DNA from: an uncultured Acidobacteriaceae bacterium
Lineage (GTDB): Bacteria; Acidobacteriota; Terriglobia; Terriglobales; Acidobacteriaceae
Length of the DNA stretch: 64,000 nt
Assembly (NCBI GenBank): GCA_903904755.1
Contig: CAIVDV010000005.1
Coordinates: forward strand, 1-64,000
Direction of reading: 5' to 3'
Below, piece by piece: positions 1-64,000 of the stretch. The position numbers were made by a program, and so were the translations under genes. Within the stretch, counting starts at the first letter, position 1. Each line of letters opens with the position of its first letter. The notes under the pieces are model-generated. The model was not told the DNA's origin. It saw only the letters and a program-made list of their open reading frames with translations, and did not search any database.

Positions 1-207
1 CTGTAACGAGTTACTGAAGCGAGGAGCGACGCAGAAATGGGGAAAACTGGCCCCGTCCCTTCGGGTTGCGGCGCAAATCGGGCCATACTGCGTTCTCACC
101 CTCGGCGGTGGGGTCGCCACAGCTCTCGGGCTCGGCCTTGCCTGGCCAGAATTGTCTGGCCCGATTCACGCTCGCAACGCCATCCATCCAGGTAGTGTGA
201 ACAGGCC
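1..207. repeat. Noncoding stretch with inverted repeats
   Basis: No convincing gene is seen. The stretch holds a 9-bp inverted repeat (AATCGGGCC at 76-84, GGCCCGATT at 158-166) and a second perfect hairpin (GGCCAGA-attg-TCTGGCC, 144-161). This looks like a dispersed intergenic repeat or the remnant of a mobile element rather than a regulatory region. The left edge is cut by the window. Confidence 0.35.
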
Positions 208-774
208 CTAGTAGGTGGGGGGTGGCGGTGGTTCATTCCAGGTGGTTGGGTTGATGACGCCGCCCTCGTCGCAGTTCCAGTCGCCGAAGGTGGTTTTCCA
301 GCAGATGCCCGTGGCTTCGGCGACGACGGCTTTCATGCAGTTTTGGCCTTTGAGGTGGATGCCGTCGCCGACAACGCCGCAGACGTAGCCGACATAGCTT
401 CCGCGGATGGGGTAGACCTTGGCGGCGGTGTCGATTTCAGAGCGGAAAGAGTCCTGCTGATAGATAAAGGCGCGGGGAGATGCCATTTCGACCTGGACGT
501 TCTGGTAGAGCCAGTCTTCGTGGGGATTGAGCTTCTCATTGAAGCACTGGACGAGTGCGATGGCCTGGGCGACGGACGGAGCTTTGGTGACTTTGGCGCA
601 TTTGCGGGGTTCGCGGGCCTGGAAGGAGTTGTTGAAGACGGGCGGGCCGGAGAGGTCGGAGGCGGTGGCCTGGGAAGGGGACTGGCCGTCGACGGATTTA
701 CAACCGCTTGAGGCGAGAAGCGCGAGAGCGCAGGCAGCGAGGGTGCAGGTGCGGAGGATGGTGTTGAATCCCAT
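208..774 (-). CDS. Putative lipoprotein, unknown function
   Basis: 188 residues. The N-terminus has an Arg, a hydrophobic stretch (about residues 10-22) and a lipobox-like LASSGC, so Cys25 is probably lipidated and the protein anchored in the envelope. The mature part has several Cys residues (CAKV, VQCFN, YVCGVV, QNCMK, GICWK, WNCDE) that could form disulfides outside the cytoplasm, and a Pro-rich tail. I do not recognise a family. The start at 774 is chosen because it puts the signal peptide first. Confidence 0.6.
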   Translation of the reverse strand: MGFNTILRTCTLAACALALLASSGCKSVDGQSPSQATASDLSGPPVFNNSFQAREPRKCAKVTKAPSVAQAIALVQCFNEKLNPHEDWLYQNVQVEMASPRAFIYQQDSFRSEIDTAAKVYPIRGSYVGYVCGVVGDGIHLKGQNCMKAVVAEATGICWKTTFGDWNCDEGGVINPTTWNEPPPPPTY

Positions 775-924
775 GTGGCAGGCTCCTACGAAGAATGGAA
801 ACGGTGATTCAGCGCCCAGCCCTGGGAAGCTGGAGGAAGCGTATCTGGATTCCTGCGAGGGCGCAATGGGATTCTTTGGTTGGAGTTTTGCGAATTGGGG
901 AGGGATGCGCGGGCGGGCCGGGAT

Positions 925-1743
925 TCATGCGGGCTCGTCGGGGAGGTTGGCGGTGGTTTGGAGGGGGGTGGGGGTGGTGCCGGGGGCGAGAGTGGGTTCG
1001 TCGCGCCAGAGGAGGATGATCCACCAGAGGACGGCGAGGAGCCAGAGGACGACGCGGGCGTGGTCGAGGTTGGTGAGGAGGCGGAGGGTGCGGTCGTAAT
1101 CGGCCTGGGAGGAGGGGTGGGCGGACTGGATGATGCCCTCGATGATGCGCTGGACGGTGATTTGGCTGATGGCGATGGTGGAGAGGCCGAGTGCGATGGC
1201 GGTGGCGTGGCTGCGGAGGGTGGAGCCGAAGCGGCGGCCGAAGAGGAGGATGGCGAAGGTGGCGAGGACGGCGAGGATGCCGGCGAGCATTTCGGCCTTG
1301 AGGGCGACGATCCAGACGATGCGGAGGGGGGTGAGCTGGGGGTCGGCGGAGATGGAGGCGAGGGTGGGCCAGGGGCCGATGGCGAAGAGGATGGCGGCGG
1401 CGAGGCCGACTGAGAGGACGGTGGCGCTGAGCCAGGTGGAGGGCTTGAGTGGCTGGGTTGGGGCAGCGGGTGTGGCGAAGACGCGGCGGGCCAGCTCGGC
1501 GAGGACGAGGAAGCCGGCGATGGCGCTGAGGAGTACGAGGACGTACTGCTGCCAGTAGAAGGCGATGGTGGTGAGCTTGCCGTGGAGGAGGTGGTCTGCA
1601 AGGAGGCGGGCGGCGGAGAGGCCGACGGCGACGGCGAACCAGGAAAAGCGGGCGAGGCGGTCGCGGCCGAGGAGGATGACGAGGAGAACGAGGTGGGCGG
1701 CGAGGAGGGTGGCCCAGAGGAATTGCTCAAGTGAGACGTGCAT
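925..1743 (-). CDS. Multi-pass membrane protein, unknown function
   Basis: 272 residues with about seven hydrophobic segments: residues around 7-25, 35-50, 60-82, 105-125, 145-170, 180-200 and 235-252. A short charged tail follows. No catalytic motif was recognised. Another open frame on the same strand covers this region but is a Ser/Pro-rich shadow; the helix-forming hydrophobic pattern identifies the real frame. It lies between the lipoprotein gene and the tRNA gene, with no obvious operon partner. Confidence 0.6.
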   Translation of the reverse strand: MHVSLEQFLWATLLAAHLVLLVILLGRDRLARFSWFAVAVGLSAARLLADHLLHGKLTTIAFYWQQYVLVLLSAIAGFLVLAELARRVFATPAAPTQPLKPSTWLSATVLSVGLAAAILFAIGPWPTLASISADPQLTPLRIVWIVALKAEMLAGILAVLATFAILLFGRRFGSTLRSHATAIALGLSTIAISQITVQRIIEGIIQSAHPSSQADYDRTLRLLTNLDHARVVLWLLAVLWWIILLWRDEPTLAPGTTPTPLQTTANLPDEPA

Positions 1744-1849
1744 TGGGTGTCCTGACAGAACGGCGATGGCGCGTGGGCGCGAACACAGCTAGTGTATCGG
1801 GTAGGGTGGGCTGGATTGTGCTGGGGTGGGCTGGCAAGCCCGGGAGGGA

Positions 1850-1926
1850 TGGTGCACCCGGCAAGATTCGAACTTGCGACCTAACGCTTCGGAGGCGTTC
1901 GCTCTATCCAGCTGAGCTACGGGTGC
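1850..1926 (-). tRNA. tRNA-Arg (anticodon CCG)
   Basis: Read on the minus strand this folds as a full cloverleaf. The 7-bp acceptor stem GCACCCG pairs with CGGGTGC, the D stem is GCTC/GAGC, the anticodon stem AACGC/GCGTT encloses the loop CTCCGAA with anticodon CCG, and the T stem GCAAG/CTTGC carries the TTCGAAT loop. The discriminator is A73 and the CCA end is encoded. It reads the Arg codon CGG. Confidence 0.95.
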
Positions 1927-2071
1927 CTGAGAGAAAGGATACCGCATTCGGGTAAAAAATGCTGCAAGGGTGCGGGGGAAAGGCGTGCAGGGGAGCGGGG
2001 AGCGGGATTTTTGATGGGGTAACAGCGGGGGTGGCGGGGTTTTGTTAGACTCGCGGGTAAAGGAGAACGGC

Positions 2072-2644
2072 ATGAAAAAGCAGTTCTGGATGGCGATGTG
2101 TATGGGCCTGGGCCTTGCCCTGGCGACGACGGGTGCAGTGGCCCAGGAGATGGGCGGGATGAAGATGGAGATGCCCGCGAACGCGAAGAAGCCGCTGAGC
2201 CCGCCGGCGAAGGCGGAAGTGACGGTGGCGGGGGCTGCGATCTCGATTGATTACAGCGCACCGAGTGTGCGCGGACGGGTGATTTTTGGCGGGCTGGTGC
2301 CGTGGGGCCAGGTGTGGCGTACGGGCGCGAATGCGGCGACGACGCTGAAGACCTCGGCTGGCCTGAAGATTGGCGATTTGGCGGTTCCTGCGGGGACGTA
2401 TACGCTCTACACGCTGCCGACAGAGACGGGCTGGACGCTGATTGTGAACAAGCAGACGGGCCAGTGGGGCACGGAGTACGACGCGAAGCAGGATTTTGGC
2501 CGGGTGGCGCTGAAAAAGAGCCAGCTTGCGGACAAGGTGGAGACGATGGTGCTGGTGTTTGAGAAGACCAAGGGCAACACGACCGAGCTGCACCTGAAGT
2601 GGGCCGACCTGGACCTGAGCGTGCCGGTGACGGTTACGAAGTAG
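2072..2644 (+). CDS. DUF2911 domain secreted protein
   Basis: 190 residues from the ATG at 2072, which has a good ribosome binding site (AGGAG at 2061-2065). A signal peptide covers about residues 1-23, ending VAQ. A short Met-rich stretch (MGGMKMEMP) follows, which might bind metal. The rest matches DUF2911: IDYSAPSVRGR, VPWGQVWRTGANAAT and VPAGTYTLYTLP are typical blocks. The function of the family is unknown; it is periplasmic or outer-membrane associated and common in Acidobacteriota and Bacteroidota. Its end overlaps the convergent gene at 2634-2939 by 11 bp. Confidence 0.85.
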   Translation: MKKQFWMAMCMGLGLALATTGAVAQEMGGMKMEMPANAKKPLSPPAKAEVTVAGAAISIDYSAPSVRGRVIFGGLVPWGQVWRTGANAATTLKTSAGLKIGDLAVPAGTYTLYTLPTETGWTLIVNKQTGQWGTEYDAKQDFGRVALKKSQLADKVETMVLVFEKTKGNTTELHLKWADLDLSVPVTVTK

Positions 2645-2939
2645 CTGTATTCGAGCTGGACGAGGGCGCCTCAGCCTGCAGGCTGCGGCGCTCTTCTTCG
2701 ATGCGGGCCATGACGGACTGGATGAGGGCTTTTGCGCCCTCGATGCCGCCTGCGACGGCCTGGAGATCGAGGCGTGGCTGCGAGGGGTTGCGGTTGGAGA
2801 CGCAGTAGACGCCGTGCTGACCGGTGAGGACGAGGGCGTCGGTGAGCAGGTCAAGGGCGACGGCGAGACGGCCGCGCTCAGTGCCCATCATGAATTCGTA
2901 GTGGTCGAGCTCGGCGCGTTTTTCGTGGAAGATGTCCAT
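2634..2939 (-). CDS. Small conserved-looking hypothetical protein
   Basis: 101 residues, mixed alpha/beta composition, no signal peptide and no recognised motif. The N-terminus (MDIFHEKRAELDHYEFMM) and the middle (LTDALVLTGQHGVYCVSNRN) look like a small cytoplasmic protein; the Ser-rich tail is probably disordered. The gene converges on and slightly overlaps the DUF2911 gene. The call rests on amino-acid composition and on the lack of a better frame. Confidence 0.5.
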   Translation of the reverse strand: MDIFHEKRAELDHYEFMMGTERGRLAVALDLLTDALVLTGQHGVYCVSNRNPSQPRLDLQAVAGGIEGAKALIQSVMARIEEERRSLQAEAPSSSSNTATS

Positions 2940-3021
2940 GGGTGCCCCCTGTGCTGCTGACCTAAGGATAACGGGTGAGGCAGGGAGCAGATTGGGATGA
3001 GGAAAGGGAGAGGTTGAGGCG

Positions 3022-3783
3022 ATGAAACTGACCGGGAATGTGATTTTGATTACGGGTGGCGGGAGCGGGCTGGGGCGGGGATTTGCCGAGGCGTTTCACA
3101 AGCTGGGCAACCAGGTAGTGATAGCGGGGCGGCGGGAGGATGTGCTGCGGGAGACGGCTGAGGCGAATGCGGGCATGGACTGGGTGCGGATGGATGTGGC
3201 GGATGCGGCCAGCATTGCCGAGGCGACGGCGGAGGTGGTGCGGCGGCACGGGGGGCTGAATGTGGTGATGAACAATGCCGGGGTGCAGCGGTATATCGAC
3301 TTTACGAAGGTGTATGACGATGCGAAGGCGCTGGAGGAAATCAACACGAACATTCTGGGGCTGATGCGGGTGACCGCGGCTCTGTTGCCGCAGTTGCGCG
3401 GGGTGCCGGATGCGGTGGTGGTGAATGTTTCGAGTGGGTTGGCGTTTGTGCCGCTGGCGCGGTACCCAGTGTACTGCGCGTCGAAGGCGTTTGTGCACTC
3501 GTTTTCGATTTCGCTGCGGCACCAGTTGAAGGAGACGGGGGTGCGGGTGGTGGAGCTGGCTCCGCCGTGGGTGGAGAGCGGGCTGCATGACGCGCATCCG
3601 CCGGAGGGGAATCCGGAGCCTGCGCCGGGGCGTGGGCCGATGCCGCTGGAGGCGTTTCTTGCGGCGGCGATGGAGGAGCTGGGGAGCGGGAAGGATGAGC
3701 TGGCGGTGGCGGGGGCGAAGTTTATGTATGGGGCGGCGGTGGGTGAGGGGGCTGGGAAGGCGTTTGGGGGGATGAATGGGTGA
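3022..3783 (+). CDS. Short-chain dehydrogenase/reductase (DltE-like)
   Basis: 253 residues with the classical SDR layout: the nucleotide-binding motif TGGGSGLG at about residues 11-18, the NNAG motif at about 89-92, and the catalytic Ser (NVSSG), Tyr and Lys (YPVYCASKAF, the YxxxK signature). Variants with this N-terminus (ITGGGSGLGRGFAEAF) are often annotated DltE-like oxidoreductases. It is a cytoplasmic NAD(P)-dependent oxidoreductase with unknown substrate. GAGAGG upstream of the ATG is a plausible ribosome binding site. It ends 3 bp from the convergent DUF5615 toxin gene. Confidence 0.85.
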   Translation: MKLTGNVILITGGGSGLGRGFAEAFHKLGNQVVIAGRREDVLRETAEANAGMDWVRMDVADAASIAEATAEVVRRHGGLNVVMNNAGVQRYIDFTKVYDDAKALEEINTNILGLMRVTAALLPQLRGVPDAVVVNVSSGLAFVPLARYPVYCASKAFVHSFSISLRHQLKETGVRVVELAPPWVESGLHDAHPPEGNPEPAPGRGPMPLEAFLAAAMEELGSGKDELAVAGAKFMYGAAVGEGAGKAFGGMNG

Positions 3784-3786
3784 GAT

Positions 3787-4155
3787 TCAGGACTGCTGTG
3801 GACCGCGTGTGGGACCCCATGGGCGCTGAGCGCCGGTTTGAATTTTGAGGTGGAGAAAGCTGCCTGGGTGAGCTGCATCCAGTGACGAAGCAATCGGTTC
3901 CGGGTTGATTTTGAGCAGGTTCCAGTTGTTTGTGCTGAGGATGACGAGTGCGAGGGTTCTGTTCTGGAGATTCTGCTGGTAGGAGAGGTTCTGGTCGCAG
4001 GTGACCATGACGTCGAATCCGCCGAGTTCTGCTTCGCGCAGGAGGGTACCATTTTCCAGCACGGCCCAGCCCATTTCGCGGGCCGTGCTGACACTGTGCA
4101 GGGGCTGGAAATGACGGAGTTTTTCCGGGACGTTGTGGTCGAAGAGGACTTTCAC
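3787..4155 (-). CDS. DUF5615 PIN-like toxin
   Basis: 122 residues. The N-terminus MKVLFDHNVPEKL, followed by a central FDVMVTCDQNLSYQQN and LALVILSTNNW, matches DUF5615/PIN-like proteins (Mut7-C related). The acidic residues FDHN and CDQN are the presumed metal-binding nuclease residues. It overlaps the upstream DUF433 gene by 4 bp (ATGA), the usual arrangement of an antitoxin-toxin operon. The expected role is an RNase-type toxin controlled by its partner. Confidence 0.8.
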   Translation of the reverse strand: MKVLFDHNVPEKLRHFQPLHSVSTAREMGWAVLENGTLLREAELGGFDVMVTCDQNLSYQQNLQNRTLALVILSTNNWNLLKINPEPIASSLDAAHPGSFLHLKIQTGAQRPWGPTRGPQQS

Positions 4156-4397
4156 GCGACGTTAGATTTGCGCTGGGCGGCGGCGAAGGCGAGGATTTCG
4201 CGGATGGTGGATTCGGGGATGGAGAAGTTCTCGGCAATTTCGTCGATGGGGGAGCCGCCCTCGTAGTTTTCCACGATGGAGTCGGCCTGGAGGCGGGTGC
4301 CTTTGATGATAGGGACCCCGCTGAGCTTGCGCGGGTTGGATTCGACGAGGCGGCAGGCGCTCCAGTCGATGACCGGGTTGTGAGGATAGGCAAGCAT
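4152..4397 (-). CDS. DUF433 antitoxin
   Basis: 81 residues. The block SGVPIIKGTRLQADSIVENYEGG with SPIDEIAENFSIPESTIREIL is characteristic of DUF433 (VapB-like winged helix). These proteins bind DNA and pair with DUF5615 or PIN toxins. It is the first gene of a two-gene leftward operon and is translationally coupled to the toxin by a 4-bp overlap. The operon likely represses itself, but no clear operator was seen. Confidence 0.85.
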   Translation of the reverse strand: MLAYPHNPVIDWSACRLVESNPRKLSGVPIIKGTRLQADSIVENYEGGSPIDEIAENFSIPESTIREILAFAAAQRKSNVA

Positions 4398-4464
4398 GAG
4401 GCCAGTATAGGCCGATTTTGGGTGCGGTGAAAAGGAAAGACGAAGCTGGACCGAGCACGGCCGG

Positions 4465-4489
4465 AGCCGACGGCTTCAAGCCGTCGGCT
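4465..4489. repeat. Perfect palindrome spanning the gcvPB stop codon
   Basis: AGCCGACGGCTT (4465-4476) and AAGCCGTCGGCT (4478-4489) are perfect inverted copies around one central base. The gcvPB stop codon (TGA on the minus strand, 4476-4478) lies at the centre, so the last codons of gcvPB are made of the repeat. The form resembles the other 'gcttnaagc' palindromes of this window. It could stop transcription, but has no T tract. Confidence 0.7.
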
Positions 4490-6050
4490 TCCAGCGGAGG
4501 ATTGGTTTGCGGGCGGCGGTGACTTCGTCGAGGCGGCTGACGCGGGTGGAGTGGGGGGCAGATTTTACGAGGTCGGGGTTGGATTCGACTTCGGCTGCGA
4601 TGGAGCGCATGGCGGCGATGAAGAGGTCTAGTTCTTCGAGGGATTCGCTTTCGGTGGGCTCGATCATGAGAGCGCCGGAGACGATCATGGGGAAGCTCAC
4701 CGTGTAGGGGTGGAAACCGTAGTCGATGAGGCGCTTGGCGATGTCGCCGGTCTTGATGCCCCTGGCGGCCTGGCGCTTGTCACTGAAGACGACCTCGTGC
4801 ATGGAGGCGGTTTTGTAGGGGAGCTCGTAGAGGTCCTGGAGGCCAGCGCGGATGTAGTTGGCGTTGAGGACGGCGTCTTCAGTGGTTTGGCGGAGACCGT
4901 CGGGGCCATTGGCGAGGATGTAGGCGAGGGCCCGGATGAACATGCCGTAGTTGCCGTAGAAGGCGCGGACGCGGCCGACGGTCTGCGGGCGGTCGAAGGA
5001 CCAGCCGAGTTGGGTGGTTTCCCCGGTCCCCAGGTGCGAGGGACCGGGGGCACCCGGAGTTGTGGTAGTCGGAGTCGTGGTGGCCGGAGCGGGTTTGCGG
5101 ACGAGGACCGGAGTGGGCAGGAAGGGCTCGAGGATGGCCTTGCAGGCTACGGGGCCGGAGCCGGGGCCTCCGCCACCGTGGGGGGTGGAGAAGGTTTTGT
5201 GCAGGTTGAGGTGCATGACGTCGACGCCGAAGTCGCCGGGGCGGGTTTTGCCGACAAGGGCGTTCATGTTGGCTCCGTCCATGTAGAGGAGGGCGCCCTT
5301 GGCGTGGAGGATGTCGGCGATGCGGTGGATTTCGCTTTCAAAGACGCCGATGGTGGAGGGGTTGGTAAGCATGAGCGCGGCGGTGTCTTCATCGACGATG
5401 CGCTCGAGCTCGGCAACGTCAATGCCGCCCTCGGGGTTGGACTTGATGTTCTGGACTTCGTAGCCGCAGATGGCGGCGGTGGCGGGGTTGGTGCCGTGGG
5501 CGGAATCGGGGATGAGGACTTTTTTGCGCGGGTTGCCCCTGGACTGATGGTAGGCGCGGACGAGGAGGATGCCGGTGAACTCGCCGTGTGCGCCGGCGGC
5601 CGGCTGCAGGGTGATGGCGTCCATGCCGGTGATTTCGATGAGGCAGCGCTGGAGGAGCTCGACGATTTCGAGCGAGCCCTGGGCGAGGGATTCCGGGCGG
5701 TAGGGGTGCGCCTCGGCCAGACCCTCGATGCGACTGACGAACTCGTTGACGCGGGGGTTGTACTTCATGGTGCAGGAGCCAAGGGGGTACATGCCGAGGT
5801 CGATGGCGTAGTTCCAGGTGGAGAGGCGCGTGAAGTGGCGGATGACTTCGATCTCCGAGACTTCGGGGAGTTGGCCGGGCTCGGGGCGATATGCGCCGCC
5901 GAGCAGGGCGGCGGGGTCAACGTCGGGAACGTCGAGGGGTGGCAGCTTGTATGCGCGCTTGCCGGGGGAGGACTTTTCGAAGATGAGTCCTTCGTTCTGG
6001 GTTTGATGGGCGCGGACTTTGCCGAGGGTGGTGCGTGGGGTTGCGGTCAT
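4476..6050 (-). CDS. gcvPB: Glycine dehydrogenase (decarboxylating) subunit 2
   Basis: 524 residues. This is the PLP-binding subunit of the split P-protein of the glycine cleavage system: glycine is decarboxylated and its aminomethyl group passed to the lipoyl arm of GcvH. The PLP lysine is Lys285 in NLHKTFSTPHGGGGPGSGP. Other family blocks are YPLGSCTMKYNPR and QPAAGAHGEFTG. The ATG at 6050 is chosen because it lies 4 bp after the gcvPA stop, as usual for this operon; a longer frame would run into gcvPA. Residues about 319-348 (Thr/Pro/Gly-rich) are an insertion encoded partly by a palindromic repeat (5021-5058), after which the normal sequence SFDRPQTVGRVR resumes. Confidence 0.95.
   Translation of the reverse strand: MTATPRTTLGKVRAHQTQNEGLIFEKSSPGKRAYKLPPLDVPDVDPAALLGGAYRPEPGQLPEVSEIEVIRHFTRLSTWNYAIDLGMYPLGSCTMKYNPRVNEFVSRIEGLAEAHPYRPESLAQGSLEIVELLQRCLIEITGMDAITLQPAAGAHGEFTGILLVRAYHQSRGNPRKKVLIPDSAHGTNPATAAICGYEVQNIKSNPEGGIDVAELERIVDEDTAALMLTNPSTIGVFESEIHRIADILHAKGALLYMDGANMNALVGKTRPGDFGVDVMHLNLHKTFSTPHGGGGPGSGPVACKAILEPFLPTPVLVRKPAPATTTPTTTTPGAPGPSHLGTGETTQLGWSFDRPQTVGRVRAFYGNYGMFIRALAYILANGPDGLRQTTEDAVLNANYIRAGLQDLYELPYKTASMHEVVFSDKRQAARGIKTGDIAKRLIDYGFHPYTVSFPMIVSGALMIEPTESESLEELDLFIAAMRSIAAEVESNPDLVKSAPHSTRVSRLDEVTAARKPILRWKPTA
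5021..5058. repeat. Palindromic element (family A) inside gcvPB
   Basis: CCCCGGTCCC (5021-5030) and GGGACCGGGG (5040-5049) form a 10-bp perfect stem with a 9-nt loop, followed by the tag GCACCCGGA. Near-identical copies lie between genes at 23012-23048 and 48653-48690, with relatives at 56893-56927 and 46642-46673. Here the element is in frame in gcvPB and is read as TPGAPGPSHLGTGE. Confidence 0.9.
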
Positions 6051-6054
6051 GGGA

Positions 6055-7404
6055 TTAGGCCTCCACGGGCGCGCCGGCGAGGACGCGGGCGGCGGTGTCG
6101 ATGTGGTCGCGGGTGGTGAGTTCGGTGGCGCACCAGAGGGTGGACTGGCCGAGTTCGGGGTACCACTTGCTGAGGTCGAGGCCGCCGACGATGTTGTGGG
6201 TGAGGAGGCGGTTGTTGAGGTCGATGGGGGAGTCGGTGGTTTGGAGGACGAACTCGTGGAAGCGGGGGGAGCCTGCAAAGAGGAGCTTTGCGCCGGGCTG
6301 GGTGCCGAGGGTGGAGGCGGCGTAGGCAGCCTTGGCCAGGTTGTGGTGGGCGAGTTCGCGGACGCCTTCCTTGCCGTAGACGGTGAGGAAGATGGTGGCC
6401 ATCAGCGCCACGAGGGCCTGGTTGGTGCAGATGTTGCTGGTGGCCTTTTCGCGGCGGATGTGCTGCTCGCGGGTGGAGAGGGTGAGGACGAATCCGCGCT
6501 GGCCATCGGCGTCAGTGGTTTGGCCGGCGAGGCGGCCGGGCATCTGGCGGAGGTATTTGTCTTTGGTGGCGATGACGCCGCAGAAGGGGCCGCCGTAGCT
6601 GAGGGCGACGCCGAAGGACTGGGCTTCGAGGGAGACGATATCGGCCTCGACGGGCGGGCGGACGAGGCCGAGGGAGACCGCTTCGGCGATAGAGACGATG
6701 AGGAGGGCACCCTTGGCGTGGGCGATGGCGGCGATGGCCGGGATGTCTTCAAGGACGCCGAAGAAGTTGGGGCTTTGGACGAGGACGGCTGCGGTGTCGG
6801 GGGTGATGGCGGCGTCGAGGGCGGCGAGATCGACCTGACCGGTTTCGCGGTTGTAGTCGACGGTGGTGGTGGGCAGGCCCTGATGCTGGTGGTAGGTGGC
6901 CATGACCTCGCGGTACTCGGGATGGACGGAGCGTGCGACGACGGAGTGGGAGCGGCCGGTGATGCGGGTGGCCATCATGATGGCTTCTGCCGCGCCGGTA
7001 GAGCCGTCGTACATGCTGGCGTTGGCCACGTCCATGCCGGTGAGCTCGCAGATCATGGTCTGGAACTCGAAGATGGCCTGGAGGGTGCCCTGGGTGATTT
7101 CGGCCTGGTAGGGGGTGTAGCTGGTGAGGAACTCGCCGCGCTGGACCAGGGAATCGATGACAACGGGGCGATAGTGGCGATAACAGCCGGCGCCCAGGAA
7201 GCTGGCGAGGCCGACGGCGTTTTTGGCACCGGCGGCCTTGAAGTAGTCGATGATTTCGCTTTCGCCGAGCTGTCGGGGCAGGTCGAGGTCGCTGGTGATG
7301 CGGTACTCGGCGGGGATCATGGCGAAGAGTTCGTCGATGGACAGTGCGCCGGTGGCGGAGAGCATTTGGGCGCGTTCGGCGTCGGATTTTGGCAGATAAC
7401 GCAT
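6055..7404 (-). CDS. gcvPA: Glycine dehydrogenase (decarboxylating) subunit 1
   Basis: 449 residues, the normal length for the N-terminal half of split P-protein. Family blocks include the start [60 protein letters not shown] and [14 protein letters not shown]. It pairs with GcvPB to form the active glycine decarboxylase. It lies between gcvH and gcvPB in one leftward operon. Its start codon is abutted by an inverted repeat arm (7409-7425) that holds the only purine-rich candidate ribosome binding site, so its translation may depend on that structure. Confidence 0.95.
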
Positions 7405-7408
7405 ATCA

Positions 7409-7548
7409 GCTTTTAGCCTCTAGCCTCTAGCTTTTAGCTAAAGGCCCTGTACTGTCTCGCTGAGGAGAAGGTTGGCTTTGATTGCAAAGGAAAGAGGGCC
7501 CCGATTTCTGAAATCGAGGCCGGAACCAAGTGGCTGGAGGCTAAAAGC
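7409..7548. repeat. Inverted-repeat element between gcvH and gcvPA
   Basis: GCTTTTAGCCTCTAGCC (7409-7425) and GGCTGGAGGCTAAAAGC (7532-7548) are inverted copies with one mismatch over 17 bp, enclosing 106 bp. The inside has another small hairpin (CGATTT-ctg-AAATCG near 7501-7515). In the gcv transcript the downstream arm ends 4 nt before the gcvPA start codon and contains GAGG. It could be a small MITE-like insertion or a regulatory hairpin. Confidence 0.7.
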
Positions 7549-7560
7549 TTGCGGCTGCTT

Positions 7561-7944
7561 CTAGACTTCTTCGGCGATGAAGGCCTGGTACTGGGCGGCG
7601 GTCCAGAGAGATTCGTACTGGGCGGGGTCAGAGAGCGAGACCTTGATCATCCAGGCGGTGTGTGCGTCTTCGTTGACGAGGTCGGGGGCGTTGGTGAGAG
7701 CCTCATTGACTTCGGTGACGGTTCCGGAGACGGGCGAGAAGAGGTCGCTGACGGCCTTGACGGATTCGACGGAGCCGAAGGTTTCGTTGGCGGTGACGGG
7801 GTCCCCGACCTTGGGGAGGTCAACGAAGACGATGTCGCCGAGGGTGCTTTGGGCGTAGTCGGTGATGCCGACGGTGCCGATGGAGCCGGAGAGGTCGATC
7901 CACTCGTGTTCTTTGGTATAGCGGTAGGTATCTGGGTAGGCCAT
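7561..7944 (-). CDS. gcvH: Glycine cleavage system H protein
   Basis: 127 residues, standard length. The lipoyl-attachment lysine is Lys63 in GSVESVKAVSDL; the N-terminal block YTKEHEWIDL and IVFVDLPKVGD are also typical. The protein carries the aminomethyl intermediate between P, T and L proteins. It is the first gcv gene of the leftward operon, followed by gcvPA and gcvPB. AAAGGAAA lies 6-13 nt upstream of the ATG. A gene for the T protein (aminomethyltransferase) is not found near it. No glycine riboswitch was recognised upstream. Confidence 0.95.
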   Translation of the reverse strand: MAYPDTYRYTKEHEWIDLSGSIGTVGITDYAQSTLGDIVFVDLPKVGDPVTANETFGSVESVKAVSDLFSPVSGTVTEVNEALTNAPDLVNEDAHTAWMIKVSLSDPAQYESLWTAAQYQAFIAEEV

Positions 7945-8065
7945 GATTTTCCTTTCCTTGAATCCTGATGGACGGAGCTTGAGGGTGCGCGATGGCTTGA
8001 ATCTCTAGTGTAAGACCAATGGCGGGGATGGGGGAAACGGTAGTTTGGCGGGGTGAAATGGAGGT

Positions 8066-8332
8066 TCAGGCGGAGGGGCCGAAGCCGGGGTATGGTTCGA
8101 GGGGGACGAGGGCGACGAGCTCGAGGAGGCCGGCCCGGTAGATGGGGAGGGAATGGATGGCGGCGCGGACTTCGTCGATGGAGGCGGCTTCCCATAGGAT
8201 GCCGGCGCCGGGGATGTCGCCGCGCTTCCAGAGCTGGCGGACGCGGGCGGTTTCCTGGGCGATGAGGTCGGCGGTGAAGGCTTCCGGCGGGAACTCGTCG
8301 GTACGGCGGCGGCTGAGGGAGAGAAATTGCAT
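8066..8332 (-). CDS. Small muconolactone-isomerase-like / ferredoxin-fold protein
   Basis: 88 residues. The pattern MQFLSLSRRRTDEFPPEAFTADLIAQETARVRQLWKRGDIPGAGILWEAASIDEVRAAIHSLPIYRAGLLELVALVPLEPY is described here only by its parts: an opening beta strand, a helix with ARVRQLW, then WEAASIDEVRAAIHSLPI, which fits the dimeric alpha/beta barrel of muconolactone delta-isomerase and YciI-like proteins. The substrate is unknown. It lies upstream of gcvH on the same strand with a 121-bp gap, so co-transcription is possible but not shown. Confidence 0.65.
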   Translation of the reverse strand: MQFLSLSRRRTDEFPPEAFTADLIAQETARVRQLWKRGDIPGAGILWEAASIDEVRAAIHSLPIYRAGLLELVALVPLEPYPGFGPSA

Positions 8333-8545
8333 AGAGGGATTTTAGCTGAGCGAGAGCGGTGAGGAGGCGCCGGGAGCTTGCAAGTATAGGCATACGTTTG
8401 TCTTAGGGCGTGTGATGCGGGTTGGGGACGGTATACAAGGGGGGAGGAAATCAATTAGCTTTCCTGTGTCAGACTGTTGCCGGAAGAACGGGCGTGAAAT
8501 GACCTGGGAAGCGAGCGATGGCTGACACCACGGAGGAAACACCCG

Positions 8546-10354
8546 ATGATGATGAAGAAGCTGACCGCAGCAGCGGCGGCGGGGCTCTCCTCAGCCCTGG
8601 CGCTGGTGTTGGCGGCATCCCCCGGAATGGGCCAAAGCGCCCAGGCCAAGCCGACCACTATGCAGGCCTCTGCCGCCAGTCTTGAGGACTGGTGGAAGAA
8701 TGCCGTGATTTATGAGGTTTACCCCCGGAGTTTTCAGGACTCGAACGGGGACGGAATCGGCGACCTGAACGGCATAACCCAGAGGCTGGATTATCTGGAG
8801 AAGCTGGGCGTGGACGCGATTTGGATTACGCCGTGTTACCCGTCGCCGCAGGCGGATTTTGGCTATGACATTGCCGACTACGTGGCGATTGATGCGCAGT
8901 ACGGGACGATGGCGGATTTTGACCGGCTGGTGGCGGAAGCGAGCAAGCACCACATCCGCATTGTGATGGATATGGTGATGAACCACTCGTCGGACGAGCA
9001 CAAGTGGTTCAAGGCATCGCGGAGTTCGAAGACAAATCCGTATCGCGACTGGTATGTGTGGAAGGACGGCAAGGGGGAGACGGCGACGGACAAGGGCGCG
9101 CCGCCGAACAACTGGCTGAGCGTGTTCGGGCACTCCGCATGGGAGTGGGATGAGACGACGCGGCAGTACTACTATCACAAGTTTTATGTGAAGCAGCCGG
9201 ACTTCAACTGGAACAATCCGAAGGTGCAGAAGGCCTTTGACGACATTGTGAAGTTCTGGACGAAGAAGGGCGTGGCGGGGTTCCGGTTTGACGCGATTAC
9301 GACGCTTTTTGAGGATCCGAGCTTTTCCGATGAAACGGTGGTGAAGGACAAGGCTGGCAACCCGGTGATTTCTGAGCTTGGGGACGTGGTGACGGACGGC
9401 AAGCTGACGGACAATCTGCCGGGCGTGGACGTGGAGATGGCGCATATGCGGACGGTGTTTGATGCCGTGCCTGCGAACAAGTTCCCTGGGCGGCGGGTGA
9501 TGATCGGGGAGACGTACGTGCCGAGCATTGCGGACCTGGCGCGGCTGTATGGGACGAAGGACAAGCCGGAGTTTGAGCTGCCGATGGATATGCAGCTGGG
9601 CATCACGAACAAGATGGACGCGGTGGCTATCCGGGCGAAACTGACGGATGTGGAGACGAAGATTGGCAGCAACCTGCCGCTGCTGGTGTTTGAGAACCAC
9701 GACAATCCGCGCATTGACGCACGGTATGGCGACGGGGTGCACAACGCGGATATTACGCGGGTGCTGTCGACGGTGCTGCTGGCGAGCCATGGGGCATCGA
9801 TGTTCTATTACGGCAGCGAGCTGGGCATGGCGACAACGCCGCCGGAGCGCAAGGAAGACGTAAAGGACCCGGTGGGATTGCTGGGGTGGCCGAAGTACAA
9901 GGGCCGCGACGGCGAGCGCACGCCGATGCAATGGGATGAAACGGCGAATGCGGGATTCTCGACGGAAACCGCCAAGCCCTGGCTGCCGGTGCCTGCGAAC
10001 AAGGCGACCGTGAACGTGAAGGCGGAAGAGGCTGATCCGAACTCGCTGCTGAACTGGTACAAGGCGCTGATTTCGCTGAAGAAGACACATCCGGCGCTAG
10101 CCGGGGGCGAGATGGTGATGCTGGACGTTTCCAACACCAAGACGCTGAGCTGGCTGCGGAGTTCTGTGGACGGCAAGCAAAAGGTGGTGGTGGTGACGAA
10201 CTTTACCGCTGATCCGCAGACGGTGAACCTGGCGAGCGAAGTGACGGGAAGCGGGCTGAAGACGCTGCTGAAGTCGCCGAGCGCGAAGGATGCGACGAGC
10301 CTGGGGGCGATTGAGGTGCCTGGGTTTGGGGTGTTTGTGGGGGAAGTGCGGTAG
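8546..10354 (+). CDS. Secreted GH13 alpha-glucosidase / alpha-amylase family enzyme
   Basis: 602 residues with a signal peptide (about 1-29, ending GMGQSAQA). The (beta/alpha)8 barrel of GH13 is clear: WWKNAVIYEVYPRSFQDSNGDGIGDL, DMVMNHSSDEH (region I), GFRFDAITTLF with the nucleophile Asp (region II), GETYV with the acid/base Glu (region III) and FENHDNPR (region IV). The C-terminal part is the usual beta domain. The oligo-1,6-glucosidase/alpha-glucosidase subgroup fits best, acting on alpha-glucan oligosaccharides in the periplasm. GGAGGAAA upstream supports a start in the ATGATGATG run at 8546. A strong terminator follows. Confidence 0.92.
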   Translation: MMMKKLTAAAAAGLSSALALVLAASPGMGQSAQAKPTTMQASAASLEDWWKNAVIYEVYPRSFQDSNGDGIGDLNGITQRLDYLEKLGVDAIWITPCYPSPQADFGYDIADYVAIDAQYGTMADFDRLVAEASKHHIRIVMDMVMNHSSDEHKWFKASRSSKTNPYRDWYVWKDGKGETATDKGAPPNNWLSVFGHSAWEWDETTRQYYYHKFYVKQPDFNWNNPKVQKAFDDIVKFWTKKGVAGFRFDAITTLFEDPSFSDETVVKDKAGNPVISELGDVVTDGKLTDNLPGVDVEMAHMRTVFDAVPANKFPGRRVMIGETYVPSIADLARLYGTKDKPEFELPMDMQLGITNKMDAVAIRAKLTDVETKIGSNLPLLVFENHDNPRIDARYGDGVHNADITRVLSTVLLASHGASMFYYGSELGMATTPPERKEDVKDPVGLLGWPKYKGRDGERTPMQWDETANAGFSTETAKPWLPVPANKATVNVKAEEADPNSLLNWYKALISLKKTHPALAGGEMVMLDVSNTKTLSWLRSSVDGKQKVVVVTNFTADPQTVNLASEVTGSGLKTLLKSPSAKDATSLGAIEVPGFGVFVGEVR

Positions 10355-10380
10355 GGCAGCTACTAGCCGCTAGCTTTTAC

Positions 10381-10414
10381 GGGGAGCCTGATTGGGCTCC
10401 CCGGTTTTGTTTTT
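10381..10414 (+). terminator. Rho-independent terminator of the GH13 gene
   Basis: GGGGAGCC (10381-10388) and GGCTCCCC (10395-10402) form a perfect 8-bp stem with a 6-nt loop, followed by a T-rich tract to 10414. It lies 27 bp after the GH13 stop codon and also faces the end of the convergent amidase gene. Confidence 0.9.
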
Positions 10415-10428
10415 GGGGCAGGGACGGT

Positions 10429-12138
10429 TTACGGGGCGTTGGGGAGGAGGCCTTGTTCGACGAGGGTTGGGGGGTGGCGGTAGTGGGTGTGCTGCTCGTA
10501 GTCGAAGGCCCAACTAAGGAGGTCGCCGTCGTGCCAGCGGGGGGCTGAGAACTCCAGGCCGAAGGGGAGGCCGCCGGGGTACCAGCCGCCGGGGACGACG
10601 ATGGCGGGGACGCCGAGGATGTTGACCCAACTGGTTTCAGAGTGGGGGCCGCCGGAGATTTCGCCGTTCTGGGGCATGGTTTCGTCGGGCGGGGGCATTT
10701 GGGTGGCGGGGTAGACGTAGCCGTCAAGGTGGAAGCGCTGGAGGGTTTGGAGGTAGATATCCATGGCCTTGCGGCGGGGATTGACGACGTTGGCGGGGTA
10801 GAGTGGGTCGGATTCGATGCGGGACTGGGGCTGTGCGGGGAGGCCGCGACGGTCGCCGAGAACGGCCGAGCCCATGATGGTGGCGGGGAGGGGCTGGCCG
10901 GTCGCCTTGAGGTACTGGGCGGGGGAGTGGTACTGGGCGGGGCCGAAGTGGCGGAGGAAGGCCTCAGTGCCCTGGCGGACGTAGGGGAGTGTGCCGACGC
11001 GGCTGGCGGTGCGGGCGAAGTCGTCGGGGAGGATCTGGTCGTCGAAGACGATTTCAGCGCCGGCGGCGCGGAGGGCGTCGAGGGAGGCGAGGAAGGCGGC
11101 GCGGGTGGCGGGGGTGAGGGGGAGATCGGTTTTGCGCTCTTCCTTTTCGGCGAGGCCGGCGGGGACGACGGAGGAGATGCCCTGGAAGGGGACATCCGTG
11201 CCCTTGAGGACGAAGGCGGGGACGCCGAAGCGCTTGCCCTTGAGGGAGCCGGGGCGGAGGTATTGGGTGTAGGGGCCGGGCTGGGCGTGGGAGGGGGATT
11301 CGGCGGTGCGGGGGTCGAGGGGGTCGGGAATTGGGGTGGGGGTGCCGGCGAGGACGCCGAGGGCGATGGCTGCGTCGGTGACGTTGCGGGCGATGGGGCC
11401 GGTGTTATCGAGGAGCCAGTCGAGGGGGGCGATGCCGGAGATGGGGACGAGGCCGCGGGTGGGGAAGAGGCCGACGACGGCGGAGGTGGCGGCGGGCATG
11501 CGGATGGAGTTGCCGGTGTCTGTTCCGGTGCCGAGGACGGCCATGTTGCTGGTGACGGCGGTGACGGTGCCGCCGGAGGAGCCGCCGGGGGAGAAGCGGA
11601 CGTCGTAGGCGTTGCCGGTGCGGCCAAAGGAGCTGCTGCGGTTGGTATCACTGGCGGCGAAGTCGGGCATGTTGGTGTGGCCGATGAGGACGGCACCGGC
11701 GGCCCGGAGGCGGGAGACGATGGTGGCGTCGCGGGGAGCGATGAGTTCGTGGCCGGGGAGGTTGTAGCCGGCCCAGCCGTCGGTGGTGACGGTGCCGGCG
11801 ATGGAGGTGTTGGCCTTGATGACGATGGGGACGCCCCAGAGTGGGCCGCGGGGAGCGTCGGCAGGCTGGGTGTCGAGAGCGGCGGCCTGGGCGAGGGCGT
11901 CTTTTTCGAGGATGGTTTCGATGGGGCGGTAGATGCCGTTGTAGCGGTGGATGCGGGCCAGATGCCACTGGACGACCTGGGTGACGGTGTAGGTGTGTGC
12001 GGCGTAGAGGGCCTGGAGCTGGGGGATGGTGACTTCGAAGAGGTCGCGGTCGATTTGGGTGGGCGCGGGTTGTTGCTGGGCGATTGCCGAAATCGGGCAG
12101 AAGAGAGCGAAGGCGAGGACTGGAAGGAGGCGGCGCAT
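10429..12138 (-). CDS. Secreted amidase-signature family hydrolase
   Basis: 569 residues with a signal peptide (about 1-21, ending SAIAQQ). Amidase-signature features are complete: catalytic Lys in PLWGVPIVIKAN, the Gly/Ser-rich block SPGGSSGGTVTAV with the cis-Ser, and GTDTGNSIRMPA with the nucleophilic Ser. Exported members of this family hydrolyse linear amides; this one is not a GatA subunit because of the signal peptide and the lack of gatBC nearby. Its stop is 15 bp from the GH13 terminator. Confidence 0.85.
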   Translation of the reverse strand: MRRLLPVLAFALFCPISAIAQQQPAPTQIDRDLFEVTIPQLQALYAAHTYTVTQVVQWHLARIHRYNGIYRPIETILEKDALAQAAALDTQPADAPRGPLWGVPIVIKANTSIAGTVTTDGWAGYNLPGHELIAPRDATIVSRLRAAGAVLIGHTNMPDFAASDTNRSSSFGRTGNAYDVRFSPGGSSGGTVTAVTSNMAVLGTGTDTGNSIRMPAATSAVVGLFPTRGLVPISGIAPLDWLLDNTGPIARNVTDAAIALGVLAGTPTPIPDPLDPRTAESPSHAQPGPYTQYLRPGSLKGKRFGVPAFVLKGTDVPFQGISSVVPAGLAEKEERKTDLPLTPATRAAFLASLDALRAAGAEIVFDDQILPDDFARTASRVGTLPYVRQGTEAFLRHFGPAQYHSPAQYLKATGQPLPATIMGSAVLGDRRGLPAQPQSRIESDPLYPANVVNPRRKAMDIYLQTLQRFHLDGYVYPATQMPPPDETMPQNGEISGGPHSETSWVNILGVPAIVVPGGWYPGGLPFGLEFSAPRWHDGDLLSWAFDYEQHTHYRHPPTLVEQGLLPNAP

Positions 12139-12186
12139 GAGTCAGTTTCGCATTGGGGAGGGGAGGATTGGGGGAGGATTTTTGAT

Positions 12187-12267
12187 GGCTACCAGCGGAG
12201 TTAGCGGCTTAGCGGGTTAGCTCTGGCTGCGAGTTAGCAAGTTAGCGGGATGGAGCTGCGCTCGATT
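12187..12267. repeat. GTTAGC repeat cluster plus GAGC hairpin
   Basis: GTTAGC/CTTAGC units recur at irregular spacing (about 12199-12246), followed by GGAGC-tgc-GCTC (12252-12263), a degenerate copy of the family B palindrome. The same combination occurs at 15041-15113. It fills the gap between the amidase and the GT4 gene. Confidence 0.7.
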
Positions 12268-12298
12268 GAGGTACAGGTCTTTCTGGCAGGGGATGCGG

Positions 12299-13513
12299 CT
12301 AGCTGGCGGTGGCGAGGGGGAGTTGGGTGGGGATCCAGAGTTCGGGGTAGTGGGAGTAGATGCCTTCGAAGACGGAGTCCCAGCCGGCGGTGAGGGAGTA
12401 GGCGCGGGCGGCGAGGCGCATTTGGGCGACGGTGGCGGGGTTGGCGATGAGGTTGGCGATGGTGGGGGTGAAGTCGGGGTCGGAGGCGATGCGGCCGGTG
12501 GCGTGGGGGGAGCTGTCGTCGCGGACGATGGAGCAGGGGCCGCCGCTGGGGGTGACGATGGCGGGGACGCCGGAGGCGAGGGCCTCAAGGACGACGTTGC
12601 CGAAGGTATCGGTATGGGAGGGGAAGACGAAGAGGTCCATGTTGGCGTAGGCCTGGGCGAGGGCTTGGCCGCGGAGGACGCCGGGGAAGTCGGCCTGGGT
12701 GAGGCGCTGGCGGAGCGTGGCGTCTTCCTGGCCGTGGCCGACGATGAGGAAGCGGAAGTTGGTGATCCCCATCTCGAGAAGCTGGTCGTGGATGTCGGCG
12801 AGGAGGGCGACGTTTTTCTCAATGGAGAGGCGGCCGACGAAGCCGAGGACGACGGTGGGGTGGTGGGCGGGGCGGGTGCGGTGGGCTGGGGAGAAGAGCT
12901 GGGTATCGACGCCGCGGGGCATGAGGTAGCAGGGGCGGCCGGTGTGGGCGGTGAGCATTTCGCAGAGGTGGAGGTTGGGGGCGAAGGTGACGCGGGCGAT
13001 GGAGTAGAAGCGGGCGGCGGTGGCCATGGTGAGATCTTCGATGGTTTTTCCGGTGGCCTGGGCGTGGGGCGGGGGGAGGAGGCGGAGGAACCAGTCGGAG
13101 CGGCGGGCGAGGTACTCGTGGACGTTGGTGTGCCAACTGGCGGCGAGGGGCAGGTCGCAGTGCCAGGCGAGGCCGGCGCCCATCATGCCGAGCTCGCTGG
13201 GGCCGGTGATGTGGATGAGATCGGGCTGGAAGCGCTCAAGGGTTTCGCCGACGATGGGGATGTGGCGAAGGAAGGCGGGGTCCCAGGAGAGGTCTTTTTC
13301 GAGGGCGAAGGAGAGGAGGCTGCGGGGGAGTTCGAGGGTCCAGACGTTGCCATCCTGCTGGAGGGCCTGGGTGCGGTCGCCTGCGCGGACGCAGAGGAAG
13401 GGTAGGTTGCGGCGGCGGGCGAAGGCTTCAAAGTGGCGGCTGGTGTGTGCGACACCGTTGACTTCGTGGAAGGAGTCAGGGAAGTAGGCGACGCGGGGAG
13501 GGTGGTGGGGCAT
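12299..13513 (-). CDS. GT4-family glycosyltransferase
   Basis: 404 residues from the ATG at 13513 (MPHHPPRVAYFPDSFHEVNGVAHTSR); the longer open frame upstream is a noncoding extension through repeats. The GT-B fold is shown by the N-terminal acceptor domain opening with a Gly-Val motif, VLGFVGRLSIEKNVALLAD at the start of the C-terminal domain, and the donor-site block DLFVFPSHTDTFGNVVLEALASGVPAIVTPSGGP with the conserved E-x7-E region. It is probably a cytoplasmic sugar transferase acting on a glycolipid or glycan. It follows the PHP-domain gene on the same strand. Confidence 0.88.
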   Translation of the reverse strand: MPHHPPRVAYFPDSFHEVNGVAHTSRHFEAFARRRNLPFLCVRAGDRTQALQQDGNVWTLELPRSLLSFALEKDLSWDPAFLRHIPIVGETLERFQPDLIHITGPSELGMMGAGLAWHCDLPLAASWHTNVHEYLARRSDWFLRLLPPPHAQATGKTIEDLTMATAARFYSIARVTFAPNLHLCEMLTAHTGRPCYLMPRGVDTQLFSPAHRTRPAHHPTVVLGFVGRLSIEKNVALLADIHDQLLEMGITNFRFLIVGHGQEDATLRQRLTQADFPGVLRGQALAQAYANMDLFVFPSHTDTFGNVVLEALASGVPAIVTPSGGPCSIVRDDSSPHATGRIASDPDFTPTIANLIANPATVAQMRLAARAYSLTAGWDSVFEGIYSHYPELWIPTQLPLATAS

Positions 13514-13615
13514 GGGTTCCTGCGGGGTTGGTGGGGATGGGGTGGGCCCGGGAAAGCCGGTTGGGTTGGAGAGGTTGTCACGATGGATTTTGGCTATAAC
13601 AGGAGCGAAAGCATA

Positions 13616-13674
13616 CCTCAGGGGCGCAAGCCCGGTTGATTTGGTTGGCTTTATGCCGGGGTTAAAACCCCGGC
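13616..13674. repeat. Two-hairpin palindromic repeat (family D)
   Basis: CCTCAGGGGC-gc-AAGCCC (13616-13633) is followed by GCCGGGGTT-aa-AACCCCGGC (13655-13674). The opening CCTCAGGGGC..AAGCCC is shared with the copy inserted in alaS (62949-62968), and GGGGCT..AGCCC recurs at 55139-55151. It lies between the GT4 and PHP genes. Confidence 0.8.
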
Positions 13675-13745
13675 CTACCGCCCGGCATGTGCTTGCGCAA
13701 TCCGGAAGGTCCTGACTGCCCCACGGTGGGCGGGCTGTGAAATGG

Positions 13746-14912
13746 CTAGGCGTTGAGTTCCTGTTCGCCGAGGGCGAAGCGGACTTCGCTGGAGTTGGAC
13801 CAGGCGTAGCGGAGGCTGGAGGAGAAGGGGCCGGAGCCGAGGAGGAGGGCGCCGGAGATGACGGCCTGGAGGGAGCGGGGAGCGCGGCCACCGGGCCATA
13901 GTTCGCTCAAGGGGCGGATTTCGCCGTTGGAGTCGGGGTGGTAGGCGCGCTCGTCCCAGGTGCGGCTGCCCTGGGGGAAGTTGGGGTAGTCGCGGATGGC
14001 GTCCATGGTGGACTGGAGGATGCGATGCTTCCAGGGTTCGGCGTACTGGGGCATGAAGAGGACGTTGGAGCGGCGCTCTTTGCGGACTTCGTGGACGAAT
14101 TCGGTGAAGCTGGTGGCGTTGGTGAGGTTGATGTTGGCGTTGGCCTCGACGCCGTGGCGGTCGCCGCCGGAGATGAGGAGCATGTTCCACTGCTCGGCGA
14201 GGCGGCGGACGGCGCGGTTTTCTTCCCAGTTGCGCAGGCCGTTGAGCTCAAGGGCGTGGAAGTGGGCACCGTTTTTCTGGAGGAACTCGTTGACGAGGAA
14301 GTTGTGGCGTTCCTGGCCAATCATGTAGAGGTCCCACATGGGGTGGTTGAAGATGAGGAGGACGTTGGGCTCGTTGTTGAGGGCGACGAGGAGCTCGGTG
14401 AGGCGGGCGTCGGATGGGTTGGCGGTGAAGTCGTTGAGGGTGGTGATCCAGTGGGCGGCGCGGTCGCTGGGGAGATTGTGGACGCCGAGGTGGAAGGCCT
14501 GCTGGTTGCCGTAGGGAGCGGTCCACTCGACGGAGATGGGGATGTGGCGGGTGGAGGGTACGGAGCGGAGGAGGAGGGGGGCGTGGATGTTGTCGTGATC
14601 GGAGAGGGAGACGAGGGGATTGAGGCCGACGTTGGCGATTTGGCCGGCTTCGAGGTCGAAGGCGAGCTTGGGAGTGAGGGGCGGAGTCCAGAAGCTGCGG
14701 GCCCAGTCGATGGCGATGCCGTGGAGGTCGCGGGAGCGGCGCTCGAGCCGCTGCATGAGGGGACGAACGAGCTTGTACTGTGCGGACCAGTTGGCGACGA
14801 AGTCGAGTGTTTCCTCGGACTGATTGGTGTGGGAGTGGAGAGAGACACCGGTTTGGAAGCCGCGGGGGGCGGCAGCATCGCGCCAGAGGTAGGAGATGGT
14901 GGAGTTTGGCAT
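13746..14912 (-). CDS. PHP-domain metal-dependent phosphoesterase-like protein
   Basis: 388 residues from the ATG at 14912 (MPNSTISYLWRDAA). Metal-ligand motifs typical of PHP proteins occur in order: SLHSHTNQSEE near residue 27, VSLSDHDNIHA near 105, NHPMW near 195 and SGGDRHG near 250. It is a cytoplasmic hydrolase of unknown substrate. Pairing with a GT4 transferase on the same strand (gap 232 bp) suggests a shared role in surface glycan or glycolipid metabolism; this is inference. The upstream ORF extension is rejected because it lacks PHP-like sequence. Confidence 0.75.
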   Translation of the reverse strand: MPNSTISYLWRDAAAPRGFQTGVSLHSHTNQSEETLDFVANWSAQYKLVRPLMQRLERRSRDLHGIAIDWARSFWTPPLTPKLAFDLEAGQIANVGLNPLVSLSDHDNIHAPLLLRSVPSTRHIPISVEWTAPYGNQQAFHLGVHNLPSDRAAHWITTLNDFTANPSDARLTELLVALNNEPNVLLIFNHPMWDLYMIGQERHNFLVNEFLQKNGAHFHALELNGLRNWEENRAVRRLAEQWNMLLISGGDRHGVEANANINLTNATSFTEFVHEVRKERRSNVLFMPQYAEPWKHRILQSTMDAIRDYPNFPQGSRTWDERAYHPDSNGEIRPLSELWPGGRAPRSLQAVISGALLLGSGPFSSSLRYAWSNSSEVRFALGEQELNA

Positions 14913-15040
14913 ACGCGCTCCTGTCGTTCGGGTCCAGATCTGGTACTGGGGACAGTATCGGTTGGGCGCGTGAACGGGGTGTGAATGGGTTGCGAATGGT
15001 GGGACAAATTGGTGGGGGTATATGGGGAGTAATGGGGGCA

Positions 15041-15113
15041 GCGGAGCCAGCGGCGCTAGCGGGGTTAGCGGGGTTAGCGGAGCTAGTGGGTCGAGCGACG
15101 CTCGAATGCGGGG
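15041..15113. repeat. GTTAGC repeat cluster with TCGAGC palindrome
   Basis: Units CAGCGG, CTAGCGGG and GTTAGCGG repeat at 10-nt steps (about 15040-15087), followed by TCGAGC-gac-GCTCGA (15091-15105) and ATGCGGGG. The order is the same as at 12187-12267. No gene is seen between 14913 and 15189. Confidence 0.75.
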
Positions 15114-15189
15114 CTTTGTGGTTCCGACCGTAGCCACAAAGACAAAGGCGAGGCGAGGGTGGGGCACCGGGTGTGGGGGAAGGTCCGGG

Positions 15190-16182
15190 TTACAGGCTGG
15201 TTTTGGCGAATTCGGGGGCGAGGAATTCTTCGGCGGTGAGGGTGGCGAGGGGGTCTTTGCGGGCTTCGGCAGCGAGTTGTTCGGGCTGGAGGAAGTTTTC
15301 GGTGAGGCCTTTTTGGAGGAGGGCGAAGGCCTGTTCGGGGGTGTCGGCGAACTGGAGAAGGTCGATGTCTTTGGGGGAGATGGCGCCGGTGTCTACGAGC
15401 TTTTGGATGTTGAGGACGGACTTCCAGTAGTCGGAGCCGTAGATGACGACGGTCATTGGCTTGGCGAGCTTGTGGGTTTGGACGAGGGTGAGGATTTCGA
15501 ACATTTCGTCGAGGGTGCCGAAGCCGCCTGGGAAGACGACGAGGGCCTTGGCGAGGTAGGCGAACCAGAGCTTTCGCATGAAGAAGTAGTGGAACTCGAA
15601 GTTGAGCGCGGGAGTGATGTAGGGGTTGGGGTGCTGCTCAAAGGGGAGGCGGATGTTGAGTCCGATGGTTTTGCCGCCGGCCTCGTGGGCACCGCGGTTG
15701 GCCGCCTCCATGATGCCGGGGCCACCGCCGGAGGTGATGACGAAGCGGTGCTTGTTGCTTGGGATGGACTTGGCCCAGTTGGTGACGAGAGCGGCGAGGC
15801 GGCGTGCGTCCTCGTAGTAGCGGGCCATTTCGACGGCGGCGACGGCGCGTTTGAGTCCGAGCTCGGTGGCGGTGCCGGCGGCGATGGAGCTGGCGGTGGC
15901 GGGCTGCTCTTCGAGTGGTGCGGGGGCGGCGGAGTAGCTGTTGGCGAGGAGTTCGAGCTCGTGATCCGCCTCAGCGCGGGAGTGGAAGCGGGCGGAGCCG
16001 AAGAAGACGACGGTGTCCTGGATGCGTTCGCGGCGGAAGCGGGAGAGGGGCTCAGTGTACTCGGCGAGGATGCGGATGAGGCGGCCGTCGGCGGAGTTGA
16101 GGAAGGCGGGGTTCTCGTAGGCGAGGGGGGCGCGGGGGAGCAGGTCGGCGGGAAGGGCGGGGGGAAGGGGCTGGTCGGACAT
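15190..16182 (-). CDS. LOG-family (TIGR00730) Rossmann-fold protein
   Basis: 330 residues. The signature blocks are ITSGGGPGIMEAANRGAHEAG and VVFPGGFGTLDEMFEILTL (the PGGxGTxxE motif). Family members include cytokinin riboside monophosphate phosphoribohydrolases (LOG) and pyrimidine/purine nucleotide 5'-monophosphate nucleosidases; the older label 'lysine decarboxylase' is misleading. The long N-terminal part (FFGSARFHSRAEADHELELLANSY) is usual for the larger bacterial subgroup. It is a cytoplasmic nucleotide hydrolase by family. GGAG with a short spacer precedes the ATG. Confidence 0.9.
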   Translation of the reverse strand: MSDQPLPPALPADLLPRAPLAYENPAFLNSADGRLIRILAEYTEPLSRFRRERIQDTVVFFGSARFHSRAEADHELELLANSYSAAPAPLEEQPATASSIAAGTATELGLKRAVAAVEMARYYEDARRLAALVTNWAKSIPSNKHRFVITSGGGPGIMEAANRGAHEAGGKTIGLNIRLPFEQHPNPYITPALNFEFHYFFMRKLWFAYLAKALVVFPGGFGTLDEMFEILTLVQTHKLAKPMTVVIYGSDYWKSVLNIQKLVDTGAISPKDIDLLQFADTPEQAFALLQKGLTENFLQPEQLAAEARKDPLATLTAEEFLAPEFAKTSL

Positions 16183-16262
16183 GGAATCTCCTTGGTTGCG
16201 CTCAGGGAGATAGTTTAGCTGGTTGGGATGGGGCGGGGGTGAATGCGGGAGCCAGGTGGGGT

Positions 16263-16712
16263 CTAAGTATTGGGGTCCTGGGAGGAGTGGAGGGATTCGG
16301 TGAGGGCAATCCAGAGGTTGAGGATGCCGAGGCCGCTGACGATGCCGCGAACTGCGCCGAGGGTGATGAAGTGGTGGAGCGAGGCGGGCTGGGAGAAGAG
16401 TGGGTTATCGTCCCAGGCCTGGGGGTACCAGGGGGCAAAGCAGACGAGGAGGCCGAGATAGAGGCGGACGAGAACGCGGAGGACGCGCTCGATTTGTCGG
16501 AGCCAGTTGGGGATGGGGTGGTGGGCAGGTGCGGGGGAGTCAGGGGAAGAGGGGGAATCGAGTTCTGGAAGCGTCGGAGCGTAGGACGCAGGGACGTAGG
16601 GACTGGGGACTGAGGGACCAGGGACCAGGGACGCAGGGACTGGGGGGTCGGCGGGGCGTTCAGGCTGGATGGCCGGGGTGGGGGGCGCGGTCTCGGGAAG
16701 TTGATCGGACAT
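16263..16712 (-). CDS. Small membrane protein with repeat-derived Pro-rich N-terminus
   Basis: 149 residues from the ATG at 16712 (MSDQLPETAPP). The first half is rich in Pro, Ser and Val with VPAS/VPGPS/VPSP units, encoded by a GGGAC-type simple repeat. The second half has two hydrophobic helices (RVLVRLYLGLLVCFAPW and FITLGAVRGIVSGLGILNLWIAL). The function is unknown. The N-terminal low-complexity stretch appears to have grown from the same repeat seen between genes at 46574-46602. An in-frame start at 16760 would add 16 residues. Confidence 0.5.
   Translation of the reverse strand: MSDQLPETAPPTPAIQPERPADPPVPASLVPGPSVPSPYVPASYAPTLPELDSPSSPDSPAPAHHPIPNWLRQIERVLRVLVRLYLGLLVCFAPWYPQAWDDNPLFSQPASLHHFITLGAVRGIVSGLGILNLWIALTESLHSSQDPNT
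16585..16647. repeat. GGGACKYAGGGACTGG-type direct repeats inside a gene
   Basis: Tandem degenerate units such as GACGCAGGGAC, GTAGGGACTGGGGACTGAGGGACCAGGGACC repeat across about 60 bp (described in parts). The same unit occurs twice between genes at 46574-46602. Here it is translated in the gene at 16263-16712. Confidence 0.7.
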
Positions 16713-16783
16713 CAATCGCCAGGGCGGCCAACCGGCTGGGCCGTATTTGAACGGTACCACAGGGTGGACCGGGGAGGGGGTAT

Positions 16784-16829
16784 GCCGTCGGGTTCGTCCG
16801 GAGGGGAAGAGGGGGACGAACCCGACGGC
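16784..16829. terminator. 16-bp perfect hairpin after typA
   Basis: GCCGTCGGGTTCGTCC (16784-16799) and GGACGAACCCGACGGC (16814-16829) are perfect inverted copies with a 14-nt loop. It starts 15 bp after the typA stop codon on the minus strand. There is no T tract, so it may protect the 3' end or stop transcription with Rho instead of being a classical terminator. Confidence 0.7.
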
Positions 16830-16843
16830 AGGATGGGTGGAGA

Positions 16844-18655
<1,812 letters not shown>

Positions 18656-19134
18656 AACGATTCCTTTGTTGCCAGCCGGTTGGCTGGGAGGGTTACGGGT
18701 CGAGGGCGAGCGCGGAGATTTTGTCTCCTGGGGGCGCTGCCCAGCGTGAAAACGTGCCGCGTATAGCAGGGATTCGCGGAGTGGTGTCCGGGAGAGCAGG
18801 CGGCCGGTGATGCGAGAGGCCCCTGGGCACCAGAGATGCTGTGCGGGGCAGGCTGCCAGGCCCGGAGCTCGCGCCCAGGACAACGGTCGCGGGGAAAGCG
18901 GTTTCCACGACGAAAGGGCGAAGAGCAGCCGCACACTGCGGCATTACAACATTCTAGCAGAGGGGAGATTTTTCGGGAGGGGGGGAGATGAGGGCACGGT
19001 AAATTCTGTGCCCAGGGTGGGAGGCGGGGCGTGGTTGGCGGCGGAATGGCGATGAGAGGGGGTGGCGGCGGGTAGGATGGTTGGAGCCAATTTTTGGCGG
19101 GTAGCAGGAAGCGATTGAGGGGAGCGGCAGAGGC
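18656..19134. promoter_or_regulatory. 479-bp gap upstream of typA with possible promoter
   Basis: No gene was recognised. On the minus strand a TAGAAT box (18951-18956) is a fair -10 element and would give typA an unusually long 5' leader of about 290 nt. I found no good -35 partner. The leader is GC-rich and may fold, but I recognise no known riboswitch or RNA family. Rightward, the region also precedes the gene at 19135. Confidence 0.35.
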
Positions 19135-19905
19135 GTGGCGCGAAGCAGGCAGGAAACAAAGCGGAAGTGGCTGGTGTGGGCGATAGCTGGCGTGGCGTTG
19201 GCAGGTGGGTTGGCCGGCGGTCTGTGGTGGCATGGGCGAGTGGAAAAGGTCGGGCCGGAGACGGCATCGGGTGCGATTGCGGGAACGATGACGGGGGCCG
19301 GCGCGGCGGCGAGGGACCCGGGAGCCGATGGCGCCGGGACCGACCGGGAGGCGGTGCTGCATGAGCTGCTGCAGCTGCTGGCGGTGAATGCAAACGAGCA
19401 TCGGGCGGCAGTGCAGGCGGCAAAGCCGATTACGCCTGGGGTGTATTCGCCGGAGTCGTTTACCAGCCCGGAAGTAGAGAACCTGGTGGCGGGCGAGCTG
19501 GAGGCGTATTCCATGGAAGATATGCGCTACCGGGAGCGGAACAGGGTGGCGATTTCGAGGTTCCGAAGCAGGATGGCGGAGGTTGATCCGGCGTATTTGA
19601 AGGAATGGGATGGGAAGCGGGCCGAGGCAGAGGGCGAAGACCTTCAGGTGGCGGACCTGGAAGCGAAATGGGTGAAGAGCGTGGAGGCGCTGTACCTGTA
19701 TGCGGCTGAGCATGGGAAAGAGATTGCGATGAGCCGGACGGGCGCGTCGTTTGCCAGCAAGGATGTCGAGAGCGGCTTTGAGCAACTGCTGGCGCGAAGC
19801 CGGGGTGAGCAGCAGGCGTACCGGGCAGCGCAGAAGAAGGCAGTGGAACGGAAGCGGCGGGCGGAGCAGAAGGCAGCAAGCGCGAAGCCAGCGGTTGCGA
19901 GCTGA
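19135..19905 (+). CDS. Membrane-anchored coiled-coil protein, unknown
   Basis: 256 residues from a GTG (MARSRQETKRK). One transmembrane helix (about residues 12-34, LVWAIAGVALAGGLAGGLWW) follows a basic N-terminus, so the rest should lie in the periplasm. It has a Gly/Ala-rich linker, then a helical charged region (RYRERNRVAISRFRSRM, DLEAKWVKSVEALYLYAAEHG) and an Arg/Lys/Ala tail. The layout resembles lipase chaperone or scaffold-like proteins, but I see no family match. The GH39 gene begins 36 bp later, so the two may form an operon. Confidence 0.55.
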   Translation: MARSRQETKRKWLVWAIAGVALAGGLAGGLWWHGRVEKVGPETASGAIAGTMTGAGAAARDPGADGAGTDREAVLHELLQLLAVNANEHRAAVQAAKPITPGVYSPESFTSPEVENLVAGELEAYSMEDMRYRERNRVAISRFRSRMAEVDPAYLKEWDGKRAEAEGEDLQVADLEAKWVKSVEALYLYAAEHGKEIAMSRTGASFASKDVESGFEQLLARSRGEQQAYRAAQKKAVERKRRAEQKAASAKPAVAS

Positions 19906-19940
19906 GGCAGCTTTACCGGGTGATTTCGGGGGAGAGCGGG

Positions 19941-21677
19941 ATGGCTGGGATGGGCAAATGGGCAGGGTGTCTTCTGCTGTTGCAGTTGGTTCCGGGTTTT
20001 TGCGTTTTGGCGCAGGGTTCCGCTGGTGGGCTGGTAGAGGTGAAGGTTCATCTCGACCATCCGATTGCGCCTTTCCGGCCTATTACCAACTGGTTCGGGT
20101 ACGACGAGGCAAACTACACGACGGCTGCGAACGGGCGGAAGCTACTGCGCGAGCTGCACGATCTGTCGCCGGTGCCGGTGTTTGTTCGCGCACATCACCT
20201 GCTGACGAGCGGGGACGGGATTGCTGAGCTGAAGTGGAGTTCGACGAACGTGTATTCGGAGGACGCGGCGGGGAACCCGGTGTATGACTTCAGGCTGCTG
20301 GACGGGATTATGGATGCGTACCAGGCTGCCGGGGTGCGGCCGATGGTGGAGCTGGGGTTTATGCCAAAGGATTTGGCGGCGCATTTGGCGGAGCGGAAGG
20401 TTCCATACCAGGTGCACTACCCGGCGAGCACGGTTTCCGGAGAGAGCAACAATCCGCCACGGGATTACGCTCGCTGGGGGGATCTGGTGCGGACGGTGGT
20501 GACCCATCTGGTGAGCCGCTATGGCCGCGAGCGGGTGCAGGGGTGGTATTTCGAGGTTTGGAACGAGCCGGACATCGACTACTGGCATGGGACGCCGGAG
20601 GAGTATTTCCGCCTGTATGACTACGCGGTTGCGGCGGTTCGTGAGGCGCTGCCGGGGGCTGTGGTGGGCGGGCCGGCGTCGACGGGACCGGGGAGTGAGC
20701 CGGCGGCGGCGTTTCTGGAGCGATTTCTGGAGCATGTTGAGCGTGACCGGAGTGCGGCGAACGGCGGGCCGATTCCGCTGGAGTTTGTTTCGTTCCATGC
20801 GAAGGGGCACCCGAGCTTTGGGAACGGGCAGGTGACGATGGGTCTGCGGAATGAGCTGCGGGACGTTGATCGCGGATTTGCGATTGTGGCCAGCCACGCG
20901 AAGTTTCAGCAGTTACCAATCATCCTGAGCGAGGCGGATCCGGAGGGCTGCGCGGCGTGCTCGAGCAAGGTGAATCCAGCGAACAACTACCGGAACGGTA
21001 CGCTGTATCCGACCTATACGGCGGTGGCGCTGAAGGCGTTGAATGAATTGGCGGATGGGCACAGGGTGAATCTGCTGGGGATGCTGAGCTGGTCGTTTGA
21101 GTTTGAAGGCAAAGAGTATTTTGAGGGGTTTCGGTCGCTGGCGACGAACGGGGTGGACAAGCCGATTCTGAACTTTTTCCGGATGGCGGGTGAGATGAAG
21201 GGAGAGCGCGTTTCGGCGTCGAGCAGCGGTGCGATTCCGATAGAGACGCTGCTGGAGCAGGGGGTCGGGGCCGGTTCAGATGTTGATGCGATGGCGACCA
21301 GCGCGGGAGATGGATCGGCGGTGCTGCTTTGGAACTACAGCGACAAGGCGGAGCCGGATGCACCGGGTGTGGCGCATGAAGCGACCACGGTAGAGGTGAA
21401 ATTGGAGGGAATTCCGGCGGGTGTTTCGCGGGTGCGGGTTCGCGAGTACCGGATTGACGAGACGCACAGCAATGCCTATGCCGTGTGGCTGAGGATGGGG
21501 TCGCCACAGCGGCCGACGAAAACCCAGTTACGCGAGCTGTTGCGGCGGGAGGCGCTGGAGGCTGCGGGCGGCTGGCAATGGCTGGCGGTGCAGGATGGGC
21601 AGGTTGCGGTGACGACGCGGCTGGCGCGGCAGTCGGTTGCGCTGATGGTGGTTCGTTACGGCAAGGCGCAGCATTGA
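19941..21677 (+). CDS. Secreted GH39-family glycosidase (beta-xylosidase-like)
   Basis: 578 residues from the ATG at 19941, preceded by GGGGGAGAG; a GTG 21 bp upstream is less likely. A signal peptide covers about 1-24 (ending FCVLAQG). The GH39 clan A barrel is seen in YFEVWNEPDIDYWHGTPEEYFRLYDYAV, where the Glu of WNEP is the acid/base. The nucleophile is probably the Glu of LPIILSEADPEG; this block differs from the usual TEY form. A C-terminal beta domain follows. The likely substrate is a xylan or another plant or exopolysaccharide oligomer. Confidence 0.8.
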   Translation: MAGMGKWAGCLLLLQLVPGFCVLAQGSAGGLVEVKVHLDHPIAPFRPITNWFGYDEANYTTAANGRKLLRELHDLSPVPVFVRAHHLLTSGDGIAELKWSSTNVYSEDAAGNPVYDFRLLDGIMDAYQAAGVRPMVELGFMPKDLAAHLAERKVPYQVHYPASTVSGESNNPPRDYARWGDLVRTVVTHLVSRYGRERVQGWYFEVWNEPDIDYWHGTPEEYFRLYDYAVAAVREALPGAVVGGPASTGPGSEPAAAFLERFLEHVERDRSAANGGPIPLEFVSFHAKGHPSFGNGQVTMGLRNELRDVDRGFAIVASHAKFQQLPIILSEADPEGCAACSSKVNPANNYRNGTLYPTYTAVALKALNELADGHRVNLLGMLSWSFEFEGKEYFEGFRSLATNGVDKPILNFFRMAGEMKGERVSASSSGAIPIETLLEQGVGAGSDVDAMATSAGDGSAVLLWNYSDKAEPDAPGVAHEATTVEVKLEGIPAGVSRVRVREYRIDETHSNAYAVWLRMGSPQRPTKTQLRELLRREALEAAGGWQWLAVQDGQVAVTTRLARQSVALMVVRYGKAQH

Positions 21678-21813
21678 GAGGCGTGCTGATTGGGTGGATT
21701 TGTCCACTGAGTCGGCTGAGGTTGGGTGTGAAGAGGCATGGGGCAAAGGAAAGTTGGGAGAAATTCAGCCGGCGAGGTTGCACGGTGGGAGGCAGGAGGT
21801 TTAGCCTTAAGCC
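21678..21813. other. Upstream part of the cysK control region
   Basis: This is the first part of a 354-bp gap between the GH39 gene and cysK. No protein gene is supported. It should contain the cysK promoter, but no clear -35/-10 pair could be fixed. A perfect AGGAGG (21794-21799) lies 14 nt before the leader ATG at 21814. Confidence 0.3.
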
Positions 21814-21834
21814 ATGCTTCGATGTTGTTGTTAG
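21814..21834 (+). CDS. Poly-cysteine leader peptide (MLRCCC) of cysK-cysE
   Basis: A six-codon open frame, ATG CTT CGA TGT TGT TGT TAG, encoding Met-Leu-Arg-Cys-Cys-Cys. An in-frame TAA lies just upstream (21808-21810), so translation must begin here. AGGAGG at 21794-21799 is a good but rather distant ribosome binding site. All three Cys codons are TGT. It lies 197 bp upstream of cysK and is followed by hairpins including a T5-tailed one. By analogy with amino-acid attenuator leaders, ribosome stalling at the Cys codons when Cys-tRNA is scarce could change the fold of the RNA downstream. The three other poly-Cys frames in this window support it. Confidence 0.75.
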   Translation: MLRCCC

Positions 21835-21902
21835 TGCCGCCCTGGTGCTCCGTGTCGAGGTAGTTGTGCGTTCGCGCTCGCAAACCCCCTGAAAGATCAG
21901 TT

Positions 21903-21999
21903 GAGTCGAGTTCATCGCACCGAAATTTCTACCCCATTCCCTTTCCACAATCCAGCAACTCGACTCGCGGGGTCAGGATGGCTGACTTTTTGAGTCCCC
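21903..21999 (+). promoter_or_regulatory. Candidate cysK attenuator structures
   Basis: GAGTCGAGTT (21903-21912) pairs perfectly with AACTCGACTC (21957-21966). Next, GTCAG-gatgg-CTGAC (21972-21986) is followed directly by TTTTT (21987-21991), a small intrinsic-terminator shape. A second GAGTC (21992-21996) can pair with the GACTC at 21962-21966, so two pairings of that strand exclude each other. Such competition is what a cysteine-controlled attenuator would need. The structure is inferred by eye. Confidence 0.55.
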
Positions 22000-22031
22000 A
22001 AAAAATTTGAGAAGGACGAGGTGCTTTTCCC

Positions 22032-23003
22032 ATGCCTATTGCAGCGAACGTATTGGAATTGATTGGCAAGACTCCGCTGGTGCGGTTGAACAAGGTGGCG
22101 GCCGGGCTTCCGGGTGAAGTGGTGGCCAAGCTGGAGAGCCAGAATCCGCTTTCGAGCGTGAAGGATCGTATTGGTTTGGCGATGATCGAGGATGCCGAGC
22201 GGCAGGGCAAGATCAAGGCTGGCGAGTCGGTATTGATTGAGCCGACGAGCGGCAACACCGGCATTGCGCTGGCGTTTGTGGCGGCGGTGAAGGGGTACAA
22301 GCTGATTTTGACGATGCCGGAGACGATGAGCCTGGAGCGTCGGATTGTGCTGCGGAGCTTTGGCGCGGAGCTGGTGCTGACGCCGGGTGCGAACGGGATG
22401 AAGGGCGCGATTGCCAAGGCGGCGGAGATTCTGGCGGAGACGCCGAATGGCTATACGCTGGGGCAGTTTGATAATCCGGCGAACCCGGCGATTCACTATG
22501 CCACGACCGGGCCGGAGATTTGGGCGGACACGGACGGCAAGGTGGACATTTTTGTGTCTGCCGTGGGTACGGGTGGAACGCTGACGGGTACTGCGAAGTT
22601 CCTGAAGGAGAAGAACCCCGGCGTGAAGATTGTGGCCGTGGAGCCGACGGACAGCCCGGTGCTGAGCGGTGGCAAGCCTGGGCCGCACAAGATTCAGGGC
22701 ATCGGCGCGGGGTTTGTGCCGGCGATTCTGGATACGCAGTTAATTGACGAGATTGTGACGGTTTCCAACGACGAGGCGATTGCGGCGGCGAAACGGTTGC
22801 CGCTGGAAGAGGGCCTGTTTGTGGGCATCAGCAGCGGCGCTGCGGTGCATGCGGCGCTGAAGGTGGCGGCGCGGCCGGAGAGCGAGGGCAAGCGGATTGT
22901 TGTAATTATCCCGAGCTTTGGCGAGCGGTACCTGTCGAGCGTGCTGTTTGAGGCGACTCGGACTGAGGTGCTGGCACTGCAGGCACAGGCGATCAAGGCG
23001 TAG
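22032..23003 (+). CDS. cysK: Cysteine synthase A (O-acetylserine sulfhydrylase)
   Basis: 323 residues. It makes cysteine from O-acetylserine and sulfide with PLP. Diagnostic blocks: [28 protein letters not shown] with the PLP lysine, [15 protein letters not shown], the phosphate-binding [16 protein letters not shown], and [11 protein letters not shown]. The length and the PTSGNTGI loop fit CysK rather than cystathionine beta-synthase. cysE follows 69 bp downstream, so the enzyme and its substrate supplier are likely co-transcribed behind the poly-Cys leader. GAGAAGGACGAGG lies upstream of the start. Confidence 0.96.
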
Positions 23004-23011
23004 GTGGGAGT

Positions 23012-23048
23012 CCCCGGTCCCCAAAGGCGAGGGACCGGGGGCACCCGA
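23012..23048. repeat. Palindromic element (family A) between cysK and cysE
   Basis: CCCCGGTCCC (23012-23021) and GGGACCGGGG (23031-23040) form a perfect 10-bp stem, followed by GCACCCGA. It is nearly the same as the copies at 5021 and 48653. In the cysK-cysE transcript it would form a strong intercistronic hairpin that could reduce or protect one part of the message. Confidence 0.9.
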
Positions 23049-23072
23049 ACAGGTTTTTAAGGGGTGGTTTGT

Positions 23073-23819
23073 ATGGAGTGGCTGGCGCGGATACGGGAAG
23101 ATGTGCGGTCGGTGCTGGACCGCGATCCGGCGGCCACATCAGGCTTGCAGGTGCTGCTGACATCGCCGGGGCTTTGGGCGGTGTGGTTTCACCGGGTGAA
23201 CCACTGGCTTTGGCGGCATGGTTTCAAGCTGACGGCGCGGGTGCTGTCGCAGATGAGCCGTTTCTGGACCGGGGTGGAGATACACCCGGGGGCGCTGCTG
23301 GGGCGGCGGTTGCTGATTGACCACGGAATGGGTGTGGTGATTGGCGAGACGGCGATAGTGGGCAGCGATGTGACGCTGTACCAGGGCGTGACGCTGGGGG
23401 GAACGGGGAGCGGGCTGGATGGGCCGGGCGGGAAGCGGCATCCGACGCTGTGCGATGGCGTGTTTGTGGGCAACAACGCGAATATTCTGGGCAATATTAC
23501 TGTGGGCGCGAACTCGCGGGTGGGCGCGGGCAGCGTGGTGCTGCGGGATGTGCCGCCGAACTCGACGGTGGTGGGGGTACCTGCGCACATCATCTACCGG
23601 AACGGGAAGCGGGTGCTGATCACGGATCCGCATGAGGTGAAGGATCCGCTGAGCGATGCGCTGATTGCGCTGGCGGCGCGGGTGGAAGAGCTGGAGAAGG
23701 TGACGGGCGCGGGAGCGCACGAGCCGGACAGCTTTGCGGCGGAAGAGGCCGAGCGGACGGCGTACCGCGAGGAGTTGGACGCGCTGCGGGATTATGTCTC
23801 GTGGGGCGGGGGCATCTAA
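23073..23819 (+). CDS. cysE: Serine O-acetyltransferase
   Basis: 248 residues from the ATG at 23073, with AAGGGG upstream; a GTG 9 bp earlier is possible. It transfers acetyl from acetyl-CoA to serine. The left-handed beta-helix hexapeptide region shows [46 protein letters not shown], cited here as family evidence by its parts, with the catalytic His of DHGMG. The N-terminus is short, as in EpsC/CysE of Gram-positives and Acidobacteriota. A C-terminal acidic helix (residues 205-248) follows the barrel. Second gene of the cysK operon. Confidence 0.93.
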
Positions 23820-23902
23820 AGAATCGAAAAGATGGGGTGGCGCCGAGAGGCGGCGGAGCAGGTACACTGCGGGTAGTTTCCCGGAGGGGTGGATTGCTGC
23901 GG

Positions 23903-26089
23903 ATGCGGGTTTGCGTGCTTTTGCTGAGTGTGTGGGCTGTGCCGGTGTGGGGGGCGGTGCATCCGGTGCCGGTGCCGGCGGAGATGCGGTCTTCTGGGTT
24001 TACGGTGACGGTGAATGGGCAGGCGGTGGAGGTGGCCCATGCGGCGTCGAGCCTGGATTTTGCCAGCTTTGACATGGATGCCGGCAAGCCGGGGGCGAAG
24101 GCGACGCCGGTAACGGTGGCGGTGACGGCGGCCGAAGATGGATTTTGGGACCAGGGTGTGGAGATACAGCCGTGGCGGCTGGGGATGCGGCCGCTTAGAG
24201 CGGGGCGGACGATTACGTTTCGGCTGGCGGGGCCAGCGAAGCTGTCGATTACGCGGCCCGGGGATTTTCTGAATCACGCGAAGATGCTGTTTCTGTTTGC
24301 CGGGGTGCGGCCGGATGGGCCGCCGGTGGGGGAGCAGGTGCATGTGGTGGCGGCAGGGGTGCACCGGGAGAGCATCAGTCCGAAGAGCGGAGAGACGTGG
24401 TATCTGGAGCCGGGGGCGGTGGTGATGGGCAGCGTGAACCTGTTCCATGTGGAGAATGTGAAGGTGCTGGGGCGCGGGGTGGTGGTGTATGACGGGCCGC
24501 AGAATCCGGAAAACGATGATGGGTGGATGCAGAAACCGGACTGGCACTGTGTGGGTGCGGTGGAGGCGAAGCGGGTGGAGGTGCGGGGGCTGACGTGCGT
24601 GGTGCGGAGCCGGACGTGGTCGATCCAGATGAAGGATTCGACGGGGTTTTTATACGACGATGTGCGGGTGATTGGCGGGAATCCGGGGAATGCGAACCAG
24701 GACGGGATGGACTGGCTGGGGGGCGGGGACGCGGTGGTGCGGAACTCGTTTTTCCGGGCGTCGGATGATGTGTTTGCGATGCAGGGGAACTGGGACGGGT
24801 ACAAGCCGGAGGATATCCGGCGGCCGGGGCATGATGTGCAGAACATTGTGGTTGAGGACTCGGTGCTGTCGACGAGCATCTCGAATATTGTGCGGGCGGG
24901 GTGGCCGGAAAAGCAGTTCAACTCGCGGAATTTTACGCTGAGGAACTCGGACATTCTGCATGGGGGGATTGGGAGTTGCGGGCCGGCGTTTGCGCTGTTT
25001 ACGTTCTGGGGCGCGAAGGGAGCGGCGGGGCGGCATGCGGGGTACACGTTTGAGAATTTGTGGCTGGATGACTGGTACTCGCTGATGCAGATGCAGGTGG
25101 ACGGGCCGGAGCTGAGTGATTTTACCTTCCGGAATATCTGGGCGATTGACCAGCCGCCGCTGGTGGACTCTGTGCTGTCGGGCGTGGTGAAGGGTGTGCG
25201 GGTGGAGAACCTGAAGTATGGGGGGACGGAGGTTGTGGGGGACGCGCAGGTTCCGCTGGTGGTGGGTAACGGGGCGGAAGAGCCGAAGTACGGGCGAGTG
25301 GCCGGGGTGCGAGCGGCGTTCACCGTGGAGCCGGCCATTGTGGGGGTGGGGCAGACGGTGCGGTTTACGGCCGAGCCGCAACGCGGGGCAAAGGTGAAGT
25401 ACACGTGGTTGTTTGGGGATGGAACGAGTGCGACAGGTTGGCGGGTGAGCCACCGCTACGGGGATGCTCTGGGGACGGAGCTGGATGGAGAGCGGCTGGG
25501 AGCGGGGCGGTTCCGGGTGCTGCTGAAGGTGACGGATGCGGCGGGGCATGAGGACTGGATGGCGCAGGGGCTGGTGGTGGTGGGCAAGTGGCACGATGCG
25601 GCGGCGGGGGCGGAGACGACGCAGCCTGGGCTGGAGTATCGGATGTATGCGGGGACGTGGCCGGATATGCCGGATTTTTCGAAAGAACGGGTGGTGGGTT
25701 ACGGGATTGCGAGGACGCTGGCAGGGGCGGACCCGAGGGGGTACAGCAGCTATGCGGCGGTGTATGAAGGGTACCTGGAAGCTCCGACGGATGGTGGATA
25801 CAGCTTTGACCTGATGGCGCGGGACGGGGCGAGGCTTGTGATTGACGGGGAGTTGGTGGCGGGGACGGTGACGCCGTTTGGGGAGGTATGCGGGTCGCCG
25901 GAGAATGCGATGCGGTTTGCGCGGGGGAGCATCGGGCTGCGGGCGGGTCGGCACCGGGTACACATTGAGACGCTGGAGAGCGTGAGCCCCGGTGTGCCGA
26001 GGCTGATGTGGAAGGGGCCGGGATTCCACCTGACGGATGTACCGGCTGGGGCGCTGAGCCACGCGGCGGTGGCGGTGGTGCAGCCTTAA
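23903..26089 (+). CDS. Secreted beta-helix glycoside hydrolase with PKD and PA14 domains
   Basis: 728 residues with a signal peptide (about 1-18, VPVWG). Residues about 150-450 form a right-handed parallel beta-helix as in GH28/GH49 enzymes; NQDGMDWLGGGDAVVRNSFFRASDDVFAMQGN contains the Asp-rich catalytic-like segment DG-D and DD. A PKD-like domain (about 475-565, YTWLFGDGTSATGW, VLLKVTDAAGHEDW) follows, then a PA14-like carbohydrate-binding domain (about 585-710, YEGYLEAPTDGGYSFDLMARDGARLVIDGELV). It probably cleaves an extracellular polysaccharide. The start is the ATG at 23903; a TTG at 23894 would be nearer to the GGAGGGG. It ends 4 bp into the convergent tauE-like gene. Confidence 0.8.
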   Translation: MRVCVLLLSVWAVPVWGAVHPVPVPAEMRSSGFTVTVNGQAVEVAHAASSLDFASFDMDAGKPGAKATPVTVAVTAAEDGFWDQGVEIQPWRLGMRPLRAGRTITFRLAGPAKLSITRPGDFLNHAKMLFLFAGVRPDGPPVGEQVHVVAAGVHRESISPKSGETWYLEPGAVVMGSVNLFHVENVKVLGRGVVVYDGPQNPENDDGWMQKPDWHCVGAVEAKRVEVRGLTCVVRSRTWSIQMKDSTGFLYDDVRVIGGNPGNANQDGMDWLGGGDAVVRNSFFRASDDVFAMQGNWDGYKPEDIRRPGHDVQNIVVEDSVLSTSISNIVRAGWPEKQFNSRNFTLRNSDILHGGIGSCGPAFALFTFWGAKGAAGRHAGYTFENLWLDDWYSLMQMQVDGPELSDFTFRNIWAIDQPPLVDSVLSGVVKGVRVENLKYGGTEVVGDAQVPLVVGNGAEEPKYGRVAGVRAAFTVEPAIVGVGQTVRFTAEPQRGAKVKYTWLFGDGTSATGWRVSHRYGDALGTELDGERLGAGRFRVLLKVTDAAGHEDWMAQGLVVVGKWHDAAAGAETTQPGLEYRMYAGTWPDMPDFSKERVVGYGIARTLAGADPRGYSSYAAVYEGYLEAPTDGGYSFDLMARDGARLVIDGELVAGTVTPFGEVCGSPENAMRFARGSIGLRAGRHRVHIETLESVSPGVPRLMWKGPGFHLTDVPAGALSHAAVAVVQP

Positions 26090-26916
26090 TGAGCTGAGGG
26101 GCCGGGGTAGGCGGCGGCCTTCAGGGGAAGGGCGGGTACGGCGGCGGATTTGTGGTCGGCCTGGTGGGTGAAGATGGCCTGGTACCAGAATTGCCCGCCG
26201 AGGAAGACGAGCCAGACGGACAGGGCGAGGCGAAGCTGGCGGTTGGGGATGAGGGGGGCGACGAAGCTGCCGACGAGGCCACCGAGGATGCCACCGAGGG
26301 CGAGGTGGAGAAGCAGGGTGGTGTCGTAGGCGCCGCCGAAGAAGTGGACGCCGGTGCCGGCGACGGCGAGGATGAGTCCAAAGGCGAGATCGGTGCCGAC
26401 GACGCGAGCGGTGGTGAGCGGGGTGAGGCCGAGGAGGGCTACGGTGCCAAGCGCGCCTGCGCCGGAGGAGGAGAAGCCGACCTCAACGCCGATGGGGAGC
26501 ATGAGGCCGGCGAGCCAGCCGGTGCGCTGCTTGACGGCGCGGTCTACTGCGAGGGGCTTGAAGTGGCGGAAGATGTGCCAGCCGGAGGTGAAGATGATGA
26601 TGGCGCCAAGGGCGAGGTAGAGGGCCTGGCGTGGGCCGTGGAGCGCGACCTGACGGAAGGCGAGGGAGCCGAGGATGACGCCGGGAAGGCCGCCGAGGGT
26701 CATCCAGCCGAGGATGCGCCAGTCGACCTGCCTGCGGAAGATTTGGACGGGCACGATGATGAGCTTGACGACGGCGGAGTAGGCGAGCGCGGTGCTGACG
26801 GCGATCTCGACGGGGACGTTGAGAAAGAGCAGCAGGAGGGGTGCGGTGATGGTGCCCGCGCCAACGCCGGTGAGGGCGATGATGACGGCGATTGAGAATC
26901 CGATGACGAAGTCCAT
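26086..26916 (-). CDS. TauE/SafE (TSUP) family sulfur-compound permease
   Basis: 276 residues with about eight membrane helices. The N-terminal GFSIAVIIALTGVGAGTITAPLLLLF and the second repeat GFSSSGAGALGTVALLGLTPLTTARVVGTDLAFGLILA are typical of the TSUP family, which moves sulfite, sulfonates, sulfate or sulfoacetate across the inner membrane. It is the third gene behind the TonB receptor and cysH (33 bp after cysH), so the context points to a sulfur oxyanion, perhaps sulfate uptake as no CysPTWA genes are nearby. The direction of transport cannot be told from sequence. Confidence 0.85.
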   Translation of the reverse strand: MDFVIGFSIAVIIALTGVGAGTITAPLLLLFLNVPVEIAVSTALAYSAVVKLIIVPVQIFRRQVDWRILGWMTLGGLPGVILGSLAFRQVALHGPRQALYLALGAIIIFTSGWHIFRHFKPLAVDRAVKQRTGWLAGLMLPIGVEVGFSSSGAGALGTVALLGLTPLTTARVVGTDLAFGLILAVAGTGVHFFGGAYDTTLLLHLALGGILGGLVGSFVAPLIPNRQLRLALSVWLVFLGGQFWYQAIFTHQADHKSAAVPALPLKAAAYPGPSAH

Positions 26917-26949
26917 GGGGGTGGTCCTTAAATGCTGCAGTGAAGGGAG

Positions 26950-27648
26950 TTATTGGGCCTGGATGTGGATGCCGCACTCCAGTTTTTGGCCGCCCCAGCG
27001 TCCGGAGCGGGGGTCGTTGGGGTCAGACGGGAGCGAGGTACATGGGGCGCAGCCGATGCTGGAGTAGCCCTTGTCGTAGAGGGAGACGAGGGGGATGTTG
27101 TGGGCCTGGGCGTAGAACCAGACATCGCGGGTTGACCACTCGGAGAGGGGGCTGATTTTGCGTATGGAGCGGCCGGTGGGGAGGGCGAAGTCTTCGATTT
27201 GGCGGAGGGCGGCGCGGCTTTTGGCCTGTTCGCGGCGGAGGCCGGTGAGCCAGAGCTTGTAGCCGGCGAGGGCGGCAAAGAGGGGGTTGACCTTACGGAG
27301 GCCGCAGCACTGAGTGGGGTCAGTCTGGTTGAGGATGCCGAACTGGGTTTCCTGCTGAGCGACGGTTTGCTCGGGCAGGATGTTGATGAGGTTCATGTGC
27401 CACTGGGCGGCGAGGCGGTCGCGGTATTCGAGCAGCTCGGGGAAGTGGTAGCCGGTGTCGAGGAAGACAACGGGGATTTCCGGGCGAATTTGCCGGGCCA
27501 TGTGGAGGAGCACCATATCTTCCGCCTGAAAGCTGTTGGTCAGCACCACGTCCTGGGGGAAGGCGGCGAGCTCGTTGGCGACGAGTTGCTGGGCGACGGT
27601 GGCCTTCTCGGCTGGAGTGAGGGTGGGATCGGCGGCGGAATTGCTCAT
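26950..27648 (-). CDS. cysH: Adenylyl-sulfate (APS) reductase
   Basis: 232 residues. It reduces activated sulfate to sulfite. The Cys pattern is that of the iron-sulfur type that prefers APS: TQCCGLRKVNPL near residue 115 and SIGCAPCTS near 200 supply the CC and CxxC ligands, and KLECGIHIQ near the end holds the redox Cys. PAPS reductases of E. coli type lack the CC/CxxC pairs. LSEWSTRDVW is also conserved. It sits 98 bp downstream of the TonB receptor and upstream of the TSUP permease. APS use agrees with the lack of a working APS kinase in the neighbouring CysN. Confidence 0.93.
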   Translation of the reverse strand: MSNSAADPTLTPAEKATVAQQLVANELAAFPQDVVLTNSFQAEDMVLLHMARQIRPEIPVVFLDTGYHFPELLEYRDRLAAQWHMNLINILPEQTVAQQETQFGILNQTDPTQCCGLRKVNPLFAALAGYKLWLTGLRREQAKSRAALRQIEDFALPTGRSIRKISPLSEWSTRDVWFYAQAHNIPLVSLYDKGYSSIGCAPCTSLPSDPNDPRSGRWGGQKLECGIHIQAQ

Positions 27649-27746
27649 GGGACGAGTGCTCCTGTGTGGGTGAGAGACGGCATGGGGCAGCCATGGCAGG
27701 CCGCCCGGAATGCGGTGGGTTTTGGTTGCCGTGCCGGCTGGTGCGC

Positions 27747-30700
27747 CTAGAAGAGGAGCTTCAAGGCGAACTGGAGCTGACGCGAGGTGGTTGCGGTGGC
27801 GGTTTCAACACCGGCGGTGGGTGAGGCGACGGTGGCCGCACCGGGCTTGGCCGGGGTGGGGCCGGAGCTGAAGACGACAGCGTTGGGGGTGGTGAAGTTG
27901 GTGTGGTTGAGGAGGTTGAAGTATTCCACGCGGAACTGGGCGTGGAGGCGCTCGCGGATGGTGGCGTTCTTGAGGAGCGAGAGGTCAACGTCGGTGAGGC
28001 CGGGGCCGGTAAGCGCGTCGCGGCCGGCGTTGCCGTAACTGCCGGGGGTGGGGGCGATGAAAGCGTCAGGATTGAACCACTGGGCGGCGGTGTGGGGATA
28101 GAGTTTGCCGTGGAAGTCGGGGTTCAACTGGGGACGGGCGGGGTTGCGGGTGTCTCCATTGCCGGTGGGGTTGTAGCCGAGCTGGGGCGAGAAGGGGAAG
28201 CCGCTTTGGAGGGAGACGATGGTGGAGAGGCTCCAGCCGGAGACGATCTGCTGCCCGGAAGAGGGGACGTTGGAGAAGATGCGATGGCCCTGGCCGAGGG
28301 GGAGATCCCAGGTGCCGTTGAAGGCGGCGGAGTGAGCGACATTGGTGGCGGCGCGGCCGTAGTCGAGCTTGGGGTTGCCGGGGAAGGAGACGAAGGCCGG
28401 GGTGTTGGAGGAGACGCTGGTGTTCCAGGCGGAGCCGTCGTCGAGGTTTTTGGAGAAGGTGTAGACGCCGCGAAGCTGGAAACCGTGCGCGTACTGGCGG
28501 CGGGCATCGAGTTCAAGCGCGTGGTAGTTGCTGATGCCCTGCGAAACCCATGAGGTGGAGTTGGCGAGGGTGGAGTTGGCGAGGGTTTGCGAGGTGTAGT
28601 AGATGGCGCCCGCGGAGAGGGAGCCGGGGCATGCGGGGTCGGGGCAGATGACGTAGGGGGGGGTGTTCTGGTCTTCGGAGAGGATTTGATGATAGCTGTG
28701 GGAGCCGACGTAGCCGACGGTGAGGGTGGTGCGGGGAGCGATTTGCTGCTCGATTTTGAAGGTCCAGGCGAGGACGGTGGGGGTTTGGATGTCGCGCTGG
28801 ACGTTGCTGGGGGAGACCTTGCCGCCGGTGGAGGTGGGCAGGGAGAGGCCGGGGAGGGCGGTGACGCTCTTGTTGCTGAAGGAGAGGGTGGTGTTGAAGG
28901 GGGCGACCTGGTCGAGGCGGTAGTCGAGGGTATCGAGGAGGGCGCGATGGAGGCCGAAGCTGGCGCGGAGGGCGGTTTTGCCGTTGCCGAAGAGGTCCCA
29001 GGCGAGGCCGACGCGGGGCTCGGGGAGGAAGGTTGCGCGATTCTGAGCGAGGGCGGAGTTGCCGACGGTGGGGGTGGCGTTGAAGACGCCGTCGGTGAAG
29101 TCGTAGTTGGCGGCGCGGCCGTGGGCCTCGTTCCAGCCATTGGAGGATTCGAAGCGGAAGCCGGCGCGGATTTCGAGGCGGGAGGTGGCCTTCCACGCAT
29201 CTTCAATGAAGCCCGCGCCGAAGAGGGAGCGCCAGTTGAGGGCGGTGGGGGCGGCGACGATGGTGTACTTGGAGACCTGGCCCTGTTCGAAGGCGGCAAG
29301 GGTGGAGAAGGATGCCTGGCCGAACTGGTTCTGGGCGAGGAAGTCGTTGGACTGGAGGCGCTGGAGCCAGAGGCCGGCCTCGACCTGATGCTTGCCTCGG
29401 GTCCAGTAGACGTGGTCGTCGACGGTGAAGAGGTTGCGTGCGGTGCGGTTGCCGCTGCCGGTGTTTGCGCCGGCAAGGGTGATTTGGGATGCGCCGTTGC
29501 TGGCGGTGGAGCCGGCGATGACGACGGCACCGACGGGGCCGTTGGCGACCCAGCCCGGAACGCCGCCCGAGACGATGGAGTCAAAGCCAAAGACGGCGCG
29601 GGAGAAGCCGACGCGGAGGGTGTTGAGGAAGCTGGGGGAGAAAACGTGCTGCTCCTGGGCGCTGAGGACCTGCTCGCGGAGGCGCTCGTCGATGGAGGAG
29701 AAGGGGTTGGCGGTGGGGGTGGTGGCGGAGCTGTCGTCTACGGTGTAGGCGGCGAAGAAGAGGTCGTTGGCGGAGAGGTTGGAGTCAACGCGGGTGGTGC
29801 CGAAGTCTTCGCGAATGCGCTGGAGGGGGTTTGAGAATGCCTCGGCGATGCCGCTGCCGAGCTCGACGGTGCCGGTGGGCCAGAGGGCCAGGAGGGGCTG
29901 GACGGCGGGGACAGCGGCGGCGCGAGCAGCGGCATCAGGGACGAAGGTGACGTCAGAGAGGCCGAGATGCTGGCGGTAGCCCTCGTAGTTGGCGAAGGCG
30001 AAGAGCTTGTCCTTGAGGACGGGGCCGCCGGCGGCGAGGCCGAAGTCGTTGCGCTGGAAGGGGGGAATGGCGGCCTGGTCGAAGTAGTTGCGGGCGTCGA
30101 GGGCGCTGTTGCGGAAGAACTCGTAGGCGGAGCCGTGGAACTGGTTGCTGCCGGAGGCGGTGATGATGGAGACCTGGGCGCCGGTGCGCTTGCCGTAGTT
30201 GGCGCCGTAGGTGTCGCTGACGACGTTGAATTCGCGTACCGCCTCAACGCCGAGGAGCTGGCCGCTGGTGCCGCCGGGGGTGACGTTGATGAGCGATGCG
30301 CCGGTGTACTCAATGCCGTTGAGGAGGAAGAGGTTGTCCTGGGGGCGGCGGCCGGAGACCGAGTACATGTTGCCGACTGAGGAGTTGGAGGTGCCGACGG
30401 CGCCGGAGCGCTGGGTGGAGTAGCTGACGGATGCGGGGTTGAGCTGGAGGAGCTGGTCGAAGCTGCGGCCGTTGAGGGGGAGTTCCTTGACCTGGCGCTC
30501 GTTGACGAGGCCCTGGGATTGGAGGGTGGAGGTGTCCACGCTGACGGGGGTATCGACGACGGTGATTTCCTGGGCGACGGAGCCGACGGTGAGTTCGAGG
30601 TGGAGATGGACGCCCTGACCGACGGTGACGGTGATGCCGGTTTGGTTGAGGGGTGCGAAGCCGTCGTGGTTGACGGAGACGGTGTAGGTGCCGACGGAGA

Positions 30701-30932
30701 CGGAGGGCGCGGAGAAGGTGCCGTCTGCGGAGGTGAGGAGGTGGCGCTCGGTGCCGGTTTCAACGTTGTGGATGACAACGTGGGCCTGGTTGACCGAGGA
30801 GTTGCTGGGGTCAACGACTTCGCCAGCGATGGTACCGCCGACAAGCTGTGCGGATGCGGGCAGCGCGGCAAGAAGGAGGGCAACTGCCAGGAAGAGGTAA
30901 CGACCGAGATTCGAGGCTTGGAAGCGATGCAT
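27747..30932 (-). CDS. Oar-like TonB-dependent receptor in the sulfur operon
   Basis: 1061 residues from the ATG at 30932 (MHRFQASNLGRYLF), preceded by GGAG 7 nt upstream. A signal peptide (about 1-30, ending PASAQ) is followed by a carboxypeptidase-regulatory-like domain (about 33-115, GGTIAGEVVDPSNSSVNQAHVVIHN in part), the plug (about 130-260, VKELPLNGRSFDQLLQLNP) and a long beta-barrel ending in Phe (QFALKLLF). It imports a bulky or scarce compound through the outer membrane using TonB energy. The genes downstream (cysH, tauE-like) and two poly-Cys leader frames upstream predict a sulfur-containing ligand, for example a sulfonate or sulfate ester. This last point is inference. Confidence 0.9.
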   Translation of the reverse strand: MHRFQASNLGRYLFLAVALLLAALPASAQLVGGTIAGEVVDPSNSSVNQAHVVIHNVETGTERHLLTSADGTFSAPSVSVGTYTVSVNHDGFAPLNQTGITVTVGQGVHLHLELTVGSVAQEITVVDTPVSVDTSTLQSQGLVNERQVKELPLNGRSFDQLLQLNPASVSYSTQRSGAVGTSNSSVGNMYSVSGRRPQDNLFLLNGIEYTGASLINVTPGGTSGQLLGVEAVREFNVVSDTYGANYGKRTGAQVSIITASGSNQFHGSAYEFFRNSALDARNYFDQAAIPPFQRNDFGLAAGGPVLKDKLFAFANYEGYRQHLGLSDVTFVPDAAARAAAVPAVQPLLALWPTGTVELGSGIAEAFSNPLQRIREDFGTTRVDSNLSANDLFFAAYTVDDSSATTPTANPFSSIDERLREQVLSAQEQHVFSPSFLNTLRVGFSRAVFGFDSIVSGGVPGWVANGPVGAVVIAGSTASNGASQITLAGANTGSGNRTARNLFTVDDHVYWTRGKHQVEAGLWLQRLQSNDFLAQNQFGQASFSTLAAFEQGQVSKYTIVAAPTALNWRSLFGAGFIEDAWKATSRLEIRAGFRFESSNGWNEAHGRAANYDFTDGVFNATPTVGNSALAQNRATFLPEPRVGLAWDLFGNGKTALRASFGLHRALLDTLDYRLDQVAPFNTTLSFSNKSVTALPGLSLPTSTGGKVSPSNVQRDIQTPTVLAWTFKIEQQIAPRTTLTVGYVGSHSYHQILSEDQNTPPYVICPDPACPGSLSAGAIYYTSQTLANSTLANSTSWVSQGISNYHALELDARRQYAHGFQLRGVYTFSKNLDDGSAWNTSVSSNTPAFVSFPGNPKLDYGRAATNVAHSAAFNGTWDLPLGQGHRIFSNVPSSGQQIVSGWSLSTIVSLQSGFPFSPQLGYNPTGNGDTRNPARPQLNPDFHGKLYPHTAAQWFNPDAFIAPTPGSYGNAGRDALTGPGLTDVDLSLLKNATIRERLHAQFRVEYFNLLNHTNFTTPNAVVFSSGPTPAKPGAATVASPTAGVETATATTSRQLQFALKLLF

Positions 30933-31034
30933 TTCATTACTCCAGGGACGTGGGGAAGCGGGTGCTTCGCTGGGAGGGGTTTCCAATTTGTGACGGTATG
31001 TTGCAGGCGGGCCGGCGGGGCCGGCGGGCGGGAA

Positions 31035-31127
31035 TCAACAACAGGAATGACAACAACGCGCATGGACGCGGATGCGCTGCGGTGCGAGGGCACGCGAGGC
31101 AGGGTTGTTCCTGATGGATGACTGCAT
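31035..31127 (-). CDS. Poly-cysteine leader peptide 2 of the TonB receptor-cysH operon
   Basis: 30 codons from ATG at 31127 to TGA at 31035. Cys codons are the last residues: Cys25, Cys26, Cys29 and Cys30 (ending RCCHSCC), all TGT. GGAG lies 7 nt upstream of the ATG, a good ribosome binding site. The stop codon is 102 bp before the TonB receptor start. A GCCGGC-rich stretch (31011-31026) that can fold follows. The position of the Cys codons at the very end is like classical attenuator leaders, where the stalled ribosome masks downstream RNA. Confidence 0.75.
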   Translation of the reverse strand: MQSSIRNNPASRALAPQRIRVHARCCHSCC

Positions 31128-31164
31128 GGGGAAGCTCCGGGAAATTGTGCGCGATGTGTGTGTT

Positions 31165-31195
31165 GGGAATCCCGAGGTGTTCGGGATGGGTTCCC
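31165..31195 (-). promoter_or_regulatory. Hairpin between the two poly-Cys leader frames
   Basis: ATCCCG (31169-31174) and CGGGAT (31182-31187) form a perfect 6-bp stem with a 7-nt loop, inside outer arms GGGAA/TTCCC (31165-31169, 31191-31195). In the leftward transcript it lies between leader frame 3 (31234-31284) and leader frame 2 (31035-31127). No T tract follows. A role in cysteine-dependent control is possible. Confidence 0.5.
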
Positions 31196-31233
31196 TCAGG
31201 CCTTACGGGCAGGAGAGAACGGGCCAGCGAGTG

Positions 31234-31284
31234 CTAGCAACAACAGAGACAACAACAGGCGCGACGATGGGAGCGGGAAGACAT
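31234..31284 (-). CDS. Poly-cysteine leader peptide 3 (first in the TonB receptor-cysH operon)
   Basis: 16 codons, MSSRSHRRACCCLCCC, from ATG at 31284 to TAG at 31234. Cys10-12 and Cys14-16; five of the six Cys codons are TGT. A strong promoter candidate (TTGACA at 31325-31330, 17-bp spacer) points to a start of transcription only some 10-16 nt before the ATG, so the frame has almost no 5' leader and no clear Shine-Dalgarno. It is the first frame of the leftward sulfur operon. Six Cys codons in 16 are far beyond chance. Confidence 0.8.
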   Translation of the reverse strand: MSSRSHRRACCCLCCC

Positions 31285-31301
31285 AATTTGCAACTGTGCT
31301 T

Positions 31302-31330
31302 ACCTTATGGAAGGTTGGGCTGTGTGTCAA
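31302..31330 (-). promoter_or_regulatory. Promoter of the TonB receptor-cysH-tauE operon
   Basis: On the minus strand TTGACA (31325-31330) is a perfect -35 box, followed after exactly 17 nt by TAAGGT (31302-31307), a weak -10 box. Transcription would begin near 31295, just before leader frame 3. It overlaps the promoter for cysDN on the other strand region, so a shared regulator could act on both. Confidence 0.65.
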
Positions 31331-31332
31331 GT

Positions 31333-31359
31333 TTGCCGGATTGGGGGAGATTCGATAGT
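31333..31359 (+). promoter_or_regulatory. Candidate promoter of cysDN
   Basis: TTGCCG (31333-31338) and GATAGT (31354-31359) are separated by 15 nt. The spacing is short, so the call is moderate. Transcription from it would begin near 31366-31369, at or next to the ATG of the cysDN leader frame (31369), which would make that frame leaderless. Confidence 0.45.
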
Positions 31360-31368
31360 CTGGAGTGG

Positions 31369-31434
31369 ATGAAGCTGATTGCGCAGCCCGGTTGTTGTCG
31401 CGTGTCGCCCGACGCGTGTTGTTGCTGCGCCTAA
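31369..31434 (+). CDS. Poly-cysteine leader peptide of cysDN
   Basis: 21 codons from ATG (31369) to TAA (31432-31434). Cys9-Cys10 and Cys17-Cys20 give the runs GCCR and ACCCCA; four of the six codons are TGT. It begins about 10 nt after the candidate -10 box, so the mRNA may be leaderless, as reported for poly-Cys leaders in mycobacteria. It ends 142 bp before cysD. A longer open reading in the same frame exists upstream but runs through the opposite operon's control region and is not credible as a gene. Expected role: cysteine-sensing leader for sulfate activation. Confidence 0.8.
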   Translation: MKLIAQPGCCRVSPDACCCCA

Positions 31435-31447
31435 TCGCTTCCCCTTC

Positions 31448-31525
31448 TTCCCTGACACAGTGACAGCTTAGGGAAATTCCCCCCACAAGAGACGTGTGAG
31501 CAGAACGAGCGGCAGAGTGTCGCTG
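31448..31525 (+). promoter_or_regulatory. Hairpins between the poly-Cys leader and cysD
   Basis: TTCCCT (31448-31453) pairs with AGGGAA (31470-31475), and AGCGGCA-gag-TGTCGCT (31509-31525) forms a second stem with one G-U pair. Neither has a T tract, so control might be by Rho or by hiding the cysD ribosome binding site, which is weak (AGGCGG). Structures were read by eye only. Confidence 0.4.
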
Positions 31526-31576
31526 CGGCGGGCTGAAAGCGCACACCACCATACAGATGCAGGCGGTATCCATACG

Positions 31577-32530
31577 ATGTCCACGGTAAGTACAGTCGTT
31601 GAGCAAACTGATGCGCTGCGCGAGCGAGCGCTGCCCTCGCTGAGCCATTTGCAGGCACTGGAGGCGGAGAGCATTCACATTCTGCGCGAAGCGGTGGCGG
31701 AGTTTGCCAAGCCGGTGATGCTGTATTCGATTGGCAAGGATTCGAGTGTGATGTTGCGGCTGGCGCAGAAGGCGTTTTATCCGGGGCCGATTCCGTTTCC
31801 TCTGCTGCATGTGGACACGAGCTACAAATTTCCGGAGATGATTGCGTTTCGCGATGGGTATGCGAAGGAGATTGGCGCGGAGCTGCTTGTGCATCGCAAT
31901 GAAGAAGCGATTGCCTCGGGGGCGAATCCGCACACGCTGGGAACGCAGAACTGCTGCGGATTGCTGAAGACGCGGTCGCTGCTGGATGGGCTGGCGGAAG
32001 GCGGGTATGATGCCGCGTTTGGCGGAGCGCGGCGCGATGAAGAGAAGTCGCGCGCGAAGGAGCGCGTGTACAGCTTTCGCGATGGCGCGGGACAGTGGGA
32101 CCCGAAGAATCAGCGGCCTGAGTTGTGGAACATCTACAACTCGCGACTGAGGAAGGGCGAGTCGATTCGCGTGTTTCCGCTGTCGAACTGGACGGAGCTG
32201 GATATCTGGCTGTACATCCACATGGAGAAGATTCCGATTGTTCCGTTGTACTTTGCGAAGGAGCGGCTGGTGGTGGAGCGCGGCGGATCGCTGATTGTGC
32301 ACTATGACCATTTGCCGCTGTTGCCAGGAGAGACGCCGAAGCCGGTGATGTGCCGGATGCGTTCGCTGGGGTGCCTGCCGTGCACAGGCGCGATTCGATC
32401 GGAGGCGGATACGCTGCCGAAGATTATTGAAGAGATGCTGGCCTTCCGGCGGAGCGAGCGCGAGAACCGCGTGATTGACCACGATGAAGAAGGCTCAATG
32501 GAAGTGAAGAAGCGCGAGGGGTACTTCTAA
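31577..32530 (+). CDS. cysD: Sulfate adenylyltransferase subunit 2
   Basis: 317 residues from the ATG at 31577. It forms APS from ATP and sulfate with CysN. Family blocks: [18 protein letters not shown] (PP-loop), [59 protein letters not shown] and the conserved end VKKREGYF. The stop codon is 1 bp before the cysN start, so translation is coupled. The upstream region holds the poly-Cys leader. Confidence 0.97.
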
Positions 32531-32531
32531 G

Positions 32532-34196
32532 ATGACGATTGCAGAGTTGCAGGCGACGAACGAGCAGGATGCCCCGGAGAAGTTTGAAGACTTTTTGAAT
32601 CAGCACATGGATCGCGGGCTGTTGCGATTTTCCACGGCGGGCAGTGTGGATGATGGCAAGAGCACGCTGATTGGGCGGCTGCTGCACGATACGAAGGGCA
32701 TCTACGATGACCAACTGGCGGCGCTGAAGAACAGCCGGTTGAACCGGTCGAGCGGGCCGATTGATTTCAGCCTGCTGACGGATGGGCTGAAGGCGGAGCG
32801 GGAGCAGGGCATCACGATTGATGTGGCATACCGCTACTTTGCGACGCCGAAGCGGAAGTTCATCATTGCGGACACGCCGGGGCATGAGCAGTACACGCGG
32901 AATATGGCGACGGGCGCGTCGACGGCGGATTTGGCGATTGTGCTGATTGATGCGATTGCGTTCGAGCGCAAGGGGGGCTTGCTGCCGCAGTCGCGGAGGC
33001 ACACGTTCCTGGCGGCACTGCTGGGAATTCCGCACGTGGTGGCGGCGGTGAACAAGATGGATTTGGCGGGCTACGATGAGACGCGGTTCCGCGTGATTGA
33101 GGCGGAGTATCAGGCGTTTGCGCGTGAGCTGGGGCTGAACAACGTGGTGGTGATCCCGATCAGCGCGCTGGCAGGGGACAACATTGTGGAGCGCGGCGCG
33201 GAGATGCCGTGGTACACGGGGCCGACGCTGCTGGAGCAACTGGAAGGCGCGGAGCTGGAGCCGGAGGATGTGCAGGGACGGGCGTTGCGTTTTCCAATTC
33301 AACTGGTGCTGCGGCCGAATATGGAGTTTCGCGGATATGCGGGGCAGGTGGCGAGCGGCGTGGTGCGGCAGGGCGACCGTGTGGTGGCGTTGCCGAGCGG
33401 ACGCGAGACGACGGTGAAGCGGATCGTGACCTGGGATGGCGACCTGACGGTTGCGCGGAACGGGCAGAGCGTGACGCTGGAGCTGGCGGACGAGATTGAT
33501 TTGTCGCGCGGCGAGATGCTGGTGGCACCGAAGGCGCGGCCGCACATGGCGCGGCACTTTGCGGCGAGCGTGGTTTGGATGCACGAGGAGCCGCTGAAGC
33601 TGGGCGCAAGCTACGTGGTGAAGCACTCCACGCGGAGTGTGCGGGCGCGGGTGGCGGCGATTCGGCATCGAGTGGATATCCACACGATGGAGAAGGTGCC
33701 GGCGACGACCCTGGCGATGAATGATATTGCTGTGGTGGAGTTTGAGGCTGCGAAGCCGCTGTTTTTTGACGCTTACGCGGAGAACCGGGCGACGGGGAAT
33801 TTCATCCTGATTGACCCGATTACGAATGCGACGGTGGGCGCGGCGATGCTGACCGAGGCGCTGGAAGAAGAGACGGCGGGACGGACGCGCGTGCTGCCGG
33901 TGCTGGTGCATGCGAAGGGCAAGCCGGAGCTGGCGGCGACGGTGGCGAAGGCGCTGCGGGCGCGAGGCCAGGCGGTGGTGAACCTGGACGACGAGCACAT
34001 TGGCGATGCTGGATTTGCCGCGGCGCTGCGGGCGACGCAGTTGGCCGGGGCAATTGGGGTAACGACGCGCGAAGGGTTGCCAGTGGGCGAGCTGGAGGCG
34101 TTTCTGGAAGGCGAGCAGGTGCTGACGGCGGCGGATGAAGAGCGGCTGGCGCGGCAACTGGGACTGACGGAAGCGGAGCTGGACTGGGCGATTTAG
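32532..34196 (+). CDS. cysN: Sulfate adenylyltransferase subunit 1 with degenerate kinase tail
   Basis: 554 residues. The GTPase motifs are intact: STAGSVDDGKSTLIGRLL, DTPGHEQYTRNM and NKMDLAGYDE. It drives APS synthesis by GTP hydrolysis. Plain CysN is about 430-475 residues; here residues about 441-554 are extra. Part of this tail (ELAATVAKALRARGQAVVNLDDEHI) lines up with the APS kinase CysC pattern (ARALxxxLxxRGxxVxxLDGD), but the kinase P-loop is missing (HAKGKPE in its place). It is probably a remnant of a CysNC fusion, no longer making PAPS. This agrees with the APS-type CysH. Confidence 0.93.
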   Translation: MTIAELQATNEQDAPEKFEDFLNQHMDRGLLRFSTAGSVDDGKSTLIGRLLHDTKGIYDDQLAALKNSRLNRSSGPIDFSLLTDGLKAEREQGITIDVAYRYFATPKRKFIIADTPGHEQYTRNMATGASTADLAIVLIDAIAFERKGGLLPQSRRHTFLAALLGIPHVVAAVNKMDLAGYDETRFRVIEAEYQAFARELGLNNVVVIPISALAGDNIVERGAEMPWYTGPTLLEQLEGAELEPEDVQGRALRFPIQLVLRPNMEFRGYAGQVASGVVRQGDRVVALPSGRETTVKRIVTWDGDLTVARNGQSVTLELADEIDLSRGEMLVAPKARPHMARHFAASVVWMHEEPLKLGASYVVKHSTRSVRARVAAIRHRVDIHTMEKVPATTLAMNDIAVVEFEAAKPLFFDAYAENRATGNFILIDPITNATVGAAMLTEALEEETAGRTRVLPVLVHAKGKPELAATVAKALRARGQAVVNLDDEHIGDAGFAAALRATQLAGAIGVTTREGLPVGELEAFLEGEQVLTAADEERLARQLGLTEAELDWAI

Positions 34197-34408
34197 CGGC
34201 GTGTGGAGTGAGCCGAAAGAGGGGCGAAGGGGCGAGCTGCGGGGCAGGGAGCGATTTTTGATTTCGCGCGGACTTTCGCTTTTTCTTCTAGTGTCCGGCG
34301 CGACTATCCTGCTACAATCCAACCGAACTGCAAAGACAATTTCCGCTGGATTCCTGCCTGTTTGGGGGGCGTTTTGCGGCTGATTGCAAAGATAAAGGAG
34401 ACCTCCCC

Positions 34409-35485
34409 ATGGGTTTGGCAGAAGACAGGGCACGCGCGGTAGAGAGCGCGCTTTCGCAGATAGAGAAGCAGTTTGGCAAGGGATCGATCATGCGCCTTGG
34501 CTCGAAGGAAGCCATTGTGCCGATTTCAGTGATCTCGACCGGCTCAATCAGCTTTGATGCCGCGCTGGGGGTGGGAGGGGTTCCGCGTGGACGCGTGATT
34601 GAGATTTTTGGGCCTGAGAGCTCGGGCAAGACGACGATTACGCTGCAGATTATTGCCGAGGCGCAAAAGGCCGGCGGGCTGGCGGCGTTTGTGGATGCCG
34701 AGCACGCGCTGGACCCGGCGTATGCGAAGAAGCTGGGCGTGGATACGGACAACCTGCTGATTTCGCAGCCGGACTATGGCGAGCAGGCGCTGGAGATTAC
34801 CGAAGCGCTGGTGCGGTCGGGCGCGATTGACGTGCTGGTGGTGGACTCGGTTGCGGCGCTGGTTCCGAAGGCGGAACTGGATGGCGAGATGGGCGACTCG
34901 CATGTGGGATTGCAGGCGCGGCTGATGTCGCAGGCGCTGAGGAAGCTGACGGGCACGGTGTCGAAGTCGCGGACAAGCCTGATCTTCATCAACCAGATTC
35001 GCGAGAAGATTGGCGTGATGTTTGGCAATCCTGAGACGACGACGGGCGGGCGGGCGCTGAAGTTCTACTCGTCGGTGCGCGTGGATATTCGGCGCATTGC
35101 CGCGGTGAAGGAAGGCGATGTTGTTGTGGGTTCGCGCACCAAGGTGAAGATTGTGAAGAACAAGGTTGCGGCACCGTTCCGCGAGGCCGAGTTCGACATT
35201 CTGTATGGTGAGGGCATTTCTCGCGAGGGGGATGTGCTGGACCTGGCGGTGCTGCACAATATTGTGGAGAAGTCGGGCGCGTGGTACAGCTACGACGGCG
35301 AGCGGATTGGGCAGGGTCGCGAGAATGTGCGGACCTTCCTGAAGGACAACAAGGATATTTATGTGAAGATGGACGCGGCTGTACGGGCGAAGCTGGGAAT
35401 TGGTGCGGGGGCGAAGGCGGAGATTCCGCCGGTTCCCGCCGATGGCCCGGTGGCGGCGGCGCAGGTGGTACGCGGGCGGAAGTAA
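34409..35485 (+). CDS. recA: Recombinase RecA
   Basis: 358 residues, normal length. Walker A is GPESSGKTT, Walker B region [10 protein letters not shown], and the DNA-binding loops contain [11 protein letters not shown] and [22 protein letters not shown]. It pairs homologous DNA and triggers LexA cleavage. AAAGGAGA precedes the ATG by 9 nt. A TACAAT box (34313-34318) is a possible -10 element. A terminator with eight Ts follows the gene, so it is transcribed alone. Confidence 0.98.
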
Positions 35486-35515
35486 GGCCTGGCGGAAGAT
35501 CCGGAAGGAACGGGA

Positions 35516-35545
35516 AGCGGCTGCCTTGGGTGGCCGCTTTTTTTT
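35516..35545 (+). terminator. Rho-independent terminator of recA
   Basis: AGCGGC (35516-35521) pairs with GCCGCT (35533-35538), followed by a run of eight Ts (35538-35545). It lies 30 bp after the recA stop codon. Confidence 0.92.
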
Positions 35546-35553
35546 GACCGCGG

Positions 35554-35582
35554 TTGACAGTCTATCTATTGTTATCTATGCT
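35554..35582 (+). promoter_or_regulatory. Strong sigma-70-type promoter for the PIN module
   Basis: TTGACA (35554-35559), a 17-bp spacer and TATGCT (35577-35582). It starts 8 bp after the recA terminator and 44 bp before the ATG at 35603. The AT-rich spacer (TCTATCTATTGTTATC) stands out from the GC-rich surroundings and may include an operator with TATCTAT repeats. Confidence 0.8.
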
Positions 35583-35602
35583 TTGTTTCTGAGGATTGTC
35601 CC

Positions 35603-36076
35603 ATGCGAGACAGTGACCGGGTGCGCGATTATGTGAAGACGGCCTATATTGTGCCAGCACGCAGGTTGGGTGCGAGTACAGTGACGGTTCGGTCTGGGAA
35701 TATCTGCCGGGAGATGAACTGGGAGACGAAGAAGATGCCCCAGATCTGTTCTGCTCTGGCATCACAGAAGTTCGGAAACCAGGCGGGTACGGAGCTTGTG
35801 GCAAAGCAGGGGCCGCCCTCGGGCCAAAGCTCAACCGTAGAGTTCACCTATCGGATAAACAAGGAGACTGCGACAAGCGACGATGTGAGGAGTTCACAGG
35901 GGCCGGGAGCTGGGAGCGGCGTTCGCCTGATGGACCTTTGGGGGATCTTCGCGGATGGGTACAAGCAACTGGGCGGTGCAGAGGCGTTCATGCGCGCGGA
36001 GCGGGATGCCTGGGGACCAGACCCGTGGGAGAAGTTGGAGGCACAACGAGTTAAGGAATCACGAAAGGCGGAATGA
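35603..36076 (+). CDS. Putative antitoxin, partner of PIN toxin
   Basis: 157 residues, not assigned to a known antitoxin family. The N-terminal half has the pattern VPARRLGASTVTVRSGNIC, then PQICSALASQKF and GQSSTVEFTYRI. I have seen similar 'R-[AS]-G-[DN]..CSAL...KF' blocks in uncharacterised proteins linked to restriction or DNA-binding roles; this is memory, not a search. The C-terminal half (GVRLMDLWGIFADGYKQLGGAEAFMRAERDAW) may be the toxin-binding part. Its last 4 bp overlap the start of the PIN gene (ATGA), which is why it is called an antitoxin. Confidence 0.6.
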   Translation: MRDSDRVRDYVKTAYIVPARRLGASTVTVRSGNICREMNWETKKMPQICSALASQKFGNQAGTELVAKQGPPSGQSSTVEFTYRINKETATSDDVRSSQGPGAGSGVRLMDLWGIFADGYKQLGGAEAFMRAERDAWGPDPWEKLEAQRVKESRKAE

Positions 36077-36504
36077 AATTGAGCCGAATCTATTGGGACT
36101 CGATGCTTTTCGCTTATGTGATGGAAGGCAATCCAGCGTTTGGCCCGCAGGTGGATGCAATGCTGACTTCGCTGGTGGCACGTGGCGATACCTTATGTAC
36201 GAGCATTTTTGGCGTGGGTGAAGTCTTGACCGGGCCGAGGAAGCTGAAGGACACGACAACCGAGGCACGGTTGAAGAGCTTCTTCCTCAGCGGTGTGGTG
36301 GAGATATTGCCATTCACTATCGAGACGGCGGAACGCTTTGCCGGAATCCGGGCCGAAACGTGGGTGCACCCTGGAGATGCGATCCACTTGGCAAGTGCCG
36401 CCCTGGCAAAGGTGGATGTGTTTGTCACGAATGACAAGCAATTGCAGCGGTTGAAGGTGAGCGGGATTCAATTCATCGTTGGGCTCGACGGCAAACTGTT
36501 TTAA
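36073..36504 (+). CDS. PIN-domain toxin (VapC-like RNase)
   Basis: 143 residues. PIN acidic residues are visible: the opening IYWDSMLFAYVMEGN (first Asp), SIFGVGEVLTGP (Glu), HPGDAIHLASAAL (Asp) and VFVTNDKQLQ (Asp). The order is that of VapC-like endoribonucleases. It is translationally coupled to the gene before it by ATGA overlap. A third gene, the CPFC micro-protein, begins 10 bp later behind a strong ribosome binding site. Confidence 0.85.
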   Translation: MKLSRIYWDSMLFAYVMEGNPAFGPQVDAMLTSLVARGDTLCTSIFGVGEVLTGPRKLKDTTTEARLKSFFLSGVVEILPFTIETAERFAGIRAETWVHPGDAIHLASAALAKVDVFVTNDKQLQRLKVSGIQFIVGLDGKLF

Positions 36505-36514
36505 GGAGGTTGCC

Positions 36515-36733
36515 ATGGATTTTTATGTTTACCAAAACTGGCATCGAGAAAGAGCACGACTTCACCGCGGGGAATGTCGCCATTGTCGGGAGGGGCAAGG
36601 GAGCCAACCGGTGGACAGCGGTCGGAATGGGAAGTGGCACGGACCCATCGAAGAACGGAAGGCTGCGCAATTGCTGTTGGACTCATTTGGGTATGCCGAT
36701 GCAAAAGAGTGTCCGTTCTGCTGCCAAGAGTAG
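36515..36733 (+). CDS. Small CxxC / CPFC zinc-ribbon-like protein
   Basis: 72 residues from the ATG at 36515 with a near-perfect AAGGAGG. Two Cys pairs, ECRHCREGQG and ECPFCCQE at the end, suggest zinc binding. The block QPVDSGRNGKWHGP and the N-terminal YVYQNWHRERARLH resemble a widespread uncharacterised family of small proteins (typically beginning YxVYENW and ending CxFC). It lies 10 bp after the PIN toxin gene and may belong to the same transcript. The function is unknown. Confidence 0.75.
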   Translation: MDFYVYQNWHRERARLHRGECRHCREGQGSQPVDSGRNGKWHGPIEERKAAQLLLDSFGYADAKECPFCCQE

Positions 36734-36799
36734 CGTGCGCACCGGAGTGTGGCACTGTTTTTTGGAGACCGCTGCTAGAATCCGTAATGGGAGCGGCCA

Positions 36800-37321
36800 T
36801 TGAGCGTCAAAGCTATTTATCCCGGAACGTTTGACCCGCCGACGAACGGGCATCTTGACCTGATTCAGCGCGGGTCGATGTTGTTTGAGCATTTGACGGT
36901 GGCGATTTTGTCGAATCCGATCAAGAATCCGCTGTTTACTGTGCAGGAGCGGGTGGAGATGCTGCGGGAGTCGACGCGGCAGATTGAGAATGTGTCGGTG
37001 GCGACGTTTGACGGGCTGATGGTGGACTTTGCCCGGATGATTGGGGCTCATGCTGTGCTGCGCGGCATTCGAGCGATCTCCGATTATGAGTACGAGTTCC
37101 AGATGGCGCTGATGAATCGGCGGCTGGCGCCGGAGATTGAGACGGTCTTTTTGCAGCCGGCGGGTCGTTATTCGTTCGTGAGCTCGCGGATGGTGAAGGA
37201 AGTGTTCAGCTTTGGCGGGGACGTGGCGGGGCTGGTGCCGGCGAATGTGCTGAAGCGGCTGAAGAAGCAGGTACGGAAGCCGAGCGCCGCGATGCCGATT
37301 GTGACTGGCGAGCGGATGTAG
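36800..37321 (+). CDS. coaD: Pantetheine-phosphate adenylyltransferase
   Basis: 173 residues from a TTG start (SVKAIYPGTFDPPTNGHLDLI follows). It makes dephospho-CoA from ATP and 4'-phosphopantetheine. Diagnostic features: YPGTFDPPTNGH with the T/HxGH nucleotide motif, RGIRAISDYEYEFQMALMNRRL and the SSRMVKE block near residue 130. It is cytoplasmic and essential in most bacteria. The TTG is chosen because no in-frame ATG exists before the first conserved residues. Confidence 0.96.
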   Translation: MSVKAIYPGTFDPPTNGHLDLIQRGSMLFEHLTVAILSNPIKNPLFTVQERVEMLRESTRQIENVSVATFDGLMVDFARMIGAHAVLRGIRAISDYEYEFQMALMNRRLAPEIETVFLQPAGRYSFVSSRMVKEVFSFGGDVAGLVPANVLKRLKKQVRKPSAAMPIVTGERM

Positions 37322-37500
37322 AGGCAAACGAGGCGCCTTTGGCGGCGGGCCGATGGCAAACCTGATTCCGATGAAGCGCTTTCTGCGGTCATGCGGAGCG
37401 TAACTGGCACATCCTATAAGTTGATAGCCGCCGATGGGCGGGCGAAGCTGTGTCGGTTGTTGAGCCGCAGGAATCGCCGAGCTGTGGCGCTGGAGCGCGG
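37322..37500. other. Noncoding gap between coaD and the cell-wall amidase
   Basis: 179 bp without a supported gene. No clear promoter, terminator or repeat was recognised. A GTG-initiated extension of the amidase frame from 37450 is open but lacks protein-like sequence. Confidence 0.3.
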
Positions 37501-39621
37501 ATGAGTGTGTTGCGCAGGCCCGGAGTGGTGTGGCTGCTGGGGATTTGCCTGGCGGCGGGCTCGGCGTGCGCGCTGGAGCCGGATGCCAAGCCTCCGCAAC
37601 CGGGAGAGATTGGCTGGCAGCGGGCGGTGCGGCTGCGGACGCAACTGGAGGCGATGCCGGCGGAGCAGCGTACGGCGGAGCGATACCAGGAAGTGATGGA
37701 CGCCTTCCGGCAGGTGTACCGGCTGGACCCGAATATTGCGCGGGCTCCGCAGGCGGTGGCAGCGGTGGCGGATTTGCTGGTGGAGCGGGGCAAGCTGCTG
37801 CATGAGGATGGTGCGTTCCATGCGGCGATGCTGCAGTATGAGCTGCTGCGGAAGCAGTATCCGCATACGGATGATGCTGCTCTGGCGCTGTTGCTGGAGG
37901 CGGAGCTTTGCCGGGATGACTTGCGGGACAACGGATGCGCGCGGCAGAAGCTGTCGAGCGTGGTGGTGGCGTTCCCGAATACGAGCTTCAGCGAGCAGGC
38001 GGAGCTGGAGCTGAAGCAGTTGCCTGCGCCGAAGGCGGGCGAGCATGCGTATGTGACCGGGGCTGCGGAGATGGATGCGGCTCCGCTGTTGCCGCACGTG
38101 GACGCTGCGCCGAAGCTGCCGCCGGCGAGGCCGGAGATTGGGGCAGCACCGCGGCTGCCGCCGCTGCATCCACGGGCGGAGAGTGGGCCGGGGCCGGTGA
38201 ATGCTCCGGAGAGGGTGACGAACGCTGCTGCGCCGTCGCCGGATTTGGGCAGGATTCCGGATGCGGTTGAGGACGCTGGTGGGGATGCGGGCGGGCCGGT
38301 GCGGATTACGGGGATGCGGCACTGGTCGAATGCGACTTCGACGCGGATTGCGATTGATTTGACGGGGAAGGTGACGTACCAGGCGGTGCGGCTGAAGAAT
38401 CCTGACCGGATCTACTTTGACCTGCACGGGGCGCACCTGGCGGCGGGAACGCGGGGGCAGGTGACGGAGCAGGTGGATGACGGGTACCTGTCGCGGATAC
38501 GGTCGGCGCAGTTCAAGCCGGATGTGGTGCGCGTGGTGCTGGATGTGAGCGATGTGCTGGAGTACTCGGCGTTTTTGATGCCGAATCCGTGGCGGCTGAT
38601 TATTGATGTGCATGGGGCGGCGAGTGGGCCGAAAAAGACGCCGATGAGCGCGCCGGCGGTGCCGAAGCAGGATGCGCCGCTGATGGCGGAGGCGGGAGCG
38701 CAGGAGAATGGCAGGGACGGGAATGCCGATGTGGCGAAGCTGAGCACGGAGCCGGGACGTGTGGCGGCAACGCGGCTGCCGACGAGCCGGCCGGTGGTGG
38801 TGGGGACGGAGGAGGAGATTCCGCAGCCGGCGCTGGTGCTGGCCGGGGTGGCCAAGAAGGCGGGGAAGAACGGGAAAGCCGCGCCGCCGATACGGATTGT
38901 GATTGATGCCGGGCACGGCGGGCACGACAGCGGGACGCTGGGGCCGGGGGGCATTGAAGAGAAGGACGTGGTGCTGGATGTGGCGCTGCGGACGGGAAAG
39001 CTGCTGCACGAGAAGCTGGGTGCGGAGATTTTGTACACGCGGTCGGATGACACATTTGTGCCGCTGGAGACGCGGACTGCGATTGCCAACAGGGCTGGGG
39101 CGGATTTGTTTTTGTCAGTTCATGCGAATTCCAGCGACGAGGATGCGCGGGGAGTGGAGGCCTACTACCTGAACGCGACGGCGAATGCGCGGGCGGTGGC
39201 GATTGCGGAGCGGGAGAACAATGTGGCGGGGCACGAGGTGGGGCAGTTATCGGAGATGGTGCGGCGGATTTCGCTGAAGGAGCGGGTGGAGGAGTCGCGG
39301 GAGTTTGCGGCAGATGTGGACGCGAAGCTGTATGGGGCGCTGAAGGCGGGGAATCCGGGGCTGAAGGACCGCGGGGTGAAGAAGGCTCCGTTCATGGTGC
39401 TGATTGGGGCGCAGATGCCTGCGGTGCTGGCGGAGATCAGCTTTTTGACGAACAAGGACGATGCGAAGAAGCTGGCCAAGCCGGCGTACCGGCAGAAGAT
39501 AGCGGCGGCGCTGGAGGCGGGGGTGGAGCGTTATGTGCGGACGCGGAAGCCTGTGGTGCCTCGAAGCCGGTTCCAGGGGACGACGGAAGTTGCGATGGCG
39601 GGGGAGCGGGGCGGGAAGTAG
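37501..39621 (+). CDS. N-acetylmuramoyl-L-alanine amidase with TPR-like and AMIN domains
   Basis: 706 residues from the ATG at 37501 (MSVLRRPGVVWLLG), with GGAG upstream. A signal peptide (about 1-24) is followed by a TPR-like helical region (about 30-180), a Pro-rich linker, an AMIN domain (about 265-370, VKNPDRIYFDLHGAHL-type, here LKNPDRIYFDLHG), a second linker and an Amidase_3 domain (about 455-690). The zinc ligands are the His of DAGHGGHD, the Glu of IEEKD and the His of SVHANS; the catalytic Glu is in LAEISFLTN. It cuts peptide stems from peptidoglycan in the periplasm, as AmiC does during cell division. Confidence 0.93.
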   Translation: MSVLRRPGVVWLLGICLAAGSACALEPDAKPPQPGEIGWQRAVRLRTQLEAMPAEQRTAERYQEVMDAFRQVYRLDPNIARAPQAVAAVADLLVERGKLLHEDGAFHAAMLQYELLRKQYPHTDDAALALLLEAELCRDDLRDNGCARQKLSSVVVAFPNTSFSEQAELELKQLPAPKAGEHAYVTGAAEMDAAPLLPHVDAAPKLPPARPEIGAAPRLPPLHPRAESGPGPVNAPERVTNAAAPSPDLGRIPDAVEDAGGDAGGPVRITGMRHWSNATSTRIAIDLTGKVTYQAVRLKNPDRIYFDLHGAHLAAGTRGQVTEQVDDGYLSRIRSAQFKPDVVRVVLDVSDVLEYSAFLMPNPWRLIIDVHGAASGPKKTPMSAPAVPKQDAPLMAEAGAQENGRDGNADVAKLSTEPGRVAATRLPTSRPVVVGTEEEIPQPALVLAGVAKKAGKNGKAAPPIRIVIDAGHGGHDSGTLGPGGIEEKDVVLDVALRTGKLLHEKLGAEILYTRSDDTFVPLETRTAIANRAGADLFLSVHANSSDEDARGVEAYYLNATANARAVAIAERENNVAGHEVGQLSEMVRRISLKERVEESREFAADVDAKLYGALKAGNPGLKDRGVKKAPFMVLIGAQMPAVLAEISFLTNKDDAKKLAKPAYRQKIAAALEAGVERYVRTRKPVVPRSRFQGTTEVAMAGERGGK

Positions 39622-39636
39622 GGGCGGGGTTGGTGT

Positions 39637-39690
39637 TTAGCGAGTTAGCTGCGGCTGCGTTGCGATAGCAGGTTAGCAAGTTAGCGGGAG
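39637..39690. repeat. GTTAGC repeat cluster
   Basis: TTAGCGAGTTAGCTGCGG (39638-39655) is followed by ATAGCAGGTTAGCAAGTTAGCGGG (described in parts, 39665-39688), CTAGCGG (39708-39714) and GTTAGCC (39770-39776). Same family as the clusters at 12187 and 15041. It fills the gap between two convergent genes. Confidence 0.75.
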
Positions 39691-39783
39691 CTGTGGGTCT
39701 CGGGGGCTAGCGGCCCTGGGGGCAGAGATCAAGCTGCGATCGATGACGGCCGTGAGAATCAGCCCGCGGGTTAGCCGGAAGCG

Positions 39784-40635
39784 CTATTTGGGGGCGATGA
39801 CCTGGAGAAGGACGAGTTGCTTGGAGCGGTCGCGGAAGATCTCGACCTGGACGGGTTTGCCTTCGGAGGAGCGGAGGGCGCGTTCCCAGTCAGAGACGGT
39901 GGCGATGGTGTCTGGACCGACCTGGAGGATGACATCGCGGGGTTTGAGGCCGGCGGCGAAGGCGGCGCTTTTGCTGGCGACGCTCTTGATGACCAGGCCT
40001 GAGGAGACGCCTAGGATTTCCGCGGTTTGCGGGGCGAGGGGCTCAACCAGCGCGCCGACGTTGAGGGAGTGGCCCATGGACCAGAGGTGGAAGCCGGCGG
40101 GGGCGTCGGGCGAGGCGGCACCGGAGACGAAGCCGAAGGCGGGGGCGGAGTAGCCGCCGCTGCCGATTTCCTGGCGGGCCTGCTCCTGGACCTTGCGGCG
40201 GTCGGCCATTTGCACGGAGACGGTTTGGCGTGCGCCGTCGCGGCTGATGACGAGCTCGACCTTGTGGCCGATAGCAACTTCGTGGAGGAGCTTGCGGAGC
40301 TGGTCAGCGGACTGGATGCGGCTGCCGTTGAGCTGGAGAATGACATCGTGGACGCGCAGGCCGACCTTGGCGGCGGGGGCGTCGTGGTCGAGGAGGGTGA
40401 TTTCCGCACCCTGGGGCGAGCCGAGGCGGAGTGCCTGGGCGCGCTCGGAGTCAACATCGCCGAGGTAGACGCCGAGGTATCCCTGGGAGGCGGTGCGGAG
40501 GAGCAGGGGGGTGGTTTCGTCGGTGAGGGTGTGGAGCTGGAGGGCCTGTGCGCAGGCGAGTGTTGCGCCGGCAAGGAGGATGGTCCCAGCGAGGAGGATT
40601 TTCGTATTTCCCATTGGCCTCAAAAAGTTCTTCAT
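39784..40635 (-). CDS. Exported PDZ-domain protein of the sigma/anti-sigma operon
   Basis: 283 residues from the ATG at 40635 (MKNFLRPMGNTKILLAG), preceded by GGAG 8 nt upstream. It has a signal peptide (about 1-30, ending LACAQA) and two PDZ domains: about 50-135 (QGYLGVYLGDVDS, VGLRVHDVILQLNGSRI) and about 195-280 (GLVIKSVASKSAAFAAGLKPRDVILQVG). No protease residues are seen, so it is a periplasmic peptide-binding protein rather than DegP. It is the last gene of a sigma factor, anti-sigma factor, PDZ protein operon, pointing to an envelope-stress role. Confidence 0.85.
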   Translation of the reverse strand: MKNFLRPMGNTKILLAGTILLAGATLACAQALQLHTLTDETTPLLLRTASQGYLGVYLGDVDSERAQALRLGSPQGAEITLLDHDAPAAKVGLRVHDVILQLNGSRIQSADQLRKLLHEVAIGHKVELVISRDGARQTVSVQMADRRKVQEQARQEIGSGGYSAPAFGFVSGAASPDAPAGFHLWSMGHSLNVGALVEPLAPQTAEILGVSSGLVIKSVASKSAAFAAGLKPRDVILQVGPDTIATVSDWERALRSSEGKPVQVEIFRDRSKQLVLLQVIAPK

Positions 40636-40747
40636 TGGTACTGCTCCCGCCCACTTTGCCTGGCTCTTACTCTTCTTGTTTCCCTGTCTTGTGGGACGCG
40701 GGAGGGGGAAGAAGGTGAGACATGGCGGCAGCGGGCTGCCTGTGCAT

Positions 40748-41776
40748 TTACTGTACTTCGGAAACGCGTCGCAACACCATACGGGAGGTGTTACGAATTT
40801 GGGAATTCTGGTCAGAAAGTGCAACTGTGGAGAGGACCTGACGGACGCTGGTGTCTGCCTCGACCGGCTGCAGGATGCTGATGGCCTGGGAACGAACGCG
40901 GGAGTCGGGGTCGTTCATCAGGGTTTCCAGAATGGCGTCGCGAACCTGCATGTCCTCTTCGACGAAGGGCTCAAGGCCCTGGAGCGCCTTGGAGCGGACC
41001 TGGGCGCTGCGGTCGTAGCGGAGGGCAACCATGAGAGCCTCGCGGATGCCGGTGCCCTGCATATCGGCCTGGCGGCAGGCGTGGCCGGCGCGGCACTCAT
41101 CGGCGAGCAGCGCGATGGAGTCGTTGCGGACGTTGGAGCTGGAGGCGTTTTGCGAGGCCACCATGAGGAGCTGGCGGATTTGGGGATCGTCGAGGGAGCC
41201 GCGAAGCTGGCGGGGTTCGACCTGGTTGTAGCTGACCTCGACCTGCTCAGAGTTGGGCTGGCGGACGATGCGGGAGACGCTGGAGATTTGCGGGATGGAT
41301 TCGGAGACGGTGCCCTGGGGGCTGCCGGCTACGTCGGATGCGGCGACGGGAAGGGCAACGGGCTGGGCGGCGGCGAGCTGGGCTGCCTGGCGCTGGGCGT
41401 GACGCTGAGAAAGCTGGAAGCCGACGACTGAGCCCATGCCGATGCCGGCGACGAGCAGAAGGGCTGCCGCGGCGGGAGCGGCCTGGAGGCTGCCGGCGGT
41501 GCGGGTGAACCACTGGGCAAGACGCTGATACCAGCGCAGCGGAGGCAAGGAGTCGAGGGCTTCGTCGAGCCGGGCGCGGGAACGGGCGACGAGGTTGGGG
41601 CTGGGCTCCTCGACAGGCCAGCAGTCGGCGAGGGTCTTGATTGCCTGGAGGCGGGCATTCTCCTGGCGGCAGTCGGCGCAGCCAGCCAGGTGTAGCTCAA
41701 GCTGATGACGCTGGTCATCGGCGAGTTCGCCGTAGGCGGCCAATGCGATGTTCTGATGGCTCTGATTGCAATTCAT
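40748..41776 (-). CDS. Anti-sigma factor: zinc-finger plus HEAT repeats
   Basis: 342 residues from the ATG at 41776 (MNCNQSHQNIALAAYGEL). The zf-HC2 motif is H-x3-C-x2-C in LELHLAGCADCRQE (about residues 26-39). A single membrane helix is at about 100-120 (APAAAALLLVAGIGMGSVVGF). The periplasmic part contains HEAT-like repeats (RKALQGLEPFVEEDMQVRDAILETLMNDPDSRVRSQAISIL-type, cited in part). ECF sigma factors are held by the zinc-finger domain. It lies 107 bp downstream of the sigma gene. An in-frame TTG at 41800 is possible. Confidence 0.88.
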   Translation of the reverse strand: MNCNQSHQNIALAAYGELADDQRHQLELHLAGCADCRQENARLQAIKTLADCWPVEEPSPNLVARSRARLDEALDSLPPLRWYQRLAQWFTRTAGSLQAAPAAAALLLVAGIGMGSVVGFQLSQRHAQRQAAQLAAAQPVALPVAASDVAGSPQGTVSESIPQISSVSRIVRQPNSEQVEVSYNQVEPRQLRGSLDDPQIRQLLMVASQNASSSNVRNDSIALLADECRAGHACRQADMQGTGIREALMVALRYDRSAQVRSKALQGLEPFVEEDMQVRDAILETLMNDPDSRVRSQAISILQPVEADTSVRQVLSTVALSDQNSQIRNTSRMVLRRVSEVQ

Positions 41777-41883
41777 GGTGTACGTCCTGTCTTGCCTCAA
41801 AAGGTGTTGCGTTGTTGCCTTGGCCCTGGGTTGCCTTGTTGCCGGGGCTTGGGCCCCTGGCTGGCGAACTCTCGTGGCCGGAA

Positions 41884-42600
41884 TTATCGCAAGCCCGCGA
41901 GTTGCGCGCGGAGCTTTTTGGTAGCGCGGAAGAGGGTGTTCTTGGCGGTCTCTTCCGTGGTGTGGAGCATGTCTCCGATGGTGCGGAGGCGGAGTCCCTG
42001 GTAGTGCTTGAGTTCAAAGACCATGCGCTCGCGGGGGGTGAGTTTGTCGAGAGCCTGGTGGATGGATTCGCCGAGGGCCTTGCGTTCGAGCTCGCGGGCG
42101 GGGTTGGAGAAAGAACGATCGTCAGAGACCGATGCCATGAGGTCGATTTCGTCGCCGGAGTTGTCGAGGACGACGGCGGAGTCTTCACGCCGGGTTTTGC
42201 GGCGGCGCATCTGGTCGAGGCAGAGGTTGGTGACGATGCGGTAGATCCAGGTGTAGAAGGAGCACTCAAAGCGGAAGTTGCCGAGGTAGCGGTAGGCTTT
42301 GAGGAATGCCTCCTGATAGATGTCTTCGGCGTCCTGCTCGCTGCCGGTGAGATGAAGGGCGAGACGGAGGACCTGATGCTCGTATTGGCGGACGAGAGAG
42401 TCAAAGGCGGCACGCGAGCCGGCCTGCGCTTCGCGGATGAGTTCCATCTCGGTGGCACGTTCGCGGAGCCGCTCTTCGGAGTCGGGTTCGCGTCGGCGGT
42501 CTCTGGTAGTCGCGGCCATGCCTCGTGAGGATTGTACCCCGAGGGTGGGTGACCATGCTGCGCCTGCCGAGGCAGGGAGGGGAAGTGCGTCTGTTGCCAT
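41884..42600 (-). CDS. ECF RNA polymerase sigma factor (RpoE-like)
   Basis: 238 residues from the ATG at 42600, which has GGAG 9 nt upstream; an internal ATG at 42519 would give 211 residues but its GAGG is too close. Sigma region 2 is seen in AFDSLVRQYEHQVLRLALHLTGSEQDAEDIYQEAFLKAYR (in part) with YTWIYRIVTNLCLDQMRRRK; region 4 in LDKLTPRERMVFELKHYQGLRLRTIGDML. It directs polymerase to its own regulon, likely including this operon. It is the first of three leftward genes. Confidence 0.92.
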   Translation of the reverse strand: MATDALPLPASAGAAWSPTLGVQSSRGMAATTRDRRREPDSEERLRERATEMELIREAQAGSRAAFDSLVRQYEHQVLRLALHLTGSEQDAEDIYQEAFLKAYRYLGNFRFECSFYTWIYRIVTNLCLDQMRRRKTRREDSAVVLDNSGDEIDLMASVSDDRSFSNPARELERKALGESIHQALDKLTPRERMVFELKHYQGLRLRTIGDMLHTTEETAKNTLFRATKKLRAQLAGLR

Positions 42601-42752
42601 GTGCGTAATCTCCGGAGCAAACGCTGGTGTCGACAGTGAGATAGACGGTTTTTGGGGTGGGAGGTGAGCACGGGAGAAATTTTGGACTTGCGGTGCGGGT
42701 GGTTGGGGAATCCACAACGGGGATGGCGGCGGGGCGGATAGAATCAAACGCG

Positions 42753-43397
42753 ATGAGCGCGAGTTTGTTTCCCCAGGAAGCCGAAGGAAAGTCCACGCAA
42801 GAGATGGTGGTAGCCCACTGCGACGGAGGTTCGCGGGGCAACCCGGGGCCGGCCGGCTATGGCGCGGTGATTGAAGACATGCAGGGCCGTGTGATTGGGC
42901 GGCTGAGCGAGTTCCTGGGCAAGCGGACGAACAACTTTGCCGAGTATGCGGGGCTGCTGGGGGTGCTGGAGTGGTGCCTGAAGAACGGCTACCGGCGGCT
43001 GCGGGTGGTGGCTGACAGCGAACTGATGGTGAAGCAGATGCAGGGCAAGTACCGGGTGAACAGCCCGGATTTGCGGCCGTTGTGGGAGGAGGCGCGGAAG
43101 CGGGCGGGGCAACTGGAGCGGTTTGAGATACACCACACGCTGCGGGGCGGGAACAAGGAAGCGGACCAACTGGCGAATGACGCGATGGACCGGGGGATGG
43201 GGCGGGTACCGGCTGGGGCGGCGGCGACTGGAGCAGGTGCTGGTGGGGTGCGGACGGGGAGTGCTGGGCCAATGGCGGCGAAGGCGGCAGTGAAGGCACC
43301 GCGGGTGGTGCTGGAGGGGTTTGTGAAGAATGGGGTGGTGCATATCCTGGAGGGCGAGTTGCCGGAGGGGATATTTGTGAAGATTGTGCGGGAGTGA
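42753..43397 (+). CDS. RNase HI-family protein with C-terminal DUF104-like module
   Basis: 214 residues from the ATG at 42753. The RNase H fold and catalytic carboxylates are present: HCDGGSRGNPGPAGYGA (Asp), NNFAEYAGLLGVLEW (Glu), VVADSELMVKQMQGKY (Asp) and GNKEADQLANDAMD (Asp). It cuts RNA in RNA-DNA hybrids. After a Gly/Ala-rich linker (about 150-182) comes a small module (VVLEGFVKNGVVHILEG plus LPEGIFVKIV) that resembles DUF104/AF2212-like antitoxin domains. This fusion is unusual and may tie the enzyme to a partner or to nucleic acid. Confidence 0.85.
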   Translation: MSASLFPQEAEGKSTQEMVVAHCDGGSRGNPGPAGYGAVIEDMQGRVIGRLSEFLGKRTNNFAEYAGLLGVLEWCLKNGYRRLRVVADSELMVKQMQGKYRVNSPDLRPLWEEARKRAGQLERFEIHHTLRGGNKEADQLANDAMDRGMGRVPAGAAATGAGAGGVRTGSAGPMAAKAAVKAPRVVLEGFVKNGVVHILEGELPEGIFVKIVRE

Positions 43398-43550
43398 GAG
43401 GCAGCTTCCAGCTATTCGCTGGGTTGAGATGCGCTCGAGTACGGTGGGCTGCCGTGGGATTGGTGAGTCCCACATCTCCCGTTAGAAGAGGCCGGTAGAT
43501 TTGGGGCACCCTGGGTGGTTTGGGTTGGGAGATTTCTTCGGGGCGGAGTT
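43398..43550. repeat. Degenerate palindromic repeats after the RNase H gene
   Basis: Contains TGCGCTCGAG (a half copy of family B near 43425), GTGGGA-ttggtgag-TCCCAC (43454-43473) and a GGGGCACCC tag (43503-43511) as in family A. No gene is supported. Confidence 0.5.
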
Positions 43551-43654
43551 CCTTACTTTTCTTAGATTTCAATACTTATCGCGCGGACCCTTACATTTTG
43601 CAATAATCCTTACTTTTTCGGTAAAGTAAGGATAGTGGGGTAGATGTAAGGAGG
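43551..43654 (+). promoter_or_regulatory. Operator array of the AbrB/PIN module
   Basis: A perfect 11-bp inverted repeat, ATCCTTACTTT (43606-43616) and AAAGTAAGGAT (43623-43633), lies just before the AbrB-type antitoxin gene. Further CCTTAC half sites occur at 43551 and 43590, and a TGTAAGGA at 43645. The region is AT-rich against its neighbours. This is the expected site for self-repression by the antitoxin-toxin complex. Confidence 0.8.
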
Positions 43655-43658
43655 GGTG

Positions 43659-43961
43659 ATGGCGCTGGCGAAGGTGACGAGCAAGGGGCAGATTACGATT
43701 CCTGCGGAGGTTCGGGCGGAGCTGGGGTTGAAGGCTGGGGATTCTGTGATGTTTTACCGGAATCCTGTTGGCGGGTATTGGGTTCTGGCGAGGACCAAGT
43801 CGATTCGGGATTTGAAGGGGCAATTTCCGAAGGTGAACCGGGTGGTGAGCCTGGAGGAGATGGACGAGGCGATTGCCCGTGGAGCAGCCGGGCTGCCTGA
43901 GCCGGACGAAAGGGACGCGGCGGTTGGGGCGGGCAAGATGGCCGAGGTGGATGCGGCGTGA
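43659..43961 (+). CDS. AbrB/MazE-type antitoxin
   Basis: 100 residues from the ATG at 43659 behind AAGGAGG. The swapped-hairpin AbrB domain is clear: ALAKVTSKGQITIPAEVRAELGLKAGDSVMFY (in part). The C-terminal half (KSIRDLKGQFPKVNRVVSLEEMDEAIARGA) is the usual toxin-binding region. It overlaps the PIN toxin gene by 4 bp (GTGA). It should bind the palindrome at 43606-43633 and repress the operon. Confidence 0.92.
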   Translation: MALAKVTSKGQITIPAEVRAELGLKAGDSVMFYRNPVGGYWVLARTKSIRDLKGQFPKVNRVVSLEEMDEAIARGAAGLPEPDERDAAVGAGKMAEVDAA

Positions 43962-44353
43962 TTGGGATTGATACGAACGTGCTGGTGCGGTTTATCACCG
44001 AGGACAACAGGCAGCAGTGGGCCTTGGCGGTGGATTTGCTCAACCAGCTTTCCCCCAAGAATCCCGGGTGGGTTTCGCTGGTGACGGCGGTGGAGTTGGA
44101 GTGGGTGTTGTCGCGGTCGTATCGGATGAAGCGGGCCGATGTTGTGATTTGCTACCAGATGCTGTTGCAGGTAGAGGATTTGCGCTTTGAATACAGGGAG
44201 TTTCTGGAGAGGGCTTTGGAGAGCTACGAGCGGAGCAGTGCCGGCCTGGGCGACCACGTGATTGCGATGGGTGGCCGGGAATCTGGGTGCTCTGCGACCT
44301 TCACGTTTGACAAGGATGCTGCGCGGGCGGCGGGAATGACGCTGCTGGGGTAG
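43958..44353 (+). CDS. PIN-domain toxin (VapC family)
   Basis: 131 residues from a GTG overlapping the antitoxin stop. PIN residues: IGIDTNVLVRF (Asp), VTAVELEWVLSRSY (Glu) and GLGDHVIAMGGRESGCSATFTFDKDA (Asp residues). It is an endoribonuclease held inactive by the AbrB-type partner. Length and motifs are complete, so the module looks functional. Confidence 0.92.
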   Translation: MIGIDTNVLVRFITEDNRQQWALAVDLLNQLSPKNPGWVSLVTAVELEWVLSRSYRMKRADVVICYQMLLQVEDLRFEYREFLERALESYERSSAGLGDHVIAMGGRESGCSATFTFDKDAARAAGMTLLG

Positions 44354-44395
44354 GGGCGGTTGGGGGCTGGGGCGCCCCCCCTGGGGAATCACACG

Positions 44396-45181
44396 CTAAA
44401 AGCGGAGGGAGAGGCAGCTGAGGCCGCCGTCCATTTTGCGGAACTCGCTCATGTCGAGGGCGAGTGGGTGGAAGCCTGCGTCGGTGAGCTGGCGCTCGAA
44501 GGTGGGATAGCCCTGGGCGACGAGAACTCGGTCGTTGACGCGGACGCAGTTGGCGGCGTAGCTGATGGCCTGGGGGACGACGATGATGCGGTAGCCGGCG
44601 AACTGGCTGGCGAACTGGGGGTCGGCGGCCATTTCTTCCATGACAACCAGGGTGTTGTCGCCGATGAAGGCGATGCCGCTTTTGAGGTGGAGGATGGAGG
44701 TCATGTGGCGGATGTCGATGACGGAGCTGGTGTAGCCCTGGGCGGCGAGGTGGTGGGCGAGCTGGTTTGCGCCCTCGGGGTTGGTGCGGAGCGAGACGCC
44801 GAGGAAGAAATGGGTACCGGCTTCGCAGATGTCGCCGCCGTCGAGGGTGCCGGGGGCGGTGATTTGGGCGGCATCGGGGTAAAAGCTGCGGACGGTGGGG
44901 GCGATGGCCGAGACTTCGCCGAGGCGGCTGGCTGCGCCGGGGCGGGTAAGCATGGCGGCGTGCGGGGTGAGAACGGCGGCGTCTTCGACGAAGGTGGAGT
45001 CGGGGAAGGCCGGGTCGGCGGGGAGCCAGGTGAGGGAGAGGCCGAGACCTTCCAGTGCCTGGCAGTAGGCGGCGTGCTGGGCGAGGACCTGATCGAGGGC
45101 GGGAACGCCGAAATCGACAGTGGTGAGACCGTCAGCAAAGTTGTCGCAGGGAGTGCGGACGATGGCGCGGGAGAAGTGCAT
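44396..45181 (-). CDS. Dimethylarginine dimethylaminohydrolase-like enzyme
   Basis: 261 residues of the arginine deiminase/amidinotransferase superfamily. DDAH features: AIVRTPCDNFADGLT at the start, FVEDAAVL, TLDGGDIC, the catalytic His in SILHLKSGIAFIGDN and the nucleophilic Cys in MDGGLSCLSLRF near the end. It would turn methylarginines into citrulline and methylamines, or act on a related guanidino compound. An APC-type amino acid permease gene lies 13 bp upstream on the same strand, so uptake and breakdown of the compound may be coupled. Confidence 0.88.
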   Translation of the reverse strand: MHFSRAIVRTPCDNFADGLTTVDFGVPALDQVLAQHAAYCQALEGLGLSLTWLPADPAFPDSTFVEDAAVLTPHAAMLTRPGAASRLGEVSAIAPTVRSFYPDAAQITAPGTLDGGDICEAGTHFFLGVSLRTNPEGANQLAHHLAAQGYTSSVIDIRHMTSILHLKSGIAFIGDNTLVVMEEMAADPQFASQFAGYRIIVVPQAISYAANCVRVNDRVLVAQGYPTFERQLTDAGFHPLALDMSEFRKMDGGLSCLSLRF

Positions 45182-45194
45182 GGTTCAGGGCCTT

Positions 45195-46541
45195 TCAGGA
45201 AAGCTGTGCGGCGGAGCGCCTGCTGAGAAGACGATACGTTGGGAGGGCGACGAGGAGCAACGCGGCGGCGCGGAGGCCGCTGGCGGGATCGTCGCGGAGG
45301 TCGAATACGAGGAAGATGATGGAGGCGGCGAGGACGAGGAGAGTGGTGTAGGGGTATCCCCAGGCGCGGAAGGGGCGGGGGAGATTGGGCTGGCGGATGC
45401 GGAGCCAGAGGACGGCGGAGTAGTTGACGCAGTACATGGCGGCGACGAGGATGGCGGCGACGGCAATGATCTGGTCGAACTGGCCGCTGAGGAGGAAGAT
45501 GGCGACGAGGGCGGCGGAGATGGCTAGGGCGAGGCGTGGGGTTCCGCCGGCGCTGACCTGGGCGGCGCGGGAGGAGAAGAGGCCGTCGCGACCGATGGCG
45601 AAGAGGATGCGGGGCGCGCCGAGGAGGACGGCGTTGATGAGCGAGAGCAGGGTGAGAAGGCTGAGGGCGGTGACGAACTGGGCGCTGCCGGCGGGGAAGA
45701 CGATGCGGGCGGCGTCTGCGGCGGGCAGGGTGGAGGCGGCGAGCGCGGGCAGGCTGAGGACGTGGACGAAGGCGAGGTTCATGAGCAGGTAGAGGCCGAT
45801 GATGGTGAGGACGCCGCCGATCATGGCGCGGGGCAGGTGGTGGGCGGCGTTGGTGTCCTCTTCAGTGAAGTAGATGGCCTCGTACCAGCCGTCGTAGGTG
45901 ACGACGATGGCGCGGAGGGCGGCCATGAGGGGGGCGATGGCGACGAAGAGGCTGCCGGTGGGGTGGGGTGCGGCGACGGCTGAGGAGGAATGGAAGAGGC
46001 AGGCGATGGCGAGGGCGAGGAAGGTGACGGCGGTGAGGGAGCTGGTGACCTGCTGGAGGCGGCTGGAGAGCTGGAGGCCGAACCAGTGGATGGAGGAGAA
46101 GAGGGCGAGGATGGCGATGGCGAGCGCGGTTTGGGTGTGGGGGCCGGCGGGGAGCAGGCCGGGAGAGAGGCCGGGGATGAGGGCGGTGAGGTAGTCGGCG
46201 GCGGCGGCGGCTCCGTAGGCGACGACGGCGCAGTTGTTGAGCCAGTCTGCCCAGCCCATGGCGAATCCGGCGGCGGGGCCCCAGGCGTGGCGGGTGTAGA
46301 CGTAGAATCCGCCGGCCTGGGGGAGAGCTGCGCCGAGTTCGGCGACCTGGATGGCACCGAGGAGGGCGTATGCGCCGCCGAAGAGCCAGACGGCGGCGAT
46401 GAGCCAGGGGTTGGGGAGCTGGGCGGCGATGGTGGCGGGGAGGCGGAGAATGCCGACGCCGACGGTTCCGCCGAAGATGACGGCGAGGCCGAAGCCGAGG
46501 CCGAGGATGCGGCGGAGGGGTGTGGCGGGCGGCTGGGGCAT
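45195..46541 (-). CDS. APC-family amino acid permease
   Basis: 448 residues with about twelve membrane helices. The start GLGFGLAVIFGGTVGVGILRLPATIAAQL is the helix 1 region with the G-x-G-I-F/L-type substrate motif; further blocks are GGFYVYTRHAWGPAAGFAMGWADWLNN and FTEEDTNAAHHLPRAMIGGVL. It carries amino acids or amines across the inner membrane with protons. It precedes the DDAH-like gene by 13 bp in one leftward operon. Confidence 0.9.
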   Translation of the reverse strand: MPQPPATPLRRILGLGFGLAVIFGGTVGVGILRLPATIAAQLPNPWLIAAVWLFGGAYALLGAIQVAELGAALPQAGGFYVYTRHAWGPAAGFAMGWADWLNNCAVVAYGAAAAADYLTALIPGLSPGLLPAGPHTQTALAIAILALFSSIHWFGLQLSSRLQQVTSSLTAVTFLALAIACLFHSSSAVAAPHPTGSLFVAIAPLMAALRAIVVTYDGWYEAIYFTEEDTNAAHHLPRAMIGGVLTIIGLYLLMNLAFVHVLSLPALAASTLPAADAARIVFPAGSAQFVTALSLLTLLSLINAVLLGAPRILFAIGRDGLFSSRAAQVSAGGTPRLALAISAALVAIFLLSGQFDQIIAVAAILVAAMYCVNYSAVLWLRIRQPNLPRPFRAWGYPYTTLLVLAASIIFLVFDLRDDPASGLRAAALLLVALPTYRLLSRRSAAQLS

Positions 46542-46573
46542 CTTAGAACTTTACATGAGGGGGTAGGGGGAAA

Positions 46574-46673
46574 GGGACGCAGGGACTGGGGACGCAGGGA
46601 CTAAAAACTCTTTGATTGGTGAGGTTGGGGGAGTGGTTAATCCCATGTCCCAGCAGGACATGGGGCACCCGGA
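46574..46673. repeat. GACGCAGGGACT repeats and a family A-type hairpin
   Basis: GGGACGCAGGGACTGG is followed by GGACGCAGGGACT (46574-46602), the unit also translated at 16585-16647. Further on, CCCATGTCC-cagca-GGACATGGG (46642-46664) with GGCACCCGGA is a sequence variant of the family A palindrome: the stem differs but the 3' tag is the same. It lies between the permease and GH127 genes. Confidence 0.8.
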
Positions 46674-46679
46674 GTTGGG

Positions 46680-48536
46680 TCAGACGGAATGGTAGGTGGT
46701 GTAGTGCTCGTCGTGGATGTGGAAGAAGGGGCGGAGGCGGATGGGGCCGGAGGCGGATGGGATTTGCCACTCGGGGATGGGGGATTTGGGGACGGGCTGG
46801 GCGGCGAGGAGCTGGTCGCGGGTGAAAGCCGGGGCCTGAGTGCCGAGGGCGAAAAGGACGAGCGGGCCGCGGACGAGGGCGACGGTGTTGGGGTGCTCGG
46901 GTTCGATGGCTTCGAGGCGGAGGGGCAGGGGGAGGGTGAGCTCGATTTTGTCGCTCTTGCCCCAGTGGCGGTCGATGGTGATGAATCCGTTTTGGACGAC
47001 AAGGCGGGTGGGTGCCTTGTTGATGCGGACCTCGACGGTGGGTGAGGTGCCCTGGGCCCAGGCGGGGATGCGGAGGCGGAGGAGGGCGCGTGTGCCTTTG
47101 CCAGCCTGGACCTCGAAATGGAGGTTGCCGTCGATGGGGTAGTTGTGGGACTGGCGGAGGAGGATTTGGTCGCCGTCCCAGTTGGTCCAGGTGAGGGATG
47201 AGGGCAGGTAGAGGTTGACCCAGATGCCGTCGTCGTCCTTGAGATAGGTGGAGATGCGGTAGTCGGCGGTGACCTGCGGGAGGGTTCCGGCGCAGCAGGG
47301 GAATTTGTCGTCGTGATAGAACTTGGTGCCGCCGGGGGCGTAGTCGGAGTAGTAGAAGGCGCGGCCATCGGCCTGGAGGGGGAGCGCGCCGAGGACGGTG
47401 TTGTAGAAGATGCGCTCCATGCTGTCGCCGTAGCGTCCGTCGCGAGTGACGCGGAGGAGGTAGCGGGTGAGCTTGAAGTGGCCGTAGCTGCCGCAGGGGG
47501 TTTCAAAGTGGTGGTGGGTGTTGGTGAGGGAGGCGAGGAGCGCGCCGGTGCCGGGGGTGCGGAAGCTCTCGTCGGGGCCCCAGGCGCCGGTGGCGTAGCT
47601 TTGCGCGTGAATCATGGCAAAGCCGTTTTTGGCGGCGGCGAGGTGCTTGAGGCTGTTGTCAGAGAGGTAAGCCTGCATGGCGGAGCTGAGGGAGTTGCAG
47701 AAGCTGTAGGCGTGATGGCCGTTGAGGACGTTCTCGTTGCGGCTGAGGGGGTCGTTCCAGGTGGGGTCGAGGAGGTAGCGGCGGGCCATGACGCGATACT
47801 GGTCGCCGGCACCGCGCTGGGCGGCGAGGTAGAGATTTTCGGCGAGGGTGTAGGGCTCGTCCCAGGTGTAGTCGTCGGTGGTGTTGTCGCCAACGGAGGC
47901 GCGCCAGCGGCGCTGGACATCGTCGCGGTCAATGGCGGTGGGGGGCAGGTGGGGCTCGGCGGCGGCGGTGGTGCGGTCAAGGAGGGCGAAGGCGTTTGGA
48001 ATCTGCGCGAACTCGTGGGCATCGGTGAGGGCGATGAGCATCTTGTCGTAGTCGTAGGCGGGGAAGCGGAAGTTGATGAAGAACTTTTCGCTGAGGGCCT
48101 GGCCGTAGAGGTCGAGGAGGCGCTGGACGCGGGCCTTGCGGGCGGGGTCGCCGGTGATGGCGTATCCGCGGGAGAGGGCGGAGATCCACTGGCCGAAGGC
48201 GTGGGCGGGGGCGAAGCCTTCGCCGCCGCCGTAGTGCTGGAGCGGGGTGACCTGGTCGTACCAGCCGCCGAGACGGGGGCCGGGCGCGGGCAGGCCGGCG
48301 CGCATGCGCCAGGGAGCGAGGAGGGCGTCCTCGTCGAGGCCCATGAGGACGGACTGGGTCTGCTCGAACTGGGACTGGGCGAGGCCGGGGTCGAGGGTGA
48401 CGTCGTGGTAGTGGAAGAGGGCGAGGGGAGCGGCGGCGGTGGGTGGGATTTCCGCGGCGAAGAGGGGCGAGCGGAGGGCGGAGGCGAATGCGCCGGCCTT
48501 GAGGGTGTTGGCGAGGAATGTGCGGCGGGTGGTCAT
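46680..48536 (-). CDS. GH127 family glycosidase (DUF1680, beta-L-arabinofuranosidase-like)
   Basis: 618 residues from the ATG at 48536 with a Tat signal (MTTRRTFLAN, then a hydrophobic stretch to about 33), so it is exported folded. GH127 features: FETPCGSYGHFKLTRYLLRVTRDGRYGDSMERIFYN in part, SDYAPGGTKFYHDDKFPCCAGTLPQ with the double Cys that supplies the nucleophile and zinc ligand, and DDDGIWVNLYLPSSL. It probably removes beta-L-arabinofuranose from plant glycans. The Glu-x-Cys zinc site reads ETPC here, a small change from the usual ETC. Confidence 0.85.
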   Translation of the reverse strand: MTTRRTFLANTLKAGAFASALRSPLFAAEIPPTAAAPLALFHYHDVTLDPGLAQSQFEQTQSVLMGLDEDALLAPWRMRAGLPAPGPRLGGWYDQVTPLQHYGGGEGFAPAHAFGQWISALSRGYAITGDPARKARVQRLLDLYGQALSEKFFINFRFPAYDYDKMLIALTDAHEFAQIPNAFALLDRTTAAAEPHLPPTAIDRDDVQRRWRASVGDNTTDDYTWDEPYTLAENLYLAAQRGAGDQYRVMARRYLLDPTWNDPLSRNENVLNGHHAYSFCNSLSSAMQAYLSDNSLKHLAAAKNGFAMIHAQSYATGAWGPDESFRTPGTGALLASLTNTHHHFETPCGSYGHFKLTRYLLRVTRDGRYGDSMERIFYNTVLGALPLQADGRAFYYSDYAPGGTKFYHDDKFPCCAGTLPQVTADYRISTYLKDDDGIWVNLYLPSSLTWTNWDGDQILLRQSHNYPIDGNLHFEVQAGKGTRALLRLRIPAWAQGTSPTVEVRINKAPTRLVVQNGFITIDRHWGKSDKIELTLPLPLRLEAIEPEHPNTVALVRGPLVLFALGTQAPAFTRDQLLAAQPVPKSPIPEWQIPSASGPIRLRPFFHIHDEHYTTYHSV

Positions 48537-48604
48537 GGGCAGCTCCCGGGGCAATGGTAGGGCAGGAAGGGGGGAGATGTCACGCTGATGCAGGGGTCAG
48601 GGGG

Positions 48605-48690
48605 TCGAGCTGCGCTCGATTGCGGTTTGGGATTGTGGGGGGGATGGTTATTCCCCGGTCCCCAAGTGCGAGGGACCGGGGGCACCCGGA
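48605..48690. repeat. Composite repeat: family B palindrome then family A palindrome
   Basis: TCGAGC-tgc-GCTCGA (48605-48619) with TTGCGG is followed by CCCCGGTCCC (48653-48662), GGGACCGGGG (48672-48681) and GCACCCGGA. The same B-then-A order occurs at 56872-56927. It lies between GH127 and yqeY genes. Confidence 0.88.
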
Positions 48691-48709
48691 GGGCTTGTCT
48701 GACAGAGGG

Positions 48710-49180
48710 TTAGGCGAGGGCGGATTTCACGGCTTCGGAGACGAGGCGGCCTTCGGCGCGGAGGCTTTTGGCGGCGAGCTGGGCCTGGACTGCCTTGATG
48801 ACGGTACCCATTTCCTTGGGGCCGGGTTTCGCGCCGCCGGCAGCGATTTCTGCGACGACGGAGGCGACCAGAGCGTGGAGGTCGTCGGCGGAGAGGGCCT
48901 TGGGGAGAAACTCCTCGATGATGGCGATCTCGGTGGCTTCCTTGGCGGCGAGTTCGGGACGGCCGCCTTTGGTGAACTGCTCGATGGAGTCGCGGCGCTG
49001 CTTGATCATGGTGGCGAGGATTTGCTGGGCCTCGGCGTCGGTGAGTTCGATGCGCTTTTCGATGGCCTTGTTTTTGAGGGCGGTGGTGATGAGGCGCAGG
49101 GTGGTGGTGCGCTCGCCGTCGCGGGCCTTCATGGCGGTGATAGTTTCAGCCTTGACGCGGGCTTCGAGGGTTTCGGGCAT
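48710..49180 (-). CDS. GatB/YqeY domain protein
   Basis: 156 residues, usual for YqeY. Blocks: LEARVKAETITAMKARDGERTTTLRLI at the N-terminus, ILATMIKQRRDSIEQFTKGGRPELAAKEATEI and GPKEMGTVIKAVQAQL. The domain is like the tRNA-binding tail of GatB; free YqeY proteins may act in tRNA-dependent amidation or tRNA quality control. The ATG at 49180 has GGAAA upstream. Confidence 0.92.
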   Translation of the reverse strand: MPETLEARVKAETITAMKARDGERTTTLRLITTALKNKAIEKRIELTDAEAQQILATMIKQRRDSIEQFTKGGRPELAAKEATEIAIIEEFLPKALSADDLHALVASVVAEIAAGGAKPGPKEMGTVIKAVQAQLAAKSLRAEGRLVSEAVKSALA

Positions 49181-49271
49181 GGGTGTTTCCTTTCCGATGG
49201 ACGTATTTATTGTAGCGACTCTGTGGTCAGTGGCTAGGGATCTGGGGGCGGGGATCAGGGGGCAGGGGGAA

Positions 49272-49286
49272 TCGAGCTGTGCTCGA
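49272..49286. repeat. Family B palindrome
   Basis: TCGAGC-tgt-GCTCGA with TTGCGGG directly after. It is 184 bp upstream of the aminotransferase gene. Nearby, TGTGAGTT-type units repeat (about 49297-49325). Confidence 0.85.
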
Positions 49287-49366
49287 TTGCGGGACCTGTG
49301 TGAGTTGTGTGAGTTTTGTGAGTGGCGGTGTGATTTCCAGAGGGGATTTGGGGGATTTTGTGGGGA

Positions 49367-49594
49367 ATGTCGTGTGATTGTTCACATTTCTCACATTCTT
49401 GTGTATTCTGTGATTGTTGCTGCTGCGATGGAGCGGTGGCCAAGGAGAGCCCACGATGTTTCGCAAGACCCGTCTTTATACGCCCGGACCGACGCCGCTG
49501 CTGCCTGCCGCCCAATTTGCGATGGCTGCTGCGGACATACATCACCGCACGGCTGAGTTTCGCGCGCTGTACACCCGCGTGCTGGCGCAGTTGA
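49367..49594 (+). other. Cys-rich open frame overlapping the aminotransferase start
   Basis: A frame opening at ATG 49367 reads MSCDCSHFSHSCVFCDCCCC in its first 20 codons, nine of them Cys, with a CCCC run at 49418-49429. It continues through the ribosome binding site and start of the aminotransferase gene in another frame and ends at 49594. The Cys run just before a serine-pathway gene (serine is the carbon source of cysteine) recalls the poly-Cys leaders, but here the frame does not stop before the gene, so chance is possible. Confidence 0.3.
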
Positions 49595-50625
49595 AGGAGT
49601 TTGTGGGAACCGAGAACGACGTTCTGATGCTCTCGTGCTCTGGAACGGGCGCGATGGAAGCGTCGGTGAGCAATTTGACGTCGCCTGGGGATCGGGTGCT
49701 GGTGCTGAGCGGCGGTAAGTTTGGCGAGCGCTGGGTTGCGCTGGCGAAGGCGTTTGGCTGCGTGGTGGACCTGGTTTCGGTTCCCTACGGCGAGACGTTT
49801 GACCTGGAGGTGGTGAAGGCCGCGGTGAAGCCGGACACGAAGGCTGTGTACCTGCAGGGCACGGAGACGAGCACTGCGGTGCGGCACGATGTGCAGGAGA
49901 TTGCGGCAGCGGTGCGGGCGGTGCAGCCGGAGATTCTGGTGGTGGTGGATGCCATTACCGGTCTGGGCACGACGCACTTTGACGTGGATGCGTGGGGTGT
50001 GGACGTGCTGATTGGCGGCAGCCAGAAGGCAGTGATGATTCCTCCGGGGCTGGCGTACCTGAGCGTGAGCGACCGGGCGTGGGCGGCGATGGATGCGAGC
50101 AAGAATCCGCGCTACTACTTTGACCTGCGCAAGGAGCGGAAGAACGCCAAGAACGGCGAGAGCGCGTATACACCGGCGGTTGCCTTGATTGCCGGGCTGG
50201 GCGCGGCGCTGGACTACATTGCCGGTCAGGCCGGCGGGAACCTGGCGGAAGGCCGCAAGCTGCTGGTGGACAATGCCGAGCGTTGCGCGGCGATGACGCG
50301 TGCGGGCCTGGTGGCGCTGGGCTTTACGCTGTTTGCGCCGACTGCTCCGGCAGCGGCTGCGACTGCGGTTGCGGTGCCGGAGGGGCTGGATTCGAGCGCG
50401 GTGGTGAAGGAAGTGAAGGCGCGGTTTGGCGCGGTCATCGCGAACGGCCAGGGCGAGATGAAGGGCAAGATCTTCCGCATCGCGCACCTGGGCTTCTTTG
50501 ACTACATGGACACGATTGCGTTGCTGGGCGCGCTGGAGCTGGTGGCCAAGGACACGCTGAAGCTGCCGGTGAAGTTTGGCCAGGGTGTGGCAGCGGCGCA
50601 GGAAGTTTTCGCGAACTCGAAGTAG
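49456..50625 (+). CDS. Class V aminotransferase, likely phosphoserine aminotransferase role
   Basis: 389 residues from the ATG at 49456 with AAGGAGAG upstream. It begins RKTRLYTPGPTPLLP, typical of the alanine-glyoxylate/serine-pyruvate aminotransferase group. The PLP lysine is in IGGSQKAVMIPPGL, and VVDAITGLGTTHFDVDAWGVDVL holds the PLP-binding Asp. serA follows on the same strand, so it likely replaces classical SerC and makes phosphoserine; a serine-glyoxylate role cannot be excluded. Confidence 0.85.
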   Translation: MFRKTRLYTPGPTPLLPAAQFAMAAADIHHRTAEFRALYTRVLAQLKEFVGTENDVLMLSCSGTGAMEASVSNLTSPGDRVLVLSGGKFGERWVALAKAFGCVVDLVSVPYGETFDLEVVKAAVKPDTKAVYLQGTETSTAVRHDVQEIAAAVRAVQPEILVVVDAITGLGTTHFDVDAWGVDVLIGGSQKAVMIPPGLAYLSVSDRAWAAMDASKNPRYYFDLRKERKNAKNGESAYTPAVALIAGLGAALDYIAGQAGGNLAEGRKLLVDNAERCAAMTRAGLVALGFTLFAPTAPAAAATAVAVPEGLDSSAVVKEVKARFGAVIANGQGEMKGKIFRIAHLGFFDYMDTIALLGALELVAKDTLKLPVKFGQGVAAAQEVFANSK

Positions 50626-50632
50626 TCAACCG

Positions 50633-50691
50633 GAGCGGTCCTTCTCTTCAGGAATGGCTAACCCGCCATTTCGATCACGGGAGGGCCGCTC
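50633..50691 (+). promoter_or_regulatory. Nested hairpin between the aminotransferase and serA genes
   Basis: GAGCGGTCC (50633-50641) pairs with GGGCCGCTC (50683-50691) with one G-U pair, and inside it AATGGC-taaccc-GCCATT (50653-50670) forms a perfect 6-bp stem. It lies 19 bp before the first serA start. It could be an operator for the XRE domain of the fused protein, or an RNA element; no T tract follows. Confidence 0.5.
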
Positions 50692-50709
50692 GACTTTCAG
50701 GACGGCAAG

Positions 50710-52551
50710 ATGAACGAACTGACTTTTGGCGAAAAGCTGATTATTGCGCGCAAGCAGCTGAACCTGTACCAGTACCAGATGGCCGAGAAGCTGGGCGTGC
50801 ATCCGAACTCGATTTGGAAGTATGAGCAGGGCGAAGGCAAGCCGCAGGCGGCAGTGGTGCGGCTATTTGAGATGTTCTGCGAGCAGAACGCCATACATTT
50901 TGAAGATTACGCAACCCCGGAGAAAGGCAAAGGAATTCCGATGAAGATTGTTCTTGCAGAGAAGGTTTCCCCCGCGACCCTGGCAGTGCTGGCCAGCGAG
51001 CCGGATTGGCAGGTATTGACGCATGACCAGGTGGCGGAGATCCCGGGTGGGTTGCCGGCGGCGCTGGCGGATGCGGATGCGCTGGTGGTGCGGAGCGCGG
51101 TGCAGGCCGATGATGCGCTGATGGAACATGCTCCGAAGCTGCGGGTGATTGGGCGTGCGGGCGTTGGCGTGGACAACATTGACGCGGAAGCGGCGACGCG
51201 GCGGGGCATTGTGGTGATGAATACGCCGGGTGCGAATGCGGTGGCGGTGGCGGAGCTGACGCTGGGGCTGATGCTGGCGCTGGCGCGCAAGCTGCCTGCC
51301 GCGAATGCGACGATGCACGCGGGCAAGTGGGAGAAGAAGAATCTGCAGGGTGTGGAACTGAGGGGCAAGACGCTGGGCATTCTGGGCCTGGGACGTATCG
51401 GGCTGGAAGTGGCGAAGCGAGCGCGGGGATTTGGCATGGAGCTGGTGGGGCATGATCCGTTTGTGTCGCCGGCGGTGGCCCGCGAGGCGGGCATCAAGCT
51501 GGTGACGACGGAAGAGCTGTTTGCCGTGAGCGACTACCTGACGCTGCATGTGGGGCTGACGCCGCAGACGGCGGGAATCATCAACGAGCGCACGATTGCG
51601 ACGATGAAGAAGGGTGTACGCATCCTGAACTGCGCGCGCGGCGAGCTGATTGAAGACGCGGCGCTGGTGGCGGCGTTGCAGACGGGCCAGGTGGCGGGCG
51701 CGGCGCTGGATGTTTTCCGCAGCGAACCGCTGAAGGAGAGCCCGTACCACAACCTGCCGAACGTGATTCTGACGCCGCACATTGCCGGATCGACGGGCGA
51801 GGCGCAGGAGGCGGTGGGCATCCAGATTGCGCGTCAGGTGCGTGAGTATCTGAAGCTGGGCGTGGTGCAGAATGCGGTGAATGTGACCAGCCTGACGCAC
51901 GAGGAGTATGTGGTGCTGGCGCCGTACATTGACCTGGCGGGCCGGCTGGGCAGCTTCCTGAGCCAGGCAGCGACGCGGTCGATTGAGAGCATCCACCTGA
52001 CTTACTCGGGCACGCTGGCCGAGGGCAAGACGGAGCTGATTCGGAATGCGGCGATTGCCGGGTTGCTGGCGGGGAGCGAAAACGTGAACCGGATCAACGC
52101 GGCGAGCGTTGCGGCGGAGCGCGGGATTCGCCTGCATGAAGAGAAGCAGGAGAACGGGCGCGGCGGCGCGGCGAGCGTGCTGACGATTGCGCTGCACGAC
52201 GCGACGGGCAAGAGCACGGCAAGCGCGACGGTGCTGCACGGCGAGCAGCCGAGGTTGCTGGAGCTGGACGGCATCGACGTGGAGAGCCCGCTGGACGGGA
52301 CGCTGCTGGTGTGCCGGAACCTGGACTTCCCGGGCGTTATCGGCAACATTGGCACGGTGCTGGGCAAGATGGGCGTGAACATTGCCAACTTTGCGCTGGG
52401 CCGCGAGCGGATTGCTCCGCACACGCCCGTGCACGGGCCGGTGAAGGCGCTGAGCGTGGTGCAGGTGGACGAGCCGGTTGGGCCTGAGGTGCTGGAGGCG
52501 CTGGGGAAGGTGCCGAATCTGCTGCAGGCGCAGTTGGTGCGGTTGGGATAA
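50710..52551 (+). CDS. serA: XRE helix-turn-helix domain fused in frame to D-3-phosphoglycerate dehydrogenase
   Basis: 613 residues if read from ATG 50710 (AGGA 7 nt upstream). Residues 1-70 are an XRE-type HTH (FGEKLIIARKQLNLYQYQMAEKLGV, with HPNSIWKYEQGEG as recognition helix region). Met78 (ATG 50941, AAAGGA 6 nt upstream) starts a normal 536-residue SerA (MKIVLAEKVSP). The dehydrogenase part has LGILGLGRIGLEVAKRARG, LNCARGELIEDAAL (Arg), TPHIAGSTGEAQE (catalytic His) and a C-terminal ACT domain (LVCRNLDFPGVIGNIGTVLG). It oxidises 3-phosphoglycerate, the first step to serine. No stop codon separates the two parts, so a full-length fusion, plain SerA from the inner start, or both may be made. 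Confidence 0.92.
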   Translation: MNELTFGEKLIIARKQLNLYQYQMAEKLGVHPNSIWKYEQGEGKPQAAVVRLFEMFCEQNAIHFEDYATPEKGKGIPMKIVLAEKVSPATLAVLASEPDWQVLTHDQVAEIPGGLPAALADADALVVRSAVQADDALMEHAPKLRVIGRAGVGVDNIDAEAATRRGIVVMNTPGANAVAVAELTLGLMLALARKLPAANATMHAGKWEKKNLQGVELRGKTLGILGLGRIGLEVAKRARGFGMELVGHDPFVSPAVAREAGIKLVTTEELFAVSDYLTLHVGLTPQTAGIINERTIATMKKGVRILNCARGELIEDAALVAALQTGQVAGAALDVFRSEPLKESPYHNLPNVILTPHIAGSTGEAQEAVGIQIARQVREYLKLGVVQNAVNVTSLTHEEYVVLAPYIDLAGRLGSFLSQAATRSIESIHLTYSGTLAEGKTELIRNAAIAGLLAGSENVNRINAASVAAERGIRLHEEKQENGRGGAASVLTIALHDATGKSTASATVLHGEQPRLLELDGIDVESPLDGTLLVCRNLDFPGVIGNIGTVLGKMGVNIANFALGRERIAPHTPVHGPVKALSVVQVDEPVGPEVLEALGKVPNLLQAQLVRLG

Positions 52552-52571
52552 GCGCTGGTTGGAAAGGAAAG

Positions 52572-52604
52572 GCCCCTGCTTCCGAAAGGAGGTAGGGGCT
52601 TTTT
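52572..52604 (+). terminator. Rho-independent terminator of serA
   Basis: GCCCCT (52572-52577) pairs with AGGGGC (52594-52599), with partial pairing inside, followed by TTTTT (52600-52604). It is 21 bp after the serA stop codon. Confidence 0.88.
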
Positions 52605-52655
52605 GCGTTTTGGGGATGATGTTACTATGGCCGAGTTTGGGTGAAGGAGGGTGAC

Positions 52656-53666
52656 TTGGCGAACGATGCTGCCCTGGATTTGCCGGGTGTTTTGTATGTG
52701 AGCACTGAGGACGACCTGGATCTGCCGGTGATTGATGTGACGCACCCGGCGTTTGCGCTGGGGCTGTCGCCGGAGGATCTGGATGCAGCGCATGAGCAGC
52801 AGGTTCAGCAGATGCGGAGCCAGCCGGAAGTGACGCCGCAGATTCTTGAGCGATTCCATGGATCGGTAATTGGCAGGGCGCTGGTTGCGTCAGCGGGCGG
52901 GGTTTTGGGGGCGATTCCGACCTATTACCTGAAGGTGGGGTTGCAGGGTATTTGTGCGAGTGCGCATCCGATTGACCGAGCAATTGCGGGGTCACCGGCG
53001 GCGACGCTGGTGCGGCAGCGATTGCAGGATATGGCGCGGTTGCTGGCGGACGGACTGAAGCCAAGACTAGTCGAACAGCCGGATGCGAATATCCTGCTGA
53101 CCTGCCTTGCAGGCGGAGCGGCGGCAGAGACCTGGAATACGCTGCTTTATCTGAAGCAGGAGAGCGCGCCGTTGATTGCGGCGAGAGCGGTTGCCGTGCG
53201 GGTGCTGGACATGGATGCCTCGGCGCCGGAATTTGGCGGGAAGGCAATGTCTGCGCTGTGTGAGGCAGGGAATCCGCTTGGCGAGATCCCGGTCTCGTGG
53301 GAGTATCACCCCTATGACTGGGCGAAGGCGGAAGAGTTGGCAGCGTATCTCGAAGCATGGGAGGCGCGGAAGCTTGTTTGCGCGGTGTCTTCGGAGGGCG
53401 GGCTGTTTGAGTACGGATCGGACGAGGAGATTGTGGCGAATCTGAAGGCGATTGATGCGGGCACTGGGCCGGGGACGGTGGTGGTGGGCTCGGTGACGCG
53501 GGATTGCGAGTCAGTGCGGCGGACACTTGAGAGGGGCGGAATGGCTTTGCGGCCGAGGGCGCTGGAGGAGTTTCGAGGGCTGGCGGATGGGGCCGGTTGG
53601 GAGCTGGATGCGGTGCTGGAGCGGCCGGGGACCTTCAATGTGCGGCTGGGGAAGCGGCCGAGCTGA
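52656..53666 (+). CDS. Hypothetical protein, 336 residues
   Basis: The start is a TTG at 52656, chosen because AAGGAGG (52644-52650) is 5 nt upstream; a GTG at 52641 would place the ribosome binding site inside the gene. No signal peptide. Recognisable features: VIDVTHPAFALGLSPEDLDA near the start, a Gly-rich ASAGGVLGAIPTYYLKVGLQGI and the repeated ALA/LEA helices. A C-terminal part with SSEGGLFEYGSDEEIVANLKAID and TRDCESVRRTLERGG hints at a methyltransferase-like fold, but I do not recognise the family. It is likely cytoplasmic. Confidence 0.7.
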   Translation: MANDAALDLPGVLYVSTEDDLDLPVIDVTHPAFALGLSPEDLDAAHEQQVQQMRSQPEVTPQILERFHGSVIGRALVASAGGVLGAIPTYYLKVGLQGICASAHPIDRAIAGSPAATLVRQRLQDMARLLADGLKPRLVEQPDANILLTCLAGGAAAETWNTLLYLKQESAPLIAARAVAVRVLDMDASAPEFGGKAMSALCEAGNPLGEIPVSWEYHPYDWAKAEELAAYLEAWEARKLVCAVSSEGGLFEYGSDEEIVANLKAIDAGTGPGTVVVGSVTRDCESVRRTLERGGMALRPRALEEFRGLADGAGWELDAVLERPGTFNVRLGKRPS

Positions 53667-53670
53667 GGGG

Positions 53671-53958
53671 TCAGGCTTCGAAGTCGAGTTCGACGGGTTC
53701 GATGAGGGGGATGAGCCAGGTGAGGAGTGCGAGGTGCTGGGGGTGGGTGGTGTAGGCCTCGTAGGCTTCGCGGGTGGTGAAGGTCATAAGGCCGGCGAAG
53801 GCGTAGCCCTGGCTGCGGGGGGAGAGGTTGGGGCCGGCGTGGACGGCGAGGAGGCCGGGGATGTTGCCGGCGAAGGCGCGGATGGCGTCGGCGGTGCGGG
53901 ATTTGTCGGATTCGGTGACGGCGGGTTGCCAGCGGAAGCCGAAGATGTGGATGAACAT
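53671..53958 (-). CDS. Dabb (stress-responsive A/B barrel) domain protein
   Basis: 95 residues. The pattern MFIHIFGFRWQPAVTESDKSRTAD, then NIPGLLAVHAGPNLSPRSQGYAFAGLMTF and YTTHPQHLALLTWLIPLIE is a full Dabb domain, a dimeric alpha/beta barrel. Members bind or protect small aromatic or reactive molecules; no specific reaction can be given. It lies 74 bp after the start side of the alpha/beta hydrolase gene on the same strand. Confidence 0.88.
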   Translation of the reverse strand: MFIHIFGFRWQPAVTESDKSRTADAIRAFAGNIPGLLAVHAGPNLSPRSQGYAFAGLMTFTTREAYEAYTTHPQHLALLTWLIPLIEPVELDFEA

Positions 53959-54031
53959 GGGGGCCTTTCGGATGTTGGGAGCGGGTGGGAGGAGCAGGCG
54001 GCGAGGGGCCTGACGGCTGTTCGGGTGCAGG

Positions 54032-55066
54032 CTACTGCGGAGCGGCGGCGGGGGCGTTGCGGGAGAACCAGTCGAGGATCATGCGGTTGCGGTCTTCGCG
54101 GTTGAGTGGCAGGGGGTGCATGTCGTTGTCGTAGATGTGGAGCTGGAAGACTTTGCCGTTTTCCTCGAGGGCCTGGGCGAGGCGGAGGGCCTGGGAGACG
54201 GGGACCATTTTGTCGGTGCGGCTGTGGAGGATGAGGATGGGGGTGTTGATCTGGTCGGCCCACTGGACGGCGGAGCGGTCGCGGTACTCCTGGTCGGCGC
54301 GGTGGGCGTAGTCGGGCCAATTGCTGGCGAAGCCGTCGGTGAAGGGATTTCCCTGGACGAGGTGCATCCAGGGGCGGGAGTCGACCCAGGCTTTGACGTC
54401 GGTGACGCCGCCGATGACGGCAGCGGCGCGGATGGGGATACCGTGTTTGATGGCGAGGTAGGTCATGGTGCCGCCGCGTGAGAGTCCGAGCATATAGACG
54501 CGCTGGGGGTCGACGTAAGACAGGGATTTGAGGGCGGGGATGAGATGGAGGATGTCGTTGACCTCGTCGCCGCCCCATTGGTCGCGCTTGAGGGTGGGGC
54601 CCTGGTAGCGGTAGTCGGAGGCGATGATGACGTAGCCGGCTTTGGCGAGGAGGTAGAGGTCGGCGAGGTCGAGGCAGGAGGAGTCGTCGCCGACGCAGGG
54701 GGCTGCGGGGTCGGTGAGGAGGCTGCCGAGCTTGCCGTTGCCGCCGCGATTGAAGATGATGGCGGGCCACTTTTGGGAGCCGGGCTGGCGGGGCCGGATG
54801 AGGATGCCGGGGACGGTGAGGCCATCGCTGGCGTAGGTGATTTGGAGGATGTCGAAGTCGGATTGGGTGCGGGCCTGCTCGTAGACGGCGCGGGGGAAGT
54901 AGCTTTGGCCGAACTGGTCAAGGGAGTCGTACGGGACGAGAGGGGGGCTGGGGCGGGAGGCGAGGATGGTGCCGTCGGGCTGCTGGGCGCGGGCGGAGGG
55001 GAGGTGGGTGGCGAGGAGGATGAGGAGGGTGAGGCGGATGCGGAGGCTGGGGGTCTGGGTGGACAT
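54032..55066 (-). CDS. Secreted alpha/beta hydrolase (S9-type peptidase/esterase)
   Basis: 344 residues from the ATG at 55066, with AAAGGA 8 nt upstream. Signal peptide about 1-26 (ending SARAQQ). The catalytic triad is visible: nucleophile Ser in YMLGLSRGGTMTYLA (GxSxGG), Asp in LILHSRTDKMVP and His near the end in DNDMHPL. The prolyl oligopeptidase-like layout (PAIIFNRGGNGKLG, YVIIASDYRYQG) suggests an S9-like peptidase or esterase lacking the beta-propeller. Conserved Cys pairs (PCVGDDSSC) may form a disulfide. Confidence 0.85.
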   Translation of the reverse strand: MSTQTPSLRIRLTLLILLATHLPSARAQQPDGTILASRPSPPLVPYDSLDQFGQSYFPRAVYEQARTQSDFDILQITYASDGLTVPGILIRPRQPGSQKWPAIIFNRGGNGKLGSLLTDPAAPCVGDDSSCLDLADLYLLAKAGYVIIASDYRYQGPTLKRDQWGGDEVNDILHLIPALKSLSYVDPQRVYMLGLSRGGTMTYLAIKHGIPIRAAAVIGGVTDVKAWVDSRPWMHLVQGNPFTDGFASNWPDYAHRADQEYRDRSAVQWADQINTPILILHSRTDKMVPVSQALRLAQALEENGKVFQLHIYDNDMHPLPLNREDRNRMILDWFSRNAPAAAPQ

Positions 55067-55135
55067 GGGGGTATCCTTTCGGAATCGGCGGTGGCAGACG
55101 GCCGGTTGGGGCCGAATTTTCGTCGCCGAAGGGAG

Positions 55136-55209
55136 GCAGGGGCTGAAGCCCACCCTTTCCTATCAGGCATTTGCGGCACGACTGAAGTCGTAACCTGTTA
55201 CAAAACACC
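55136..55209. repeat. Two-hairpin palindromic repeat (family D)
   Basis: GGGGCT-ga-AGCCC (55139-55151) is followed by GGCACGACT-ga-AGTCG (55175-55190). The arrangement and sequences match the copy inserted in alaS (62955-63009), proving a dispersed two-stem element about 70 bp long. Confidence 0.88.
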
Positions 55210-55215
55210 CCGAAA

Positions 55216-56712
55216 TCAAGTTGCCTTAGCGGGCTTTGTTCCACAACCGAGAGTCTGGGAGTCCTCGCTGCCGAGGGCGAATTGTTTGGCGGCGGCGAGG
55301 AGTTTGGTGACGCTTTCAGTGGAGCAGGACTCGGAGTAGATGCGCATGAGGGGCTCGGTGCCGGAGGCACGGAGGAGGAGCCAGGTTTCGGCGGCGTTGG
55401 GTTTGGTGGCGGCCTGGGGGTTCTCGAGGTAGAACTTGACGCCGTCCATGGTGTCGACCTTGAGGATTTTCATGCCGGCGAAGGCGACGTCGCCGGGCTG
55501 GAGGGCGCGGGCGCGAGCGATGGCGGAGTTCTTGAGGTCGTCGGGGATGTGGAGGTCGATGCGGCCGTACTGGTGCTCGCCGTACTCGGCCTGGAGATCG
55601 GCGACGAGCTGGCCGAGGGTCTTGTTTTCCTGGGCCATGACGTTGGCGAGCAGCAGGGCGTTCAACATGCCGTCGCGTTCGGGCAGGTGGCGCTGGAAGC
55701 CGATGCCGCCGGACTCTTCGCCGCCCATGACGATTTCGCGCTCCTGCATGTAGTCGACGACGTATTTGAAGCCGATGCCGTGCTCGTGCAGGGTGCGGCC
55801 GTATTTGGCGCAGATGCGGTCGAGCATTTTGGTGGTGTTGAAGGCGCGGGTGACGTCGCCGGTCCAGCCCTTGTACTTGAGGACCCAACTGAGGAGGACG
55901 GAGTAGATTTTGTGGGGGTCGACGAAGTTGCCGTGCTCGTCGGTTGCGCCGATGCGGTCGGCATCGCCGTCAGTGCACAGGCCGGCCTGGCAGTGGTTGG
56001 CGACAACGGCTTCGCCGAGGGCGCGGATGTGGGGCTCGATAGGCTCGGGGTTGATGCCGGGGAAGTTGGGGTCGATGTTGCCGCGGATCTGGATGTGATC
56101 GACGCCGAGGCGGGTGAAAACGCCGGAGAGGAGTTCGCGGCCGGCGCCGTACATGGAGTCGATGGCGAACTTGAAGCCGGATTTGGCGATGAGGTCGAGG
56201 TCGGCAAAGGCCTGAATGGCGGCCATGTAGGGGGTGATGAAGTCGACCAGCTCGATGGGGGCGGGGGTGGCGGCGGCGGGGACTGGGGCGCCGAGGAAGG
56301 ACTCGATTTGGGCGATGATGGCGGGGCTGCCGGAGCCGCCGAAGTAGGCCTTGTACTTGACGCCGTTCCACTGGTAGGGGTTGTGGGAGCTGGTAATCAT
56401 GATGCCGCCGGCTGCGCCGAGGTCGCGGACGGCGAGCGAGAGGGCGGGCGTGGGGGTGATTTCGCGGGCAAGGCGGACGGGGATGCCGGTGGCGGCGATG
56501 ACTTCGGCGCAGGTGCGGGCGAACTCGTTGGAGAGGAAGCGGGAGTCGTAGGCGATGCAGATGCCGCGAGAGGGAGCTTCAGCGGGGTTGGTGCTGGCGT
56601 GCAGGTAGGCGGCGACGGCGCGGGCGGCGATGGCCACGTTGTCAAAGGTGAAGTCGCGGGCGATGAGTCCCCGCCAACCGTCGGTGCCGAATTTGATGAC
56701 TGGATGCGCCAT
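55216..56712 (-). CDS. Phosphoglucomutase/phosphomannomutase
   Basis: 498 residues of the alpha-D-phosphohexomutase family. Active-site phosphoserine loop: GIMITSSHNPYQWNGVKYK; metal loop TDGDADRIGATD; sugar loop GGEESGGIGFQ; phosphate loop RASGTEPLMRIY. It interconverts hexose 1- and 6-phosphates. The mannose-1-phosphate guanylyltransferase gene lies upstream on the same strand, which favours a mannose-6-phosphate to mannose-1-phosphate role for GDP-mannose synthesis, though glucose use is possible. The gap between them holds repeats. Confidence 0.92.
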   Translation of the reverse strand: MAHPVIKFGTDGWRGLIARDFTFDNVAIAARAVAAYLHASTNPAEAPSRGICIAYDSRFLSNEFARTCAEVIAATGIPVRLAREITPTPALSLAVRDLGAAGGIMITSSHNPYQWNGVKYKAYFGGSGSPAIIAQIESFLGAPVPAAATPAPIELVDFITPYMAAIQAFADLDLIAKSGFKFAIDSMYGAGRELLSGVFTRLGVDHIQIRGNIDPNFPGINPEPIEPHIRALGEAVVANHCQAGLCTDGDADRIGATDEHGNFVDPHKIYSVLLSWVLKYKGWTGDVTRAFNTTKMLDRICAKYGRTLHEHGIGFKYVVDYMQEREIVMGGEESGGIGFQRHLPERDGMLNALLLANVMAQENKTLGQLVADLQAEYGEHQYGRIDLHIPDDLKNSAIARARALQPGDVAFAGMKILKVDTMDGVKFYLENPQAATKPNAAETWLLLRASGTEPLMRIYSESCSTESVTKLLAAAKQFALGSEDSQTLGCGTKPAKAT

Positions 56713-56871
56713 GCGAGCCCCCTGGGTGAAGAGTCAGTCTTGACAGTGTAAATGGAGGGGGATGACGGGGGGATGTGCGGGATGAGGCGGAGTGGGAAGA
56801 TTCCGGGAAATGGGAATGGGGCAGCCGGTTCCCGTCGGAATGGCAGGTGGAAAAGCAAGGGCGAAAGCGGT

Positions 56872-56927
56872 TCGAGCTGTGCTCGAATGCGGCCCCGGTC
56901 TCGGAAGCGAGACCGGGGGCACCCGGA
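56872..56927. repeat. Composite repeat: family B then family A palindromes
   Basis: TCGAGC-tgt-GCTCGA (56872-56886), ATGCGG, then CCCCGGTCTC (56893-56902)-ggaagc-GAGACCGGGG (56909-56918) with GCACCCGGA. In the family A stem, GTCCC/GGGAC has changed to GTCTC/GAGAC on both sides: a compensated change that keeps the pairing. Confidence 0.9.
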
Positions 56928-56940
56928 AAGGATGGCGGAG

Positions 56941-58056
56941 TTAGATGAGGTCGGTGCGGCCGCGGGAGGCGAGTTCCTTGACGATTTTGCCGACGTCCTG
57001 GGAGTGGTCGCGGTGGGTGATGAGCAGGGCGTCTTCGGTTTCCACGACGACGAGATCCTGAACGCCGACCATGGCGACGAACTTTTTGGGGCTGAAGACG
57101 TAGTTGTCGCTGGACTCGATGGTGAGGGTGCCGGCGGTTTCGCTGACGTTGCCCTCTTCATCGCCGCGGAGGCGGGTTTCAAGCTGGTACTCGTAAAGGC
57201 TGGCCCAGGAGCCGAGGTCGTTCCAGCCGAACTCCGCGGGGAGGCAATAGAGCCTGGAGTGATGCTCGCCCTTGGCGGAGCGGGGTTCGAGGATGGCGTA
57301 ATCGACGGAGATGTTTTCGCAGCGGGGGTAGAGCTCGGCGAAGACTTCTTCGAAGCGTGGGGTGCCGAAGGCGGCGGCGATTTCTTCCAGCAGCGGTGCG
57401 GTCTCTGGCAGGTGCTCGCGCATGGCGTTGGCCAGGGTGCGGGCGGACCAGAGGAACATGCCGGAGTTCCAGAAGTAGTTGCCGGCGGCGACGAAGACTT
57501 CGGCGCGGTCGCGGCTGGGCTTTTCAGTAAATCGGCGGACGTGGAGGGCGTCGCCGGGGGCTTCGTCGCCGGTTTCAATGTAGCCGTAGCCGGTTTCAGC
57601 GCGGGTGGGCTCAATGCCGAGGACGACCATGACGTCGGACTGGGTAGCCAGGGCGATGCCGTGCTCGATGATCTTGAGGAAGCGGGGCTCGTCGCCGATG
57701 ACGTGGTCGGAGGGGAAGACGCCGATGACGGCATCGGGGTTTTCGCGCTCAATGAGAAAGGCGGCGAGGCCGCAGGCGGGCGCGGTGTTGCGGGCGGCGG
57801 GCTCCTCGACAATCTGGCGGGAGGGTACGCCTTCAAGCTGGCTCTGGATTTCTCCGGAGAGGAGCTCGTTGGTGATGATCCAGACCTTGTCCTGGCCGGC
57901 GAGGGGCTCAAGGCGGTCGACGGTTTGCTGGAGCATGGAGCGGTCGCCGTCGAGGGCGAGGACCTGCTTGGCATGGGCGCGGCGAGAGCGAGGCCAGAAG
58001 CGTGTGCCGCTGCCTCCTGCCAGAATCACGGGGCGGAAGTCGATATCAGTACGCAT
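56941..58056 (-). CDS. manC: Mannose-1-phosphate guanylyltransferase
   Basis: 371 residues, the short form without the isomerase domain. The signature is VILAGGSGTRFWPRSRRAHAKQVLAL at the start; ESNPxxxxxAxxN-type binding is seen as VEEPAARNTAPACGLAAF, and PSDHVIGDE follows. FTEKPSRDRAEVFVAAGNYFWNSGMFLW is also typical. It makes GDP-mannose from mannose-1-phosphate and GTP for surface polysaccharides. The hexomutase gene follows on the same strand. Confidence 0.93.
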   Translation of the reverse strand: MRTDIDFRPVILAGGSGTRFWPRSRRAHAKQVLALDGDRSMLQQTVDRLEPLAGQDKVWIITNELLSGEIQSQLEGVPSRQIVEEPAARNTAPACGLAAFLIERENPDAVIGVFPSDHVIGDEPRFLKIIEHGIALATQSDVMVVLGIEPTRAETGYGYIETGDEAPGDALHVRRFTEKPSRDRAEVFVAAGNYFWNSGMFLWSARTLANAMREHLPETAPLLEEIAAAFGTPRFEEVFAELYPRCENISVDYAILEPRSAKGEHHSRLYCLPAEFGWNDLGSWASLYEYQLETRLRGDEEGNVSETAGTLTIESSDNYVFSPKKFVAMVGVQDLVVVETEDALLITHRDHSQDVGKIVKELASRGRTDLI

Positions 58057-58157
58057 GAAACCGCTATCCTACCCCAACGGGAACAGGGTTGGCGAGTGTA
58101 AGTGAACAAAAGTGTTGCAGATAGAGGAGTTATTTTCCAGGGGTATGCCGGAATGTG

Positions 58158-58213
58158 AAACGCCCCCTCTCCGGGGAGGCTTTTGGAAGGCCTGCGGTGG
58201 AGAGAGGGCGTTT
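58158..58213. terminator. Bidirectional terminator-like hairpin
   Basis: AAACGCCCCCTCTCC (58158-58172) pairs with GGAGAGAGGGCGTTT (58199-58213) with one G-U-type mismatch. T-rich ends on both strands and position 21 bp after the aminotransferase stop codon (minus strand) indicate a terminator for that gene. Confidence 0.8.
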
Positions 58214-58233
58214 GGTTTCAAGAAGGTGGCGGG

Positions 58234-59427
58234 TTAGAGCTTGAGGAGGAAGTCCTTCATGCGGCGGACGCCCTCGTCGATGTTTTCTTTGGTGACGGGG
58301 TAGCTGAGGCGGACGTGGGAGGCGGTGCCGAATGCCTCGCCGGGGACAGTGACGACGTGGCCCTCGTGGAGGAGGCGGGTGGCGAGTTCGGTTGCCGACT
58401 TGATGCCGCCGCGGCCGATATATGCGCCGATGTTGGGGTAGACGTAGAATGCGCCGCCGGGCTTGGTGCAGGTGACGTCTGGGATTTCAGCGAGTTTGGC
58501 GAGCATGTAGTCGCGAAGGGTGATGAACTCGGCCCGGAACTCTTCGACGCACTGCTGGGAGCCGGCGAGGGCGGCGATTGCGCCCTTTTGCACGAAGCTG
58601 GTGGCGTTGGAGGTGGACTGGGACTGGAGCTTGCTGAGGTTGGCGACGACGGCCTTGGGGCCGAGAGCGTAGCCGGCGCGCCAGCCGGTCATAGAGTAGG
58701 TTTTGGAGAGGGAGCCGAGGACGATGATGTGGTCTTTGGCGAAGGTGAAGCTGCCACCGGAGACGGGCTTGCCCTCGTAGTTGAGGTAGACGTAGCACTC
58801 GTCGAGGAGGAGATAGATGCCGCGCTGGTGGGCGAGGGTGACAATGCGCTCCAAATCCTCGGCCGAGACGACGGAGCCGGCGGGGTTGGAGGGTGAGTTG
58901 AGGATGATGGCCTTGGTTTTGGGAGTGATGGCCTTTTCGATGGCGTCGGCGGTGATGCGGAAGCTCTCGGACTCTTCGGTTTCGAGGAAGACGACCTTGC
59001 CGCCGGCGTACTGGATGATGTCTTTGAAGCTGACCCAGTAGGGGACGGGGAGGATGACTTCGTCGCCGTGTTCGATGAGGATTTGGAGGGTATTGAAGAG
59101 GGCGAGCTTGCCGCCGGCGGTGAAGATGGCCTCGTCGATGGAGTAGTCGGAGCCGAAGTCGGCGGCGTGGCGATCGATGATGGCCTTGCGTACGTCGGGG
59201 ATGCCGGGGACGACGGTGTAGCGGGTGAAGTTGGCTTCGATGGCCGCAATCGCCGCGTCCTTGATGTGGCGGGGGGTGGGGAAATGGGGCTCACCGGCTC
59301 CGAAATCCACCAGGGAGGCACCCTGGGCGCGGAGCTTGGCAGCCTCGGCAGCAACGGCCATGGTGGCCGAAACCTCAATCCGGCCTATGCGGTCGGCAAA
59401 TGTTTTGGGAGCGGCAGAGTTTGTCAT
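58234..59427 (-). CDS. Class I/II pyridoxal aminotransferase (aspartate aminotransferase-like)
   Basis: 397 residues. The PLP lysine is in LGSLSKTYSMTGWRAGYALGP; other blocks are DFGAGEPHFPTPRHIKDAAIAAI, NSPSNPAGSVVSAEDL and the C-terminal RLSYPVTKENIDEGVRRM. The profile fits the Ib subgroup of bacterial aspartate (or aspartate/prephenate) aminotransferases. It is cytoplasmic. A terminator hairpin follows the gene. Confidence 0.92.
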   Translation of the reverse strand: MTNSAAPKTFADRIGRIEVSATMAVAAEAAKLRAQGASLVDFGAGEPHFPTPRHIKDAAIAAIEANFTRYTVVPGIPDVRKAIIDRHAADFGSDYSIDEAIFTAGGKLALFNTLQILIEHGDEVILPVPYWVSFKDIIQYAGGKVVFLETEESESFRITADAIEKAITPKTKAIILNSPSNPAGSVVSAEDLERIVTLAHQRGIYLLLDECYVYLNYEGKPVSGGSFTFAKDHIIVLGSLSKTYSMTGWRAGYALGPKAVVANLSKLQSQSTSNATSFVQKGAIAALAGSQQCVEEFRAEFITLRDYMLAKLAEIPDVTCTKPGGAFYVYPNIGAYIGRGGIKSATELATRLLHEGHVVTVPGEAFGTASHVRLSYPVTKENIDEGVRRMKDFLLKL

Positions 59428-59519
59428 CGCCCCTTTATTTTACCGATTTTGGATGGGTGAATAGACTATCGGGGACGGGAAATCAAGGGGTAGCCGGGAA
59501 ATTGCATGAGGAGGAAGGG

Positions 59520-59930
59520 ATGAGCAAGGTGAGAGTTGCGCCGGCAGAGGTGGAGGCGTATCTGGCAGGGGTGGCGGAGCCGGGGCAGGGGACGCTGCGG
59601 CGGCTGCGGGCGATGCTGCTGGAGGTGGTGCCCGAGGATGCGGTGGAGTGCATGAGTTACGGGGTGCCGGCATTTCGAACGACGCAGTCGATTGCCGGGA
59701 ATGCGGCGGCGAAGAAGCATGGCAGCTACTATCCGATGAGCGGGCGGGTGATTTCGCGGCTGGCCTCGGAGTTGGCGGGGTATGAGACGACGAAGGGGGC
59801 GATTCACTTTGGGTTGGAGAAGGGGTTGCCACGGGAGCTGGTGGAGCGGCTGGTGGCGGAGCGGGTGGGGGAGATGGGGGTGGGGAAAAAGAAGAGTTCC
59901 AGCAGGGATCAGGTTACCGGCCCATCTTAG
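59520..59930 (+). CDS. DUF1801 (YdhG-like) protein
   Basis: 136 residues from the ATG at 59520 behind GGAGGAA. The DUF1801 pattern is seen in LRAMLLEVVPEDAVECMSYGVPAF and KKHGSYYPMSGRVI, then TTKGAIHFGLEKGLPRELVERLVAERV. The fold is small and alpha/beta, and the function is not established (some relatives are called iron chaperones). The last 4 bp overlap the end of the convergent Abi_2 gene. Confidence 0.9.
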   Translation: MSKVRVAPAEVEAYLAGVAEPGQGTLRRLRAMLLEVVPEDAVECMSYGVPAFRTTQSIAGNAAAKKHGSYYPMSGRVISRLASELAGYETTKGAIHFGLEKGLPRELVERLVAERVGEMGVGKKKSSSRDQVTGPS

Positions 59931-60979
59931 TTTAGGTTTGGTCCAACCTGGCGGGAGATGTCTGAGGGGGGCTGGCAGGGCTTTCCCCACAGAGGTAAAT
60001 CGCACCAATCTTGCGGGAAGCCGCCTTGGCCGAGCCGAACGATTTGAGAGGTCGGGAATGATTGGCAGTGCTGTTTGAGTCGCTCTGCCCAGGATGAGCC
60101 CGGGTGAATTGTGTGGAGCAGGAATTGAAGTGTAGCCGCAGTGGCGTAGATCCGACTTAGGCTCTGCTGATTGTTGACAAGGTGATTCAGAAGTAGGATT
60201 TCCCCTGATTTTGGGGGAGCAATCTGGTCTACCGGGGAGCGGTTCCAAAGGCGGCTGTGATGAGCGCATATGTTGCGAACGTGGTTTAAATTGCGAACCC
60301 AAGATGTAAGCAGCTCCGGGCGAGGGAGGCCATACTTCAATGCAAGGCTCTGTTGATCTGCGAACTTCATCCCAGACAGGAAGACCGAGAGCATTCCAAA
60401 GTCCCAGAGCTCAATTGCAATCCAAATGGGTGGCGTATCTCCAGGGTATTTTCCCTTGAAGTGCAGGGCAAATTCTTCCCGCGACCGAGTGAAGGCCTGG
60501 TCGAGTGTTGCGAGCCATCTGTGAAATTCCGTCTGGCCGGTATTGGGGTCTGTGCGTTTCGCGAAATTTCCGTGGAGCTGATGTGGATCGCGGTGTGCCC
60601 AGGGAGCGCGAGTACCAAGCAAAAGGGCTATATCGACCCGGAGAGCGACTTCAACGCGCTCAATCGCATCGAGGAAAAGGAGACGAAGCCGCTTGTCAAA
60701 GACATAAAGTTCCATCACAGACTGGAACGATGTGTTGGGCTGGAAGGAGTTCTCAACGAATCGCCGTGACTTCTTTGCAGCCTCGTCCATTCTCCATGTG
60801 AACTTCCGGAAGGGATACCAGTATCCGCTCAAACGGTAGTATCCGATTCGTTCCAAGCATGAAGCGGCGGCAGTTCGGTCTGAGATTTCCATGCCACGAC
60901 CGCTCAGGAGGGTGAGCTGGTCCGGGATGGACAGGTAAGGCTTGGCGTAGATATGGGGAGCAACAGGGGGCGTGCTCAT
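59927..60979 (-). CDS. Abi_2 family abortive-infection-like protein (HEPN)
   Basis: 350 residues. The Abi_2 layout (AbiD/AbiF type) is clear: KPYLSIPDQLTLLSGRGM, IGYYRLSGYWYPFRK, FDKRLRLLFLDAIERVEVALRVDIA and WVRNLNHVRNICAHHSRLWNR. The last block holds R-x4-H, the HEPN RNase motif. The likely role is defence: toxic RNase activity stopping phage spread. It stands alone between ordinary genes. The codon pattern (more A/T at third positions) differs from its neighbours, suggesting transfer. Confidence 0.9.
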   Translation of the reverse strand: MSTPPVAPHIYAKPYLSIPDQLTLLSGRGMEISDRTAAASCLERIGYYRLSGYWYPFRKFTWRMDEAAKKSRRFVENSFQPNTSFQSVMELYVFDKRLRLLFLDAIERVEVALRVDIALLLGTRAPWAHRDPHQLHGNFAKRTDPNTGQTEFHRWLATLDQAFTRSREEFALHFKGKYPGDTPPIWIAIELWDFGMLSVFLSGMKFADQQSLALKYGLPRPELLTSWVRNLNHVRNICAHHSRLWNRSPVDQIAPPKSGEILLLNHLVNNQQSLSRIYATAATLQFLLHTIHPGSSWAERLKQHCQSFPTSQIVRLGQGGFPQDWCDLPLWGKPCQPPSDISRQVGPNLN

Positions 60980-61093
60980 ATAAAAGAAAACCGACCCGTA
61001 CGCAATTGCGAAGAGGGGTCGGCCGTGTTGTTACCAGATTCATCCATTTCCAGAAAGAAGTCAATCAGAAAATCTGGGATGAGGTTGTGCTGC

Positions 61094-63907
61094 CTAGCCG
61101 AGGAGTTCCTTGACGAGGTTGGGGACGGCGGAGAGGGCGTTAGCGAGCTGGGCCTGGTCTTTGCCGCCGGCTTCGGCGATTTCGGGTTTGCCGCCGCCGG
61201 AGCCGCCGACGAGTTTGGCGACTGCTCCGACGAGCTTGCCGGCCTGAATTCGCTTGGTCAGCCCAGGGGTGACGCCGGCGATGATGGCGACTTTGCCTTC
61301 CGGCTGGGCGCTGCCGAGAACGACGATGCCTTCGGAGTATTTCTGGGTGAGGGCGTCCTTGAGGTTGTCGACGAGGGTGCGGAGCTGGCCGCGGTCGAGG
61401 GCGTCGGCACGGAGTGTGGCGACGCGAATGCCGGAGACCTCGACGGCGGCGGAGAGCGCGTCGTGGAGGCTGGCGGAGGCGGACTTCATGCGGAGATCGT
61501 CGAGCTCACGGCGGAGGCGCTTGAGCTCCTCCTCGTGGTTGGCGAACTTGAGGCGCAGGGCGTCAGCAGGGTCGGGGCCTGGGGCGGCCTGGGCGGCGAC
61601 CTGGGCGACGGCGTCGTAGATGCGGAACTGGGCGAGGGAGCCGAAGCCGCTGATGGCTTCGAGACGGCGGACGCCGGAGCTGACGGAGGACTCGGAGAGG
61701 ATTTTGATGAGGCCGATTTCGCCGGTGGCGGAGGTGTGGGTTCCGCCGCAGAGCTCGGTGGAGAAGCCGTCCAAGACTCGAACGACGCGGACCTTGTCTC
61801 CGTATTTCTCGCCGAAGAGGGCCATGGCGTGGTATTCGTTCACGGCGACGTCAATAGGGACATCGACGAGGGTTTCAACGCCGGAGTTGGCGAGGACCTC
61901 GCGGTTGACGATGGACTCGATTTCAGAGAGTTCCTCGTCGGCGACCTGGGCGAAGTGGGAGAAGTCGAAGCGGAGGCGGGTGGGGTCAACGGAGGAGCCG
62001 GCCTGCTTGACGTGGGTGCCGAGAACCTGGCGCAGGGCGGCGTGGAGCAGGTGGGTGCCGGTGTGGTTGCGCTTGATGGCGTCGCGGCGGATGCCATCGA
62101 CGACGGCGGTGACGCGGTCGCCGACGGCGACAGGCTGCTTGAGCAGGGCCTTGTGGGCGCGAACACCCTGGACGGGGGCGACGCAGCCGGAGATTTCCGC
62201 GACGGTGGAGTTGCCGTCGACGGACTGGAGCCAGCCGGTGTCGCCGGTTTGGCCGCCGGAGTCGGCGTAGAAGCTGGTGTGGTCGAGGACGAGCTCGACC
62301 TGATCGCCGGGGGCTGCGGCGGGGGTGCCGACGCCGTCCTTGACGATGGCGAGGACCTGGCAATCGCGGGCGACGAGCGAGGTGTAGCCCTCGAAGACGG
62401 TTTTGGGGAGCTCGACGAAGACGGGGGAGGCGGATTTCTGGCTGCCGCCCTTCCAGGAGGCGCGGGCGCGGGCCTGTTCGGATTCCTTTGCGGCTTCGAA
62501 GCCCTCGTGGTCAAAGGCGACGTGGGCATCGCGGGCGGCATCGACCATGAAGTCGAGGGGCAGGCCGAAGGTTTCGTAGAGGTGGAAGGCGGCTGCGCCG
62601 GTGAAGTCGCCCTTGAGCTCTTCATCGAGCTTGGTCATGCCGAGCTTGAGGACGCGGTCGAACTGTTTTTCTTCGGCTTCGACGACTTTGGCGACGCGGG
62701 CGGCGGAGTCGTGAAGTTCGGGGTAGGCGCCGCCCATGAGGTCGCGGACGGCGTAGACCATTTGGAAGAGGAAAGGCTGCTGCTGGCCGAGGAGGCGTCC
62801 GTGGCGGATGCCGCGGCGGAGGATTTTGCGCAGGACGTAGCCGCGGCCCTCGTTGGAGGGGAGGACACCGTCGTTGATAAGGAAGGTGGCGGCGCGGGCG
62901 TGGTCGGCGATGATGCGGAGGCTGGCGTTGGCGGTGAGGGCGTTGATGGCCTCAGGGGCTAAAGCCCCGGATTCTTCTAGGGCAGCATCGGCACGACTGA
63001 AGTCGTGCCCTTTCACAAAGCCTGCGGATCCGTTCACAAGGCCGGTGGATTCGTTCACAAGGCCGGTGAGTTCGGCGGCGCGGGCGATGAGGGGGGTGAA
63101 GAGGTCGGTTTCGAAGTTGGAGAGCTTGCCCTGGAGGACGGCGGAGACGCGCTCGAGGCCCATGCCGGTGTCGATGGAGGGCTTGGGGAGGGGGGTGAGT
63201 TTGTAGCCGACGGTTTTGCCGCCTTCGACGATGGCGGAGCGGTCGAACTGCATGAAGACGAGGTTCCAGATTTCGACGTAGCGGGCGTCGTCTTCGCCGA
63301 AGGGAAGGTCGCGGCCATGTTCGCTGGCTTCCAGGCCGAGGTCGTAGAAGATCTCCGAGCAGGGGCCGCAGGGGCCGGTTTCGCCCATCTGCCAGAAGTT
63401 GTCCTTGAGGCCGTACTCGCGGATGCGCTCTTTGGGGACGCCGGCGGCGATCCAGAACTGCTCGGCTTCGTCGTCGCGGGGGACGCTGTTGGCCGGGTCG
63501 CCTTCAAAGATGGTGACGTAGAGGCGGTCTTTGGGGATGGCGTACCATTCGGTGCTGGTGATGAGCTCCCAGGCGAAGGCGATGGCGTCCTGCTTGAAGT
63601 AGTCGCCGAAGCTGAAGTTGCCGAGCATTTCAAAGAAGGTGTGATGGCGGCGGGTGAACCCGACGTTTTCGAGGTCGTTGTGCTTGCCGCCGGCGCGGAC
63701 ACACTTCTGGCTGGTGGTGGCGCGGGAGTAGTCGCGGCGCTCGGCCCCCAGGAAGAGGTCCTTGAACTGGTTCATGCCCGCGTTGGTGAAGAGCAACGTG
63801 GGGTCATTGGCCGGTACGAGGGAGCTGGAGTGCACACGGCGGTGCGCTTTGGACTCAAAAAAGCGCAGAAACATCTCGCGGATTTCATTGCCGGTTCTGG
63901 TTTGCAT
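61094..63907 (-). CDS. alaS: Alanyl-tRNA synthetase with repeat-derived insertion
   Basis: 937 residues, longer than the usual 870-890. Class II core: [35 protein letters not shown] (in part), the motif 2 region [33 protein letters not shown], and the editing domain with [12 protein letters not shown] and [13 protein letters not shown] zinc/editing ligands. The C-terminal DHHA1 domain has [15 protein letters not shown]. Residues about 278-320 are an insertion ([19 protein letters not shown], then GHDFSRAD and ALAPEA) encoded by a palindromic element plus 21-bp tandem repeats. The normal sequence resumes at [12 protein letters not shown]. As alaS is essential, the insertion must be tolerated. 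Confidence 0.97.
62949..63074. repeat. Family D element plus 21-bp tandem repeats inside alaS
   Basis: GGGGCT-aa-AGCCCC (62955-62968) and GGCACGACT-ga-AGTCGTGCC (62990-63009) form the two-hairpin element also found at 55139-55190 and partly at 13616-13633. It is followed by three 21-bp units (63012-63032, 63033-63053, 63054-63074) of type TTCACAAGGCCGGTGGATTCG with small changes. All are in frame with alaS. Confidence 0.93.
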
Positions 63908-63956
63908 GGCAATTCCAGTGTAATCGGCGGGAGGGGGTTGGGGGGATTTTCAGGCT

Positions 63957-64000
63957 CTAAAGGTCGTCGAGAATGGCTTCCCGGTCAACCTGCTTGTGCC
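63957..64000 (-). CDS. C-terminal fragment of a gene upstream of alaS
   Basis: The open end of a minus-strand frame reads HKQVDREAILDDL and a TAG stop, 49 bp upstream of alaS. In many bacteria recX or another gene precedes alaS, but 13 residues are too few to assign. It is cut by the window edge. Confidence 0.35.
   Translation of the reverse strand, partial: HKQVDREAILDDL

Follow-up and report, generated by a model that had tools for sequence, protein, structure and literature searches.

Short upstream frames that carry runs of cysteine codons have been described in several bacterial groups. In mycobacteria, leaderless polycysteine sORFs attenuate expression through the speed of the ribosome on Cys codons (Canestrari et al. 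2020, as related in the available parts of PMC9031893 and PMC13236596). For Mycobacterium, Propionibacterium acnes and Bifidobacterium longum, the accessible portion of PMC1262725 describes Cys leaders with Cys runs near the stop codon and no conserved terminator, for which Rho was suggested. In Rhodobacterales, uORFC-8-2, located before cysS, contains two tandem Cys codons, with UGC dominant, followed by an intrinsic terminator (available text of PMC8632094). Tandem attenuators are found in the Salmonella mgtCBR leader, where the signals are ATP and proline; in the part accessible to us, its authors call it a singular example (PMC3641672). As regards Acidobacteriota, almost no attenuator predicted for this phylum had a known function in a 2010 survey, the available text of which names no Cys leader of the phylum (PMC2965389). 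In the open-access literature, covered mostly as titles and the beginnings of abstracts, we found nothing about two Cys leaders for the same signal arranged in tandem.

The DNA analysed here (the window) is a stretch of 64,000 nucleotides from an uncultured Acidobacteriaceae bacterium, the genome assembly of which comprises 4.22 Mb in 83 contigs. The closest named relatives of its CysD are from Acidobacteriota, e.g. Terriglobus albidus (79%). Ahead of a receptor gene, the window contains two short frames with runs of Cys codons; these are probably cysteine-sensing leader peptides placed in series on one transcript, where they would gate the expression of an oar–cysH–tauE operon.

Two cysteine-rich frames ahead of a receptor operon

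A preliminary description of this DNA had reported two tandem poly-Cys frames on the minus strand before an operon encoding a TonB receptor, CysH and TauE. Both frames are present, with the coordinates and translations given there, and the domain matches of the three genes bear out the operon. The frames are referred to below as leader A (leader 3 of that description) and leader B (its leader 2). The features of the locus are the following.

26086 to 26916, minus strand: tauE/safE family membrane protein (Pfam; no NCBIfam match)
26950 to 27648, minus strand: cysH, phosphoadenylyl-sulfate (PAPS) reductase (Pfam and NCBIfam)
27747 to 30932, minus strand: TonB-dependent receptor-like outer membrane protein of 1061 aa (Pfam OMP_b-brl_4 and CarboxypepD_reg), the gene of which we take to be oar
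30940 to 30943, minus strand: GGAG, Shine-Dalgarno-like, 7 nt ahead of oar
30944 to 31034, minus strand: C-rich, G-poor stretch from leader B to the oar ribosome binding site, with 46 C and 17 G, rut-like by composition only
31035 to 31127, minus strand: leader B, from ATG 31127 to TGA 31035, 30 codons, C-terminus RCCHSCC
31135 to 31138, minus strand: GGAG, Shine-Dalgarno-like, 7 nt ahead of leader B
31169 to 31187, minus strand: hairpin between the leaders, AUCCCGA-ACACC-UCGGGAU (folding)
31190 to 31220, minus strand: hairpin 3′ of leader A, GUUCUCUC...GAGGGAAC, with no U-tract behind (folding)
31234 to 31284, minus strand: leader A, from ATG 31284 to TAG 31234, 16 codons, MSSRSHRRACCCLCCC
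31302 to 31307, minus strand: putative −10 box TAAGGT, followed by an in-frame TTG after 8 nt and by the ATG of leader A after 17 nt
31325 to 31330, minus strand: putative −35 box TTGACA of the oar transcript (by reading; promoter score 9/12, spacer 17)
31369 to 31434, plus strand: third Cys leader, MKLIAQPGCCRVSPDACCCCA, ahead of the divergent cysD
31577 to 32530, plus strand: cysD, sulfate adenylyltransferase small subunit, divergent from oar (NCBIfam)
32532 to 34196, plus strand: cysN, sulfate adenylyltransferase large subunit (NCBIfam)

Leader A is separated from leader B by 106 nt, and leader B from the ATG of oar by 102 nt. Reading of the sequence agrees with the earlier statements that nine of the ten Cys codons of the two leaders are TGT and that GGAG stands 7 nt ahead of leader B. 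Where a single hairpin had been noted between the frames, folding gives two adjoining ones, at 31220-31190 and 31187-31169, neither with a U-tract; the energy of this inter-leader fold corresponds to a z of about −1.5 as compared with shuffles. By reading, an extended form (GGGA/UCCC) of the 31169 to 31187 hairpin would compete with the 31190 to 31220 hairpin. Both divergent operons of the window, oar–cysH–tauE and cysDN, have Cys leaders. A scan of positions 25500-35000 against Rfam returned one match, to a lncRNA model, which was below the gathering score and is taken as chance.

Conservation, codon use and promoter position

The conservation of the leaders was assessed in the 450 nt upstream of each of 45 receptor orthologs, window included, from 200 genomes of the family. 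The orthologs were drawn from 68 receptor matches; five next-best matches (48-52% identity) served as paralog controls and 18 were left out, including one of 66% identity cut at its far end (G136) and one of 64% devoid of the N-terminal part (G071). The sequences within all sets are related, and p-values overstate their independence. At least one Cys-cluster frame, i.e. a frame of 7-60 codons with three Cys within five codons, is present on the sense strand of 39 of the 45 regions, as compared with three on the antisense strand and a mean of 2.1 (maximum 5) in 100 shuffles. Two or more such frames occur in 19 of 45 sense regions, none of 45 antisense regions and a mean of 0.09 shuffled ones (maximum 1), so that the presence of a pair goes beyond chance.

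A rule based on position was also applied, according to which leader A ends 140-330 nt and leader B 40-135 nt before oar, B being required only to have CC in its last six codons. Leader A was then found in 30, leader B in 38 and both in 26 of the 45 regions (antisense 1, 0 and 0), and the layout with both leaders spans 12 of 17 genera. The spacing is regular, the distance from the end of the leader to oar being 56-125 nt in 30 leaders at the B position. The case that had been named as contrary to the two-leader reading, namely relatives having the gene and lacking the Cys frames, proved to be rare: neither leader was found by this relaxed rule in three of 45 regions (G072, G095 and G165), and G165 does have a Cys-cluster frame under the three-in-five criterion. 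It may be objected that only one of the leaders works, the other being a decaying remnant or a chance frame, since 19 of the 45 regions do not have both leaders by position and some B leaders are just CC. This is improbable in view of the 26 regions and 12 genera that do have both, against none of 45 on the antisense strand, and of the TGT bias over the pooled leaders.

In 21 of the 45 genomes, oar is remote from cysD, at a distance of over 12 kb in eight and on a different contig in 13. A leader is nevertheless kept in 19 of these 21 genomes, and two leaders in eight, indicating that the leaders belong to the receptor. One of the five paralog controls has a leader. The window and loci L032-L065 together gave 205 regions upstream of long frames, 22 of which contain a Cys-cluster frame; judged by position, cysD or the receptor accounts for 15 of these and other frames for seven.

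The leaders use the rarer Cys codon. Pooled leaders have 211 TGT and 63 TGC, as compared with 0 TGT and 55 TGC in the examined parts of oar genes. The long frames in the window plus loci L032-L065 have 128 TGT and 693 TGC; for the window by itself, the numbers are 9 and 86. Two further explanations of the frames have to be weighed here. Short cysteine-rich proteins exist, and the frames could encode such proteins, e.g. metal-binding ones, instead of regulatory leaders. However, no relationship between the N-terminal parts is visible to the eye when genera are compared, the Cys run and its location alone being conserved; taken with the rare-codon bias and with the terminators that have complementary leader tails in relatives, this makes a small-protein function very improbable. 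The other explanation, a conserved TGT-repeat DNA or RNA element rather than codons, could draw on the fact that Leu runs are raised as well (39 of 45 regions, 23.0 in shuffles), a consequence of TGT repeats being read as Leu and Val in the neighbouring frames. Yet TGY outside the longest run favours the Cys frame (85 occurrences; the remaining frames have 42 and 28), other in-frame codons break up the runs and a promoter-like site lies close to the frame starts, so that we give this explanation hardly any credence.

Promoters were scanned for as sigma70-like matches of at least 8/12 whose −10 box is followed by an in-frame start at a distance of 4-12 nt. Such a match precedes leader A in 19 of 28 cases, window included, with starts 6-11 nt after the −10 box (ten shuffles, 0-2); it precedes leader B in none of 30 (shuffles 0-1) and cysD leaders in 22 of 78 (shuffles 0-3). 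The TTGACA-17-TAAGGT site of the window is putative and is absent from the list of a consensus tool, which applies a stricter −10 rule. In the window, an alternative in-frame TTG at 31293 lies 8 nt past the putative −10 box, against 17 nt for ATG 31284, and leader A may start at this TTG rather than at the ATG. Since the promoter match is at A and not at B, leader A probably opens the transcript, being leaderless or nearly so, with leader B on the same RNA. The arrangement would probably be one of a single promoter and two serial sensors, their co-transcription following from the lack of a promoter match before B. A Shine-Dalgarno-like motif precedes a start in only 15 of 30 B leaders.

Conservation, codon bias and the presence of a promoter match at A and not at B thus make the view of the two frames as two cysteine sensors in series, which the preliminary description had put forward, well supported at the level of sequence. 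The stepwise control that it attached to the two sensors is plausible and has structural support in the relatives with terminators.

Candidate output steps

A strict scan revealed intrinsic terminators in 12 of the 45 oar regions (antisense 1; ten shuffles 0-4, mean 1.2), all of them after the position of leader A; the remaining 33 regions gave no strict terminator. Nine of the 12 have both leaders called, with the terminator situated between the two Cys runs. In the others, leader A is called only by a looser scan (G193) or leader B is not called (G207 and G220). The strict scan took the place of a loose one, whose matches in 16 of 45 sense regions stood out too little from the 12 on the antisense strand and the 6-15 in shuffles. 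Neither scan detected an intrinsic terminator after either leader of the window, which has hairpins. Termination after each frame, as earlier envisaged, thus has a counterpart between the Cys runs of nine of the 45 regions and none in the window itself. With a laxer tool, four terminator-like sites with GUUGUUGU-like tails were found in the window (shuffles 0.7), all within leader B or the cysD leader and 5′ of the Cys runs.

Classical attenuation is likely in the 12 terminator-bearing regions. In ten oar cases, the 5′ arm of the terminator had a probability of upstream pairing of 0.70 with the ribosome at the Cys run and of 0.27 with the ribosome at the stop codon, a contrast that is partly built in, as blocked bases cannot pair. 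Shuffling of the spacer alone gave 0.64, and shuffling of the leader tail as well gave 0.52. The corresponding values for 30 cysD cases were 0.63 (stalled), 0.20 (stop, with the same built-in component), 0.60 (spacer shuffled) and 0.46 (fully shuffled). The contrast between stalled and fully shuffled, which is not built in, gave p = 7e-10 over 40 related cases. Shuffling of the spacer barely lowers the pairing, and the pairing partner thus lies mostly in the leader tail. In whole-RNA equilibrium folding, the terminator was lost on stalling in only two of ten oar and two of 30 cysD cases (shuffled, 1 and 2). The median number of codons after the last Cys is six in leaders with a terminator, two in A leaders without one and one in B leaders; those of the window belong to the group without a tail. 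Of alternative structures, terminator versus antiterminator, none was found in the window, whereas antiterminator pairing is supported over full shuffles in ten of the 12 terminator regions, taken as a pool.

The mean C–G skew is 0.36 after leader B, 0.29 after A leaders without a terminator and 0.09 after A leaders with one, as compared with 0.035 in 133 other upstream regions; the two kinds of A leader differ with p = 0.0015, the sequences being related. C-rich composition is a weak predictor of Rho sites. Given the C-rich, G-poor stretch and the fact that Rho is encoded in the genome, Rho-dependent termination on this stretch is the most likely output step in the window.

The series of events that we infer would run as follows. 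Transcription would begin just upstream of leader A, which would be translated from at or near the 5′ end. With charged tRNA-Cys scarce, the ribosome would stall on the run of rare UGU codons; with cysteine plentiful, it would finish and leave, and downstream expression would be shut off. Leader B would repeat the test about 100 nt later, and full output of oar–cysH–tauE would be obtained only with both stalls. In several relatives, the step after leader A would be classical attenuation by terminator versus antiterminator. In the window, devoid of terminators, the step after each leader would be Rho-dependent termination on the naked C-rich stretch.

The same two sensors could instead have a translational output, a stalled ribosome opening the hidden ribosome binding site of the next frame, so that A frees B and B frees oar. 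In mycobacterial polycysteine leaders, stalling reportedly frees a sequestered ribosome binding site in this manner. The terminator-less leaders resemble the mycobacterial ones in having the Cys run near their end (median 1-2 codons after the last Cys); leader A starts near a promoter-like site, which also recalls the mycobacterial type, and the window has hairpins between the leaders. However, sequestration relieved by stalling was not borne out by folding of 30 cases, the Shine-Dalgarno sequence being unpaired to 0.18 in the free and 0.20 in the stalled state, as in shuffled spacers. Moreover, in those relatives that have a terminator behind leader A, transcriptional control is indicated at that step. 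A translational output is for these reasons somewhat unlikely, and we retain termination of transcription as the preferred output.

Two structural ideas about the Cys runs themselves were discarded. Placement of the run in a hairpin loop, suggested by CGC-stop after many runs, did not rise above shuffled flanks in any class. A G+C-rich hairpin directly precedes the UGU run of both the cysD leader (31399-31418, plus strand) and leader B (31077-31058, minus strand). In B leaders, hairpins that abut the Cys run have a mean of −4.7, against −3.2 in shuffles, and 14 of 30 reach −6 or below; the excess strength of such hairpins, for which the UGU codons would act as terminator tail, was significant in no class (p 0.12-0.21).

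A possible wider cysteine regulon and known attenuation systems

Leaders of this type are not confined to the receptor. Among 94 cysD regions (92 of the family, two from outside it, L119 and L128, and including some second copies), a Cys leader was found in 69 (as against two on the antisense strand and 0-9 in ten shuffles) and a strict terminator in 27 (three on the antisense strand). In named Acidobacteriota, 12 of 35 cysD loci have a Cys leader and seven a strict terminator, as compared with three and one, respectively, of 43 loci outside the phylum. The cysD leaders of the window's genus and of close genera (L057, L117, L120, L121, L122, L165, L229, L246 and others) often end in ...CC(C/R)xSNxFDGC...; no strict terminator was found at this conserved tail. 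Lower-identity CysD-like copies with one in-frame stop codon each are present at G022:C74:46964-47893 and G165:C127:38928-39854.

The 15-base receptor-leader pattern TGTTGTTGYCGCTRA occurs at 45 places in the 200 genomes, a modest excess over the 31 of a backward control, and nine of the 45 are receptor leaders by position. Thirty of the 45 loci were inspected. Leaders were seen before cysK (L338), before a MoeZ/MoeB-like gene (L336, and L337 by sequence), before a YeiH-like gene (L323; 112.8 bits, under the curated cut-off of 232.6) and before a further gene (L319); L324 has a similar leader and L348 is the receptor. The rest of the 30 gave nothing convincing. The leaders before YeiH-like, MoeZ/MoeB-like and cysK genes may hint at a larger cysteine regulon.

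Within the genome of the window, a pattern of three Cys near a stop codon was not enriched (58 and 20 matches, against 59 and 39 in backward controls). A scripted look at 50 of these loci (30 of the 58 and all 20) gave nine Cys frames besides the two of the window; all of these frames, the window's two included, overlap long open frames, and a length filter dropped the cysD leader, so that this search neither finds nor excludes further leaders. No match was obtained in plasmid records.

As to the surroundings of the receptor in relatives, a gene for an SsuA-like sulfonate-binding protein follows it by 12 nt at the L192 locus of G034 (a 150-residue piece, 90.9 bits, below the curated cut-off). 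In G227, a gene similar by eye to the window's TauE, with no NCBIfam match, stands after the receptor.

By association only, the neighbouring sulfur genes speak for the import of a sulfur source through the receptor. At its broadest, our proposal is that Acidobacteriota have a cysteine regulon controlled by ribosome stalling, in which two sensors for the same signal would have different outputs, an intrinsic terminator and then a Rho-type or translational gate; their decisions would multiply and sharpen the response, and the receptor would be marked as an importer of a sulfur source. We hold the chances of this broader scheme to be even. If true, serial sensing of one amino acid on one transcript would be a simple RNA route to a steep or stepwise response. 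Why the same thing should be measured twice is a directly testable question, as the layout is present in 12 of 17 genera and its positions can be changed codon by codon. A further implication of the layout is that sulfur assimilation in a large soil phylum may be under ribosome-based control; a TonB receptor that is otherwise an orphan would also be assigned a class of substrate, namely sulfur compounds.

The locus has the general organization of an amino acid attenuator: a short Cys-run frame lies between a promoter, identified by sequence match, and the operon, and the genes concerned serve the same amino acid (cysH and cysDN; oar itself by association only). As far as the available descriptions go, it resembles the mycobacterial polycysteine sORFs in that its first frame is short, has contiguous Cys codons, probably stands at or near the 5′ end of the transcript and would attenuate by way of the pace of the ribosome on Cys codons, and differs from them in belonging to another phylum, in having two leaders in series per operon and in the intrinsic terminators of some relatives. 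The sequestration said to operate in mycobacteria lacked support here, as judged in silico. The runs near the stop codon, the lack of a conserved terminator and the suggested involvement of Rho are shared with the partly available account of Mycobacterium, P. acnes and B. longum; those leaders, however, are single and located on the cys operon and cbs, whereas here a TonB receptor is concerned. Leader A of the terminator-bearing relatives, with Cys codons followed by an intrinsic terminator, is similar to uORFC-8-2 as portrayed in the accessible text, but the latter is one leader with dominant UGC ahead of a tRNA synthetase gene, and here there are two. Tandem leader peptides are also found ahead of ermA, where stalling is induced by a drug and attenuation is translational; ermA thus shares the two serial leader frames and does not depend on codon-specific starvation. 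A parallel in layout is the mgtCBR leader, which, in the portion accessible to us, likewise has two short sensor frames in series on one leader RNA, each belonging to an attenuator. Unlike the frames of mgtCBR, which respond to two different signals, both frames described here would sense one signal through their Cys runs. What would be new with respect to the attenuation systems covered here is the placing of two sensors for one amino acid in series.
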